Shown here: one piece after another, positions 1-64,000 of the stretch
Layout of the letters: the number at the start of each line of letters is the position of its first letter
How positions within the stretch are numbered: position 1 is the stretch's first letter
Assembly: GCA_015039365.1 (NCBI GenBank)
Contig: WION01000043.1
Coordinates: forward strand, 1 to 64,000
Direction: 5' to 3'
Source: Amanita rubescens
Taxonomy: Eukaryota; Basidiomycota; Agaricomycetes; Agaricales; Amanitaceae
DNA length: 64,000 bases
Position numbers and translations under genes: made by a program
The notes under the pieces: model-generated
The model's database searches: none
Seen by the model: the letters and a program-made list of their open reading frames with translations, nothing else
What the model was told of the DNA's origin: nothing

Positions 1-222
1 TCGGACTTTTTTGGCGGAAAGTGTGTGTCCGTTTAGAACGGCTGGGAGGTCACGTCCGTCGGAAAAGGGTGGAGCATTGTCACTCCTTTGAAGGATATAA
101 CAGGTATGTAATACCTTAGAGTCTCGGGCTGACAAGGTTGTCATTATGATACACAAGGATGGTAATCAAATCTACATGAAATCATGGGAAGAGGTAAGCG
201 GTACAGAGAGAGAGCCTTGAAA

Positions 223-645
223 CTAATTTCCACAGATGTAACTGTAACAAACCAATTGATCGTGCCAGACGACAGTGCCAAAACACGACGCGTCAGCCGA
301 ATTCGGGTAACACGTTCCTTGCAAACTCCCATCTCCACCATCCACATAAAAGTCCCAATGTCCATCGCCCTGCTTGTAAAAATTCAATTGGCCCATACCA
401 CAAAGCCCCGGTATGATAGAGAAAAAGTTGTCGGGGAGAAATCCCACCCCTTGAAAGTTGACCGCAACTAGTGCTGCACGATCACCGTCCACCAGGCATT
501 TGCAGTTGTAGTAATTTGAAGGGCAAGCTTGTAGACTTGCACCGCTGTGATTAGGGATAACCTGTACGACGTGGAAGTCGGCGAGGGTGGAAGGGATGGT
601 GAACGATGCACTGATTAGGAGTGCGAGTGACTGGGCGAGTTTCAT
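223..645 (-). CDS. Small secreted cysteine-rich protein
   Basis: Single-exon ORF of 140 residues if started at the ATG at 645; an ATG four codons upstream (657) is also possible. The N-terminus has a Lys followed by a hydrophobic stretch and small residues (LALLISASFTIPSTLA), a classic signal peptide. The mature part has eight cysteines (pattern C-x7-C-x-C, a lone C, C-x7-C, C-x5-C), which could form four disulfides, and is otherwise rich in Gly, Asp and aromatic residues. This is the profile of a small secreted protein or effector-like protein of fungi. I do not recognise a named family and infer no function beyond secretion. No introns are needed. Confidence 0.7.
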   Translation of the reverse strand: MKLAQSLALLISASFTIPSTLADFHVVQVIPNHSGASLQACPSNYYNCKCLVDGDRAALVAVNFQGVGFLPDNFFSIIPGLCGMGQLNFYKQGDGHWDFYVDGGDGSLQGTCYPNSADASCFGTVVWHDQLVCYSYICGN

Positions 646-927
646 GATAAGTTGCACTACGCACCCAGTTAAACACCAGCGAAAAGAGGGGCATACACTG
701 CGAGCGACACGTACGGACTACCTTGAACGGAGGAGAACAATTTACGAGTGGGTGATATGCAGTAGACCTGAGCAATGGGAGGATGTTGTTTGGAAAATCC
801 GTGGATCCGGGCTATTTATTCCTAACTTGTACGGTGAACTTCCGCCGCTTTGTGAACAGCCTCGTAAATGTATCATCAATGAAACGAAGGTATACGTATG
901 GATGCAATACGGCCCTTGGGCCTTCGT

Positions 928-1400
928 GCACCTGTCTGGGAGGGCAGTTTATGCCTTCGTTGGGCAGCAGTGGGCGATTTCAGGGTGCGTTGGGAAGCAG
1001 TACAGGGCTATATGGTGTGTACGGAAGCCCCGCTGGGCATGGGGTGCACATGGTATGCACCTAGGTGTACGGCAGTGGCGGTTTCAGGGTGACTCGGGCC
1101 ACACACGGTGGGCTGTTTGGGGTGGGTGGCGCATTTTTAGCCTCGCCGGGTATAGGATGGACGTGGTACGCACCTAGGTGGGCGGCGGGGGGACAGTTTG
1201 GGGCTTTTTTGGGTGGCAGTAGGCTGTTTGGGTGCGGAGGGCTTTGTTAGCCTTGCAGCAAGGCATGGGATGGGTGCTGTACGCACCTGGATCATTGCAG
1301 CGTGTTGTTTTTGGCTTCGTTGGACGGTGGTGGGAGATTTTGAGGCACGCGGGGCGGCAGTTCGATGCGATAGAGGCATATCACCTGGAGATCCCAGTAT
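928..1400. repeat. Degenerate tandem repeat, 113-bp period
   Basis: The landmark GCACCTAGG or GCACCTGG recurs at 1057, 1170 and 1283, exactly 113 bp apart. Each is preceded by a related GGCATGGG / GTACGCACC context and followed by GC-rich sequence. A weaker related unit begins near 928. Units are diverged and 113 is not a multiple of three, so the overlapping plus-strand open frames here are probably not coding. Confidence 0.7.
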
Positions 1401-2432
1401 TTGAGCCTTTTGTGACTGGGCTAAGATGAAGATAACCCACTAGTAATGAGGCTCAAAATTGTGTTTTCTCGACACCAGCGTTAAATCTTCGCATAGTTTT
1501 TGGGGATCGAGAGCAATTTCCGAGGCCTGAATCTCTTAGTCGGACGGGGTTTGCCGACGAACCCTTCGGTGTTACGCGAGACATGGCATTTCCCGACAAA
1601 CGAGACAGTTGTTGTGAGCCGTGACATGCAGCTGACAGCATTTTATTCCCCAGCCTCGGACCATGCCACGCGAAGCGGTGGCCCACAACCCACAAGTTGA
1701 GACCAATGTCGAAAAGCTCGCCAAGATCTCACCTGACTAATCGTTCGGCGACTTCCGTGCCCTCCTCTATCGGGACCCTCCCATACTGGGACGGGACAAA
1801 TCAATGACTCTCAGGTAGCCGTTCTACGAACCGCCCATTTGCGGGATCCAAGCATTCGCATACTTACCATTGTCCACCACCCTATCCAAGTCCGGACTCC
1901 CCTGAGATGGCGGCAGGTCCGTCCTCGAGCCTTACTCATTCCTCATGCGTTAGCTAAAGTATCTCTTCAAACAGGGCAGAAACCTTCAAGGCCATATTGG
2001 CTTCTTCCCCCAGAGCTACACTGCGCGCTCCGCCTGTGTACTCCGCAGCCCCCGATGATTCCAAAATTACGGGGACCGCAATCGCTCCACCGCCGAGTTC
2101 AGCTCCTACTCTGCAATCATCACCATGTCTTGCGCAGTCCTGGGATTGAAGTGGCCGTTCAAGACTCACAGATACGCCCGGGGTGCACAAGACTATCAAA
2201 TATATCACCGAGTTGCAGGAAGACATCTAAGTGGGTCCCATGCTCCTTTGGGAAGCGCTTACCGATGTCCTTCGCGTAGGCGACACGATAAGGGCAAGTT
2301 GTACGGTAAATCGAGAAGAGAAACAATATGGTGTCGATGCTGTGTTTCCTCGACCTAATATCAATTCCGTTACGTGTACAAAGAATGAAATCGCAACTTG
2401 ATATTAAATACGCATCTATACATCTCTTACTC
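1401..2432. other. Intergenic region, no convincing gene
   Basis: No ORF with recognisable domains was found. A minus-strand frame at 1954-2226 (about 90 codons) has a fairly protein-like composition but no start context, partner exon or family I recognise. It may be a fragment of a decayed gene. The segment contains one copy of a 43-bp dispersed repeat (1654-1696). Confidence 0.4.
1654..1696 (+). repeat. Short dispersed repeat, copy 1
   Basis: About 43 bp containing GGTGGCCCACAACCCACAAG. It matches 39651-39694 with a few substitutions, and the flanks do not match. Too short to assign to a transposon family. Confidence 0.6.
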
Positions 2433-4153
2433 TCAAGTATGACCAATAATAGCTCTTGGACTGTATGACTCCTCTAGGTATTGTATTTCCTCGTCCGTCA
2501 ACTTGACTTGCACGGACTCTGTTATAAGCAGAATTTAGCAACAGGGGATAGCGTGAAGAGAGGAGAACAAGACATACTGATCGTGTCATTTAATTTCTCA
2601 ACCGAAGAGGTACCCACAATCGGCGCCGCGACAACTGACATTTTCGGATTGGCTACTACTTCCAAGAGTCGAACAACCTACTCACCATCCTTGGACAAGA
2701 CCCAGGCAAGCGCTACCTGCGCCATACTGATATCCCTCTTCTTCGCAATCTCTTCGACACGCTCAACGATTTTGGTTATCAGATGATCCGCTTTGTATCT
2801 AGAAATAAACCTACAGCACTCTCAGCAACTTCCAAGAGTAGGAATAAGAGTTATATCACCTGTCTGTCTCACTGCGTCGTGTTTTCGTTCCAATGGGGTG
2901 ACTGAGAATACCACCAGCAAGAGGGGACCAAGGGATTGAGCCAACGCCGAAGTGCTGTCCATATAAACAATCAGAAGATGAACGGGTGGGGTAAGATTGT
3001 TAATAAACCTTGAGCGTGGGCATCATTTCGCGCTCTTCTTCTCTGTAAACAAGGCTGTAATGGTTTTGCATCGATATGAATGGAGTCAATTTGTTCGCGA
3101 TAGCATAATCTGTCAGTTTCACGATGGGATTGGATTATTAAATGGAACTGGTACAAATTGATAACAGTACTTTGCATAGCGTGGACTAGCGGAGGTAAGA
3201 GATGGTACGGCCAATGAAATGATTGGAACTTACATTGCCAAGCCCAGCAGGATGACATGCCAATGTATCGCACATATCCGGCCTTGACAACGTCATGGAG
3301 TGCCTCCATCTGTTGGTACAATCAACATCTTCAGAGAGGTAATTAAACTTTGTCATACAGTCTCCGCAATCGGCGTGTTGGGATCAAAGCGATGACCTGA
3401 TATAAATGGTCAAGATAATCCAAGAAATGAATAATGTATCTTACATTGCAAGACGTCGATATAATCCAATTGAAGCCTATTCAAACTAGCTTTGACAGAG
3501 TCAAAGATGTGCTAGGAATCCTTTAACACAGACGCGCGTTGACTAAAAGGTGAATTATTACCTTGCGACTCAAACCATGTTGATTGACAAATCCATGTTC
3601 GTCCGGGAGCAGGCCTGCCCTCATGAGGGAAATTCCATGCACCGGGAAGTAGACCTGAAAGAATCGTGATTGAGTCAGCCGAACTGCGAAGAAAAGGTGT
3701 AGTGACCTTTGTCATGACAACGATTTCGTCCCGCGGTAGGTTGAACTGTTTGATGGCCTTCCCAAGAACGATCTCAGAAACACCGTTGGAGTAAATCTTG
3801 ATCAATCAATCGGTTCGTTATCATATAGACGATTCAGAGCATGGAGTCATACATTAGCTGTGTCAAATGCATTGATCCCAGCATCGTACCTAGTTGTAGG
3901 CTGTAGCTCAGTACCTCATACACGTGCAACTTCAAACTTACGCAGCCTTAATCATCTTGAGAGATTCTTCTTCGTCTAATACCCACCCATCCCACTCGGG
4001 GGTACCATACGACATACATCCCAATATGATCCTAGAGACCTTCAGACCCGATTGCCCCAATCGCACTGATTATCACGTTAAATCTTGTTTCGAACCCTAC
4101 CAGATACAGTACATACCATAGGGCATTTCTCTTTTCTGTGGCAAGGTGGACAT
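2433..4153 (-). CDS. Aldo-keto reductase (copy 1)
   Basis: NADPH-dependent oxidoreductase of the fungal YakC/aryl-alcohol-dehydrogenase-like AKR group, presumably cytosolic; the substrate is not predictable. About 13 small exons can be joined. The first (4117-4153) gives MSTLPQKREMPY and continues VRLGQSGLKVSRIILGCMSY, then FDTAN, YSNGVSEIVLGKAIKQ, VVMTKV, NQHGLSRK, DYIDVLQ, YIGMSSCWAWQ, YREEEREMMPTLK, GVGSIPWSPLAGG, MAQVALAWVLSKD and the end LTDEEIQYLEESYSP, stopping at 2433-2435. The AKR catalytic tetrad is visible: Asp in FDTAN, Tyr in YSNG, Lys in VVMTKV, His in NQHG. Length (about 340 residues) fits the family. Introns run about 45-60 nt. A tandem paralogue follows at 5287-7013. Compared with that copy it has Gly instead of Arg in PLAGG. 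Confidence 0.9.
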
Positions 4154-5286
4154 CGTCGTGGTTTCTCCTGGTGATAGTAAGGTAGATGCGATGAAAGGCT
4201 GAATATCTCAGAACCCAGTAACGCTGATATATAAGATGAAGGTTGAAACACGGCAATAATCGGCGTGAGAGGCGCGGATGGCCATCCGAATCGAAATGAC
4301 GCGTCATCGGCATGAGGGAAGCGGAAGGTCCCAAGCCGAAAGAGTCCTGCTAAAATATTTGTATCCGTTTTCGCCACAGCGTTCCAGTAATTTCATTGTT
4401 AACAACGTTCAGTAGCGAATTACGGCGTGCCTCCGAATTTTTATCGGTACAATAGCATAGGCTACAATCTGAGCGTCTGAGTATCGGTCTTCCGACAGGT
4501 GATGCGTTCAACGGACGGCTTACGCAAGAGTATTATGAACAATGGCCCGCTGCATGCGTAAGCATCCCCTGGTAGATATGAGGATTAGGGCAGTTATTTG
4601 GTTCCGCCAGTGCCACGCTATCATTGAGCGTCGATGAGTAATAACGTCAGCTATTTTTGTAATACACCGCCTAGTACGGCTGTGCCAGTCACTTGCCCCC
4701 TGCAGCCTCAGATCCAAGAAACGAACATGGCGCGTCAGAGTTTATTCCGCCGATGCTCCGGCGACGCCCGTTGAGATGGTTGGTGTCGAAGTTATTCTTA
4801 GACGATGATCTGGTCCAGATCTGTGTTATGGCAACTCTGGGAATAACCTCTCGGACATTTTCCCAATTATACCCGCAGTAACATCGACCCGGGAGTGCAT
4901 AACAACTGACTGAACAGGATTCAAATTCCCTAATTTCATATCGATAGTGGATGATTGGCAGGTGTTGAACCGCCACTATGGACTTGAATTGAATGCTCAG
5001 GTGCTCAGGGCTTATGGGTTCCGCTCCATATTTTTTGGGGAGGGACATAGCACTGAATCGCGTCTTTTTGTTTTGCGGTTGAGGGTTGGTAGCAAGGGAG
5101 GAGGTGGACCTCCTGAGCCTCATCAGCCGACAACAGAATAAAGGTGTTCCCGGATGATAGGTGAACCGCAACAACTTGAAGCGCACTCTGACATTAACAA
5201 AGAGAGAGAGAGATAGTGCGCACAGAGAATGAAATCGTTACTTGATATTTACCATCATTGAATACGAATCTATATCTCTCGTACTC
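4154..5286. other. Intergenic region between the two AKR genes
   Basis: The first 590 bases belong to the duplicated upstream block. The rest (about 4740-5286) is unique. Minus-strand open frames here show no domain. No gene is supported. Confidence 0.5.
4296..4307. promoter_or_regulatory. Palindrome ATGACGCGTCAT upstream of AKR copy 1
   Basis: A perfect 12-bp palindrome with an ACGCGT core, 143 bp upstream of the start codon. It is preserved in the duplicate at 7148-7159, 135 bp upstream of the second start. The core is the MluI cell-cycle-box sequence bound by Mbp1-type factors, and the outer TGA..TCA half-sites also resemble bZIP sites. Function here is inferred only. Confidence 0.45.
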
Positions 5287-7013
5287 TTAAGTATGACCAA
5301 TAATGGATCTCGGACTATATGGCTCCTCCAGGTACTGTATTTCCTCGTCCGTCAACTTGACTTGCACGGACTCTGTTATAGTCAGAATTTAGAAACAGAA
5401 AACGGCGCGCAGAGAACAGGTTAAGACATACTGATTGTGTCATTTAATCTCTCAACCGAAGAGGTGCCCACAATTGGCGCCGTGACAGCTGATGTGTATG
5501 CTCAGATGGGCTACTTCCAAGAACCGAACAACCCACCATCCTTGGACAAGACCCAGGCAAGCGCTACTTGCGCCATACTAATATTCCTCTTCTTCGCAAT
5601 CTCTTCGACACGCTCAATAATTTTGCTCGTAACATCCGTTTCATATCTAGGAATAGCCCTGCAGCAGTCTTAGCGACTTCCAATAGGAATAAGACTCGTA
5701 TTACCTGTCTATCTCACTCCGTTGTGTTTTCGTTTCAGGGGGACGACTGAGAATACCGCGAGCAAGAGGGGACCAAGGGATTGAGCCAACGCCGAAGTGC
5801 TGCCCGTATAGAACAATCAGAGGGTGAACAGGCGAGGTACAATTATTGATAAACCTTGAGCGTGGGCATCATTTCGCGCTCTTCTTCTCTATAAACAAGG
5901 CTATAATGGTTTTGCATCGATATGAATGGAGTCAATTTGTTCGCGATAGAATAGTCTGTCAGTTTCACGATGGGATTGGATTATTAAATGGAACTTGTGT
6001 AAATGGATAACAGTACTTTGCATAGCGTGGACTAGCGGAGGTAAGAATGATGAGATTGCCAATGAAATGATTGGAACTTACATTGCCAAGCCCAGCAGGA
6101 TGACATGCCAATGTATCGCACATATCCGGCCTTGACAACGTCATGGAGTGCCTCCATCTGTTGGTACAATCAACATCTCCTGAAAGTAAAATTAAACTTT
6201 GTCATACAGTCTCTGCAATCGGCGTGTTTGAATCGAAGCGATGACCTAGGATACATGGTCAAGATAATCCAAGAAACGGATGATGTATCTTACATTGCAA
6301 TACGTCGATGTAATCCAACTGAAGCCTCTTCAAGCTAGCTTTGACGGAGTCAAAGATGTGCTAGGAATCCTTTAACACAGACGTGCGTTTACTGCAAAGC
6401 AGGACATTACCTTGCGACTCAAACCGTGTCGATTGACAAATCCATATTCATCCGGGGGCAGGCCTGTCTTCATGAAGGAGAGTACAGGAGATTCGGGTAC
6501 GGCGAAGTAGACCTTAACGAATCACGATTGAGCCACTGGAAGCAGAAGTGCGAAGCAAAAAGTGGAGTAACCTTGGTCATGACAACGATTTCGTCCCGCG
6601 GTAGGTTGAACTGTTTGATGGCCTTCCCAAGAACGATCTCAGATACACCGTTGGAGTAGATCTTGATCAATGAATTAGCTCGCTATCATACGGACGATTC
6701 AGAGCACGGAGCCATACATTAGCTGTGTCAAATGTATTGATCCCAGCATCGTACCTAGTTGTAGCTCAGTACAACCCTTACAGGTGCAACTTCAAACTTA
6801 CGCAGCCTTAATCATCTTGAGAGATTCCTCTTCGCCTAATACCCAGCTTTCCCACTCGGGAGTTCCGTACGACATACATCCCAATACGATCCTAGAGACC
6901 TTCAGACCCGATTGCCCCAATCGCACTGATTATCACGTTAAATCTTGTTTCGAACCCTACCGGATACAGCACACACCATAGGGCATTTCTCTTTTCTGTG
7001 GCAAGGTGGACAT
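5287..7013 (-). CDS. Aldo-keto reductase (copy 2)
   Basis: Tandem paralogue of the gene at 2433-4153 with the same exon-intron plan: start ATG at 7013 in an identical first exon, stop TAA at 5287-5289. Catalytic Asp (FDTAN), Tyr (YSNG), Lys (VVMTKV) and His are kept. The motif around His reads NRHGLSRK instead of NQHGLSRK. The exon before it differs more strongly from copy 1 and contains PDEYGFV, and the C-terminal part has the family-typical PLARGIL. No stop or frameshift was found, so both copies look functional and may have diverged in substrate. The first intron donor is GTGTGT instead of GTATGT. Same expected activity as copy 1. Confidence 0.9.
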
Positions 7014-7139
7014 CGTCGTGGTTTCTCCTGGTGATAGTAAGGTAGATGCGATGAAAGGCTGAATATCTCAGAATAGAGCAACACTGGTATAAAAGATAAA
7101 ACACGGCAACCATAAGCGTGAGAGGCGCGGATGCCATCC

Positions 7140-7370
7140 GAATCGAAATGACGCGTCATCGGCATGAGGGAAGTGGACAGATCCCAAGCCGAAAGAGTCC
7201 TGCTGAAAGATTTGTGTCGGTTTTCGCCGCAGCGTTCCAGTAATTTCATTGTCAAAAACGAACCGAAACGGCGCGTCATCAGCGCGGAAAGGTGGCCGAG
7301 TCGAAAGAGTCCTCCCTAGTCCTCCTGAAAGATCTTTCATTTTCGCTACTTCGTTCTAGTAATCAGTGGC
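7140..7370. repeat. Promoter-region tandem duplication, AKR copy 2 only
   Basis: Two adjacent diverged units of about 115-120 bp. Each runs from an ACGCGTCATCGG / GGCGCGTCATCAG element through CGAAAGAGTCCT and CTGAAAGAT to CGTTCCAGTAAT / CGTTCTAGTAAT. AKR copy 1 has a single unit at the equivalent place. Confidence 0.7.
7148..7159. promoter_or_regulatory. Palindrome ATGACGCGTCAT upstream of AKR copy 2
   Basis: Same palindrome as at 4296-4307, conserved in the duplicated upstream region at nearly the same distance from the start codon. Confidence 0.45.
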
Positions 7371-7720
7371 GAATTCCAGCGTGCCTCTATATCTTCAATC
7401 GATACAGCAGTGTAGGCTACAAACGTCTGAGTATCTGTCTGCCGACGGCGGCTGCGATGACGCGTTCAACAGGTGACTTACGGCAAGAGTATTATGAGCA
7501 GGTGGTCCGCTGCGTACTAAGCGGTTATTTGGTTCTGCCAGTGCTATGTCATCATTACTCAGCGGCATGTCGGCTATTTTTGGATATTCATAACATATCC
7601 AAATTGGGAATAATAGCACAACACACCATTGCGTCCTTTTATTCTGCAATCGAAATTGAATCTTGAACGCTTACTAGTCTAGCTTCGATTCAACATCCGG
7701 TCCAAGAATCGAACATCGCA

Positions 7721-9745
7721 CGTACCAGATGGTTAACTTCGAGATGTCGAGGGTCGCTAGTCGTGATGCTCTCTCCTGTAACATTCGCCTTCTTTCAAAT
7801 AGATTATGGAATTCCGGAAGAAGTGATGATCGATTACGACCACAGCATAGAATCTTGAATTTCCGCAGTGGATAAGTTGTAAAGTGCTTTTGAGATCAAG
7901 CTTAGCTCTGTAACGATTGCGTGGTGTCAACTCGTTTTGATTGGACAAGAATAAATTTCTCACGAAGAAAATAAATAAATAAATGCTCATATACCATCTC
8001 GTCCATATCATCGATATCGTTGCTTCCGGCCCAACATAGTCCCCCATCTTACGGCACTCACCTCATCTACTCGAGGTTCTTCCGCAGCATAGATAAGAAT
8101 CAGCGCTACTCGCGGCCTCGTGTATCGATAACGACATCATTGGATCCGGGTCCATATATGTTTCAGGAATCTCTGGCTACGATCTGGCGCTGGACTCAAC
8201 TTGTGCGATATCAGAGGTGTAGCATGCACCGGATGATAGAACCATGGGATGACATGGTTACATTAAACAAGGCTTGAAAGCAACAAATACCGAATAAGAT
8301 CCGATATTTGAATTTGAGCAGCTCCAATGACCGAGTCGAGAACAGTCCTTTTGATACCATCACGCCGCACAGAGCCAATATTGAGCAAAGAGTCGCACGC
8401 AGGGCGAAAGCAGGCAAACGGGGTTTCGGACGTCAAGTGGGAATAGAAGTCGTTAAGTAACCCCTTTGGCAATATGGACGGGTCGCCTGACATATTATGA
8501 CATGCGGGTACTAGACATTTGGCTTGGCGCTTTCCTGCCGCGATTCTGAGAGTTTGGGGTGACAGATGTCAATAAACAGGGATTTTGCCTCTCTCATACT
8601 GATCGGGCAGCCATCTATCAAAGACAAAATCCAGGTGTTGGTTCTCGAGCTTAAAACGGGGACGAAGGACCGATAACGCACCTAATCCCACGATCCCCAG
8701 TGTTACGACTGCCGGGATGACGTCCTGTGTGAACACAACCCAAGCGCCTACTACCACAGCGTCATCGTCCAGCTGTGTACGATGAGGGTCGATAAAATGG
8801 GTATAGGGGTTTGGTGATGTGATGGTCTACATCATCGCGTAAGAGCCTGGAAGAAGCTGGATTAGTGAAATTGAGGTGGAGTTACTACATGAGGCACTTA
8901 TAAAGTAGAACCTCAACCTTTACCTCAATTCACCCACGGTTCAGGTCGATAGTTTGCCTCCCTTGCTGGCTGGCTGGCGAGCAGAGCTTGTTGGTGGGCA
9001 TCATGACCGTGAGGATGGAGAATTTGGGCGTGACGCGTGATGGCAAATCATGGCAACCGTCGCTTGCCACGCAATGCTCACTGAGTGCTGGACGCTCTGT
9101 TCCGACGCTAGTGTCAGACCACTATCAGTACATCAACTTGCCCGCCAACACCACCTATGATGGCCCTGGCTACGTTAACATTTGGGAACGCCACCGCCTC
9201 ATGGTCGAATTAAACTCGGCCACGAGGCATTTTGCCACTCATTGACCACTTACCTCATTCCTGGCCCACCATGCCTCACACGTGTGATTCAGCAGTAACA
9301 ATGTTCAGAGGTACAAGTAAGAGCCGGGTACAAAAAATTGAATGGGCAAGGTGAGTCTATTGCGGGCACTCTTCACCTCTTCTGGAAGCCTCATTCAATA
9401 ATTTGGCAGAAATAGATGTGAGAAGCGCCACGAAAGCAAATAGAATGAACCCATGACTAGTTTGAAGTGTTGCGATAGCGCTTTTTGGTGTTATACTGGC
9501 GTCATTCAGTACGTTCCTTCACTCGCCGCCTTACGGCCTTATATCAAACTATTACTTCATACGTTTCAGGCACTTGACAATCGTGTTTGCCAAGATCAAC
9601 ATCAACCAGATCATCACTAATTCAAATCACCCCTTAGGCGGCGACAGCCACGATAAGTAAATGTTTCGTGAGCTCTCACTGCTGCTGTTCTAGTTCCATC
9701 CGCGCTATGGTATAGTCGCAATTTCGTTCACACCCACAACTCGCC
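7721..9745. other. Gene-poor region with possible unassigned exons
   Basis: On the minus strand, 8569-8800 keeps an open frame with a hydrophobic stretch (VIPAVVTLGIVGLGALSVL) followed by a charged tail, and 8263-8535 keeps another. They may be exons of one membrane-protein gene, but no splice pair joined them in phase and no start is evident. On the plus strand 8988-9245 is open without a recognisable domain. There is an AAAT microsatellite near 7970-7984. No gene is called. Confidence 0.35.
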
Positions 9746-11116
9746 ATGGATCCCACCCCTCACATTTTGAGTATCGGCTCCGTTTCATTCATCGATTCCA
9801 TCAATCAGCGATGTTCGTCGAAACGAACTACGAAGGAACTTGTCAAGCAAGCGTTGCTTCTCGTTAACGCCGCCTCTACTTCACCCAAGTTTCAACTCCA
9901 ATGGCTACGAAGATACGAGTTGGACCTCGAACTCTTCCTACGCACTATGCTAGAATGTGCTCCAACGGCATCAAGTCGGCGATACGTTGCAAGTGCTATC
10001 ACGGGATGCAGCGTCAAGGAGTGGAGTAGTCCGGAGACTGCAGAAAATTTACGGGAGCTGGCGATTAATTGGTTTGGTCATCTATTCTGGACTTGTAAGC
10101 CCCCTATCCTCTCCGTTTGAAAATGGTGTTTTCGAGATTGGATTTCTAGTCAAATCAGCAGGCGCTGACGGGATGTTTCCAACAAACAATGAGATTCAAG
10201 ATTACTTTCTTCGCGAACAGGTGTGTTTCGTAGTCTATCAATGTGTGCTCCGCATCTCAACCTCCTCATAGGTTATGCAACGACATGGTAACCGGTGCAC
10301 AGTTACTGGCGTTTATGACTGGTGTAGGGCGCGGAGGCATCAAGTCCCGAAGGCAAGCCTCGATTATGCGTGCATCCTGCCAAGGACCGCCAGGCTCGAT
10401 GGCTGTAGGGAAGAATTGTCACAAAGCATTGTCCGTTCGTTTTCATTTACCGATGGAAAGTTGACCCATTCTCTCCACAGCACGAGTATTTCTCTCCTAA
10501 AAGCTGGGATATCTTACAAAATTATGCGCCGGTGACTTTCGACGGAGAGGAAGATCTTCTGGCTGAACTTGAATCGTCAGCTAACGCTATTGCGATGGAA
10601 GTTGATGCGGGTGATTCGTTTCAGCAATTTTTGTTCACCTTGGAGCCAACTCAGGTTTAGCTAACACTTTTTGACGTTTTCTTGTCTCACCCCTGACAGG
10701 TCCCTGATGAGTATGATATTGTGGCGTACGACCACGCGATAAATGAATTATGCGCCATCCCACCCCTGCAAGGTCAGATCTCCTTGCGTACGCCGGCGCC
10801 AACGGTGTCTTCATCTGGCATTCCCACTCCGTCATCTTCGCTCCTTCAGGTTCATGCCGCGATAGCCAAAGTTCTGCATCGTAGCCGTGCTGGCATGGCG
10901 ATCGACAGGATTAACGAGTATCTGGGTTCCACTCATCCTACGTTACGGAACTTGGACTTCGATAGTGCAAGAGTTTCTCTAGAATTGGGAGAAAGTGTAG
11001 AACGTATGTTTGCCAGCATTCCAAGGGAAAAGAAGCGTACATCGAGGGATGATAGAACATCTGGAAGACACGAGGCGATTATACGACAGGAATTGAAGAA
11101 ACGAAGAACATCTTGA
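9746..11116 (+). CDS. HNH-nuclease-like protein with altered active site
   Basis: Five exons join cleanly: 9746-10094, 10150-10220, 10272-10430, 10481-10654 and 10700-11116, giving about 389 residues. The third exon has the hallmark RCTVTGVYDW of fungal HNH_2-type proteins. Later parts follow the same family plan: SPKSWDILQNY, then a NAIAMEV...FQQFLFTLEPT block, then VPDEYDIV and a C-terminal region with an RSRAGMAI motif. The residues that should make the catalytic site are changed. The usual AHI(L/I)P is ACILP, and the last His position reads AGD, while the Asn remains. A nuclease function is therefore doubtful; a structural or degenerate role is more likely. The third intron donor is GTCCGT. 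Confidence 0.8.
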
Positions 11117-11320
11117 TCGCGACAGTCCCGACATTATCGCCCGCACTATCATCACACACGTGCATGGCCTGCTAGTTTCCATTTTCATCCATATTCTACG
11201 CCTCAAGAAAATAATATTGCCACGCATATATGTACAAAGTGGTGTTCTACCTGATTTATCCAACTTTTGACAGATGACATCATCACACCCTCGAAGCTGC
11301 CGTCGATCTTTGCGAAGGGA

Positions 11321-11328
11321 TATATAAA
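11321..11328 (+). promoter_or_regulatory. TATA box of the SDR locus
   Basis: TATATAAA lies 41 bp before the ATG at 11369. It supports starting at 11369 instead of the in-frame upstream ATG at 11267, which precedes the TATA. Confidence 0.5.
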
Positions 11329-11368
11329 CGTCCTCACCCACGTCATTGCTTCTAAACCGTCTTCCACC

Positions 11369-12545
11369 ATGTCGTCTCTCCTTCGTCGTATCCCCACCTT
11401 ATCATACACCATCCAAAACATCCTTATTTCTACATCGACAATAATATCGTCCGTCTCGTCTTTACTTCTTACCGCCACCGTTATTCTCCCTCTCTCCATT
11501 GTTCGAGTCATCTTGCCTAATCAAATGAAGGCGGATGCTTTGGCCTTCCAGCGGGGCACACACCCCCATGACCAACGCAAAGTCGTCCTTATCGTAGGTG
11601 CTAGTCACGGAATCGGCCGCAACGTCGTCCGAGAGTACGCCTATGAAGAGGGCACCACGATCATTGCCGTGTCCAGGTCCATGGGTGCGCCCAGCCGAGC
11701 TTATTAAACCGATAAGCTAATATATGCGAGCATATAGAAAAGTTGGAAGCTATGGTTTCTGACATCGGACCTATGCGAGCGAGTATACGTCTAGAGGCCC
11801 TTGATATGAGTGTTCTGCAAAGCAAGATTATCTGAACTACCAGTGAATGGGACTGCAAATACGGTCCCATAACTCACGTATATGCGATCAGCGCCACCTC
11901 TAATCATCTGGACAATGAGAAGCCATATGACTTGGTACGTGTCATTCTGCATTTTGACACGCTATTTATCTTGGAGGGATGGGTAGGACACTACCGTTAA
12001 TGTCAACATTGTAGCCACAGTTATGGCGTCCTACGAGTTCATGAAACCCCGGCGATATGGCACTATTGTGAGTCTCTTTTTTGCGACGGGTCCACGCTCT
12101 GACACCTGCTACAGTGCGTCGTAGGATCAGTGGCAGGATTGTTCAATCCTGCCAACATCATTTCATATTCGTCCACCAAAGCCTTCATTGAAACATTTAC
12201 GTCCTCGCTGCGAATCCTAGCTCTCGAAGATAATATTGAGGTGATCACAGTTTTCCCTGGCCTCGTTGATACACACATGACGTCCAAGATGCGAGGGCAA
12301 GGCAGCACAATTCCTGAGTATGAATTTGCGTCCGCAACAAAGAAAATGAAACGTAGGGTCGAAGGCAATGGTGTTGGTGTTATTGCATGGCCGGTCAGGC
12401 AAGCTATGGTGATGTATGCTCTCCGCGGTACGCACATTTAGGCTTTGATGAAAAACTAGATTAATCTATCTGAATAGCTCTCAATCCGATCTGCGAAGAT
12501 TTGGGTAGATACATTCATATGCGGCGGGGCTTGCTGGCAAGGTGA
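11369..12545 (+). pseudogene. Short-chain dehydrogenase with in-frame stop
   Basis: Five exons can be joined: 11369-11684, 11738-11934, 11987-12067, 12115-12427 and 12478-12545. The product starts with a membrane-anchor-like segment, then the Rossmann motif VGASHGIGR, a NIVATVMASYEFMK stretch and the catalytic YSSTK. It ends ALNPICEDLGRYI. In the second exon a TGA interrupts the frame after DMSVLQSKII, and the frame resumes at once with TTSEWDCKYGP. I found no GT-AG pair in phase that removes it. The rest is well preserved, so the stop is recent, or it is read through, or it is a sequencing error. As an intact gene it would be an NAD(P)-dependent oxidoreductase, possibly ER- or lipid-associated. 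Confidence 0.75.
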
Positions 12546-12811
12546 CCTGACCTAACAATAACCGTCGCAAATGGTTTGTTGCTTTACATTCTGGGGACTT
12601 TTTGTAGATATTGGCACGTGAAAGAATCGTGAAGGAAAGAACTTATGTTACTGGTCGCCCTAGTTGATTTTTGCGGTGGTTTTACGATTTTTGCTTCGGC
12701 GTCAAAAGGGTGTGAATTAGGCTATCGGCATTCCCACAAGAAGTTTGTCACACCTTTTAACTGCTGCGTACGCAGGCATCCATCGTTGCTTTGCTTTATC
12801 AGACGACATCA

Positions 12812-13527
12812 ATGGGTCCCAGTTCACCGCTCTACGTTATGAACCACAAAGACGACAAGTTTGACGATGTCATACATGCAGTCACTCGCTTGTTACAGCA
12901 AGGTACGACGCTCCGATCGAGCTGTACCTATGACGGTCACTGATGTGATTTCGGATTTCAGCGTTCGACGAACTGATACGATTTCTCCAGTGTATCGTAC
13001 GGTTCATCCTCCGACTGCCTCAGACGATTAAGAACATCGACTTTGAGCGACTAGGACAAGTCCTCGTCTCAGCAGGACAACATTGTAAGAGAGAAAAATA
13101 AATGCCATCACAAAACCTGTTACTAAAATAGACGTTAAAAGTGTCTCAATTTTTCATTGACCACGAGCGAGCCATTGCAGTGGTCCTGTTCATTCTTTCA
13201 AATGGACTCCTTCACTGTGTAGCGCTCAGGAATTCCAACGGAACTCAGAGAGGTGTGTTGTATATCAAGCCTCACGCGCCTGAGCTGCGCGCTGCGTAGT
13301 ACCCCTATATCCTCACATTCTTTCTTCCAGAAGGCCTACTAATGACCGCCCATCAAACTTCGCGGACATATGGAGCAGTTCATACACGATACTACCCAAG
13401 TCCCAACGACAGGTACCAACCACGTGTGACTAATCCGTTGGCATTATTCGGTTGGTTATTGATGATAGCGTCTGTTGCGCTCTTCATCGATTCCTTGCAT
13501 GAAACAAGCGGTTCTCTCAGTTTCTAG
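12812..13527 (+). CDS. Small membrane protein family, member A
   Basis: Four exons (12812-12902, 12962-13084, 13142-13252, 13331-13527) give 173 residues, and all three introns interrupt codons in phase 1. The protein has an acidic/basic N-terminus (NHKDDKFDD), an amphipathic helix (IRFLQCIVRFILRLP), FFIDHERA followed by a hydrophobic segment (IAVVLFILSNGLLHCVAL), a Tyr/Pro-rich loop and a final membrane segment (PLALFGWLLMIASVALFID). Member B next door has the same architecture and intron phases. D and E share the last two segments. I know no name or function for this family. Two membrane helices are predicted by eye. Confidence 0.7.
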
Positions 13528-13845
13528 TACTGACACGTACGTTGAGCATGTAATATAGCATGTACATTAGGCAAACAGCATCGAACTATGCAAGATTCCT
13601 TTCCAGGGTATGCTGGGGTGCGCACCGAATTTTGACTTGAAAAGCGCAGTAGGTCCACGCGTAGTTCACATGAATTGTGTTATATTACTCCTTGATTTCA
13701 TAAAGTCTAAATGACCTTCGTGTCAATGGAACATTGAGTCAAAACGATGGGACCCACAAGTTTATATACTCCCACGACATTTCCACAGCTTTTAATTGCA
13801 AGCGCCAACGTTCATTCCATCTACCAAACCGCATCAGTAGTTCCA

Positions 13846-14566
13846 ATGCCCCCGTTCTGGACTATGGACCACAGAGACGACACCTACGAGCAAATCAGAC
13901 GCGGAATTGTTCGCGTGTCACAGCAAGGTACGGCAATGATCTCACCTACGTGCATGAGATTTGGTTCGGGATGTCTGAGTGGCGTCGATTTTAAAGGCTT
14001 TGATATGGCGACGCAAATTCTGCGTCGGATCGTGCTATTCATTCTGCAACTTCCTCAAATGATCGACACCGAAGCAAGACAGGCCCTTCTCAGCGGAGAA
14101 CACGAAGGTGAGGACAATCTGTACATGCCGTATTGTCACTGAACAATGCATATTAGCGATTAAATTTGTTATTGAACATGAGCGACTCCTTGCACTGATT
14201 TTGTTCGTTTTGTCATATATGAAGATTTTTGGGACCATTCTCAACATCATCTTCTTCATTCCGCGACACATTTCACTTGTCGTCCTTTGGTGTCTTGGCT
14301 TCAGGAGAGACGGAATAGAAGATGGTACGTTGTGTTAGGCGTCTTTGCACCACTATCCTCACATTTTCTTCCCAGCTACCTTTGCTTCCAGTTACCAATC
14401 GCGCAATTATGTCGGGAATGTCCTGCCCAATAGCCCCTTTTCTAGATGTCAGTCGATAGGGGCGGCCAGGTTCCGAGTACCTGTTAACGAGGAGCTGGTC
14501 AGCTGGGTGTTTTGGATAGCATCTATCTGCCTCTATGCAGATTATTTGTATCGGCAGCAGGCATAA
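13846..14566 (+). CDS. Small membrane protein family, member B
   Basis: Four exons (13846-13927, 13997-14107, 14157-14324, 14376-14566) give 183 residues, all introns in phase 1. N-terminus MPPFWTMDHRDD aligns with member A. It is followed by ILRRIVLFILQLP, FVIEHERLLALILFVLSY, a second hydrophobic run (ILNIIFFIPRHISLVVLW), a loop, and a last membrane helix (ELVSWVFWIASICLYADY). It lies 318 bp downstream of A in the same orientation and is clearly a tandem paralogue. The stretch FGTILNIIFFIPRHI corresponds to FKICYIVFYNFPKAI in D. Function unknown. A broken partial copy lies at 16926-17430. Confidence 0.7.
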
Positions 14567-14692
14567 TGTCAATTTACACTGTGAAGAATTCCACCCACCT
14601 TTTTAAAGAAACCAAGGGAGCAAACGCGCGGAGTTTTGTCCACCTTTTTTGTACCGAACAGTCATAGTACGTAAGACCTCCCAAACCCTCAC

Positions 14693-15563
14693 CTACAAAA
14701 GAGCCCAATCATCCGGTTTCGTTGCCTTTCGTAACTTCTCCATTAAATCCTTATCAGTCCTAACCTGCTCCCGATAATATCGAACGAATGGAAGCAACTC
14801 TCCTTTACTCTTGCCTCCGTACACATCGAATTCGATGGTCATGTCATTGTCAGCCAGCCATACGACCATGAAATCGAGATCTCTTCTATCGGAACGTCGT
14901 TTAGACACTGCCTTTGGATATGTGGAGTCACGATTTTGATACCACCGCTTTATCTTGGTAAGTAAAAGGACCCCGGGGTGCAGGATTTCAATCTCTACGA
15001 AGAACACTTATAAGAGGGGAACATATGTAAAGGGCATGGCCTACGCAGTCCTGATTCGTGCGGAATTTTGACTGTGGGCCCCACAACGGTGGGAAGACCC
15101 AACGATCCAGTTGAGAGCGTTTCAATCAAGACGTTGTCTTTGCTTGCCCGAACTAGCTCTTCACCAGTTAGATTGTCTTTGAGTTCCTGTATTTCTCGAT
15201 TCACACCCTGTATGATTTGAAACGAAAAATAACCTGCCTTTACGAAGTAGAGCTTCAAGCCCACAGAAGCAAATTGATTGTTACAATCTAATATCTTCTG
15301 GCGCAAACCCTCCATTGTCAAGCTTTTCGTGTCAATAAGCACATCGATATCGTGGATAGAGATTAGATAGGGGTACGGGGAAGACCTGTCGTAAGACTTA
15401 TCTGGGTGGGGCGAGAGCTGCCAAGTAGCGACCACGCAAATCCACCAATATACGCATGAGGGCACCCCAGGTGTTGGAGATACGCTGATAGATATGCGGC
15501 GGCTTTAAAATGGTCGAGTTGAGATGTTGTGATTGAAATTATGTTCGACCGTGGCGTGCTCAT
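14693..15563 (-). CDS. Nucleotidyltransferase-fold protein
   Basis: Three exons (15402-15563, 15045-15351, 14693-15006) give 260 residues. The N-terminus has the nucleotidyltransferase signature: a Gly-Gly loop (AYIGGFAWSLLGSSRPTQ) followed by the paired metal-binding acids DIDVLID, as in minimal NTases and AbiEii-like proteins. Typical lengths for these fungal stand-alone domains are 230-300 residues. The C-terminal exon has LLLTKIKRW, usual in this fold, and a basic SKRRSDRRDLDF stretch. The two halves of the signature are joined only if the first intron is AT-AC (see 15352-15401). The ATG at 15563 is the first that keeps the conserved N-terminus. Substrate unknown. GACGCGTGAC lies about 25 bp upstream. 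Confidence 0.8.
15352..15401 (-). other. Putative U2-type AT-AC intron in the NTase gene
   Basis: On the minus strand this 50-nt segment begins ATAAGTC and ends CTATCCAC, with a CTAAT branch-like site about 10 nt from the 3' end. Removing it fuses SSRPTQ to DIDVLID in frame, the exact expected NTase motif. No GT-AG pair nearby gives a continuous frame. ATAAGT matches a normal U2-type donor except for A at +1, as in the rare U2-dependent AT-AC introns. Confidence 0.7.
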
Positions 15564-15587
15564 AGTACGAGTCCAAGTGTGACGCGC

Positions 15588-15597
15588 GACGCGTGAC
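15588..15597. promoter_or_regulatory. GACGCGTGAC element
   Basis: One of several GACGCGTGAY copies in the window, about 25 bp before the NTase start codon. It may act in 5'UTR or core promoter. Factor unknown. Confidence 0.3.
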
Positions 15598-15849
15598 GTA
15601 GAATACATGTCAACATCTCAGATAACGTGCAGCCACGTTGCACCTCTTAAACAGAACAACGATGACATTCTGCGTCGCGAACCTGCGGAAGTGGTGGACA
15701 TGGCATTGGGAAAATTACAAACAGCAGGCATAGTTATGCTAGAGTGGCTGGCTTTGCTTTACCGCAGGATGAATGTTCCTGTTATCATAAAGGGACGTAT
15801 TTTCATTTCTATGCCCGTTCCAATGGTAATATCGAGAATTTCTTAATAG

Positions 15850-16464
15850 AACTATTCATACCTCGTGCCAGACGAGCAGCTAGACAAAGCCTCCGCCCTT
15901 CTCTCTTCAATGGGCCTCCCCCTTTCGCCCCACTCGACGCTTCTTCTGATGACAGACGGGGACTTTCAAGCCAAAGCGCGCCTCCATCGGATCACCATTT
16001 GGACCTTGCCTTCGTCTGTACAGCATCTGGCCCTCTATCCGCAATCATTTTCTACCCTTGACGACTCGGAACTCGAAGAAATGCCGCCTTCCCACCTCTC
16101 TACTACCTCATCCCTATGTAAATCGATCCGTGTACCTTCTCCACCAGCGGTCTACGCGTCAATCTTTCGCTTGTTGCTTCGTTACCCAAAACATTGCGCC
16201 ACAACAACTGTACTTCTGTCGGATCTATCGGAACTTATCGGATACGATCTCCTTGGCTTGGAGGATGGATATTTGGATCCATACGATGAAGAAGCGTTAG
16301 CTGCAGTGGGGCTGAACCAGAGGTTGAAGCACGGTGCCAAGATTGTATCGCAATGGGGAATTGACGGCGCTTGGCGCCCAGGTGAAGAATGGATAGGAGA
16401 TGCACTGGCTGCGGTCGTTGCAGGGACAGGGGATCTCCAGTGTCTTCCTTGTAAGGAAGAGTAA
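15850..16464 (+). CDS. Conserved fungal protein of unknown function, 5' end unresolved
   Basis: A long protein-like frame starts after an acceptor (TTCTTAATAG) and reads NYSYLVPDEQLDKASALLSS, then SPHSTLLLMTDGDFQAKARL, a variable linker, LLRYPKHCATTTVLLSDLSE, LIGYDLLGLEDGYLDP and WRPGEEWIGDALAAVVAGTG. It probably ends through a splice near 16440 (GATCTCCAG then GTGTCTTC), so the stop at 16462 may not be used. No ATG lies in frame before 15850. The small ORF at 15607-15846 may hold an upstream exon, but no donor joined in phase. It is divergent from the NTase gene. I cannot name a function; it may be 5'-truncated. Confidence 0.5.
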   Translation, partial: NYSYLVPDEQLDKASALLSSMGLPLSPHSTLLLMTDGDFQAKARLHRITIWTLPSSVQHLALYPQSFSTLDDSELEEMPPSHLSTTSSLCKSIRVPSPPAVYASIFRLLLRYPKHCATTTVLLSDLSELIGYDLLGLEDGYLDPYDEEALAAVGLNQRLKHGAKIVSQWGIDGAWRPGEEWIGDALAAVVAGTGDLQCLPCKEE

Positions 16465-16619
16465 CCCGGGGCCTTTTGTGGTAGGTCGTCCTTCGTCAAG
16501 CCTATTACGACCTTTAGTTGATGTTTGTGGTGTGCTTCTAGGCAGTTTACCTATCAACGTCGTACGGGAGACCGGCATGGTATATTTCAGATAAACCTGA
16601 TCGCGTACTCGCACCCACT

Positions 16620-16722
16620 TTGAGCATGAGTCCGTCAAGATTCGATCGAGATTCAACATCATCGTTCCTTTGATACGATCATTCCGTTGGCGTGCGGCAC
16701 GCGCCGACGCCCTACGGATCAT
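16620..16722 (+). repeat. Short coding-like repeat, copy 1 (partner near 19120-19210)
   Basis: Contains GTCAAGATTCGATCG followed by a frame reading NIIVPLIRSFRWRAARADAL, then a GTAAGT donor-like site. The stretch at 19120-19210 matches (GTCAAGATTCGATCG, ATCATCATTCCTTTGAT), but there the frame stops early. It looks like an exon fragment of an unknown gene present twice. Confidence 0.45.
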
Positions 16723-16770
16723 ATCATCTGTAAGTCAATATCATGCAGTATGCAAAAACGTTGTTTATAT

Positions 16771-16925
16771 GAGAGTAGTAAGTACATGCAATGTACAAAT
16801 AGTACAATATATGCCCATATAAAAAAATGAGATGAGTAATCGGTTATGTAGAAGGAAAAAAAATTGGTAATGCAGGATCCGGTCAGTTGTGCAAGAAAGG
16901 GGGCAAGGAACCTTGACTTGAGTGA
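16771..16925. repeat. Duplicated non-coding block (partner 21044-21207)
   Basis: About 155-165 bp nearly identical to 21044-21207 (AGTAGTAAGTACATGCAATG, TAGTACAATATATGCCCATA, TGAGTAATCGGTTA and GGTCAGTTGTGCAAGAA), differing mainly by small indels. It abuts the broken family copy C. Confidence 0.8.
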
Positions 16926-17430
16926 ACTCCTTGACTGTGTAGCGCTCAGGAATTCCAGCAGAACCCAGAGAGGCGTGTTGTATCAAGCCTCACACCAACA
17001 TTTATCCCATTTACCAAACCGCCTCAGTAGTTCCAATGCGCCCGTTCTGGACTATGAATCACAGAGACGACACCTAGGAGCAATTCAGAATTGTTCGCGT
17101 ACAGCAAGGTACGACATCTCACCTATGTGCAGATTTGGTCCAGGACGTCTGAGTGGCGTCAATATTAAGGCTTTGGTATGGCGACGCAAATCCTGCGTCA
17201 GATCGTGTTGTTCATTCTGCAACTTCCTCAAATGATCGGAAACATCGACACCGAACAAGCAAGACAGGCTCTTCTCAACGGAGAACACGAGGGCCGTATT
17301 GTCACTGAAAATGCACATGATTAACGATTAAATTTGTCCTTCCCCTTGCGCTGATTTTGTTCGTTTTGTCATATACGATGATATTTGGGACCATTCTCGG
17401 CACAATCTTCTTCATTCCGCGACACATTAA
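16926..17430 (+). pseudogene. Small membrane protein family, broken mosaic copy C
   Basis: The first 65 bp match the end of exon 3 and the following intron of member A (13203-13273). From about 16996 the sequence matches member B from 13805 to about 14270. The reading frame is broken: after the ATG at 17054 the codons give NHRDDT and then TAG at 17075-17077, where B has TAC. Several indels follow, and the last exon is missing. The junction of A-like and B-like sequence suggests unequal recombination between the two tandem genes, followed by insertion here next to a block copied from 21 kb. Confidence 0.8.
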
Positions 17431-18184
17431 GTGGAATGGGTGCTAAGAAGGTTGGGCCGATGATTGAAATCGCCGCAAAACCGTGTTGAGTTGACAACCG
17501 TGTATGAAATGTAACGCGTAACTCCGTGACAGGCTATCACAGTCGACCCTGATCAGCGTTGATCTTGTCCGCGTCTTGGTTCACCCGATTTTTCTTCTCA
17601 AAGCCGCAAAAAACGAAGGACTCTTTACCGTAACCCTAAATGAGCCATATCCCTCACCGTTTGGAACGCTTCCAGGCGCGAAAAATAAGTAGCGCAACCA
17701 AGCGATACTGTTCACTTTTTTACAAGCCACAGGCCCCATCCCTCGGAGAAGCAGAGCAACCATCGATATCAATCTGCGAATAGCGGTTGAGCCGTAGTTC
17801 GACTTTTGTGATCTCATTTCACTCCTTTTTCGGCTTATCTTCGGTCAGAAGGCGTTAAAGCGTATGGTGTATCTTGGCCCAGTGTGATCTATTTATTGGT
17901 CAGCTAATCGTGCTTAGCTTACCCCACAATAAACGATCCCTTTCAGCTGCTCTGCTACCATATTAGGGCTTTTTGCCGCAGGTCAACGTCCGAGGAACCA
18001 CGGAGTTATTGTGATTTGGGGAAAACCACGATAGCTGCAAGTCAGCGACAGTATTTTTAGGTCCCATTATTACTTTCTTCCCATGCCAATCAGCATAAAA
18101 TACGTTGTGAAACAGCAGAATTATTCGCTTCGTGTAACCTCACGCCTCCAATCCCGCTCATTGTGGTACCTCTTGTCCGCAACG

Positions 18185-18771
18185 ATGAAGGGTTTGCTAG
18201 AATGTGTAATACAAAGTGGTACGAACATTTATTTGCTTTTGCCTAGACGTTACTGGATATGTTTTAGTTTATCACATAGTTTCAAAAAATCCTCGCTACA
18301 CGGCATTAGTCTTGATGTTATGGTCACTTAACCCATCCATGCCCTTCAAAATATGCTATATCGTATTCTACAATTTCCCAAAAGCCATTCTTCTTCACAT
18401 TATCAGTTGTTTCAAATCGAACGACTCGTCCCAACAAAACGGCATGGCACTTCCGGTTATCACATATCTTTACCATTGCTGATGGCTATTCAGACCCCTG
18501 TACTATGACCGAACGTCGCTCACTGCTGCACGAACATAGTCCATCTGGTCGTTATTTCGCAACGCATCAATCCTACAATACTCCGGCTGATCCATATGAC
18601 TTTGATATTGAAGACCAAAACATAGTCGGCGACAGCACTGTGCTGTGTTTCATCGACGTGATTACAAAGTGGATTAGCATGCAAATGTTTTTTGCAGCTC
18701 TGGTCATCTTCATCAGGTCTTTTCGCGTGCCGGCTGATGTACCTAGCCGCGTACCAAAAAATGTCTTCTAA
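18185..18771 (+). CDS. Small membrane protein family, member D
   Basis: Three exons (18185-18218, 18268-18405, 18494-18771) give 149 residues, both introns in phase 1. The start MKGLLECVIQS is followed by VYHIVSKNPRYTALVLMLWS, which aligns with VYNSAADHPRYTALILLIWS of member E at the same intron position. FKICYIVFYNFPKAILLHII follows as a second hydrophobic segment, then a loop and a final membrane helix (ITKWISMQMFFAALVIFIRS). The second intron donor (GTTGTT) is weak, so that boundary is uncertain. An ATG at 18083 would add 34 residues but lacks support from E. Function unknown. Confidence 0.55.
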
Positions 18772-19267
18772 ATTATTTGTTTGGTATTGACATTGACTGA
18801 TACTAGCGTAACCGAAGATTCCAACATTCCTGGAAGCGAGTAAGTAGTTCCCCGTCATATTTGGAGACGATGGCAAATTCCGAAGCCAAATATAACCCGG
18901 CACGACTGCTTCTACTCGCACGACCCACATCTATTTAGCAATCTGACATTGCCCAGAAAAGGCTTTGAAGTACTTATTCAATGTGATGCGAAGCTACATT
19001 GCCAACGATCTGATGGCAGCCAGAGGTCATGGATTGGTATTCCAACAATGAGGCTTTGGTATTGTAGCTCTATCGAATCATCCAATGAACCGCAGGGCCT
19101 TAATAATTCTCGCTGCTTAAGTGGCAGCGCGTCAAGATTCGATCGGGATTTAGCATCATCATTCCTTTGATCGCACGCCTATGATCATTCCAATTGCTTG
19201 GGTGGCGTGCCAATGACGGAATTCTACTGTTACAAACTAGTGTTTAAGACTACACGGCAATGACACT
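18772..19267. other. Intergenic, with second copy of a short coding-like repeat
   Basis: Holds a degraded copy (about 19120-19210) of the sequence at 16620-16710. No intact gene is seen. Confidence 0.4.
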
Positions 19268-19783
19268 CTAACTGCCTTCCCTGCACCAACCATCGCTGTC
19301 GGTGATGTAGTCAAGAAGTCCAGAGGGTTGCCTCTGGCCGCCTTTGTTGGTAGCGGTGTCAGCGTAATGGCACGACCTGTACATCGAGCAAGTCAGCTCC
19401 GTGCTGCCATTCTGCGAAAAACCGTTAGATCGCGTCAACTTGTACCAAAAAAGGGAATACAGCCAACCTTGCCGTTGACATCGTAGTAAGCTGAGGGAAA
19501 TTCAGTGTCGTACATATTCGTGTAGAGGAAATCGGCTTACTGTTGACAAAGCCACACTTGAAGTCACTGACATCATCGCAAGCCGTGAAACAAGCTTAAT
19601 CACAAGTCAACATCGAACAAAAGAATATAGAGTCACAGCCTTACCCTCGGGGTTTGGGACAAGTGTATAAGTGAGATAGTCAGGAGCCACTGTAGCTGCG
19701 TCGAGGTTGGAGAAAGTGGAAAGGTAATAGGCTGACGCCGCAGTGGCAGCACCGAGAGCGAGGATGAGCGAAGCGAAGCGCAT
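19268..19783 (-). CDS. Small secreted Cys-rich protein (apple/PAN-like)
   Basis: Start ATG at 19783, stop TAG at 19268-19270, four exons. A signal peptide is evident (MRFASLILALGAATAASA). The mature protein reads CFTACDDVSDFKCGFVN, then YYDVNGKNGS, LTCSMYRSCH, TATNKGGQ, LLDYITDSDGWC. This follows a pattern I associate with small secreted apple/PAN-like proteins of mushrooms: a CxxxC cluster, FVNxYYDVNGK, TCS, and a C-terminal SDGWC. The first intron begins at 19644 (GTAAGG). The others are short and give a continuous frame (VNTYYDVNGK). Likely extracellular, about 110 residues. Function not known. A 74-bp direct duplication lies about 90-240 bp upstream. Confidence 0.75.
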
Positions 19784-19872
19784 TGCAAATGTAGACTGTA
19801 GGCGAAAAGACGCGAGTCTGAGGTTGACGTCTTGCGCACCAGGTTAAATACCTCTGTTGCTTACATATGTTC

Positions 19873-20022
19873 AATTGCTATCGTGACTCCCGGACCGTTC
19901 ACCACTCAAATCAGAGAGCTAGGAACGCCTAAATGTCGTTCCGTTTAATTGCTATCGTGACTCCCGGACCGTTCGCGACTCAAATCGGAGAGCTAAGAGC
20001 GCCCAAATGTCATTTCCCGAAC
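19873..20022. repeat. 74-bp tandem duplication upstream of the secreted protein gene
   Basis: AATTGCTATCGTGACTCCCG starts at 19873 and again at 19947. Both units continue through GACCGTTC, CTCAAATC, GAGAGCTA and CAAATGTC / TAAATGTC. It is the only obvious structure in the promoter region of the gene starting at 19783. Confidence 0.8.
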
Positions 20023-21433
20023 ATATGCAGGTCGCTCTCACTCGCATACCATGACTGCGATACATGACTTGAAAATCCAATCAATCATAATCCTTCATCG
20101 CCTTCGTTGTGCTTAAGTCTGTAAAACATGTTTGTCGGCCTTGGCATAAATTTCAAATCTCCTGGATATTCTATCCTGAGTGAATGATTGTTCAAAATCC
20201 ACAGGTGACGTACCGGACATTGACATTGGCGTGACGTTAGGTCCCCTGACCGCTGACCATTAGAGAGACGTGAACATCTGAACGTCGAATCCATTTATAT
20301 ACCATGTGAAGTTTGCTTACAGTCTTACAGGCTAGTTTCGTAATTCCATCGTTTGTAATCGCGGTGGCCGTAAGTATCTCCCCTTGATTGAAACGAACCG
20401 AGGGTCAAACAAGATATCGGTCCAGATTCTACCGAACTTGGAATCCTGTTTCTGTTGCGCGGTCCACATCCAACCGCAACCCATACCACTGTGAGCCATG
20501 TCTCTTCCATCTCAGGCGATGTCCGCTGATAAAGATCCAGAAAGTAGATATCAAATTCGACATGAATGTGGGTACGATGTCGTACGTGAGCGAATGGGGG
20601 AACTGAAACGGGTGATAGGTGCTCAGATCTTTGTGTGTTTTGTTATCTACGCATTTTGGGGAAAGGATCATTCACGAGAGGAAATGAGATATGGGTCCTT
20701 GAGTCAAAACGGATGGGCGAAGCTCCGGGAGGGACTCCCGGCCCGAAACCCTAGGGGTTGACAAAGCGAGCTGTGAGAGTGGGCGGGTACCGAGCAGGTC
20801 AGCCTTTCGACTTTCGACAGTGGGCGGGGAAGATGTCTGAAGGGCAGCTGCGGGTGGGGCGCGAAAAGGTTCGGGGGCTGCTGTAACGCAACCGAGCAGC
20901 TCTAATGGCGCGTCACGAGAGCGAGAGGCTGGAGTCAGTCACGCGGGTCGAGATGGCAGGAAAGAGAGTGTAGACCGTGGCACTTCGCTATAACATCTGT
21001 CAGTTAAATTGTATCGTGCAGGAGGCAAAAAACTTGTGTATAGGAGAGTAGTAAGTACATGCAATGTACAGATAGTACAATATATGCCCATATGCAATTG
21101 TAAAAAAAAGAGAGATGAGTAATCGGTTAGAAGGAAAAAAAAATGGTAATGCAGGATTCGGTCAGTTGTGCAAGAAGGGGGGGAAAGAGGAACCTTGAGT
21201 TGAGTGACAACCTCTGCCGACCGCGACCAGGAGGGTAGAATGGGAGAAAAAATCCGATGGACAGATCGTCCTCCTACCAGACCCAAAATAAGTTCTACAA
21301 ACGTGAGAATAAGAAAAAAGGAAAAGAAAAATTGAAATCACCCCTTGGTAAATTTATCGCAACAAGTCAGTGCCAAAGCGGAATGCGGATTAAAACCCAG
21401 TCGAACGGCGTTGCGTGATGTCGATGTCCTCAA
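20023..21433. other. Intergenic region, no gene supported
   Basis: Open frames (for example plus strand 20498-20761) show no domain, signal peptide or splice partners. Includes the source copy (21044-21207) of the block also found at 16771-16925, which lies just downstream of ATG13 and may be its 3' flank. Confidence 0.45.
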
Positions 21434-24400
21434 TCAATACCCTCTATGCCTCATCAAAGTCGGCGGTTTCAGACTGCCCATCCCCACTCCAAGCTGTTCC
21501 CTCTCCGACGAATGTTGTCTCCCATCTGGCATCAGCTCGATCGCCCCGATCACCTCTTCCGATCCTTGCTGACTCAAGTTGGCCAAACCACTAGGTACAA
21601 CGCGGTTCCTGTCTCTTCCCCGGCCCGGAATCACGGGGCTGCCTCTCGTACTTGAGCCCGCACCCACACTCGTCGTTCCATCTTCGCTTCTCCCCTCTAC
21701 GCTTGAGCTCCTGCTGGTGCTGTACCGTGTCCCGGAACCAGAACCACTGGTCCATCCATCGCCGAGCCCAGCTAGGCTCTTCAGGAACGTTTCGTTCATC
21801 TTCTTTAGCCTGACCTCGACCTCGGCTTGGGACGTGGGTATCGCTCCTGGAGGAGATATAGATGGTTCAGCCATCGCGGCTCCACTGCTGCAGCCAGGGG
21901 TGGTAGCGCCACTTGCAGCAGCGGTTGCTGTTGTGGTGGTAATACCGGACCCGGGCCGAGACGGTGACAGCTGCGACCGACGTCGAACACGGGTGGGTGA
22001 TACTGGCGAATGAGGGTTCAACTGAGCCTGTGTTTGTGCTTGAGGTGAATGGCGGGGTAGCCGTGGACGAGGAGAAAGAGGCGAAGGCTGATGTGGATAT
22101 GATTGGTACGTGTGGCTCGCCCGTCGGTGAGATACCGTCGCATCCGCATCTCCGACGTTAGTGTCGATCGGGCTTGGGCCCGAGTCTAGAATTGCGGTAG
22201 GCGGATTTTCTCCTCCTTGGGACCCTTTCATCGTCGCTTCCGAAGCGACGCTTCCTCTACTAGTTCTTGCCATTTCGTCCGTCCCGTCCGATCTTTCCCT
22301 CGCATGCCTTCTTCCCCCGCTGTCATCGGTCACCAGCTCCCCACTATTACTACTCCCCTCTCTCTCATGTGCAGACATCCTCCACCTTCCACTCAACGGC
22401 TTCCTCGTCTCAATATCCTGCATAAACAACGAAATATCATCGTCTTCCGTCCTCTTCCCGAGGAACGACGAGCTCTAAATCACCCCCAAATGTATTCATC
22501 AGTTCCCTTACTCTTACCGATAAGAGAAAGGAGACACAACGCACCCTAGATCTAGATTTCCCAGCAACATCTTCCCCAGGTCCCGGACTAGGCGTCCCTC
22601 TCCCTTCCTTCGCCCCCAACCCACTCGACGGCGACCCAAGCGCAGGCGACACACCAACTGGACTAGCAGACCCAGTCGACGAACCTCCCGGCGCAACCAC
22701 TCCAGTAGCACTCCCAGCCGACCCTGAAGTCGTATACCGATGCGAAAAGCTGCTCGAATACCGCTTCCTGTGCCCCGGCTGACCCATCTGTATCGTAGGC
22801 GTACCCGGCGACGGTTGCCCTCCTTGTCCTTGTCCTTGTCCCAACTTTTGCGAAGGCAATACGGGGGACGAAGGTGAATGCGGGAATGCAGACCCTAGCG
22901 AACTGCTAGATCCTGAACCAAAACTCGGGCCTAGAGACGATCCAGGTTGCGGTGGGGGTGAATACGGCGAGTTGCTTTGGATAGTAGGGAATGGTTGTTG
23001 TGATTGGGAAGAATGGGATAACGCGGATGAACGAGGTGGAGAGCGTGAAAATGGTGATTCTCCCCCTCCTGCTCCTGGGCCTAAAGGTGAACTAGCATGT
23101 CGCAGCGAATGGACAGAATGTATGGAGTGTATGGAGCCTGCGCTAGTTCCAGGTGCACCGTGCGTCTGTCCCTGTCCTTGTCCAAGCACCAATCCGAGCC
23201 CTGACCCGGATCCCGAGCCAGATCCAGGTACTGGTGAGCCGCCACCCGTACCGCCACCCAAGAGTGTATTCGTCTTGAACGGGTTGATCGTACTCAGTCT
23301 TCTAATAGGGAGCGCTTGCGTCCCGGACTGGTTGGTTGAGCCTGGTGACAGGGGGATGGGCGATTGGGATTGGAGGAGAGACGCTGAGTGGGGCTGCACT
23401 TGTGCGGGTATCCCCTGTGCAGATTGTTGTGGAGGTTCAAGCGCCAGACCTAACCCCGAGATTGGCGCTGCTAGTGCTGGCACAGGAACGGGAATAGCAA
23501 CGGGCATTGCAGGCGTCGTAGAAGAAGATGACACGGGTACGGTAGGTGTTGTCAGAGGAATCGTCGACGGAGGTGCGGAGAAAGAGGGTGATACGGCTGT
23601 AACGGGTGACGAAGGCGATGATAACGAGCCAGGCCTTCTGCCAGGGAGTGACTCTAACCTGAGTCTGGACAACGCTGGGAGTGTCGTAGGTGAGGGTGAG
23701 CTACCACCGACGCCACTGGTCGGGACGGAACTCTCTGAGCGATGCTGTTGGTGCTGGGAGAGTCGAGGTGGTTGGTGCAGTAGGGAAGGTTGCCTTAAGT
23801 GCGAAAGTCCATGCCCGGGAGAAGACAACGTGGACCCAGCAGCTGATCCAGCACCTATTCTCGGAGGCACCCCCGCACTCAGTGGTGGAATAACGAACTT
23901 CTCTGCAATCGACTCTGCCTGAGAGGCAACGGAAGACGAGGTCGTCCCAAGCGCCGTGGCGTCCAGCCTCGGCTTACTCGTCAACGTCGGCACGAATCCC
24001 TCATCTAGGAACCCTGATGATAGAAGGGACTCTAGATCATCCAGCTGGAACGTGGGGGACTCGAGGTACGTAGCTGACAGCGAAAAGGAGCCTAGTGGGT
24101 GCGGAATGGGTGGAAATGTTTGTGTTAGGGTGGGGAATGGTGGATGTGTAGGCGAGGGAGACATATCTACAACGCATTTCGTCAACATTGACACGGGCAC
24201 TGAGCATATACGCGAAAATGCGTACCGAAAAGCAATGCATCCTCATCCCGTCCGCCCACTTGGTCCCTATCTGACACACTCAATTGAATGGTCAACTGCG
24301 AACTTGGCCCCGTCGTCCGCCTCCTCAACTTCTTGTAAAGCTTCCACACTGGCAATATCCTCAACATGCTGTACAAGCTGCGGAAAAGAGGTATCCCATG

Positions 24401-24988
24401 TTTGTATATCGTTGGGAGGGCTACTGCAGCGTCTGTTGCTTGGCCGGACGATCCTATTGGCGTAAAAGGCGAATGATCCAAGGAACTCCGGGGAACAAAC
24501 TTCAATTCCCACTTTTCCAACAGGACATACCGAGGGGTAGGCTCGATTCGGATTCTTGCACCGGTCCCGGGGGTATTGGATTGAGCAAGGGCAACAAGAA
24601 CGTTCCCGTTTCCGGTACCTGCGCCATTGGTGTTTGACTTGGGCACGGACAATAACACGTGGATGAAGAGTGGCGCAGGATTACTAGTGGTTGATATCGC
24701 CTTGTAAGTTTCCCGAAGCTCGCGGGGGAAGAAGTCAGAGTCGGGAGTTTCGAGGTTGAACCAGCGGTCGATCTTGGGTTTGCGGTCCCGGTCTCGGTCC
24801 CGTTCACGTTCCCTTTCTCTTTCCCGTTCTCTCTCTCTCTCTCGTTCCCGTTCCCGTTCTCCTAATCCCTCCACCAAAGCTCTTGCTTCATAAACAACAT
24901 GAAACAGCTTGGTATATACGTGGAGCGCAATCTGGTCCGACTTTTGCTGTTCGTCAAGCGGAGCTCCCGCGAGGCTAGAGCCAGACAT
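21434..24988 (-). CDS. ATG13: Autophagy protein Atg13
   Basis: Three exons (24226-24988, 22545-24166, 21434-22474) give 1141 residues. Atg13 is the regulatory subunit of the Atg1 kinase complex that starts autophagosome formation. The N-terminal HORMA domain is clear: DQIALHVYTKLFHVVYEAR, KIDRWFNLETPDSDFF, YVLLEKWELKF, GIPLFRSLYSMLRILPVWKL, then FPPIPHPLGSFSLSATY and FQLDDLESLLSSGF. A long Ser/Pro/Gly-rich disordered region follows, as in other Atg13 proteins. The third exon begins SSSFLGKRTEDDDISLFMQD, a conserved fungal Atg13 element. Odd feature: a run of about twelve Glu-Arg pairs and three Asp-Arg pairs sits inside the HORMA domain between VEGLG and RKPKIDRWF. Splice joins are in phase. 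Confidence 0.93.
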
Positions 24989-25497
24989 CGTATTCGTAGC
25001 TTGAGTATAGCGTTGGCTTTAACTCCGGGGAGGGGGGAGAGAAGGCCAAGCTGCGAATGCCAGCGTATCCTGTACAAGGACAGTCGTACGAGGCTGCGGA
25101 GTCACCTGTCACCGGACCTCTCCCAATTCGAGTCAGAATGGTGTACGGGCGTCTTTGAATGGAATAGAAGCGAGGCTCAAGTCAGAGCGCTTTGATGCCC
25201 GCACTGGTGTGCCTGCCAGCTGCCTGCGTGTCACGTGACTTGTGACCAGATATCACGTTAACCGCACCAGTGCCATGGAAAGTACTTGGCATTGGGTTAT
25301 GGATGTACCATGCCAACTATCTCCTGCGATTACGTGGGAAACATCACATTAATTAATAACGAGAATGACTCGACCAGCGGTGCCGGTGAGGATCACTACA
25401 TGTCCAACAATACATGGTAGGCCATTACGAGTGAAGTTATTTACCAATAATCCGTGTATAAAATACATTTATTAGTGAACTTCCCTAGGATCCAAAA
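24989..25497. other. Intergenic region between ATG13 and the F-box gene
   Basis: No gene or distinct motif was seen. It contains the ATG13 promoter. Confidence 0.4.
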
Positions 25498-27493
25498 TCA
25501 AAACACGACTCTCCTGCGATACCTTCTCTCAAACGGTCTCCCAATCATTGGTATCCCACGCTCGTGTACAACCAACACCACACCTGTCTTTCTCCCTTCT
25601 CCACGCCAATCCTCCACCTCGTACAGTCCTTCCTGCTTCAAATGATTCGGACACCGTTCCCTTGCCCACCGCACGCTCACCGTCTTGACTTGTCTACACG
25701 TTCTCGCCACCCGTTCAGCCGTTGCAATCATGCTCTCATCACCTCTATATCGATGTCCCTTGGTTAACGAAAACCTTTTGAGGTTCGGCATTTCCTTGAG
25801 ATGCGCCAACAGTTGGTCAAGTGACTTCTACACCACAAAATCAACAACACACATCAAAAAGACGAGAACGACAACGCACCTTTGCAAATGGCGTCGTACA
25901 CATAAAGTGCAACTCCTCTAATCCTTTGCAGCAAGCGTTGATCAACCTCCCGAAAAACATGCTATTATCCCTCCCTTCCCCTCCTTCCCCCTCTGAAACG
26001 ACGTGAACCCATATATCCAAACACTTCAATCCCGGCATCGTGCTCAAAACCTCGCACACCTTATCGACCCGCATCTCGTACACAGGTTCACACGTCAAGT
26101 CGACCGCCTCAATCATGTTCCTATGTTCGATTGGTAATTCTGCAAGCTGCTGGTATATCCCTACGAAAGTCTCAAGTTTGGGCAACGAGCGAGGGGTGAG
26201 CGACATAGGCACCACATCGGGCGATACCCATCGCCTGAAATTCCATAGGAGGCGAAGATAGGTCAAAGACGGGTGTTGCGAGAGGAAATCGCCGAAAGAG
26301 GGATCATAAGGAGGGCCGAGGCTAAAATTAGATTGGTATCCAAACGAACCGAGCGTAAGAGATGCGAGGCGCGGAAACTGGTTTCCGTCTCCGCTCGACA
26401 ATGACGACGAGGATGACGTTGTCAGAAGAGGCGTGATATCAAAAGTGCACGTGTAAGGTGAGAAACTGCATATGGTTAGCTCTGTCAATTCCGGACACCG
26501 CTTCAAGATCATTTCCCAGAACGCCTCGGGCAAGTGTTGAAGAGGTGGGAAAAGATCCAAGTCGCCGTCACTGCCTCCAGCACCGAGGTTGTGCCTGACC
26601 ACAATTGAAAACGTCGTCAAATCGTTAAACTCAAATAGCTAACCGTGACAAGGTCAGTAAGCACGGGCGCCCAAGAGACTGAAACGCGAAAAAAATTGCT
26701 CTCACCTTGCTCCGAGTATTGACTAGCCGCATACCGAGGTTCGTGGATATGTTCCGAAGTAGCGGGCAACTGGGCGTGGCAGAGAGTTTCAGATCAATAT
26801 CAGGCCTTCCTAGGCCGCACAATCGCCCCACCACCGAGTACTCACCTCACTCTGAGCGCCTCCCAAAGCCTATCACTCGGGACCTCGAGCCCGTCCCAAT
26901 CGAACGCGTTCAGGAGGACCAAATTCGGCGCAATATCAGCAATCATCGTGGCAACCCACTCCTCGTCGACGAACTTGTCTCGTTTAGGCCAAGAAAGGTA
27001 ATAGTTCGGCCGTACGAGCAGTTTCCGGATATGGCCGCATAGGTCTGGGCGGTCGGACAGCATCAGAAGCGTTCGTCGGCATTTGGAGCTAGAACGGAGG
27101 ATAACAGTGCTGTACAGCACTGGAGCGAGGAGAGCGCGGAGGGCGGAAGACTGTAGAGAAGTTAATTTGATAAGATAACGTTCCGGTCACAGGCGGTCAT
27201 CATCGTGGCGCACATACCGTCATAGAGAAGCTCAGAACGTCTGCGGAGGAAAGTAGCGCCGCAATGGTCAGGATAATGTCTGGGGGGGTGGGCGAGTGTG
27301 CGGTGGATGTTGTGAAAGTGGCTGAGGATGCTGTTGAGTTGGCGATGTTACTCGGCGCTGGAACGTCGCCACCAGCGCTGGCATCTTGAGATGAAAGACT
27401 CGTAGGAATGTGAAATAATGATTTGAGACTCCTACGGCGGCTGGAAGGAGGTTTTGCCTTTGCGGCGTGCGCCGGGGTAATAGAAGAGACCAT
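25498..27493 (-). CDS. F-box-like protein
   Basis: Five exons can be joined: 27218-27493, 26846-27150, 26706-26805, 25880-26638 and 25498-25827, about 590 residues. The N-terminus is a Ser/Ala-rich, basic tail followed by PDIILTIAALLSSADVLSFS, the F-box-like helix pair (Pro-Asp-Ile-Ile ... Ala-Asp-Val-Leu). Then come LRALLAPVLYSTVIL and a series of leucine-rich helices (LRLLWNF, LPKLETFVGIYQQLAELPIE, MPGLKCLDIWVHV). This is the common layout of mushroom F-box proteins: an SCF ubiquitin-ligase substrate adaptor. The exon boundary at 26805 uses an acceptor ending GGAAG. The start could instead be the in-frame ATG at 27625, which adds 44 residues. Confidence 0.7.
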
Positions 27494-28366
27494 GAGGGAA
27501 GGAGGGAGAGGGAGCCCTGGGCGAGGATAGCATGTGCTGGCCCGGGTGTGGCCATCATGATGCCGCTGTTTTGAGTCGTCACGTGCCTTACCGTAGTTTC
27601 CGGCGTTTATGCTATCCGACAACACTACACACGGACAGTTACATAACTACATTACAAGAGTACTATCGTACATTTATTTCTGGCTCCATGTTTTAGCAAC
27701 AATTCTGCAATATGCTTGTTATTATTCTCCAGGGTAGCGTGAAGAGCAACATCAAGGTGCTCTTGTGGCCGATATTTCCTGCTCATCCATCTACTTCCAC
27801 GAACTCGTTTTCTACCTCGGTAGTGGTCCGCACCGCAACATCGGTCGCTGCTAGCGAACGCACCCCGGGTGGCATCCGTTAATTGGCCTACTATCCCGCA
27901 AGAAAGAGGAAACGGAGTAGTGGCTGTGGATCTACGGCCAGCTGCTGCTGGTGCCAGGTAGTGCGTTCCGAGACATCGCTGGCGAAACACAGCAAATGTT
28001 AGGCGCGGTGAACTCACTCCCTTAGTCCAAAAAAGCCAGCCAACCGCCGCCGAGTGTAATTCTCAGATATTGACTTACTTTGCAACTTTGAGCCTGGGTT
28101 CAGCGGCGCAAGCATGCATCTCCCTGCAGAGGAGTGCAAGAAGCGCAGAGAGCGGGTGTTTGTGTCGGTCTTGAGAGATGTCTCGTCCGTGCAGCATGCC
28201 GTGCCGAGGAAGAGACCGCCCCCTTATGGCCTCGGATGTTGCGTCGTTCGGAATAAAGACCAGTTTTTCATTACAATCAGCCTCGGAAAAGGCCCCCTAC
28301 GTCCTTCGAATCCAACTCTGATACAGTATCAAAAACATATATGGGAAGATCTCTACTAATTTCAAG
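27494..28366. other. Intergenic region with an ankyrin-like ORF fragment
   Basis: On the minus strand the frame ending at 27652 finishes with LDVALHATLENNNKHIAELL and LKHGAR, which resembles one ankyrin repeat. The sequence upstream of it in that frame is not protein-like. It may be the tail of a lost gene. Nothing else is supported. Confidence 0.35.
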
Positions 28367-29326
28367 TTATCCGGAGACCCTCCGCAGCTCAAAAAGCTTC
28401 AAAGTCTGTTTGACATCACGTGGAATTGCCAATGGTGGGAGGAGGATCACCAACAACACACACAGTGCCGTGCACAGCACCTTCGCGATAAGTGCTTCGT
28501 GCGACCATACCCAGAGCATCACTCCCGCGACCATGAACCCAAATCCTAACATGGTCGCGAAGAGAGGGGCCTTCAATGCAAGGAAGAGCCATACTTCCAT
28601 GCTAGATTGTTGTTTGTGAATAGCCAAAGTCGCAAATGTGCTTGCAGCCACATTAACAAACGTCCCTTCTCCCGTTTCTTTCAAATGGGAGTACAGGTGT
28701 TTCAATTTGACGCCTATCATCTCAAACCACCGCTGAGAGGCAGTACTCAAGGCTGCACCACCGATGTCGGCTACGAGACCGGCAAAGAATAATCCATTGA
28801 CGATTTGGGCAGTGGCGTCGGTTTGAGTAGAGGTCATGGCAAGGACCGAAGCTTGCACGCCCGCCAAGAAGGTACACTGTCGGCAATTAAAGCTGAGGGG
28901 CTCCATCCATGATGCGAAAAGGCGCGGCACTTACAATGACTGCCAAGCTGCGATATCCTGTCGCGACTAGTTTGATATACTCTGAAACGCGACCTTCCCA
29001 TTCCTTTGCTTCGATCGCACCACCTTCACTATGTGACCTACGTTGTGGAGATTTAGCCACTTCATTTGGAAGATATGGTTAAAACCTTGCTTACTCTGCC
29101 CCGAGGGAAATTCTGTCACGGTTAAGTTCATTACCAGTCGGCCCCCATCCTATTTCCACATTGACCTTAGTGCCTTCTTCAAATTATTACCAAAAGGCAA
29201 CGTACTAATCTCCGATACGCGAGAATTCTGCCGCGTCTGGCCACCACCAGGCAAGTTGATATCGCTGACGTTCACCCTCCCATCGAAGGCCGGAGGGGCC
29301 AATCCTGTCTCTAAGTCGGCAGACAT
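28367..29326 (-). CDS. Multi-pass membrane protein, basidiomycete family
   Basis: Start ATG at 29326 (MSADLETGLAPPAFDG), stop at 28367. Four exons are inferred. The cytosolic N-terminus ends GGAIEAKEWEGRVSEYIKLV. The first membrane segment follows an intron: LAVICTFLAGVQASVLAMT, a motif I associate with a group of mushroom membrane proteins. Then NGLFFAGLVADIGGAALSTA, and near the C-terminus LFLALKAPLFATMLGFGFMV and VLCTALCVLLVILLPPLAI. About four membrane helices. The intron between the first and second exon is about 93 nt, longer than most here, so that join is less certain. Function unknown. Confidence 0.65.
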
Positions 29327-32190
29327 GTTGAAGGGAGATGAAGTATATGGGGAGCAAGCGACTGATAGAGTGAATGCACTGCATATCTTCGAGCTTAAGT
29401 AAATATGCTACGGCCACTCACTGACTCACGTGCACCAAGCGTAAGGTATGATTGGCGCCATGAACCTTGTTCCAGGAAAGTACAGTAAATGATGGGAGAT
29501 CACAGTGAAGAGGCTCTGAAGCCTTGTCTGGGACAAATTAGTGTCGCTTTAGGCAACCCCCACTAATGGCACCCATTCTCCCCTTGTGATGATGGATCAC
29601 ATTTCATATATATGTTTGACAGCTAGATGAACGGAAACAGGTAATAATTGTCGATGTGTCATGTACATCTGTAATGATAATAATGATATTGTTGTATAAA
29701 AACGTCTTATTTTGTCGAGGATGGACTCGAAATCAGTTTCGCGATTTTCTTTGACATTCCTAATGAAAACTGTTCGATATCAGAAAGAGATTCGGAGACA
29801 TGGAAGGAGGATACCACTGGCAGCAAATATTGGGTCGGGGCACAGAGAGATCTCCAACCGAATCATGGCTCTATCAGTGTCCACGATGTCAATAATTTCA
29901 GTTGAGGCATCCGGCCCAATTAAGGACCTGGTGATGTGGGCTACCGCTCCATGTCCGAGGCCGTCCTTAAATTGTGGGTGGATCTTACGGACAACCGAAC
30001 GAACACGCGAGGACAGCATAGGTGTAGCGTTCGCTACGGGTTCCCCGCAGTATAATCACAGAGACCCGTGCCCTGCCACCCGTACCCATTTTCAAACCTA
30101 TGGGTACGGGTATTACTAGTACGAACTCGCGGGTCCCAAAATGACCGTGCGAGTGACTGGCCCATCTCCACTGGTCTTGAATAGTGATAGCGTAGTTGTC
30201 ACCTTGAACAGGTAATCAATGAGTTGTTCACAGAGTCGGGGCGTTGGAGGTCGACCGAGTTCTCCCGGAGAAACGTGACTGATTCTAGTACAAGAGAGGA
30301 GAGTTCACCAAGCATCGACGTGCACCATCTGTGAATATGTATGACGGTCAAACACCGAGCGAGCGCGAAGATGGGCGCACCTATACGGCCCTCTGTAGCC
30401 CAAACTTTCCCCCAAAACCCAGTTCACCACCGGGAGTTATGATCTCCACTTCCGCACCCGTGCAAATTTGACCTACACATTCTCTTTAGTTCTGTCGCTT
30501 GCCTCTTTGCGGAGCACTGTGGTCTACTGGGCTGGGCGCTTAGCTCATCTCAGTTCACGAACCAATTATCGTACGAATGATTCTCGCTTCATTGTTGGCT
30601 TTCGGGGAAAACCGGGTTGCCCTGGTAACATTCCGCCCTCCTTCCCTCTTCTACCGTTTTGGGACTTTTCCCTTTCGCTGGATTTCTCGCTGGCCCAGGG
30701 CCCTCGTTAGCGCCCTTACTCACCCAAGTTGCTCTTTCTAAATCATCTCTCTATTCTCTGCGATGTATGCGATATATGCACCCAACAGACATAACACGAT
30801 GCGTAAATCACGCCATTTGACCTCAGGCCATCCGAGAAGGACGTTGCTCAGTCAACTTACATGGTGCCTACATGGACCATATCCCATGGCTGCGCAAGAC
30901 GGAGCTTGCTGTTACCTTTCTGGCAACAACGTCTCCATTTCACCTCTGCCTTACACGTGCAGATGGTTTTATCAAACCGCTCTCCCCATCGTGCGTCCAG
31001 AGTGAACTACACCAATAGCGATACGTAACCCTTAATGCTACTCATCCCGCGGTTATGGTCCAATACCTGGAGGCGAACGGACCTAAAAGCTGACTTTGAT
31101 GCGCATCCATTCACCTCCAACGCGCGCCGTCGTAGTTAATGAAAACTGGGAGTGTTGGGTGTAGGTGGGGTTGTGGAATTGAAGACGAGGCGCATAGCAA
31201 ACAAGACTTTGCAGCGAACGCTCGCTCCGTTGCTCACCAGCGTCTTGTGCATCATACAGCAAGAGATTTCACGAGGCTGAAAACGAGTAGCCTTTCAAAG
31301 CGTTGTATATTTTAAAAAGAAATCTGACGTTCGTCTGCAGAAGAGGGTCAGCCACATCAATGCCCGTCGCAGGTTTCCATGTTTCGCGTGGGTGCAACAG
31401 CTTCCTGACAACGAGTCCATTTACAATCCGAAATCTTCGTAATGTTATTCATCTGCTCTCGCCCCCACGGCCAAAACTGCAGTGCAAACGACCTACGTAG
31501 GACAAACCTCATAGCTGTATGTTCTCTTATGCCTCCCCAGCTTCGTGCTCAGGTCAACAAATAGCTATGGGATCATCCCTGAAAGGATGCTCACAAGGGT
31601 GGGGAGAACCAGCCGAGAAATAGAGTAGTTTGCAGCGCGTGTAAACTTCAACTGCAACATCAAACTGTTACAATACATCAGCAGACGCGTTCGGCGCGCC
31701 GCCCACATGCATATGGTTAGCCTATGTATCTTCCCAAGATCCCTACCACTCGCCTATGATAACCGGCCCCGCATCCTACAAGGGTTAAGTAGTAAAAATG
31801 GCAACGGGAGCAGTCTGCTGGGTTCGGCATTATGGCCAACTACTATTAGTATCACATGACAGTCATCCGAATTTGAATTTCCCATCTACCTCCTCCATTC
31901 CATCGAGATGACCACCTGTTCTCGCAGCTATTCTTGATCTACGCGATCCGCGTGGACTGCATCCTATGACTTCTACTGTTGTGGGTTTCAACCTCAGTGC
32001 CTCATGCCCCGGCCCGATCCGCGTCCGGAAATACCCCACACTAGCACACGCCGCGCTATTCCTATTTAAACACTATGGTTCTTCTCCGGTTTAATTCCCC
32101 GTTCTTTAGTAAACAGCCAGCTGGCATGGGTCGTGGGGTTGGTTTTTTATTTTTTCCACTTCTCACACTCACATACTCAACGCAATGTAG
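29327..32190. other. Long intergenic region
   Basis: About 2.9 kb without a convincing gene. A minus-strand frame at 29780-30019 is protein-like (LGHGAVAHITRSLIG, STEIIDIVDTDRAM) but has no partner exons or known domain. A perfect 12-bp inverted repeat lies at 30078-30111. The last few hundred bases hold the promoter of the hexose transporter. Confidence 0.45.
30078..30111. repeat. Perfect 12-bp inverted repeat
   Basis: Arms ACCCGTACCCAT and ATGGGTACGGGT separated by 10 nt. It could be a hairpin or the remnant of a small inverted-repeat element. No transposase is nearby. Confidence 0.6.
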
Positions 32191-34007
32191 TACAACGCTG
32201 CAATTGCCTCCAACCCGGTATTCACTCCCTCTTCGTCCACTGGTAAGCTGAATTAACGCGTTTTTAGTATGTGGTGGGCTCCTTTGCCTGCATCGGAGGA
32301 GGCCTTTTTGGCCTGGACATATCCTCCATGTCTGCTGTCCTCAATGTACGCATTTACTTCACATTCACATTTCTCCCTCCTCTAACCACCTTCCAACTCC
32401 AACCACAAAGAACGATGCATACTTCGAGACGTTTCACCACCCAGGGGCTACCGCTCAAGGGGCCATCGTCGCCGCAATGCCCGGAGGTTCTTTCTTGGGC
32501 GCTCTAGCTGTAACCCAACTCGCCGACCGCATCGGTCGCAAACCCACCATCATCATCTCCGGAATCTTCTGGGTCATCGGTTCTATCCTTCAATGCGCTT
32601 CCGTCAACCGTGGGATGCTCGTCGTCGGTCGTATCATCTCTGGATTGGCTGTGGGCCTCGCATCCGCCGTTGTACCCATCTATCAAGCCGAAATCACTGC
32701 TCCTTCCATCAGAGGACGCATAGTTTCTCTTCAACAGTGGTCCATTACTTGGGGAATCCTAATCCAATACTTTATCCAATTCGGGTGTTCATATATCAAC
32801 GGCGTAGCTTCTTTTCGAATCCCGTGGGGCTTGCAGATGATACCCGCCATCGTTCTTAGCTTGGGCATGACGTTATTCCCGGAAAGCCCTCGATGGTTGT
32901 TCGACAAGGGCAGAGAAGACGAAGCTTTGCAAGTCTTGGCCGATTTGCATGGTGGAGGCGACGAATCTAACTCGCTTGTTCAACTCGAATACGCGGAAAT
33001 CAAACAACAAGTCGAGTTCGAGCGCAAGGAGGGCGCCAAGTCCTACTTTGATTTGTTTAAGCCTGGGAACCCGAGGAGAGTCTTCTTGGGCTGCTCATTA
33101 CAGATGTGGTCTCAACTGTCAGGAATGAATATTATGATGTATGTTATCCGTATTGTCTCCGTTCTGAAGTTGACTTTGACCGACGTACAGGTACTACATT
33201 GTCTATGTCTTCCAAGGTGCCGGCCTGACCGGTCGCAGAGCAAATCTCATTGCAGACGTAAGTTCAGGCCTCGTCTTTCTATATCCATTCTGACACACGC
33301 ATCTGCAGTCGGTCCAATACGTCCTCAATGTCGCATTCACTGTTCCAGCCATTATCTACATCGACAAATGGGGCCGTCGTCCAATGCTTCTAGCCGGAAC
33401 ACTGCTGATGGGATTCTTCCTCTTCCTCGTCGGAGGCCTCCAAGCGAGATTTGGTGAATGGGGTATCGTAAATGATTCACGTACGCTTTCTTTAGTTAAA
33501 CTCATCCACCTACACTTCTGATCACGGATATACGACGCAGGTATCTGGGTCATCAACAATAACAAAGCAGCAACAAAAGCCATCATCGTCTGCTCCTATT
33601 TCTTTGTCTGCAGTTTCGCCATCACCATGGGCCCCGTCTCATGGACATACCCAGCGGAATTGTACTCTCTCAAAGTACGCGGAAAAGCCGTTTCTCTCGC
33701 CACCGCCACGAACTGGTTGTTCAACTTTGCCCTCGCATTCGCCGTTCCCCCCGGCCTAAGCAGCATCGCATGGAAAACATACTTTATCTTTGGGACGTTC
33801 AATTTCGCCGCCTTTATCCATGTGTTTTTCATGTTCCCCGAGACGGTGGGCAGGACTTTGGAGGAGGTTGAAGAGATCTTCGAGAGCGGCCACGTGTTTT
33901 CGCCATGGAAGGTTGGTAGGGACGTCGGCAGGCGGACCTTAGGAGAGGTTAGAGGTGAGGCTGCGGTTGATGATGAAAAGGATGAGAAAGATAGTGGTAG
34001 TCATTGA
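32191..34007 (+). CDS. MFS hexose transporter (5' end uncertain)
   Basis: Plasma-membrane proton-sugar symporter of the major facilitator superfamily. Exons: 32191-32217, 32268-32345, 32411-33138, 33191-33257, 33309-33480, 33541-34007. Family landmarks in order: YNAAIASNP, VVGSFACIGGGLFGLDISSM, LADRIGRKP, GRIISGLAVG, PESPRWLFDKGR, QMWSQLSGMNIMMYYIVYVF, DKWGRRPML, GPVSWTYPAELY, VRGKAVSLATATNWLFNF and PETVGRTLEEVEEIF, so all twelve helices are present. Odd point: the conserved exon-1 frame is preceded by ATG TAG (32185-32190). Either translation starts in an upstream exon, with TGTAG acting as an acceptor, or the start has been damaged. The exon-1 donor GTATTC is weak, but the alternative GTAAGC breaks the frame. 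Confidence 0.85.
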
Positions 34008-34047
34008 CGTTTTTGAATTTCATGTCCTACTAACGATGTACAATTTA

Positions 34048-34754
34048 TTATGATTTTCCTGGCTCTTTCCCTCCCTCACCCTCCTTGAACGAATTCACCA
34101 TTATAATCACGGAAGAAAAGAACAACGAGGTTTGCAGCAGCAACCTTATAAACTTGATCGCGTTTATGGGTCCTTGACAACAGCACCCATCACGGCACTC
34201 GCATTCTTCGTCCTCTTCGTCATCTAAGCCGGGTGCTCTTCCCTCTTCCGTGCGACTATCGGAAACGGCTCCATAAGACTGATAAGACTTCAGTCTCAGT
34301 TGGAGCCTCTCCAAAAGCCCATCGGGTCCTTCCGTTCCTTCTCCGTGCATCAGCGCAGCAAGGCTTCCTGATAACCGCGCAGTCGGGTTCGTAAGTCATA
34401 TCCGAGCTTTGGGGAGAGATTACACTCACCAGGTCGGACACCCTGATCTGGCGTATATCCTATCCAATCCTTGATTTCCGTAATCACTTGCACTGGGAGC
34501 TGAACCAGCACCGCGTTAAGAATCTGACATGGTAGAAACGGGACGAGCGACCAAATCAAGAGAATGAGCGCCGTATATCGAGGGTGATCCGCAGCTGAGT
34601 TGTATACTGTTCAGTGTAATCGATGGTACGCGTGCCAGTGAGATATGTGCATTTGGCTGGTTATGAGAGAAGATCGAAAGTACTTAGAGTATTGACACGA
34701 ACCTTTCTGCAGAGCAGGGTCGATGTAATCCTTGAAAATATGGTTCATATCCAT
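34048..34754 (-). CDS. Small membrane protein family, member E
   Basis: Three exons (34703-34754, 34430-34606, 34048-34367) give 182 residues, both introns in phase 1. The product begins MDMNHIFKDYIDPALQK, then VYNSAADHPRYTALILLIWS, VPFLPCQILNAVLVQLPVQ, a long hydrophilic loop, an acidic Cys cluster (ECECRDGCCCQG) and a last membrane helix (LLLQTSLFFSSVIIMVNSF). The first segment and intron position match member D (VYHIVSKNPRYTALVLMLWS). It is convergent with the hexose transporter: the stop codons are about 40 bp apart. It may be the least rearranged member of the family, away from the 12-19 kb cluster. Function unknown. The Cys cluster could bind metal or be lipid-modified, but that is speculation. 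Confidence 0.7.
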
Positions 34755-36606
34755 GATGGAGGAAGAACAAGTTGAACTTTGTGCACGAGGAACACTGGTT
34801 TTACATGACAGGACGGGAGTTATGGCTACAGGCTGAGGATATATATAACCTAGCTTATCATCTTAGCGTGGGAGACGGAGTTGGACGTGCTTCTCTTACT
34901 GTGCCGCATTTACGTAAATCCGCTGGGGAGTAGGTAGACCAGAAATGGATGATTCTATTGTCAGAAGACCGGTCTAATCAAGCTGGGGTCATATGACGAG
35001 GGAATACTTAGGAGACTGATGCGAAATAGAGACAGATGCGAAACAATATGCCAACGTTGGCAGTGTACAATATGCTCTGAATTGGTTTAGTGGACGTTCT
35101 CGGGCCCCGGCTTTGCGAGCTGCGTAAACTCAATTTTCCGATTTCGATGTTTGTATTGAAAAGATGACTGTCATCTGCATTGATTGACATGGGATATGTT
35201 TGGGCGTACTCGGCACCCGCCGTAATGATTGATTGATGCGCTGTGATGTATATGTCGAAGTCAATGTAAGGCCTTGATTTGCCCAGAATATGTCCGGATA
35301 CTGGATTGTGTCCATTGGTGAGTGACAAAAGAAAGAAGCGGAGAGAAAAGAACCACCACTTACCTCCGACGAAGCCCTCGGCGTTGTAAGGCTCGTCTCC
35401 TCAGATTCACGGACATCCCGAGAACGCGGGCATTAGCGACCTTTCCTCCCTATTCCGCCCCGTGGATTCAGAACATTCAGGAACGCGTTATGTGCCTGAA
35501 GCTGGCTTTGGCGGACGCCATTTCTCTGGACTCCTGTACATTTTTTAGAAGGGGGAATTTACATAGAGTGTGAAGTGTTGGAGGGCTCGAGGCATAGACG
35601 TCAGTACCTCGTACCATTATTTCTATCTGTTTGATTATAGACTGTGTGCTACGGGTGTAATTTAGCCCCACCTCGTTAGCTGGTCCGTCTACAGTGGTGA
35701 AGCACACGGGACTTACGAGACTTATTAATGAGCTCACGGGTCGTATCTCCCATACCCCAACATAGATGCATGAAGATGAAAATACTCAAGAAACAACCTG
35801 ACCGATGACTTCTAAGATAAGCTTAGCTACGTATCATATGCCGACTCCCAGGGTGGTCAGTATAGTACAAGATAATTCTGTTGAGAATAAGGATTCAAGT
35901 GGCGCGAACTGGGTAGCAAGGCTCCGTTCATCAAATATGTAGAATGGGAGAATGCGATTGCTTGGCGCCGATATTCACACTCCATCAGGAGCTGCTGAAC
36001 CCAAGTACCCGTCAGCGCGCGAACCTGTTGCCTGTAAACAGATCCTGAGAGTGGTGGCCATGTTTGCTGAGCACTGGTAGCGATAACGCTCAAGATCCCT
36101 CATCCTGATGCTCGTCCCATTAGATCGTGGACGAATCAAAACTCGCAGCACGCACCGTTAGCCACCAATGATGTTCGCATGTCCTTTCTCGCCCTTAGAT
36201 ACTACCCGGGTGATTCACTATTATTCACACTCTCCATATCGACGGTATGGAATCCAGAAACGCACCATGAACGATGGGCAACAGCAGATGAGTGTCGTAG
36301 GGAACAGAGCGCGAGCGTGACCTAAGTCACGCTCTGGCACGCTTTCCCACCACCGTTGATGGTTGTGGGCCGGGGTCCCTGCCGAGTTTGCCGTCGTCTT
36401 CCCACGGTCGACATTGGGTCGGCACCCTACGGAAGGTACTGTAATCAACTTTTCCTCCGATACAGGCGCAAAAGCGGTTTGCGTAATAGTCAGCATTGCT
36501 ATGTTCGACGAGTATATACCGGCGCATGTAGACAAAGATAGAGACCCATCTAAACCTTTAAGTAAATAAAATATTGTAATGTGTCTACGATAATAGAGGT
36601 AGTAAC
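34755..36606. other. Intergenic region, no gene supported
   Basis: Several minus-strand frames (35008-35328, 35477-35737, 35857-36093) were checked. None has a domain, and the best splice pair found would give a 28-nt intron. No tRNA-like structure was noticed. Confidence 0.4.
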
Positions 36607-37605
36607 CTAGTCTACATTAACTGATTCCCATGTATGCTCCCAGAGTTTCTTTCTTTGCCCATCGTCGCCGAAATAACGTTTGGTGCCCAAGTTTTCGCCG
36701 CGAGAGCCAATTCTCCACGCACCCTGAACACCAGCACTTCCTTCATTCTCCGAGGTGTTGAAAATGCCATGCCACATATATTCCGCGCATTCCTCACCAG
36801 ACACGGTAAAGGGGTAGAACAGGCCAAGCATGGACTTCGATAAAGTTCGCAAAAAAGCAGAGTCGAACCGGGAAATATAAGATGTGCGTACAATCCCAGG
36901 ATACGCATGAATGAATGGAATAGATGGATTTCTCAATGCAAATTCCTGCAGTGGCGGTAAGAATCGGGTCACATTCGACGATTAAGGGACACTCACCTCT
37001 ACCATTAGGTCGTTATACGTCGGGGCGGCACCGCCAGCTGCTGCCACGGAAAATCCCTTCTTCAACCCAAGGTCATCTGAATCAATCGCGATCCCTTTTC
37101 CCGCCCCCAATACCGACACAACCTTCGCTTCCTGACCAGCATCTTTCGCCCTCTGTATGCTAGGAAGCAAATCTTTCGTAAATTTCCACCTCGAATAGTA
37201 GTGCGCTGCAAGTTTCCTATCGATCCCTTCGGGTGTCTCGTCTCGATCTTTCATACTGAAAAACCCAGGAGACATGACAAGGAAGTTAACCGTAGGGTAT
37301 CGCCGAAGAAGCTGCTTCGTGACGGTATCGACGTTCTTCATGAGTGTGACGTCGCACTGTATAAACTCGTGCGTAAAGTTGTTCTCGGAAGCGTTGGATT
37401 TGGGAAAGGACGCAAGTATAGACTCTGCAGCGTCACGGTTCCGACCGATGAGGACGATATGTGCGTTGCCTTTTGTATAGCGAGCGAATGTTTCCGCCAT
37501 GCCACGTCCTATCCCTGAGGTTCCACCGACGAATATGGCGACGAGTGCTTGAGGCAAGATGTGTGAAGCATTGGAAGTGCGGATGGCTGCTAATGATGAG
37601 AACAT
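36607..37605 (-). CDS. Short-chain dehydrogenase/reductase with atypical active site
   Basis: Two exons (36998-37605 approximately, and 36607-36945) give about 315 residues. The start at the ATG 37605 (MFSSLAAIRTSN) matches family N-termini. An in-frame ATG at 37806 would add 67 residues. Rossmann motif VGGTSGIGRGMAETFAR, then HIVLIGRNRDAA, FIQCDVTLMKNV, NFLVMSPGF, VVSVLGAG and FIHAYPGIVRTSY. The place of the usual YxxxK reads TYNDLM, so the catalytic Lys is absent. Similar fungal SDR-like proteins of this group also appear to lack it. The enzyme may be inactive or use another residue. Cofactor binding looks intact. GACGCGTGAC lies about 126 bp upstream of the start. Confidence 0.85.
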
Positions 37606-38688
37606 GGTCGATCTGTAAAGGACGAGGATAGCGGTGGTGAGGGCTACTGCGTGGAAAATAATCATAATAAAGCGCATACCAGCGGTTGATATATAAATGA
37701 GGGTACCGGTTAATGCGACTCGGCCGAAGCGACGCGTGACATGCCTCGCATACGTCACACGGCTTAAATGGTACCGATTTTGAGCTGCGTCCTGGTCATC
37801 GCCCATGCGTCATCATATCCAAGAGAATGAGCGGCAGCCGTTCACGCGTTCACGTGTTGGACGATGATGAATTGATGTGGTGTTGTGCCGAGAAAAGTTT
37901 TAGCTTGATTTCTAAAGCGGAGTTTGTAAATGCGCTCAACGTCATCGTTTTGCAACTTCGCATCGTTGATTCACCGTTGCCTCTGAGCGACACCCGACAA
38001 TCTTTCTGGAGAAATTGGTGCAGCCCTGACCGTCGACTCGACAAATCTCTGGTCCATCTCCGACAGTTGTTCACGATAGATGTCTTGATCAACTCCTCTT
38101 CTCAAAGCTTGCGTCCAACACCCAACTTCCAGTCAGTCCACATCGTTCAAACCGCATCGTTTATTCACGTTTCAGGTGCCCGATTCTTGAGCTATCCACG
38201 GTCTCTTATCGATAGTGCCACCCCATCCTCAACCTCAAGCAGATCATGTTCGACTGGTAATTTACTGCCAACGTCTCGATGCTTGACGCCATTTTCCAAA
38301 CCTTGGTTGTGCTGAGAGGTTCCGCATGAGAAGCGGGTCACCATCGGTTGAACCCTGGCCACAGGCCGACTTAGATGAGAGATAAAAATAAGGAGACGTC
38401 CTTCTCCTGCTGCTGACGTTTGCTGAGCATGTAGAAGTACAACCACCTTGGCTGTATTGGATAGCGGGTACGTTTATATACTTGTTTTCCGTGAGGCGAA
38501 TTGGTTTACATGCGATAAAAGACAATACTGGGAGTGATACCAACCATTTTCCCAAAGCAGAACAGGCGCAAGACTCGTGGCAACCAATAGAGGGAAGAAC
38601 ATAAAGAACACAGTGAATTCAGAACTACAACGAACAAGGTAAAGGGCAGGTCTGCTACGCGATTTGATTTTTTCTGACGACGCTATGA
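37606..38688. other. Intergenic region
   Basis: A plus-strand frame at 37827-38315 is open for 162 codons but has no domain and skewed Ser/Thr/Leu content. I treat it as chance. Confidence 0.4.
37731..37740. promoter_or_regulatory. GACGCGTGAC element upstream of the SDR
   Basis: Copy of the motif also seen at 15588, 49903 and 56914. Confidence 0.3.
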
Positions 38689-39241
38689 CTACGGTGTGTA
38701 GATAAACGCAGCAATTCCCTCATAAGTGTATCCATCATTCGCAACAGCGTTATCCTTCTCAGCGGCACCCATGGTGTAGAAATGGTCGGTGCCTCCGCCA
38801 CTATATAGACGAAAAAGAGGCTGACAGCCGCACCTCCCGTCGGGGTAGACAAATCCAGTGATGCCTTCGTTACTGTACCCGAGGTTACGAATAGCGTTGT
38901 CCCTCTCGGAGGCGTTGGTGGTATAAAAATGGTCTGTGGCGCCTGGGCTGTACATCCTGTAGAGGGGAATGGTGCCAGCTTGTTGGTCGGGGAAGATGCG
39001 ACCGACAACGCCCTCGAAAGTGTACCCGAGATTGTGGACAGCATTGTTCATCTCGGCGGCATTGGTAGTGTAGAAGTGGTCTATAGCCGATGGGCTGTAG
39101 GCTCTGAGGAGGGATATGGCTCTGGAAGGGTTTCCACCGTGACCATCACCCGCAACAGCGTAGGACTATGTGAAGTGAAATTAGAGTCCACGCCACGTGT
39201 GAGTGGGGGAACTTGGCACACACCTCGAGCTCGGATGACAT
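38689..39241 (-). CDS. DUF5648-repeat protein
   Basis: Two exons (39224-39241 and 38689-39165, joined in phase 0) give about 164 residues. It consists of three related repeats of about 45 residues, each with LYRMYSPGATDHFYTTNA-like sequence followed by NLGYTFEG / NLGYSNEG / NDGYTYEG and a short VxGRIFPD / ITGFVYPD / IAAFIYTP strand. This is the DUF5648 repeat, found in many fungal and bacterial proteins and often linked to carbohydrate or surface binding. There is no signal peptide, so the protein is probably cytosolic. This short form, made only of repeats, may act as a lectin-like protein (inference). Imperfect direct repeats lie 150-330 bp upstream. Confidence 0.85.
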
Positions 39242-39390
39242 AGCGAGAGTGGAATCAAATTATCAACACAGGGAGAAGGGATGGGGATGAGGGAAGGTGG
39301 CGACTCAATTTTATAATGGTCAGTCGTGACCAGAACCAAACAACTAGTTACGGTCAAATGACCGTCAGACTAATATCGTTCCCTAGAGCC

Positions 39391-39574
39391 TCCTTAGTGA
39401 CGGCAGTTTCCAGTTATCATTCTGTTGGACGAGACGCAAATGCAATGCCCCCTATATGTACATGTACACTAGACACGAGACAGCTTCCTTAGTGACGGCA
39501 GTTTCCAGTTATCATGGGAACATTGTCCACGGTTGTCGGACGAATTTGCCTACACAATGCCCCCTATATGTAGT
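39391..39574. repeat. Imperfect direct repeats upstream of the DUF5648 gene
   Basis: TCCTTAGTGACGGCAGTTTC begins at 39391 and at 39486. CAATGCCCCCTATATGTA ends both units (39443 and 39555). The spacing differs because the second unit has a 17-bp insertion between the two shared blocks. Confidence 0.75.
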
Positions 39575-39650
39575 GACTGGAAGTCGAGGTAGCTTCCATT
39601 CAACTTTTCGACTCATGCATGCCAGGTTGTACTACTAGTATAATAATTGG

Positions 39651-39694
39651 CCTCGGACCTTACCACGTGAAGTGGTGGCCCACAACCCACAAGT
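39651..39694 (+). repeat. Short dispersed repeat, copy 2
   Basis: Matches 1654-1696; see that entry. Confidence 0.6.
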
Positions 39695-42575
39695 GTTGAA
39701 AAGCCATGCCACATATATTCAGCAGATTAACTTGGGGTAGAGCCAAGCACTGACTTGATGCAATACGAGATCAGTCACGCAGCTGACGTTACAGTGCCGA
39801 GAGTCTAGTTTAAAGCGGAGTTTGTTTGCTAGCCTTGCCGGTTTCTGGTGGCCTGACTCACGTACAGGCTAACCGTGGATTCAGGTATACCCTTCTTCAA
39901 GTTGAGCGGCACTATACCATCAAAGATCTCTTTCTAAACCTGCCCACCATCGGCATCGACTCAAGAAGATGCTCCCATTTGCGGTTGAATCTGATCGTGT
40001 TGTGAGCGAAAGAATCTTTCATTCGTCACTTGATCAACTCGTCAGGCCACTTTGGGCAAGTAAGTGGAGTTTCCTGATTGCACAGTGAGCTGAATTATTT
40101 GCCACAGTGGTTCCCAAACTACTGTCGGCGATGTGAGTTGAATCACGAGATCAGAAGGTGTTCGTTGTGCCCCAGATTGGCCGCTTGGATTTCCATGAAT
40201 CACTGACCACGACGAAGGGGAAATCTCGCTCAACATTAACCGAATCTTAATCGCCTAACCCTAGTTGGGCATCCCATGACCACGACGGAGGATTCCGCCA
40301 CTGTGACGCGATAGGCCCAGCCCATGATAGCCTTCCGCTACGAATGCGGAACTGCAAGCTGAGCCTTGTCTTAAGAAAACAACGGTTAATAGTGTATACC
40401 TCGTATAAAGGAATCAGATCAGGAAGGCGAGGAACACGCATAAGCAGGAATTGAAGGCGACCATGTCTACTCCCTACTCCTCGCCGAGCGCGCATGCTCT
40501 ACGAAAGGTACGCCTTGATGATCTCAGTGTAGGTATATGCCCAAGAATTCTTTCCCTACACCATCATTCATTCCCACTCTTTCCTTGCTTAAACACGGTG
40601 ATCGCATCTCGAAGTGAGCAACGACAAATAACAATGATCAGAAAAATGAGAGACAACGAGTTACGACAGACATTCAAGTTGAGCAACGGAGCATCGTCCT
40701 GCGGGTTGGCGTTATTCGCGGTGAGCTTGTCAGTTCTGCGCAGCACCGCTTTATCGCCAAAGATGATATAACCACGTCAGGGTATTTGAACAACTCTAAC
40801 TAGAATAGATGATACGTGTAACAATTGGCGTTTTGAAGCGCCATAACCTCCACCCTAGCAACAACTGCGTTATACTTTCTAGTAGTACCACGTTTGCGAG
40901 TCAAATATCGTCTCGAGACTCAAGCGTTCTGTGAAGCAAGCATAGTAGTGGCCGATCTTTAGGGAGCGGAAAAGCTAACATGAAATGGCAAGGTTACGAA
41001 ATGCCCCGCAAACCAACGGCTTATGTACTAAAGCTCGCCAGCCTAGGGACCGTTCGCGTTCACGGCCTTCACTATCTATCTTTACACAATGTTTCGTAAG
41101 TTTCAGCAATGTTTCCGACAGTTATTATCTAAAGTACGCAATCCCTGTTTCAGTTGTCAAAGTTGATAGATCTGATCAATGTTAGCAGAATATGCATTGC
41201 TGCATTGTCGTATATGCATACGAAGTTTGTATGATGGGTCACCCTTTGGTCGAGACGAACCTGAAGCTTCTTATTCCCGAAGCGGCCGAATTGCACCGGT
41301 TTCGAAATGAACTGGTTCTCGCGGTTCTCTACAAGCTTTCCGAGGGGGTGAGTGCTAGTGGCAGAGACGTTAACGAAGTAGCGCTAGTTAATGCTCTCTC
41401 GATGATGTTAATAGCCTAGGTTCACAAGTTAAATCGAACCAGCTGTCCAGCCCGCGGGTGCAATTGCGCCAGATACACGCCAAGAGTAGAGGGGGAAGCT
41501 GACCAGAAGCAATCACCTTAAACTAGCTTCTGTACATGTGCTTCTCAGGCACGTCCATGGGGCTGGACTATATCCAATCTTGCATCATCATCCGAGCGTT
41601 GTATTTTCGTACGTGCTTCCCAATACTTTTTCATGGGTTCCAAAGACTTCATCGACGTTCAAGGACGGGTTTCGAAGACGATAGGGTTGACTTCATTTCC
41701 GAAAGGCTCCAAAAATTGTGCTCGTGTAGATGTGCGCCGCCTTCATTTTTCAAAGTGTATGAAGGCTATAAATAACCCGATGGTTGCCGTGGGATATGCG
41801 GCACCTTATCAGGTCAGAAGTCCGTGTCACTGACAAAGGAAGCAAATGTTAGTATGATCACCAATGGGTGTGGATTTGTAAAATTGCAAGGCTGTCGCAT
41901 GTGATTATACTGGAATGGCACATGGTGGTGTAGTGGAGATGTTGGAACGTGATATTTCGCAGTGATAGTCATCAAACGGAATAACGCCGGCCCGGTGACA
42001 CTTACCACGGTTTGACGGTAACGTGGCGTTTGTTTACGTCCACTTGAACAGAAATCTTTATCTCCTTATCATTTTGTATCGCAGGCTTTCACCTCCGTCA
42101 TAAAACCATTTCAGGCTGGATGGATTAGCTGGAAGCAAGAGCGGCTATACGGCCTTCTATTGTCATTCGACTAGTGCCTTTGTCGTCACGGTGACAGCGA
42201 TCTACGTAAACGTTGACGGTATGGACGATAACCTACAGTATCGTCCGTTCTAAATGCGCTGAGCTGGTCCGGCTAGCCATGTGCTTCCGAATCTTGATGC
42301 CTCCGTATCTCTGGTGGAACCGGAACTCGTGGCGCCTACCATTGCATCAAAGTCCAAGGTCAAGACAGACGACATTCTTGCTCACGTGGTTCAACTAAAA
42401 ACTGAATTGAGCTCCATAACGAGCCCAGATGATTTCATTTCAGGCTTGACACCAAGGGTCATTCCACATGTAGGGATTGATCAGTGATCACCTCATAAAG
42501 CTTAGAACGCGTCTCAGCTGTCAGCGGCTTCTTTCCCCCTCCTGAGACCCCGTCCTTCCTCCTCCGTTGGTCACC
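39695..42575. other. Long region without a confirmed gene
   Basis: About 2.9 kb. Short protein-like stretches occur on the plus strand (near 40632-40770, KNERQRVTTDIQVEQR; 41239-41419, PEAAELHRFRNELVLAVLYK; 42310-42487, KVKTDDILAHVVQLKTELSS), but none joins to a start or a known domain. They may be remains of one degraded gene. The last 100 bases hold the peptide-transporter promoter. Confidence 0.4.
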
Positions 42576-44969
42576 ATGGACGGTCTCCAGCCTAGCACCA
42601 CCATCGCCATTGCGGAATTTGGAGACGCTGGTAAACATTACGGAATTCGGGATGAGAAGACTGCAGAAGACGGGTCAGAGAAGTATGAGCTGGACGGGAT
42701 TCATGACGGCTTAGTATTTCCGACTGAAGAGGAACGAGCAACTCTGAGAAGAGTCCCCGATTCCATTCCATGGAGCGCCTACCGTACGTCCTGGTTCTAC
42801 TCTTTTCATGTCATATCCCTCAATCGAACTCTGCAGTCATCGCGGTTATTGAATTGGCCGAACGCTTCTCTGTCCGTGTCTTTCCTTATCGTCGTTCCCA
42901 CAACTAACGGAACCCCACTCAGTTTTACGGTTCCTCCGTCGTCTTTGTGAGTTGTCACTTTTTTCTACAATGTTGAACCCTCCCTGATGGTAATCCACAG
43001 GTAAACTTCATTCAACAACCACTCCCTCCGGGTTCTCACACCGGTGCTGGAGGTAAAGACGGTCAATCAGGTGCCCTAAACCTTGGCCAACAAGCTTCTA
43101 CCGGTCTCACGACGTTTTATCAGTTCTGGTAAGTTTTTCACATGCCCGTTCCATATGCGGTTTGACATTGACATCAATTTTCCGAACCTGAAGGTGCTAC
43201 GTAACGCCTCTCCTCGGAGCTTGGATTGCAGACACGTATCTCGGGCGATTCAATACAGTTTGCGTCGCTGTTGCTATAGCTCTTGTCGGCCACATCATCC
43301 TCATCATCTCAGCCGTTCCTGGGGTTATCGAGCATAGCCACAATGCGAGCGCTGCATTTGCCGTCGCGATCATCGTTACCGGATTGGGTACTGGCCTTTT
43401 CAAGGCCAACATCTCCCCTCTCATAGCTGAACAATATCGTCGTACGAAGCTCTTCATCAGGGAGGGAAAAAATGGAGAACGTGTCATCGTCGACCCCGTC
43501 TTGACCGTATCCAGCATATACATGGTATGTTCTCAGGCTATCTATACATACACTGGTTACAATCTGATCGACTGTCGATCAGTACTTTTATTTGTTCATT
43601 AACATTGGCGCTCTCGTCGGACAAATCGGCATGACGTACTCCGAAAAGGTACTTACCATCCGGGTTTATTTTTGTCAATTCATTTTATTAACTGATGCCG
43701 CACTAGTATGTCGGATTTTGGTTGGCGTATACTCTCCCTACGATCGTTTTCATGTTATGCCCCATCATCCTTTTGATTGGCCGGAAACGGTACATCCGCT
43801 CACCGCCAACTGGTTCAGTGTTATCCGCTGCAATGAAGTTGTGGTGGTTGGCAGCAAAAGGAAGATGGTCTTGGAATCCTGTACGGCTCTGGAACAACCT
43901 CACTGCATCCGATTTCTGGGATAGCGCCAAGCCTAGCCGTCTGGCGGTGAAACCATCGTGGATGACGTTTGATGATAATTGGGTAGACGAGGTTGGACGT
44001 GGGTTCGCCGCTTGTGGAGTTTTCTTGTGGTACCCGATCTATTGTACGAGCCCGCGTTTCCTTCCTGTGACATATGGTTAACGGTTATGAATAGGGCTGA
44101 CGTATAACCAGTTGAACAACAACCTTACGTCGCAGGCTGCAACGATGAGCACTCACGGGCTTCCCAACGACGTTCTGTCCAACCTTGACCCCTTCGCGCT
44201 GATCATCTTTATTCCCATCTTTGATCTTATCGTACGTCATTTGGTTGTTGGCTTCTTCTATTCTCTTTATTGACGCGTGCATAGATATATCCTTTCTTCC
44301 GGTACATAGGCTTGAACTTTTCGGCTTTGAAGAAGATCACGGCGGGTTTCTTCACTGGTGCCATGTCTATGGTCTGGGCAGCAGGTAAAGTGTCTTTCAT
44401 ACATAATCACCATAACAAGGCTAAACTCGGGATTTTAGTCGTGCAACACTACATTTACAAGGTACGCTATTCTCATTCCACCCACCTAGCCTTGATTTTG
44501 ATTCTGTCATAGACCAGTCCTTGTGGTTACCAAGCCGGAGCATGTGTCGCTCCTCAAGTCTCCCCACTCAACGTCTGGATCCAATCCGGATCGTAAGTCC
44601 GCCCTTCCCTTCCCCCCAGCAACCCCAAACTCTGACATCCGCACCAGATACATCCTCATCGCATTCAGCGAAATCTTCGCGTCCATCACAGGCCTCGAAT
44701 ACGCCTTTACCAAAGCGCCTCGAAACATGAAATCCCTCGTCATGGCTGTCTTTTTGTTCATGTCCGCCCTTAGCTCCGCCCTTGGAGAGGCGTTTGTCAG
44801 TCTTTCGACTGACCCCCTGCTTGTGTGGAATTATGGCGTTATGGGCGTTCTCGCTGGGATATCTGGCGTCTTCTTTTGGATTCACGTCCGAAAGCTGGAT
44901 CAGCAGGAGGATGCTCTCAATAATCTGGCTGATGGCCATTTTGGAGATGAAGTTGAAGTTACCCATTAA
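42576..44969 (+). CDS. PTR2: PTR2-type peptide transporter (POT family)
   Basis: Proton-coupled di/tripeptide importer of the plasma membrane. Twelve exons can be joined from ATG 42576 to the stop at 44967-44969, giving close to 600 residues. The POT signature ELAERFSFYG is in the first helix. Then come VNFIQQPLPPGS, GLTTFYQFW, PLLGAWIADTYLGRFNTV, TGLGTGLFKANISPLIAEQY, YFYLFINIGALVGQIG, VGFWLAYTLPT and WYPIYWLTYNQLNNNLTSQA. The C-terminal half has PIFDLIIYPFFRYIGLNFS, FASITGLEYAFTKAPRNMKS and ALGEAF, all typical of fungal Ptr2. The hydrophilic N-terminus is normal for the family. Introns are 45-60 nt and in phase. No damage was seen. It sits among two other nutrient transporters (32.2 and 47.0 kb). 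Confidence 0.93.
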
Positions 44970-45169
44970 GGCATTCGATTTTATGTGACTTTTTTTTTTT
45001 TTTTTTGCTTGATCTTGTTGGGTGGTTGTGGTTCTTGTAACAGTTGTGAAAGAGTAAAACGAGTGTACATGTAATGATTATGATTCAGAATCTGTACAAA
45101 CGAGTAAAACATGATGTGGATGTTACGGGGTACATGGGACTCCAGATAAGGAAATCAACGAGGAAAGGG

Positions 45170-46517
45170 TCAAGAACCTTGAGCGGCGTATCCTCTAAGA
45201 TATGATATTTCCCAGTATGCATTGTTGTACGTAGATCCAGGACCGATGACATTGTCGTTTACCTATAAGGACTATTCAGTCATTGTGCTTTCCTATTGTA
45301 TAGAGGGCAACTTACGCAAGAGTTTGTTCGAGTGTGGCAAGTGGAGTCGTAGATCCAGGGTACTCCAGCCCTGTTCGTGAAAACGAAGAAACGAAAAAGG
45401 TGATTTGGTGAGTTACGGATGCAGGGATGAGGAAAAAAGAGGAAAATTACCAATCACCGCATAGGGTCGTTGTGAACAAGAGCTGTTGAGGTGCAAAGAA
45501 TTCATTGTAATCGCAGGTTGAGCTAGAGTACGCAGCACTAGGTGGTCCCCATGTCGACGTGTCGAGAGTAGATGTAGACGTTGCAGTCTGAAGGTTTTCC
45601 GGGACATTAGGTCGCTATGTAACACGAATCGCGTGAGATAGAGCCGAATTTAAATGTACCCTGGGTAGGACTCACGCTCCAGAACCATATATAAACGCCC
45701 GACACGTCAAGTTGAGCCGCATACACGCCTCCTCCTGCTTGTGCGAAGCCCGCACCGTAGCTGTTTGCTTTTGTCTCTGCTACGACGCATCCAGCCGGTA
45801 CTGAGCAATCGGTACCTACATGATGTGTCCGGTGTGCGAACTACTGGTGTCTATCTTGCAGCCCGGAGTGGTGTGCAATACGTATTGGTTGTGGTTCATC
45901 AAGTTGACGGCTTCGATGATATCGATTTCACCGCCATCTGGCCAGGTAACGTCTGCGCCTCTTGTCCAAAATGAGGGCCAGACCTGTTAAGGAACGGTTA
46001 TGGGTGACGTGAATGACAGGAGGTGGAATCTCACTGAGCAGCCGTAAGGTATGTGAAGTAGATCGATCACGATGAGGCTTCCGGCGCCGTACGAGTCCTG
46101 GGATGTGATTCTGACCTGCAGCAACAACGTTAACGCGTGAATTCAAGAAACGAACGTGATGAAAGTCGTACCGAAGCTCGGTTGACCACGGATGCTGGTG
46201 CGATGTACGTCGTGTCGTCGACTCTCATGATAGCGTTGCCCGCCGAATTCACGGTCGCAAGGCCGCTGGACATGGCATCTTGGCGATCCAGATACGTCAC
46301 ATTTCCTGTGCGCGACAGCGTAAGTACCAGCATTGGGAATTCAATACGTGTAACGCTTACCCCAAGTCGTGTTATCGACATTGCCGTAAAAATCCCATCT
46401 GTCAAAGAACGAGCTGCCGCTGTATTCGCGGAGGAGTGAATAGACTGCTCCGGCCGGGGCAACTAGGTTAGTTGCCAGCAGGAAAAACGGGAAGGCTAAG
46501 AATTGCCTGTAACCCAT
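45170..46517 (-). CDS. GH16 beta-glucanase-like protein
   Basis: Secreted family-16 glycoside hydrolase (endo-1,3(4)-beta-glucanase group) acting on cell-wall glucans. Start ATG 46517 with a signal peptide (MGYRQFLAFPFFLLATNL), then YSLLREYSGSSFFDRWDF, LHIPYGCS, VWPSFWTRG, the catalytic motif GGEIDIIEAVN (ExDxxE), LHTTPGC, NSYGAGFAQAGGGVYAAQLD, VYIWFWSRPNVP, LCGDW and VIGPGSTYNNAYWEISYLRG, about eight exons. Problem: after LHTTPGCKIDT the frame reaches TAG at 45817-45819. The frame is restored either by a 29-nt GT-AG intron (45816-45844), unusually short, or by assuming a one-base indel. All active-site residues lie before this point. Confidence 0.85.
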
Positions 46518-47048
46518 TTTTTAATGGTGTGCGGGATCGAATTGGGAAGCAAGTAGAACTTCTACGAATGCTTGTTTGTCTTGGGAATGTTATGGAGGAG
46601 CTAGTCCTTTTAGGGTGGTTTGTAATTCCGTCATGTGAGTTCCATCAATGAGGGTTTGATGGGTTGAACCAAAGCACCCCGTGTGTGCTGCCAGTGAAAG
46701 CAAAGAGGTTCTTAAGTAGAACCAAGTGAGGCCGCCATTCAAGTTCTAGTAGTTCTAATTATAGGTAGGTATGGCAATTTTAGGTCAATTGAAACTCAGT
46801 TCGCTACTCACCGCCCACATCCCCGGAGGCGCATGGGCATATAGCTTCCGTTCTGTTACTCTTCCCCCAAATGCCCCAGTCTGACCGATCCAGGTCACCA
46901 CGATGCGGGTGCTATGTCTACTCTTTCACGCGGGCGCAGCCAGGCTTTGTCAAGGTTCTATCCATAACATCGTTTCGGGAAGGAATATGCCGTGTGCTGT
47001 AACACTTCGCTTTTAAGGAGACCTTGCTCATCGGAAGCAATCCCACCC
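46518..47048. other. Divergent promoter region, GH16 / amino-acid transporter
   Basis: About 530 bp between divergent genes. No motif stands out by eye. Confidence 0.4.
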
Positions 47049-49412
47049 ATGGATCCTAAACCCTCAGAGGTCGTTATCCACCCAGCGCAATCTGAGGTTG
47101 TCTTCGAGGAATACCTCTTTTACGCGGCGTTGCAACGAAATGAAGAAGGCGGCCTACCAGTCTTTCCGCTCAATTCGCAAATCGATATCCCTCCTGACTC
47201 GAAAGAGATCTGGATGAGCAAGACAGACAAGCTTCCGCCCATGACCCCAGATCAACATGGGAGAGCGGAGGCATCCCGCGTACTTCGAATAGCGTCTTGG
47301 ATGTCGGTTTTTTGGCTGCTTACCACTGACATCGTTGGGCCATTCACCGCCCCGTACGCAATCTCCCAAGTAGGCTGGGTCCCTGGTGTTATTCTCTTCG
47401 TCTTCCGTTGAGTCTATCTCTTGATAACATCCTTTGCGCTTATTCATTATTACATGTTTCCAGTGGGGATACTATCGTCATACTCCGGGATTCTACTATG
47501 GGCATTGTTCCTTCGACTTGATTCTCTCCGGTACCCCCTCAGAACGTATGCCGATATCGCGGATCGGATATACGGGATGTATGCCCGCCGTGCTTTCAAT
47601 CTTTTGCAATCAGTACAATTAATGATCAATGTATACTTTTTTCTCCTGCGATATCCTCGCTGGCCTGATCTTTCCTTTCTTCGCAGGTTGGCGGGATCAG
47701 CTTGGCACTTGGACAGAGTTTATCCCAAATAACTCAAGGACGGGTGAGTGATCATTATTAATCCCGGTGATGAACCCCCTCAAAGCTTTCTATAGTTATG
47801 TTTCTCGATTTGTGTTCTCATCTTTCCGATAATCAACATGATCATAGGCCAAATTCGAACGCTCAAGGTACAACCTTTCGTATACACTACCCTACCTCGT
47901 CCCTCAATTTATACCCATCAGAATTTTAGTTGGTTTGCTATATCTGTTATATGGTGCGGTGGTACTACTTATTAACATTTAGTGTCTAATCGATTTACTA
48001 TCAGGCTTAATATCGCCATAATGTGTATATCCATGGTGATAGTAACTCGTAGTCTGCCTGATTATGCTGCAGCCGAAAAATCATTGGGAGTTTTACCCGG
48101 GCCTGTCGTCACCCAGACTTTCACCAAATTACCATTGTATGCAAAGGTAGCATCCTTTTCCTCTATCGCGTAGATATGAACATATCTCAACGTTTGCCTA
48201 GGTGAATGGAGTTATGAACCTGGTTAGCGTTGCACAGCCTTCACTCATAACTTATCTCATATCGCCTCATAGGTTCTCGCATACGGAGGCGCTATAATTT
48301 TTCCGGAGATTGTCAGCATCTTCAACCGAATCTTCGATTTCTCTTTGCTCATCAACATTCATAGATGGCTGAAATGAGGAGACCAATGGACTTTTGGAAA
48401 TGTCTGGTTCGTCCTAATTCTTTTCGCTTTACGAGGCACGAAGGCTTACTCTCTTCCTCATAGGTACTTACACAGACCTTTTGCATTATCGTCTACCTCC
48501 TCTACGGCTGTTTTATCTACGTATGTTCAAAGCAGTTCCCGGAAAGGCAAAACTAATGTATGGTATTCTAGGCATATCAGGGACAATTCACCCTACCTCT
48601 TGCGTATCAAGGCATTAGCTCGTACGCATGGCAAACAGCCGGTCAGTTCTACATTTGTAATGCATATCCAGTCGCGAAATCGACGCTTTGAAGGAAACGT
48701 TCTGGCGCTCGTCGTTGGTATGACCGCCGCCGGACTTTATGGCAATATCGCCATCAAGGTTATATACACCAATATAGTTGAAGACATGTTTAAAGGCCCT
48801 CGGCTTATGAGTTTCAAAGGGTATTTTGTTTGGATGGGTAGGCGATTATTACAATTTCTCTACGTTATTACCGACTGATGTGTGGGATTAGGCCTCGTCA
48901 TTGTATACTGGGCGATTGGTTCGTACTAAATCCACCCCCCCCCAACGCGTATTTGTACGGTTAACATCGACTTTCCAGCATTCGTAGTTGGCTCTGCCAT
49001 TCCTCAAGTCCAAACAATCACTGGTATCATCGCCGCGGCTGCAATCATGCAATTCACATATACGTTCCCTCCTCTTCTTTGGTTTGGATACCAAGTTAAA
49101 ACCGACGCCATGATCGAGGACAAGGCATACAGTCCAGGTGACGGAAGTAAAGGGCGGATAGACACTTGGAGAGACTGGTCACGTTGGAAGAGGGTAAAGA
49201 CGTCTGCTTGAAATCTTCGATGTTTGATGTGCTTACAAAGGATACAGGGACTCTTTAGCGGACGATGGCATTTCAAAATGTTCAATCTGACACTTGGCTT
49301 GGCGAGCTTTGCAACAGCTTGCTTGGGAATGTGGGCCGCTGCTAAAGTGATTCAGGCGGCGTTCGCGATTTCTGGTGCTGCGACATCGTTTGGATGCACC
49401 GCACCCGTGTAA
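47049..49412 (+). CDS. AAAP-family amino-acid transporter
   Basis: Secondary amino-acid transporter of the Aa_trans (AAAP) family, plasma or vacuolar membrane. Fifteen exons join in phase from ATG 47049 to TAA 49410-49412. Landmarks: IVGPFTAPYAISQVGWVPG, YPLRTYADIADRIYG, SLALGQSLSQI, IINMIIGQIRTLKNFSWF, PGPVVTQTFTKLPLYAKVNG, LAYGGAIIFPEIMAEMRRPM, GQFTLPLAYQGISSYAWQTA, AAGLYGNIAIKVIYTNIVED, SAIPQVQTITGIIAAAAIMQ and a final GAATSFGCTAPV. Very small exons occur (for example 47922-47953, 32 nt, and one of 21 nt at about 48212-48232). This shows that the organism splices small exons routinely. About 11 membrane helices. No defects were found. An in-frame ATG at 46992 would add 19 residues. Confidence 0.92.
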
Positions 49413-50191
49413 TGTGTGCGCATCGCGTGCTACGAACTGCGTCCATCTCTGGTTCCAGGTGTTTGGGCCGGGTACATCTGTTGAGGTTGGTATTCTGAGA
49501 TTAGCATGTTATCGATAGATGTGGCACGCATATTGCCATCAGACCTTGAGCGTTTCTCTCCCCAAACTGCGGCGTGCTCCAAGATTTCCTTAGGCTGACA
49601 TCGTCACGTAAATCAGACATTATGCTGAAATCCTTGAATCTTTCGAACCATCCGCCCTCTCTCGGGGCAACGCGCAGGCTGGCAGGCGTTCGGATTCAGG
49701 GACAAATAAGTGGCATTGCCTGATGGTATTATAATATTAATAGGTATCGAAACACGCACCGGTTCCAGGGGTCCCTCGTCGCGCGTTCTCAACTCTTTGA
49801 CAAACTCACCCCTTGCTACACTCGCACCGCCCTGCGCGAGGCTCTCGACTCTTCGTTCAAACGTAGCAGTTTTACGCTGTCGCTTGAATTACTGTCACAC
49901 GCGACGCGTGACACCCGCGTCCAACCTCTCTGATCGCACCCGGGCCATCTATTCCAAGCCTCACATACTAGTAGGTCGAGCCACATGACTCACAGCATGC
50001 TTATCACTGCTCTAGCATCCATCGTTCTTTTTCTGAACCAGACACTCCATTCAAGTTCTTGCTTCACACACTCAATTCTCAACTGTGAACCGTCCAAACA
50101 CATTATTGTTACTTCTTTCCTCTTTCTCATCTTCGCCCAATCCCGGCATCACTCTTGCACTATCCCACTGCCAAACACTTTATTGCTAGTG
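49413..50191. other. Intergenic region upstream of the GTPase-kinase gene
   Basis: Normal base composition until about 50.2 kb, then AT-rich. Holds GACGCGTGAC at 49903-49912. No gene seen. Confidence 0.4.
49903..49912. promoter_or_regulatory. GACGCGTGAC element
   Basis: About 280 bp upstream of the proposed start of the GTPase-kinase gene. Same motif as at 15588, 37731 and 56914. Confidence 0.3.
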
Positions 50192-53100
50192 ATGGCAGAT
50201 AGTGCACTTTCATTGAGTAATCCAATATGATATCTTTGGCATTATCATCCTCTGATGGATGGAATCAGGCACAGATGAGACACATGTTAAACTGCTCAGG
50301 GAACAATATCTATGCCCATACTTTCGTATACTTGTCATTGGGAGGGCTATTGCAGGCAAGACAACCATCCTTGAGAAGGTTTGTGGTGTAGCAAAGGGGA
50401 CAAAACCCATCATATATGACAAGGATGGTAAGTCAGTCTGAGCTTGCTTGTGCTTCTTTTGATTGTTGAGTTTGTTGCAGGTAATCAGCTTGAACAGTCT
50501 GAAATACATTTGATGCCATCACTTGAGGTGAGCCAGATCATAATGGTGTATGGATGTATCCATTCACATGCAATGATGACAGAAACGCTTGCATAATATT
50601 GACCATCAAATTACATACCCTGGAAGTAACTTTATCTTCCATGACTCTCAGGGTTTTGAACCTGGTTCAACTGAGGAATTGGAGATTGCTTGGAAGTTCA
50701 TTGAAAGGAAGTATGCAGAAACTGAGCTGAAGAATCAGCTACATGCAATTTGGTATCTTGCTTTATCCCTTTACATTACTGACTGACCAAGCCACCTGTA
50801 GGTACTGTATACCCATGGACAACTCTCATCCTATTCAACCTGCAGAACTTGAATTCTTCAACAAAGGGACAGGCAGAGGTAGGTCCTAATGAATTCATAT
50901 CTCATCTTGTTGGTTTTGGAGGGATTGTTTTCCCTTAACTATTGTTACCTCCTTTCCATTGATCAACTTGTCACAAAATCTACTAGTACTGACTAGTAAA
51001 TATTCATTTTACAGTTCCTTTAGTGACTATATTCACCAAATTTGATACTCAAATAGCCTGTGAATTTGACAAGTTGACTGATGCAAAGGATGAAGATGAG
51101 TGGGAGAGGGCCAGGGAAATTGCTGAAAGCACTTTTCAGACAGTTTATCTCCCTAAAGTTTTGAATGCTAAATATCCTCCTATAGCATATGTGAGATTAG
51201 AAGGTGAGAATAGTGAACATTTCTTCCTTGAAAATAAAATAAAAATGCTGCTTTATAGACATGGATTTGCCAGAGAAGGATTGCCCTGAATTGACTCAGA
51301 AAACTGCTGATGCAATTGATACAAGCATACATCAACTGTTTGTTCTAACGCAGATGAATAATCTGGACTGTTCAGTTAAATCTGCACTTCGGTGAGGGTC
51401 ACATTCAAAATGTCATTTACTAACATTGACATTGTTTAGACATGTTCTGAAACATAAACATTGGACATGGGATGATGTCATCATCATAGTTCTTTCAAAA
51501 TTTCCACATTCCTGGGTATGCATTTTTGTCAAACTACACATCAGCATAGGAAATTCAAATGTCAATAGGTGGACAGGGAGGTAGGTGGCATTCATATGGA
51601 ATGATAAATATCTGCAAAAAAGTTCATTAGGAGGTAAGTAACATTCCAATACCATCAGATGAAAACAAGATTAGTCATGCTTCAGATGGCTAATAAACAA
51701 CTGAGTGAAACACAGGTTAGTTGTCACCATATTCTTGGTGGCAGGATCTAATGTTATTGATATCAGTGGGTAAGTACATAACATTGAGCTAGGATAAATC
51801 TTATATATTGTCCCATGACAACAGTTTGTGAGTAATGCTTCCTTTTGTGATCAGCAGTTTTGTCCCATAATCTACAGGAAGTGAGTAACTCTTTTTTTTT
51901 TGGTGAATTATCCCATGGCACATCATATGATCAATAGCAAGTGAGTTAATCTATCACTCCAAGCAGACTTGTCAATCCAGTCTCTTGTGGACAGGGAGTG
52001 AGCAATACAACATTGCCTCACACCACATCTGACCTGCTTAAAGAAAGTAAGCAACATTGATGTTTGTGCAGTTTATCAGATATAACTTGAGGAACAATAG
52101 AAAGTCAGTGACATACTTTATCTGAAAGAGAGTCCCAGCAAACTTCATTGAATCAACAACAGGAAGTAAGTGACATTTCCTTTCTGTCTGCTGGTAAACT
52201 GTCCCAAAACAACAGACAGTAAATATTTCTCCTTTTCAAAATCTCTTCACAAGCTACAAGCTATTGCAAAACAAATAGGACGTATGTGATACTTGTGTGA
52301 GATATGAATTCATCATATGAAATGCTATTGCAAAAGAGGGTCAGTGGCATTGTATTCTTTTCTCCCAACTCATTATACCAATTCAATTCTAAAAGGAAGT
52401 GAGTGATGCTGGCCACTCTGCTGCAAGACAATTTGGACACATTCTTTTGTTCTACAGACTGTGAGCGATATTGCAAGTTTTGTGAAAAGTAATGAAATCA
52501 CATCTCCAACAGTCTGTGAGTGACATTGCACATTTTGTGAAATGCAGTCTCATCACATCATTTCCTATAACAAACAGCTAGTGAGTGATGTTGCACATTT
52601 TTTTGAAAGGCAGTCTCACCACATCTTTTCCTGTGACCAATAGCCAGTGAGTAGCATTGCACATTTTGTGGAAGGCAGTCTGATCACATCTTTTCCTATT
52701 ACAGCTTGTGAGTAGCAGTGGATATTTTGTGAAAGGTAGTCTCATCACATCTTCTGCTATGACCAACAGCTTGTGAGTGACATAGCACATTTTGTGAAAA
52801 GCAGTCTCACCACATCTTTTCCTATGACCAACAGCAAGTGAGTGACATTGTACACTCTGCAAAAGGCAGTCTCATCACATCTTTCTCTATGACCAACAGC
52901 AAGTAAGTAGCATTGCACATTTTGTGAAAGGCAGTCTCATCACATCTTTTCCTATGACCAACAGCAAGTGAGGTGCATTACACATTTTGTGAAAGGCAAT
53001 CTCATCACATTTTTTCCTATCACCAACAGGAAGTAAGTAGCATTGTACATGTTGTGAAAGGCAATCTCAACAAATCTTCTCCTATGATCAACAGTTTGTG

Positions 53101-56100
53101 AGTGACATTGCACATTTTGTGAGAAGCAGTCTCATCACATATTACAAACAGCCAGTGAGTGAAATTGCACATTTTGTGAAAGGCAGTCTCCTCACATCTT
53201 TTTCTATGACCAACAGCAAGTGAGTGGCATTGCACATTTGAAAGGCAGTCTCATCACATATTTTCCTATCATCAACAGCCAGTGAGTGACATTGCACATT
53301 TTGGAAAGGAGTCTCATCACATCTCTCCTTATGACCAACAGCATGTGAGTGGCATTTCACATTTTGTGAAAGGCAGTCTCATCACATCTTTTCCTATGAC
53401 CAACAGCCAGTGAGTGACTTTGCACATTTTGTGAAGGCAGTTTCATTACATCTTTTCATGTGACCAACAGATTGTCAGTGACATTGCACATTCCATGAAA
53501 GACAGTCTCATCACACCTTTTCCTATGACCAACAGATTGTCAGTGACATTGCACATTTTGTGAAAGGCAGTCTCATTGCATCTTTCCCTATGACCAACAG
53601 TTTGTAAGTGACACATTTGTGAAAGGCAGTCTCATCACATCATCTCTTATGACCAACAGTTTGTGGGTGGCATTGCACATTTTGTGAAAGCCTGCAGTCT
53701 CATCACATGTTTTCCCTTGACCAACAGTTTGTGAGTGGCATTGCATATTTTGTGAAAGGCAGTCTCATCATATGTTTTCCTTTGACCAACAGGTTGTAAG
53801 TGACATTGCACATTTTGTGAAAGGCAGTCTCATCACATCTTTTCCTTACCAACAGCCAGTGAGTGAAATTGCACATTTTGTGAAAGGCAACCTCATCATA
53901 TCTTTCTTATCACCAACAGCCAGTGAGTGAAATTGCACATTTTGTAAAGGCAGTCTGATCACATCTTTCCCTATGACCAACAGCAAGTGAGTGACATTGT
54001 ACATTCTGTGAAAGGTGGTCTCATCACATCTTTTCCTATGACTAACAGCTTGTGAGTGACATTGCACATTTTGTGAAATACAGTCTCATCATATCTTTTC
54101 CAATGACCAACAGCTTGTGAGTAACATTGCACATTTGTGAAAAGTCTCATCACATCTCCTCCCATGACCAACAGCAAGTGAGTGAAATTGCATATTTTGT
54201 GAAAATCAGTCTCATCCTATGACCAACAGCAAGTGAGCAACATTGTGCATTGTTGTGAAACACACCCTTATCACATCTTTCCTATGAACAATAGCGTGTA
54301 AGTGACATTGTACATTGTTGTAAAACAGTCTCATTACATCTTGTCCCATGACCAACAGAAAGTGAGTTACATTGGATATTGTGTGAAAAGCAGTCTTATG
54401 TACTACAATATCAGGAAGTGAGTATTAGCCTCACCTTTTCTATTTCTTTGCCTTACATTATCACCCATAGATTGTAAGATTCCTTTTCAGCTTACCCAAT
54501 CCTGGGGCCTCATGTAATCATTCCTGACTTACATGATATCCTTAATTTTCAGGTAAGTGAAACTTGCTCATGAGACATTAATTTCATATCAGTTTGCATG
54601 CTAGTGTGTAGGTCTCATAGTACATTGAAGGATTTCCTCTTTCTTATTACTAGCATGCACTTTTCTCCATGTTTGGAGGTCAACAAGAGAACTTTGCAGT
54701 CAATGTATGGTTTTCTTTTCTATTGTAGTGCAAAACTGATACTATTGCAATAAGCCTACTGCTTGCCAAATTTTAGTTTGTAAATTATTCCATCTCATTT
54801 GCTCTATTTATGCTGAAACTTTCAAGCAATGATTATCATTGCCAAGTTATCATTTTGGATCAATAAACCATTTCTGCCATCAGTCATGGAAGCTTTTGAT
54901 CAATTCAAGCAAAATGGCTTTATTGAGAAGCTGAAGACTGACATTACACCTCAGACTAATCTTATGCATTTTGGTCATCAAGAACTTGTTGAATTCCTCT
55001 ACAAACAGGTGACTGACATTGATGGTATGTGCTTTATCTACTCATGTGCCACATATGAACAATTTATGGCAAAGCAAACACTTCTTTGCTTTGGGATCGG
55101 GAGACAAAAAATGATGCAAGGGCAACCATGGCAGCATTGCTTGCAGCCCTCCATAAGGTATTGCCTGTACCTCCCCAAGCATCTACCACATCTAATGACC
55201 TAGTCAACACTGCTTGGTGGTTCAATGGTTACCACACTCACCCTTGATCTTATGGGTGAATTGTTGCGCCTACCTGAATATTCTGTCCTTGCATCTGAAC
55301 TGAGCACCTCAAACATTGAGTTGTTGCTTGATTTTATTCTTCATGTATGTATACACTTTTTGTCAGTTTATGCATACTAACTCTTTCTCTTTAGGCACTC
55401 TGCAAGGACAAATTTTCAAGGTTACACATGAGTTGGAGTGCAAATCAAAAGGCTAGGAGGCTTATGTTTGAACTGTTGTCCAAGATTCCCAACATCATAC
55501 CAAAATCTCTTTTTATGACAGCTGATGTCAAAACTGAGATGATGATTGCTATAGGAGGCTATGGGCGTGTTTTCAAGGGTGTATACAAAGGATTACCAGT
55601 AGCACTGAAATTGGTGGACAGGGGTCATACCAATGTTAGTGCTTTTCCAAGTTTTTCTTTTAAACAGCACTGACTTGTTTCATTTGAAGGATTCACTTGG
55701 CAAAGACTTTTGCCGGGAAGCTCTAGCATGGAGATCACTCTCACACCATTTCATTCTTCCTCTCTTAGGGATATTTGAGGAGAGATCACAGCTCTTTCTT
55801 GTATCACCCTTCATGGCTAATGGGACATTGACTGCATGGAGAAAGACATTGCAGGGAACAAACAAGATTCCTGAGATTCACAGACTGGTAACCAGGCTTC
55901 TGCCATGCTTTGATGATGAATTTGCTAATGTTGTCTAGATGCTAGAGGTAGCAGAGGGTGTGAAGTATCTTCACTCGGAAGGAATTGTTCATGGTGACTT
56001 GCATGGAGTAAGGGTTCCAATTTATGCTCCCAAATCAGTCTATCACATTATTCACCAGCGTAATGTCCTCCTCAATTCTGAATTCCATTGCCAAATCACT

Positions 56101-56564
56101 GATTTTGGATCAACTCGACATTTCGAAGCCACCGTTACACGATCTACAACAGCATTTGCTATGAATTTTGTTGCGCCTGAGCTCTTTGGCATGTGTACCA
56201 CGTGTGGTCTATTCGACTGTGACGGATGCCGGGGAGATCAGGCTGCACAGAAAAGACGCAAAACAATGGAAACAGATGTTTACTCTTTTGGTTGCCTTTA
56301 TTATGCTGTATGTATAGATTTCCGCTTGATCAGTGGTGCATTAATCTGGGAGCTGTACAGACATTCTTTGATTCCATCCCTTTTCATGGAAAGACCGAAA
56401 TTCAAATTGTTCGACTCGTCACGAATGGAAAACGCCCGGATCGATTAGAAAGTCCAAGTATGGAAGACGATATATGGCATCTCATTCAGAGATGTTGGGA
56501 GTCCATTCCTTCTAAACGTTCGACGATAAAGGACATCACGACGGCGTTAGCTTCACGTGCTTGA
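50192..56564 (+). CDS. GTPase - microexon array - TKL kinase gene
   Basis: Proposed single gene. Start ATG 50192 (or 50259). GTPase domain: RILVIGRAIAGKTTILEKVC (P-loop), NFIFHDSQGFEPGS (DxxG), VTIFTKFD (TKxD, G4), over exons to about 51300. It continues with HVLKHKHWTWDDVIIIVLS to about 51515, a 12-nt exon VDRE, GAG at 51632-51634, and MANKQLSETQ near 51688-51717. The repeat array follows (51767-54473). After it, coding resumes: HALFSMFGGQQENFAVN (near 54655), LSFWINKPFLPSVMEAFDQF, LMHFGHQELVEFLYKQ, ETKNDARATMAALLAALHK. Kinase: IGGYGRVFKG, PVALKLVD, DFCREALAWRSLSHHFILPL, HSEGIVHGDLHG (HGD for HRD), RNVLLNSEF, ITDFGSTRH, NFVAPELFG, METDVYSFGCLYY, ending PSKRSTIKD. Joins between 54474 and 54830 are unresolved. 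The gene is AT-rich except for its last 450 bp. One gene or two is not proven. Confidence 0.65.
51635..54473 (+). repeat. Tandem intron-like units separated by single codons
   Basis: At least 45 consecutive sites read AG-NNN-GT, where each side is a complete intron shape of about 46-65 nt (typical core GTGAGTGACATTGCACATTT ... CTATGACCAACAG). Three-base spacers start at (residue if translated): 51767 W, 51825 F, 51878 E, 51938 Q, 51995 G, 52044 K, 52101 K, 52163 E, 52216 T, 52279 D, 52337 R, 52396 E, 52458 T, 52513 S, 52578 L, 52644 P, 52705 L, 52770 L, 52835 Q, 52900 Q, 52965 Q, 53030 E, 53095 F, 53152 P, 53217 Q, 53279 P, 53342 H, 53407 P, 53471 I, 53536 I, 53601 F, 53660 F, 53728 F, 53793 V, 53856 P, 53920 P, 53984 Q, 54049 L, 54114 L, 54175 Q, 54230 Q, 54295 R, 54359 K, 54415 E, 54471 I. 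None is a stop. Units from about 52515 to 54230 are very similar; both edges are diverged. Unit length varies between neighbours, but the spacer is always 3 nt. Confidence 0.85.
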
Positions 56565-57760
56565 GGTCCGTCTATGAATTCTATATCATGGCCCGCCAGA
56601 AAACGTCAACTCTACCTTTTTCAGAAATTAACTGAGCTCTGAAAGGACGGAGTGGGTTAAGAGTGTCGTTTCAAGGATTCCGGTCATTTCACAACTTGTC
56701 ATCGATGTACTATAATGAGTGTTGTCCAGCGGTCGCATAATTGGACATGTTTGCGCATGAACCTGGACCTGAGCTTGACCGCTTAGCATGATAGTAAGTT
56801 GTGGACCTGGCGCGTGGCAAGGTGCAGTGCCAGGGTGCAGTTGTGTGGCAGACTGAGTTACCGTTACGAACGTCCTGTCGTCCTGTCATGGTAGAATAAC
56901 TTAACCCCTAGGAGACGCGTGACGCGTGATAGTATGTAACCTCGACTCGAATTATCTCATCGTCCACTAGGACCTGCCAGCCAGCTATAAACTACACCGC
57001 TAACCCAATCTTGGAAACGATGCTAGATTCACCCTCGTCAAAGTTGCGGAGTCATAGACCCTTCAAAGCGACAACCCATTTTGAGATCACATTGGTGCGG
57101 AATGTCTGGGGAATGGTGGAAAAACTCAGGACAAAGAAGATCGCTGGATGATGGTACTGCTATCTTGGATTTTCCACTGATGAACAGTTACAACGTGTCC
57201 GACGGCGAGAGTCCTCAGCTACGTCTAAATCGGAGAGCAATTTCAGAAATAAAGTGCGGATCCGTGAAAAACGGCTCTTTACGATGCTTCAGCCACCCCA
57301 GATCCCTCTGAGGACAACCGGCCGAATATCAACCTGGCTTTTAAGTCCACTTGGCTTATAAGCGAACTGATGGCTTACTAGCGAGACGGTACCAGTATCC
57401 AGAGGGATACCGTCCGAACGCTTTTTGAGCGAAATACAAACACTGAGTTCCGACGCATGAACAAATCGGCAGTGAATCATGTTTCGTGAAAACGACAAAA
57501 GTGACATGTTAACGTTATGATATGAAACCAAGTTTCGAAGTCCTGTACAGTAACGTAATTGAACAACGGAAACCAGATCATGGTATTGTGAAATATGAAG
57601 GGCAAGAGTACTGATGGATATTCTAACACCCGACTCGATTCACAGCTTCACATCATGATACTTGTTCAAGTGATAATGCATACAGGTAACAATACAGATA
57701 TCCACTTCGTTCGTGCAGGTACAAATAACGTCTAAAGTCTATCACAAGTAAACGGCCACT
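56565..57760. other. Intergenic region
   Basis: No gene supported. Contains overlapping GACGCGTGAC and GACGCGTGAT (56914-56930). Confidence 0.45.
56914..56930. promoter_or_regulatory. Double GACGCGTGAY element
   Basis: Two copies in direct tandem, sharing GAC. It is not immediately upstream of any called gene: 350 bp after the kinase stop and 2.2 kb from the transaldolase start. Confidence 0.3.
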
Positions 57761-59115
57761 TCAAGCCGAAAGTTTTTTCTTGAGGAGGTTCTTGAGAGTG
57801 ACGCCATCTTCGGCAAACTTCTTGATGCCCTCGTGCAACTTGTCAAAGGCCATCTGTTCCTGCAAGAGATCCCAGCGGAACTCTGCCTCGTTGTTAATAT
57901 AAGAGACTTTGGCGAGGGGCTCAGCTTGCGCAGCTAGAGTTATCAATGAGACGACGGCATCGGTCGAAGCCTGTGCAATACGTACCATTTGCTGCGCTGA
58001 GCTTCTTGGGAACCGGGTTGCTCGAGTTCTTAAGCTCGTCCAAAAGGGCAGGGGAGATGGTCAAGAAATCTACTCCCGCCAAGGCCTTGATCTCTCCGGT
58101 CTAATCACGGATAAGATACCAAAAATAACAGATAACGACAAGGCCTACGTTGCGGAATGATGCGCCCATGACGATAGTCTTGTAACCATGCTGCTTGTAA
58201 TAGTTATAGATCTTCTTTACGGACTGGACACCTGGGTCCTCATCGCCCTCATAGTTTTTCCCGGTAGCCTTCTTGTACCAATCGAGGATCTATTCGTGAT
58301 ATCAGTTAACTCTGGTCGTTATATATAGAGCGTAAGAAAGTGGGCATACTCGACCGACGAAGGGTGAGATCAGGGTAATGCCTGCCTCTGCACAGGCCAC
58401 CGCTTGAGGGAAGCCGAAGAGAAGAGTGAGATTGCAGTGGATTTGGTCATCCCGTTCTAATTCCCGCGCAGCTTGGATGCCCTCCCAGGTAGATGCGATT
58501 TTGATGAGGATACGCTCCTTTGGGACGCCGATAGACTGGTAGAGAGCGATCAACTCTTTTGCCTATATGCGCGGCGATTAAGATATGATTAAGATTAGAT
58601 AGCATGGGAGATCAAACGTGCCTTCTTCTTTGTGCCTTCCTTATCGAAGGACAGGCGTGCGTCCACTTCGGTGGAAACTCGGCCCGGGATGATCTTCAAG
58701 ATCGCACTGCCAAACTCGACAAGCTGACAATTGGTGATCAGTCGTGTTGTTACGACACTACTTATTAGACCTACGAGTCTGTCGAGAGCGTGATCCGCCT
58801 GAGCATCGAGATCGCCACCCCTTTCTTTGCCATATTTGATAGCAGCGTCAATGAGATGCGCATAGTTGGGCTTGTTGGCGGCGGCAAGGATCAATGAGGG
58901 GTTTGTCGTGGCATCCTAAATTGAAACTGTTAAGAGAATGATAAGACGTTTCGACTGCTGGACGCACTTGAGGCTTGTATACATCGATAGCTGAGAATTT
59001 TCAGGGTCAGTCTATCTTATCTTGAAACGCGGGGAGGGTACGTACATTCGAAATCTCCGGAATCGGAAACCACAACGGTTCCAGTTTGCTTGAGTTGGTC
59101 GAGTGAGTTGGACAT
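57761..59115 (-). CDS. TAL1: Transaldolase
   Basis: Enzyme of the non-oxidative pentose phosphate pathway (sedoheptulose-7-phosphate plus glyceraldehyde-3-phosphate to erythrose-4-phosphate plus fructose-6-phosphate), cytosolic. Start ATG 59115 ([20 protein letters not shown]), stop 57761-57763, about eight exons. Family landmarks: [60 protein letters not shown] with the Schiff-base Lys, [69 protein letters not shown] and [13 protein letters not shown]. Length about 320 residues is normal. No anomalies. Confidence 0.95.
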
Positions 59116-60918
59116 GATGATGGTTGAGTGAGAAAAAAGCTTGGGACGTTGAGATCGCACCAATGCAAATATAAGCGTTGCCGATCAAATTGGGCGAAAT
59201 ATCACATGACGTATCCAATGTTACGTCATGAATTCGGATGTGTAAGCGACGCTCGGTCGGTCACTCGGGTGTGGTGGTATACGCGTACGCGTCGCTTTAT
59301 TAGTTTGAAGACAAGTTTGGCCAGGAACAAGTCCATGTCAATGTCAAAGCATCCGAGATTAAAGAGATACGGTAGCCTATCCGAAACATATACGACTCAG
59401 CGGTCATCGGTCAACATTTTTCATGTAGCAATATCAATTGAACAAGTACGTTCGGTAGCGCGACTCGGGAACGTCAAGCGCTAAGGGCCCGCTTGATTCA
59501 TACGCGTTTTCCGTGGCAATACGAACCCGTGCCCTAACCCACGCAAGATAACGTAGTACCCCTGCGCCACGCCTGTTTAATAACGCCCTCGGTGAAAGAA
59601 ACTTCTGGCGGCCGACGCGGTTAACACCCTGCACAATAAGATAACGCCGCCGCCTTCAGGAACGTTCATCTTGTAGGCGATCCCCAACGGATTATATGGA
59701 TGCTCCACAATGGGCATTTCGAAGCACCGTCGATAAAACCGGAAATATTGACAAGGCGATTTTCGAGCGTTTGTCGCCGTTGGAGGAGATCGTAATTGAT
59801 TTCCTTAGTTGGTTAAACACGGAGATTGCGCATTTGTTCGGGGCGTGACTCGAATAGAGTGGGATTCTGATGCGCTCATAGCGAAGACCAAATGTTTAAT
59901 TGGCGCCGATATAGTTGGGGCGATGTATGCCTGCCCTGGGAACAATGAAAGTGGAGTCTAGTCTCCAAAAGGTTAGAAAGCAAATAAGGGCATGAAAGTG
60001 CGCCGGGAGGATGTCCCCATACTGGGAAATGAGAATGAAAAGGGAGTTAACGCAATTGTGTCGAGAGCACAGGTGACCGCAGTTTTCGTCAGTGCAGATG
60101 ACGAGGAGTCAGAAAAGCTGTTGAGCGAATTTGGCGTTCTTGGAATTCTTCCCAGCGCCCAAGCTGAGAGGCTGTGCATTGAGACAAGGATTTTTTCTCT
60201 TGAGGAAACTTGAAGGTGACGGAGTTGCGATAATTCAATACGATGTCTTGCGTCATTTCGAGCGCGCTGGATTTCCAATTGAAGATAATGGCAGCCGATA
60301 TGATTCTCGTTAGTCATTGGCATTCATGTCGGTCGATAGCCGAAGGGACGTGGATGTCAAGTGTGTCGCGTGTCACAAATATGGTAACGTCACAATTTCA
60401 CACGGTGGAGCGCCTTCGCATGCAAACCGACCGGACCTTCGAATGAACGCAAACACCGCCTCAAATCACTCGTATGTCATCATTATGAGAAGATCCCGAA
60501 ACGTGTCTCGTGCTAGTAAGTCTGTACATGTCATAGGTTCATAGCTTGCCAAAACCCAACACTAGTATCCGTAGTGAGATGAGATTACCATGTGCCTTGA
60601 AGAGCACTGCGCGTTATATTCTTGCTCGTTGGATTACCGAGCAGGCCTACGTTGCCTTAACGGCTACGCACATATTGTCGGCATACGGAATGAATACACC
60701 TCCGCCTCCCGGGATTTATAATTCCTGACATACCGACGCTCGCCCAGATTTGTATTCTGATGACTCGGACTGACTTGCTATCAGGGTCAAACGCAAATAC
60801 GGGTATCTGTACTTGTTTTGGATTGCGATGAGTAGGAACTGCACGCGTAGACAGTATATTAAAGGAGGGAGTCGAAGGAGCATCTATATCGACACCGTCT
60901 CCTCTCTGTTCTCTTGCA
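59116..60918. other. Intergenic region
   Basis: About 1.8 kb. The plus-strand frame at 59992-60213 is somewhat protein-like (SRAQVTAVFVSADDEESEKL) but has no start context or domain, and its antisense frame is equally open. No gene is called. Confidence 0.45.
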
Positions 60919-61740
60919 ATGTCACGCCATACGTCTGGTTCGCAATCGCCCACGGTCCTCCTCTACGATTTGAAGGGAAGCTCTGCCCAACCTTGGGCAC
61001 CGAATATCTGGAGAGTCAGGTTAGCCATTATGATTATCACGCTAGGCACTCGCTGACTCGTTTCCACTAGATTCATCCTAAACTACAAACGCCTAGCATA
61101 CAGAACCATTTGGTTGGATTTTCACGAAGTGGAAGCCCAACTGCTGGCCATCGGTGCCCCGCCGACGGCATTCAGGAGCGATCGGTCCCCCATTTACACC
61201 TTGCCAGTATTGGTCGATACGACGCTAAACCCACGTGCTCCTACCATCCTATCCAACCCTAATCAAATCGCGGAATATTTGGAAGCGACCTATCCCGCTC
61301 GCCCTGTCTTCCCAGACGGCTCTCGTGCCATGCAAGTTTTATTCGTGCACTACATCCAAGACGTTTTCATCAAGCCGCTGCTTCCAATTATGGTACCCCT
61401 GAGTCATCCCCAGTTCCGCGACGGATATAGCGCCGGTGGCACGCCGCGTTCCTCTCCCGGAGGTGCAACGCTCTCAGGGCCACAGTGGGAGAGCGCGTGG
61501 AGTCAGGCCAGAACGCAATTCGATTTCCTGGCCACGATACTTGATAAGAACTCGGCGGACGCCGAAGGCACTGTTGCGCAGGGTCGGGACCTGACGTACG
61601 CTGATTTCGCAGTCTGTTCAGTGCTTATCTGGATTAAGCGAATGGCTGCGCGTGATGGATGGGCACAGGTTAGAACTTGGGGAGGGGGTAGATGGGCTCG
61701 CCTGTATGATCGATGTAGAGAATACATGGACGAGTTTTAG
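60919..61740 (+). CDS. Glutathione S-transferase-like protein
   Basis: Two exons (60919-61019, 61071-61740) give 256 residues. N-terminal thioredoxin-fold GST domain: VLLYDLKGSSAQPWAPNIWR, VRFILNYKRLAYRTIWLDFH, EVEAQLLAIGAPPT, SPIYTLPVLVD and a conserved NPNQIAEYLEATYP (Ser/Asn-glutathione-site position). An all-helical C-terminal domain follows, with LTYADFAVCSVLIWIKRMAA, the usual N-capping motif region (TYADF), ending YDRCREYMDEF. It matches the GST group expanded in wood- and litter-decaying Agaricomycetes, linked to detoxification. A Gly/Ser-rich insertion (GGTPRSSPGGATLSG) between helices is a variable loop. Start chosen because the ATG directly precedes the conserved LLYD strand. Confidence 0.85.
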
Positions 61741-62111
61741 GTTTCCAGTATGTTTTCCTTTTCTTTTTATTTCCATACTGGGTATGGATGGGATACGGTA
61801 ATTCTAGATGGGCTCCATATCTTGGGGACTATTATTAGACTCCCAAGATCTCGACGTAGCTGACATATTGACTAGTACCCACATGTATATAACTATCTAT
61901 TTATTTATATAATGAAAGCGAAGTGCTTTCAGAGTTACTCAGCAAACTGATAGGCTCGGTCGGCCTTGGAGTGATTATCGGGAACAATAATCCTGTCGAT
62001 CATTTTTATCAGGGACGTAAGCCTGAGGCAGGAGTTGAGCGTTACGTGATATGTCTTTTGCAGATCATCCAGTGCGATAAATATATAGCAAAGCTGAAAC
62101 CAATAAACATG

Positions 62112-62408
62112 ACGGCGTCTGTAGCCGCCGACACGTGTTACATTTTTATATACTTGCTAGATGTGCCTGAACAGACTGAATACAGTCAGGACGGACAACT
62201 GTTTCCGCAGGGGATACCGGTTCCAATACCCATAACTGTCACCATCAGGAACTCAACAGGACAAAACGAAGCTTCTCGAAACACATATTTAGTCGGGTAT
62301 GAGTATTCCGATTGGCAGTCCACTCTAAAACTGCACCGGGGTGACTGTGACCGAGCTCAATTGACCGCTTTCGTACTGTTGCAACGCCCTGCAGCGCCTG
62401 CGATGTGA
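62112..62408 (+). CDS. Small hypothetical protein
   Basis: The frame is open from 61923, with the first ATG at 62112, giving 98 residues: MTASVAADTCYIFIYLLDVP, then PVPIPITVTIRNSTGQ and YLVGYEYSDWQSTLKL. The composition is protein-like with beta-strand character, but there is no known domain and no signal peptide. It may equally be one exon of a larger gene or chance. Confidence 0.3.
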   Translation, partial: TASVAADTCYIFIYLLDVPEQTEYSQDGQLFPQGIPVPIPITVTIRNSTGQNEASRNTYLVGYEYSDWQSTLKLHRGDCDRAQLTAFVLLQRPAAPAM

Positions 62409-62531
62409 GCATTACGCGAGCCGGATGTGGCGGATCCGGATCAAACACGTGCAAACACAGGTCGTCGCAAGGTCCGAAAAAGGCAAGGAGAACAAGCAGG
62501 CGAGTAATATTGGAATTTATGACTCTCTCAA

Positions 62532-64000
62532 ATGGTCTCGTCGCCGTCACCCTCGTTTAGCTCGCCTTCTTCATCGGCAGTTACAATACCAGTACCTGGA
62601 AAATCCATTCTCAAACACTCAACTCCTGCTCAAAACACCCTTCTCTCGCGTATCACTCGATTTCTTCCCAACCAGACTCAAATCCAACCCAGCTCAGAAG
62701 ATGTACAACCATTGAAGAGGGCACACTTTATATTACCAGAGATTGCGGTCGTTTACCCCATCTCATCAGTGAATCCCCCTTCCACGCCTACCCTGAAGGA
62801 GGAGAAGCGGTCGATCGAGGATAGAGAGTATGAGCGGCGGCGGAGGGTCCTGCGCGGTAATTCGGGATCCGGAAAAGACGGTAGTGATGATTTTTGGTCG
62901 ATGGAAAAGGTGGAATCGTTCTATCGGGAGTGCTGTGCGGGTTGTGATGAGCAGCCGGATACAGCCATTAGTACTTCGTTCAAGGTCCGTGTCGTTCTTC
63001 ATTTCCGACTTACTTGTTAGATAAACATTTCTCAGAATGCTTCTCCATCAAATCCGCGTTGTGTAGACTTTTCGGGTGTGCAGCTCAATTCAACATCAGC
63101 GTCTATATTGTCAGATGTATTCACTCTCGAGTGGGGCCTACGCAAACTCATACTTCGCGAGTGCGACCTTGACGACTTTGTGAGAACGTTGTTGAGCGTC
63201 TCTTAACACCGCTGATCTATTGTCTGCTAGACGCTGAAGCCGATCCTGCACTCGCTCTTGATTCCCGGAACGCTATCCTATCTATCAATAGCATCCAACA
63301 GACGCTTCAAAGCCCCCGCTTTCCGACTGGTTGGCGCGTACGCGTCAAAGGTGCGTAAGATTGTTCAAGTTGGTGTAGTCTGTTTTCAGACCTATGGCAG
63401 GCAAAGACCCTGCAGTTTCTCGATGTATCACAAAACAGCTTGGACAAAAAGTCTGTAGAGTATATCGTGGCAGCGCTAACGCCTGCTCCAGAACAGGGAA
63501 TTTTAACACTACGCATGGACGACTGTCAGCTGAGACCAGCAGCTTTGGAGACGCTGTGTGAGCGACAAAAGCATCGACGTTTCTCTTTCCTCTACTAATC
63601 AACGTTTCAGGCCGGGCCGTCCGGACGTCATCCCTACGGCACATCTCGTTAAGATATAATCGAATCAGCGCTTCAGGAGCCGTGGCCCTCGCTCTGATGA
63701 TCCGAGATTATCCGGACGTGGTCCCAGCGCCTCTATCACCGTCGCCCTTTTCCAGTACCCCGTCAACTCCTACATCATCAACAACCAACCTTCCCCTACC
63801 ATCTAGCCCAACAAGTCCCGTACCACCCCCCGCCAAGTTAGGCCCTGTACTCCCTCCCCCGCGGCACCCAACCGCCACTTCGGTTCAAACGACATACACG
63901 CCCTATGTACCCCGCTCAAAGCGTGGCAACCGCCCTCCCTCCATCACACCCATTCCACTAACACTTACAGGACAACAGATCCCTATCATCACCTCTTCAT
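62532..64000 (+). CDS. LRR (RNI-like) protein, truncated by window end
   Basis: Start ATG 62532 (MVSSPSPSFSSPSSS), no stop inside the window. Five exons are visible. The N-terminus carries GKSILKHSTPAQNTLLSRIT, LKRAHFILPEIAVVYPISSV and an acidic/basic EEKRSIEDREYERRRRVLRG. Then come ribonuclease-inhibitor-type leucine-rich repeats: RCVDFSGVQLN, LRKLILRECDLDDF, LSYLSIASNR, LQFLDVSQNSLDKKS, LTLRMDDCQLRPAALETLC and LRHISLRYNRISASGAVALA, followed by a Pro/Ser/Thr-rich disordered tail. The arrangement resembles protein-phosphatase-1 regulatory subunit 37-like proteins, and KRAHF is close to but not a consensus RVxF docking motif. That assignment is tentative. Confidence 0.75.

Follow-up and report, generated by a model that had tools for sequence, protein, structure and literature searches.

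Within a 64,000-nucleotide stretch of the Amanita rubescens genome (positions 1 to 64,000 of contig WION01000043.1, assembly GCA_015039365.1; hereafter called the window), a sequence-only reading had noticed about 45 intron-shaped units with constant three-base spacers between them. This raises the question whether a segment of a protein can be encoded at one codon per exon. We consider, with a probability of about 0.9, that the array codes for a hypervariable protein linker which would be assembled codon by codon by the spliceosome, because 45 successive three-base spacers between canonical introns can be read, in phase 0, as a single open frame from the GTPase part to the conserved C-terminal part of the gene.

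An array of 45 successive three-nucleotide exons

The window was analyzed with a chain parser that is blind to frame and stop codons and weights any exon length equally. It found exactly 45 successive 3-nt exons between canonical GT..AG introns, and the limits given in the sequence-only reading were correct to the base (Table 1). The 45 donors comprised GTGAGT (25), GTAAGT (7), GTCAGT (4), and others (9), and the 45 acceptors CAG (36), TAG (6), and AAG (3). The 44 introns within the array were 46 to 65 nt long, and the intron 3′ of the last array codon measured 79 nt up to its first acceptor. Between the exon ending with FPHSW and the downstream anchor, 48 of the 52 inner exons in the window were 3 nt long, and single-codon exons also occurred outside the array, GAG upstream and TGT downstream. 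The controls stayed near zero: the reverse-complemented array stretch gave 0/32 exons of 3 nt, 100 dinucleotide shuffles of this stretch averaged 0.6 (at most 3), and 15 equal slices of the window from position 1 to ~50.5 kb (+ strand) gave 0 or 1 each. No array spacer in the window is a stop codon.

A gene model built by hand with canonical GT-AG introns and an open frame contains 60 exons and 59 canonical introns without a stop, leading from the GTPase domain via W-F-E-Q-G-K-K... to a conserved C-terminal region. The G-domain part was 75 to 92% identical to its four best homologs, its nearest folds were immunity-related GTPases, and in Pfam it matched MMR_HSR1 below the cut-off (E 0.033). 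A Pfam search with the A. rubescens protein and P0122 revealed no NACHT or WD40 domain, weak matches to MMR_HSR1 and others below the cut-off, and a kinase domain in P0122. The short exons preceding the array resemble exons in many paralogs. In the intron following the array, 15 of the 18 loci inspected (near-identical copies among them) have an AG/GT abutment, which may represent either a double intron or a site of recursive splicing. The C-terminal exon joins were also found in P0121 and, from MFG on, in the NCBI protein P0122. Judged from the reading frames, the downstream kinase exons probably belong to the array gene; in A. brunnescens, the single annotated protein P0122 contains FAVNPTACQVL.. 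and, joined to it, a kinase domain (PF07714, E 5.5e-42).

Table 1. Features of the array gene in the window
Feature	Position	Strand	Basis or remark
GTPase (G-domain) part, 8 ordinary exons, ends ..SKFPHSW	50192..51515	+	Hand model, homologs
G-domain exons 1-4	50192-50216, 50269-50427, 50481-50527, 50583-50752	+	
G-domain exons 5-8	50802-50878, 51015-51203, 51259-51391, 51440-51515	+	
Short exons before array: VDRE 51569-51580; E (GAG) 51631-51633, single codon; MANKQLSETQ 51686-51715	51569..51715	+	
Array, 45 successive 3-nt exons that encode WFEQGKKETDRETSLPLLQQQEFPQPHPIIFFFVPPQLLQQRKEI; first codon TGG 51767-51769, last codon ATT 54471-54473	51767..54473	+	Chain parse, gene model, shuffle controls
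Constant block of array, WFEQGKKETDRET, thirteen 3-nt exons	51767..52460	+	Counterparts in paralogs
Array part made of 65-bp tandem repeat (62-nt intron + 3-nt codon)	52506..54396	+	
Intron after array	54474..54604	+	AG/GT abutment (zero-nt junction) at 54552/54553
Single-codon exon TGT (Cys)	54605..54607	+	P0121 has one residue (Phe) at the same place
C-terminal exons: 54654-54704 HALFSMFGGQQENFAVN; 54755-54779 PTACQILV..; 54827-55024 ..IIIAKLSFWINKPF..TDID	54654..55024	+	
Protein kinase exons, GGYGRVFKGVYKG..HGDLHG..DFGSTRHFE..	55540..56564, approximate limits	+	Reading frames

The array layout recurs in the GTPase-kinase family

The same layout was found in members of a large GTPase-kinase family of the A. 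rubescens genome. The parser was run on 31 sources, which include near-identical copies but not L013, a locus truncated at a contig end. Of their 1834 inner exons, 1600 were exactly 3 nt long. The loci contained 27 to 86 such exons each, with 17 in one locus cut by a contig end, and all 20 loci selected from the protein-exon matches (L020 to L039, near-identical copies included) had at least 17. The other 234 of the 1834 inner exons are a mixture: some are flanking exons of the ordinary kind, some reflect GTTGGT-type donors missed by the parser (by eye), and some are real exceptions; some spacers in L015, L024, and L050 are 1, 2, or 4 nt long. A frame-shifting 17-nt "exon" in L015, L023 to L025, and L050 is likely a parser error, as AAG/GTTAGC.. 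gives K in frame (by eye).

The residues WFEQGKKETDREI are the same or similar in paralogs. Only 2 of the 1600 3-nt inner exons of the 31 sources were stop codons; TGA occurs in frame in L026 and L030. After dereplication to 22 of the 31 sources, 2 stops remained in 1173 exons versus ~75 expected from the position-wise base composition, and exact CAG-NNN-GTRAGTGNCATTGCACAT sites counted genome-wide contained 1 stop in 1146. The third spacer base was T in 246 cases, G in 27, A in 21, and C in 4 after a middle T, and A in 239, G in 30, and T in 15 after a middle G, a bias which indicates that TAG and GTGT beside the donor are avoided, as splice logic predicts. Reading the spacers in another phase was rejected, since the flanking exons fix the phase. 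The +1 reading appeared GC3-rich in some arrays (by eye). Neither the GTPase nor the unit pattern had a match in a viral collection.

Intron-free reading frames contain a matching linker

Intron-free ORFs on JGI contigs of 1.1 to 1.4 kb (P0121 and P0001) continue through the array region. P0121 (285 aa, 1099-nt contig) aligned across the whole region with a score of 290 when the codons were included versus 210 without the array. P0001 (386 aa, 1446-nt contig) scored 131 versus 70, and five more JGI ORFs scored 165 versus 156, 190 versus 156, 176 versus 144, 91 versus 64, and 188 versus 148. From their lack of introns and the short contigs we infer that the JGI ORFs are cDNAs. P0001 stems from another species or genotype, its best-scoring piece in the A. 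rubescens genome being 77% identical and the listed pieces 63 to 89%. It carries SETKWFEKGKKESDREIEYDG.. and ends with IVRFHFRGSPNPTSC.., which corresponds to the translated post-array intron (L019: IVRCHFSSPNPTSC), and thus appears to resemble a partly spliced cDNA with one neighboring intron retained.

A protein search with a composite query at E ≤ 0.001 gave no match and failed to retrieve P0121 as well. A loose motif search among the 120 listed of 195 homologs retrieved five JGI ORFs and one NCBI protein (P0052), the latter at an unrelated place (by eye), so that NCBI annotation offers no independent support; none of these 120 listed homologs is an NCBI-annotated protein carrying the array stretch. 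In the structure model of a relative (P0033), the array segment forms a linker with pLDDT < 50 (~294 to 358), which is presumably flexible.

The scarcity of spacer stops, the open frame, the alike residues in paralogs, and the matching linker in intron-free ORFs bear out the earlier proposal of phase-0 single-codon exons; inclusion of these exons in the mRNA, and their translation, is very probable. Inclusion of all array codons is presumably constitutive. Alternatively, the codons might be included selectively, so that one gene would yield many linker variants differing by single residues, as an extreme micro-exon gene. All 3-nt exons are symmetrical, any subset would remain in frame, and P0001 seems to keep a neighboring intron, which suggests that splicing is imperfect here. 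We nevertheless regard this alternative as rather unlikely, because the linkers from W to I in P0121 and P0001 (52 and 58 residues, respectively, by our own count) reach the length of a full array (45 residues in the window) and because stops are avoided in nearly all spacers.

Codons vary more than introns in young arrays

In four young arrays, adjacent introns differed by 0 to 0.3% and codons by 0.08 to 0.59 per position, the introns being compared in those 351 of 1465 adjacent pairs that have an intron identity of 90% or more. When seven arrays were compared with one 62-nt consensus, based on the units that share 90% identity or more with it, the introns of L015 and L023 to L025 deviated by 0.0014 to 0.0024 per base, and their spacers were diverse. 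The copies L038 and L039 are set apart by a single 65-bp unit, a 7-bp gap, and one change in 5617 intron bases; for L033 versus L034, 40 of 42 gaps were listed, and two of these had the size of a unit (64 and 66 bp). Arrays lengthen and shorten by whole units of intron plus codon, a mode of change by which the reading frame is kept. Most probably, recombination or gene conversion among near-identical introns together with selection for diverse residues would lead to uniform introns and varied codons.

The constant block was compared in 12 of 19 loci, those parsed as thirteen 3-nt exons. Between paralogs, its three codon positions differed by 0.12, 0.093, and 0.075 per base versus 0.136 for the introns, codons thus being only modestly more conserved; the pair differences comprised 191 non-synonymous and 19 synonymous ones, and 6 of 13 positions had one residue in all 12 loci. 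Purifying selection on this block was dropped as the main proof, as the codon-intron contrast is small. The constant-block introns vary from locus to locus, and in the same 12 loci, selected for 3-nt exons, they were of unequal length in 551 of 858 orthologous pairs.

The combination of identical introns and diverse codons could in part be an assembly artefact, if short-read polishing had erased differences in introns and left those in codons. In L050, located on a 16-kb contig, 17 of 48 young spacers are not 3 nt long and 20 intron indels occur in 2951 nt, which polishing could cause. However, the architecture is independent of polishing: in the window only 5 of 44 adjacent intron pairs are at least 90% identical, yet the spacing is 3 nt and the spacers contain no stop. 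We consider a contribution of polishing to the intron-codon contrast unlikely.

It is more doubtful still that a transposon-like introner inserted repeatedly between the codons of a once-intact exon, in which case the codons would be old and the introns young. The near-uniform introns beside diverse spacers in L015 and L023 to L025 agree with such a history, but random insertion would not give an exact 3-nt spacing, and the copies show unit-sized gains and losses. Moreover, a 31-nt intron start was searched for at sites where the fourth base upstream of the donor is not G, which excludes AG-NNN; all 20 exact matches were located on five contigs with family loci. This holds for the one pattern tested, which would miss copies elsewhere whose fourth base upstream of the donor is G. 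A dispersed introner, which had been mentioned as a side remark in the first description of the array, is consequently unsupported, as this pattern gave no copy beyond the family's contigs.

Removal of the whole stretch between the first donor and the last acceptor (~2.9 kb) as one intron of satellite DNA, with the 3-nt spacing as a by-product of tandem duplication, would preserve the frame as well and could invoke the 65-bp repeat (29.7 copies, 79% matches in Tandem Repeats Finder; a matching 62-nt intron also occurs in paralog arrays), but was rejected as highly improbable because spacers are nearly free of stops, the linker is present in intron-free ORFs, the 3-nt spacing persists in the 5′ part of the window's array outside the repeat, and the orthologous introns of the 12 selected loci differ in length while the exons remain 3 nt.

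Implications and comparison with known systems

Neither consecutive single-codon exons nor microexons in Amanita were found in the open-licence PMC papers searched; dozens of successive one-codon exons would thus represent a gene layout for which we found no published description. If confirmed, a whole protein segment would be encoded at one codon per exon, and the spliceosome would have to define three-base exons dozens of times in succession, so that the limits of intron definition, the order of splicing events, and their fidelity could be tested directly. It would also suggest a new route of family diversification, in which introns surround single codons as recombination units that preserve the frame. 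The lack of NCBI-annotated carriers among the 120 listed homologs suggests that standard annotation overlooks such coding sequence.

As the nearest folds of the G domain are immunity-related GTPases, one may reasonably guess that the GTPase-kinase family acts in the recognition of non-self or parasites. Tentatively, the arrays could be envisaged as codon-by-codon diversity generators, the identical introns serving as recombination handles by which immune-like GTPase-kinases would add, delete, or swap residues in frame. If this were true, the genome would edit a recognition peptide at one-residue resolution.

Single microexons have been described in Drosophila homothorax, where a 3-bp exon can be included (PMC7392893), and in Xlr2 of Trichoderma, a functional microexon in a filamentous fungus (PMC11121469), whereas A. 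rubescens has dozens in succession. The micro-exon genes of schistosomes are described as variable genes, difficult for automatic annotation, with many successive very short exons, mostly multiples of three (3 to 81 bp according to an abstract and 6 to 81 bp according to the main text, mostly 15 bp, 10 to 20 per gene), introns of 0.1 to 5 kb, and secreted products (PMC10526429, PMC4699917). The A. rubescens arrays likewise are runs of tiny exons divisible by three, but these measure 3 nt, number 27 to 86 per locus, are separated by introns of ~60 nt (46 to 65 nt in the window array), and lie in a fungal GTPase-kinase family. Introners and introner-like elements are reported to spread to unrelated genes (PMC4457414, PMC9860276). 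The array introns are also near-identical and present in many copies in one fungal genome, but with the pattern tested they were seen only in the arrays of one family, together with a fixed 3-nt exon.

For the hnwd non-self recognition genes of Podospora (NLR, WD40), gain and loss of units in a repeat array and concerted evolution have been described (PMC2873952). Similarly, the A. rubescens family is a nucleotide-binding multigene family having a repeat array with unit-wise length change and hypervariable codons; however, the hnwd unit is a protein repeat, whereas in A. rubescens the homogenized part is the intron, with one coding codon per unit. In the zinc-finger minisatellite of PRDM9, units are near-identical and the few codons that set specificity are hypervariable. 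The A. rubescens units share this combination, but the PRDM9 units are exonic, whereas those of A. rubescens are introns with one codon each.

Structure of the array and the gene model

The sequence-only reading had described about 45 units with a constant three-base spacing, and this proved exact: a chain parser that ignores frame, stops and exon length recovered 45 consecutive 3-nt exons in the window, whereas the same parser found no such run in shuffled sequences, on the reverse strand or in 15 window slices up to ~50.5 kb. The 44 introns between these exons are 46 to 65 nt long, with GT at every donor and AG at every acceptor. Modelled by hand, the region 50192-55024 comprises 60 exons separated by 59 canonical introns and yields a single open frame. 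The annotated A. brunnescens protein P0122 includes both the C-terminal part and the kinase.

Features of the array-bearing gene in the window
Feature	Position	Strand	Basis
GTPase part, ending SKFPHSW	5′ portion of the 50192-55024 model	+	open frame
VDREEMANKQLSETQ	between GTPase part and array	+	hand model
Array, spelling WFEQGKKETDRETSLPLLQQQEFPQPHPIIFFFVPPQLLQQRKEI	51767-54473	+	hand model, parser
Cys, then HALFSMFGGQQENFAVN, then PTACQILVS.., then IIIAKLSFWINKPF..TDID	3′ of array, to model end at 55024	+	hand model
Kinase exons (probably of this gene)	3′ of the 50192-55024 model, outside it	+	reading frames

The intron 3′ of the last array codon measures 79 nt up to its first acceptor, where CAG abuts a second donor, GTAAGT, with zero bases between (54552/54553). 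This abutment is a possible recursive splice site; of 18 loci examined, a set that includes some near-identical copies, 15 have it. Short tandem repeats unrelated to the array lie at 24786-24861 (12-24 bp periods) and 19869-20011 (74-bp unit, 1.9 copies).

The spacers as probable codons

That the spacers of the A. rubescens array are single-codon exons, as first proposed, is very probable from the scarcity of stops, the logic of the splice-site bases and the existence of ORFs that are probably spliced forms. Across 31 sources, 2 of 1600 three-nt spacers were stops (one TGA each in the paralogs L026 and L030); after dereplication, 2 of 1173 were observed, where position-wise base composition predicts 75. 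One of 1146 exact sites genome-wide, some of which are perhaps not single-codon exons, was a stop, and two T-R-R sites were TGG. L026 and L030 are possibly inactive alleles; L027, a close relative of L026, has no TGA. The six commonest spacers in the 31 sources were CAA, GAA, AAA, CGA, GGA and TTT, the first five separated from TAA or TGA only by their first base. The third base was A or T in 92% of spacers, and its skew (NTT 246 versus NTA 21; NGA 239 versus NGT 15) mostly keeps TAG and GTGT from forming beside the donor, as expected for sites that are really spliced.

Intron-free JGI ORFs on short contigs read without interruption through the array region. One of them, P0121, aligns with the window model across exon joins; another, P0001, contains the constant block and a linker and then runs on into sequence that reads as a translation of the intron directly after the array, the pattern expected of a transcript in which one intron had been retained. 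A further protein search with a composite query gave no matches at E ≤ 0.001.

The probable encoded linker

The constant block at the start of the array, WFEQGKKETDREI, recurs in paralogs with some changes, one exon per residue, and the linker outside it varies widely among loci: L038, for instance, has R, D, E and F, and L015 has Q, L and R. In the AlphaFold model of a relative, P0033, the matching stretch (~294-358) is the low-confidence linker that connects a G domain to a helical domain. In the PDB, this model was matched best by immunity-related GTPases (Irga6/IIGP1, E 6e-6), a likeness that may serve as a lead rather than a classification because TM-scores in the top five were just 0.35-0.43.

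The family across the genome

Protein-exon queries gave at least 176 and at least 150 genomic matches, lower bounds with 150 candidates scored and with split exons and near-identical copies counted; near-identical copies on different contigs are probably haplotypes. At ≤3 mismatches an intron-unit pattern gave 1103 and 1052 occurrences in the genome, its reversed control none. Twenty loci (L020-L039), picked from the protein-exon matches and mostly high-scoring, with several near-identical copies, have 27-86 three-nt exons apiece, apart from one cut by a contig end (17). Judged by anchor positions, some family genes on contigs C3, C97 and C456 seem to extend over 13-17 kb between the two anchor exons, so the number of single-codon exons in their arrays may be far above that in the window. 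L021 (contig C146), near-identical to the window locus, has ~2.6 kb of additional sequence downstream of its array, which is absent from the window copy.

Evolution of the arrays

L038 and L039 differ by one 65-bp unit and one 7-bp gap, and a single substitution separates their introns over 5617 bases. Between L033 and L034 there are 42 gaps, two unit-sized among 40 listed; 14 of 226 codon bases are different, and intron divergence is 4.05%; between L027 and L035, intron divergence is 4.3%, with 25 gaps and 2 of 117 codon bases changed. Within arrays, comparing adjacent pairs with introns ≥90% identical, introns differed by 2.9% whereas codons differed by 0.52/0.59/0.48 (351 pairs, all arrays); in the young arrays L015 and L023-L025 the values were 0-0.3% and 0.08-0.59 per position.

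With moderate confidence we favor an origin of this contrast in which recombination would homogenize the near-identical introns and selection for diverse residues would keep the codons different. In L050 (contig C749), 17 of 48 young spacers depart from 3 nt, most of them being 2 nt, with introns nearly intact; this copy is either a decayed allele or wrongly assembled. Such odd-length spacers, also found in L015 and L024, make it less likely that spacer change there came from selection alone, unless they are assembly errors. Alternatively, the contrast could stem from mutation focused on the junction, from intron insertion between pre-existing codons or, in part, from polishing artefacts.

Comparison with known systems

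A search of open-licence PMC papers found no description of consecutive single-codon exons. Micro-exon genes resemble the array in their in-frame tiny exons but differ in exon size, exon number and intron length. Introners, mentioned in the sequence-only reading, share the multiplication of introns; they spread to unrelated genes, which the one pattern tested did not show for the array intron. The hnwd genes, a recognition family in a fungus, likewise have unstable arrays. PRDM9 contains hypervariable codons within homogenized repeats, a feature in common with the arrays described here.
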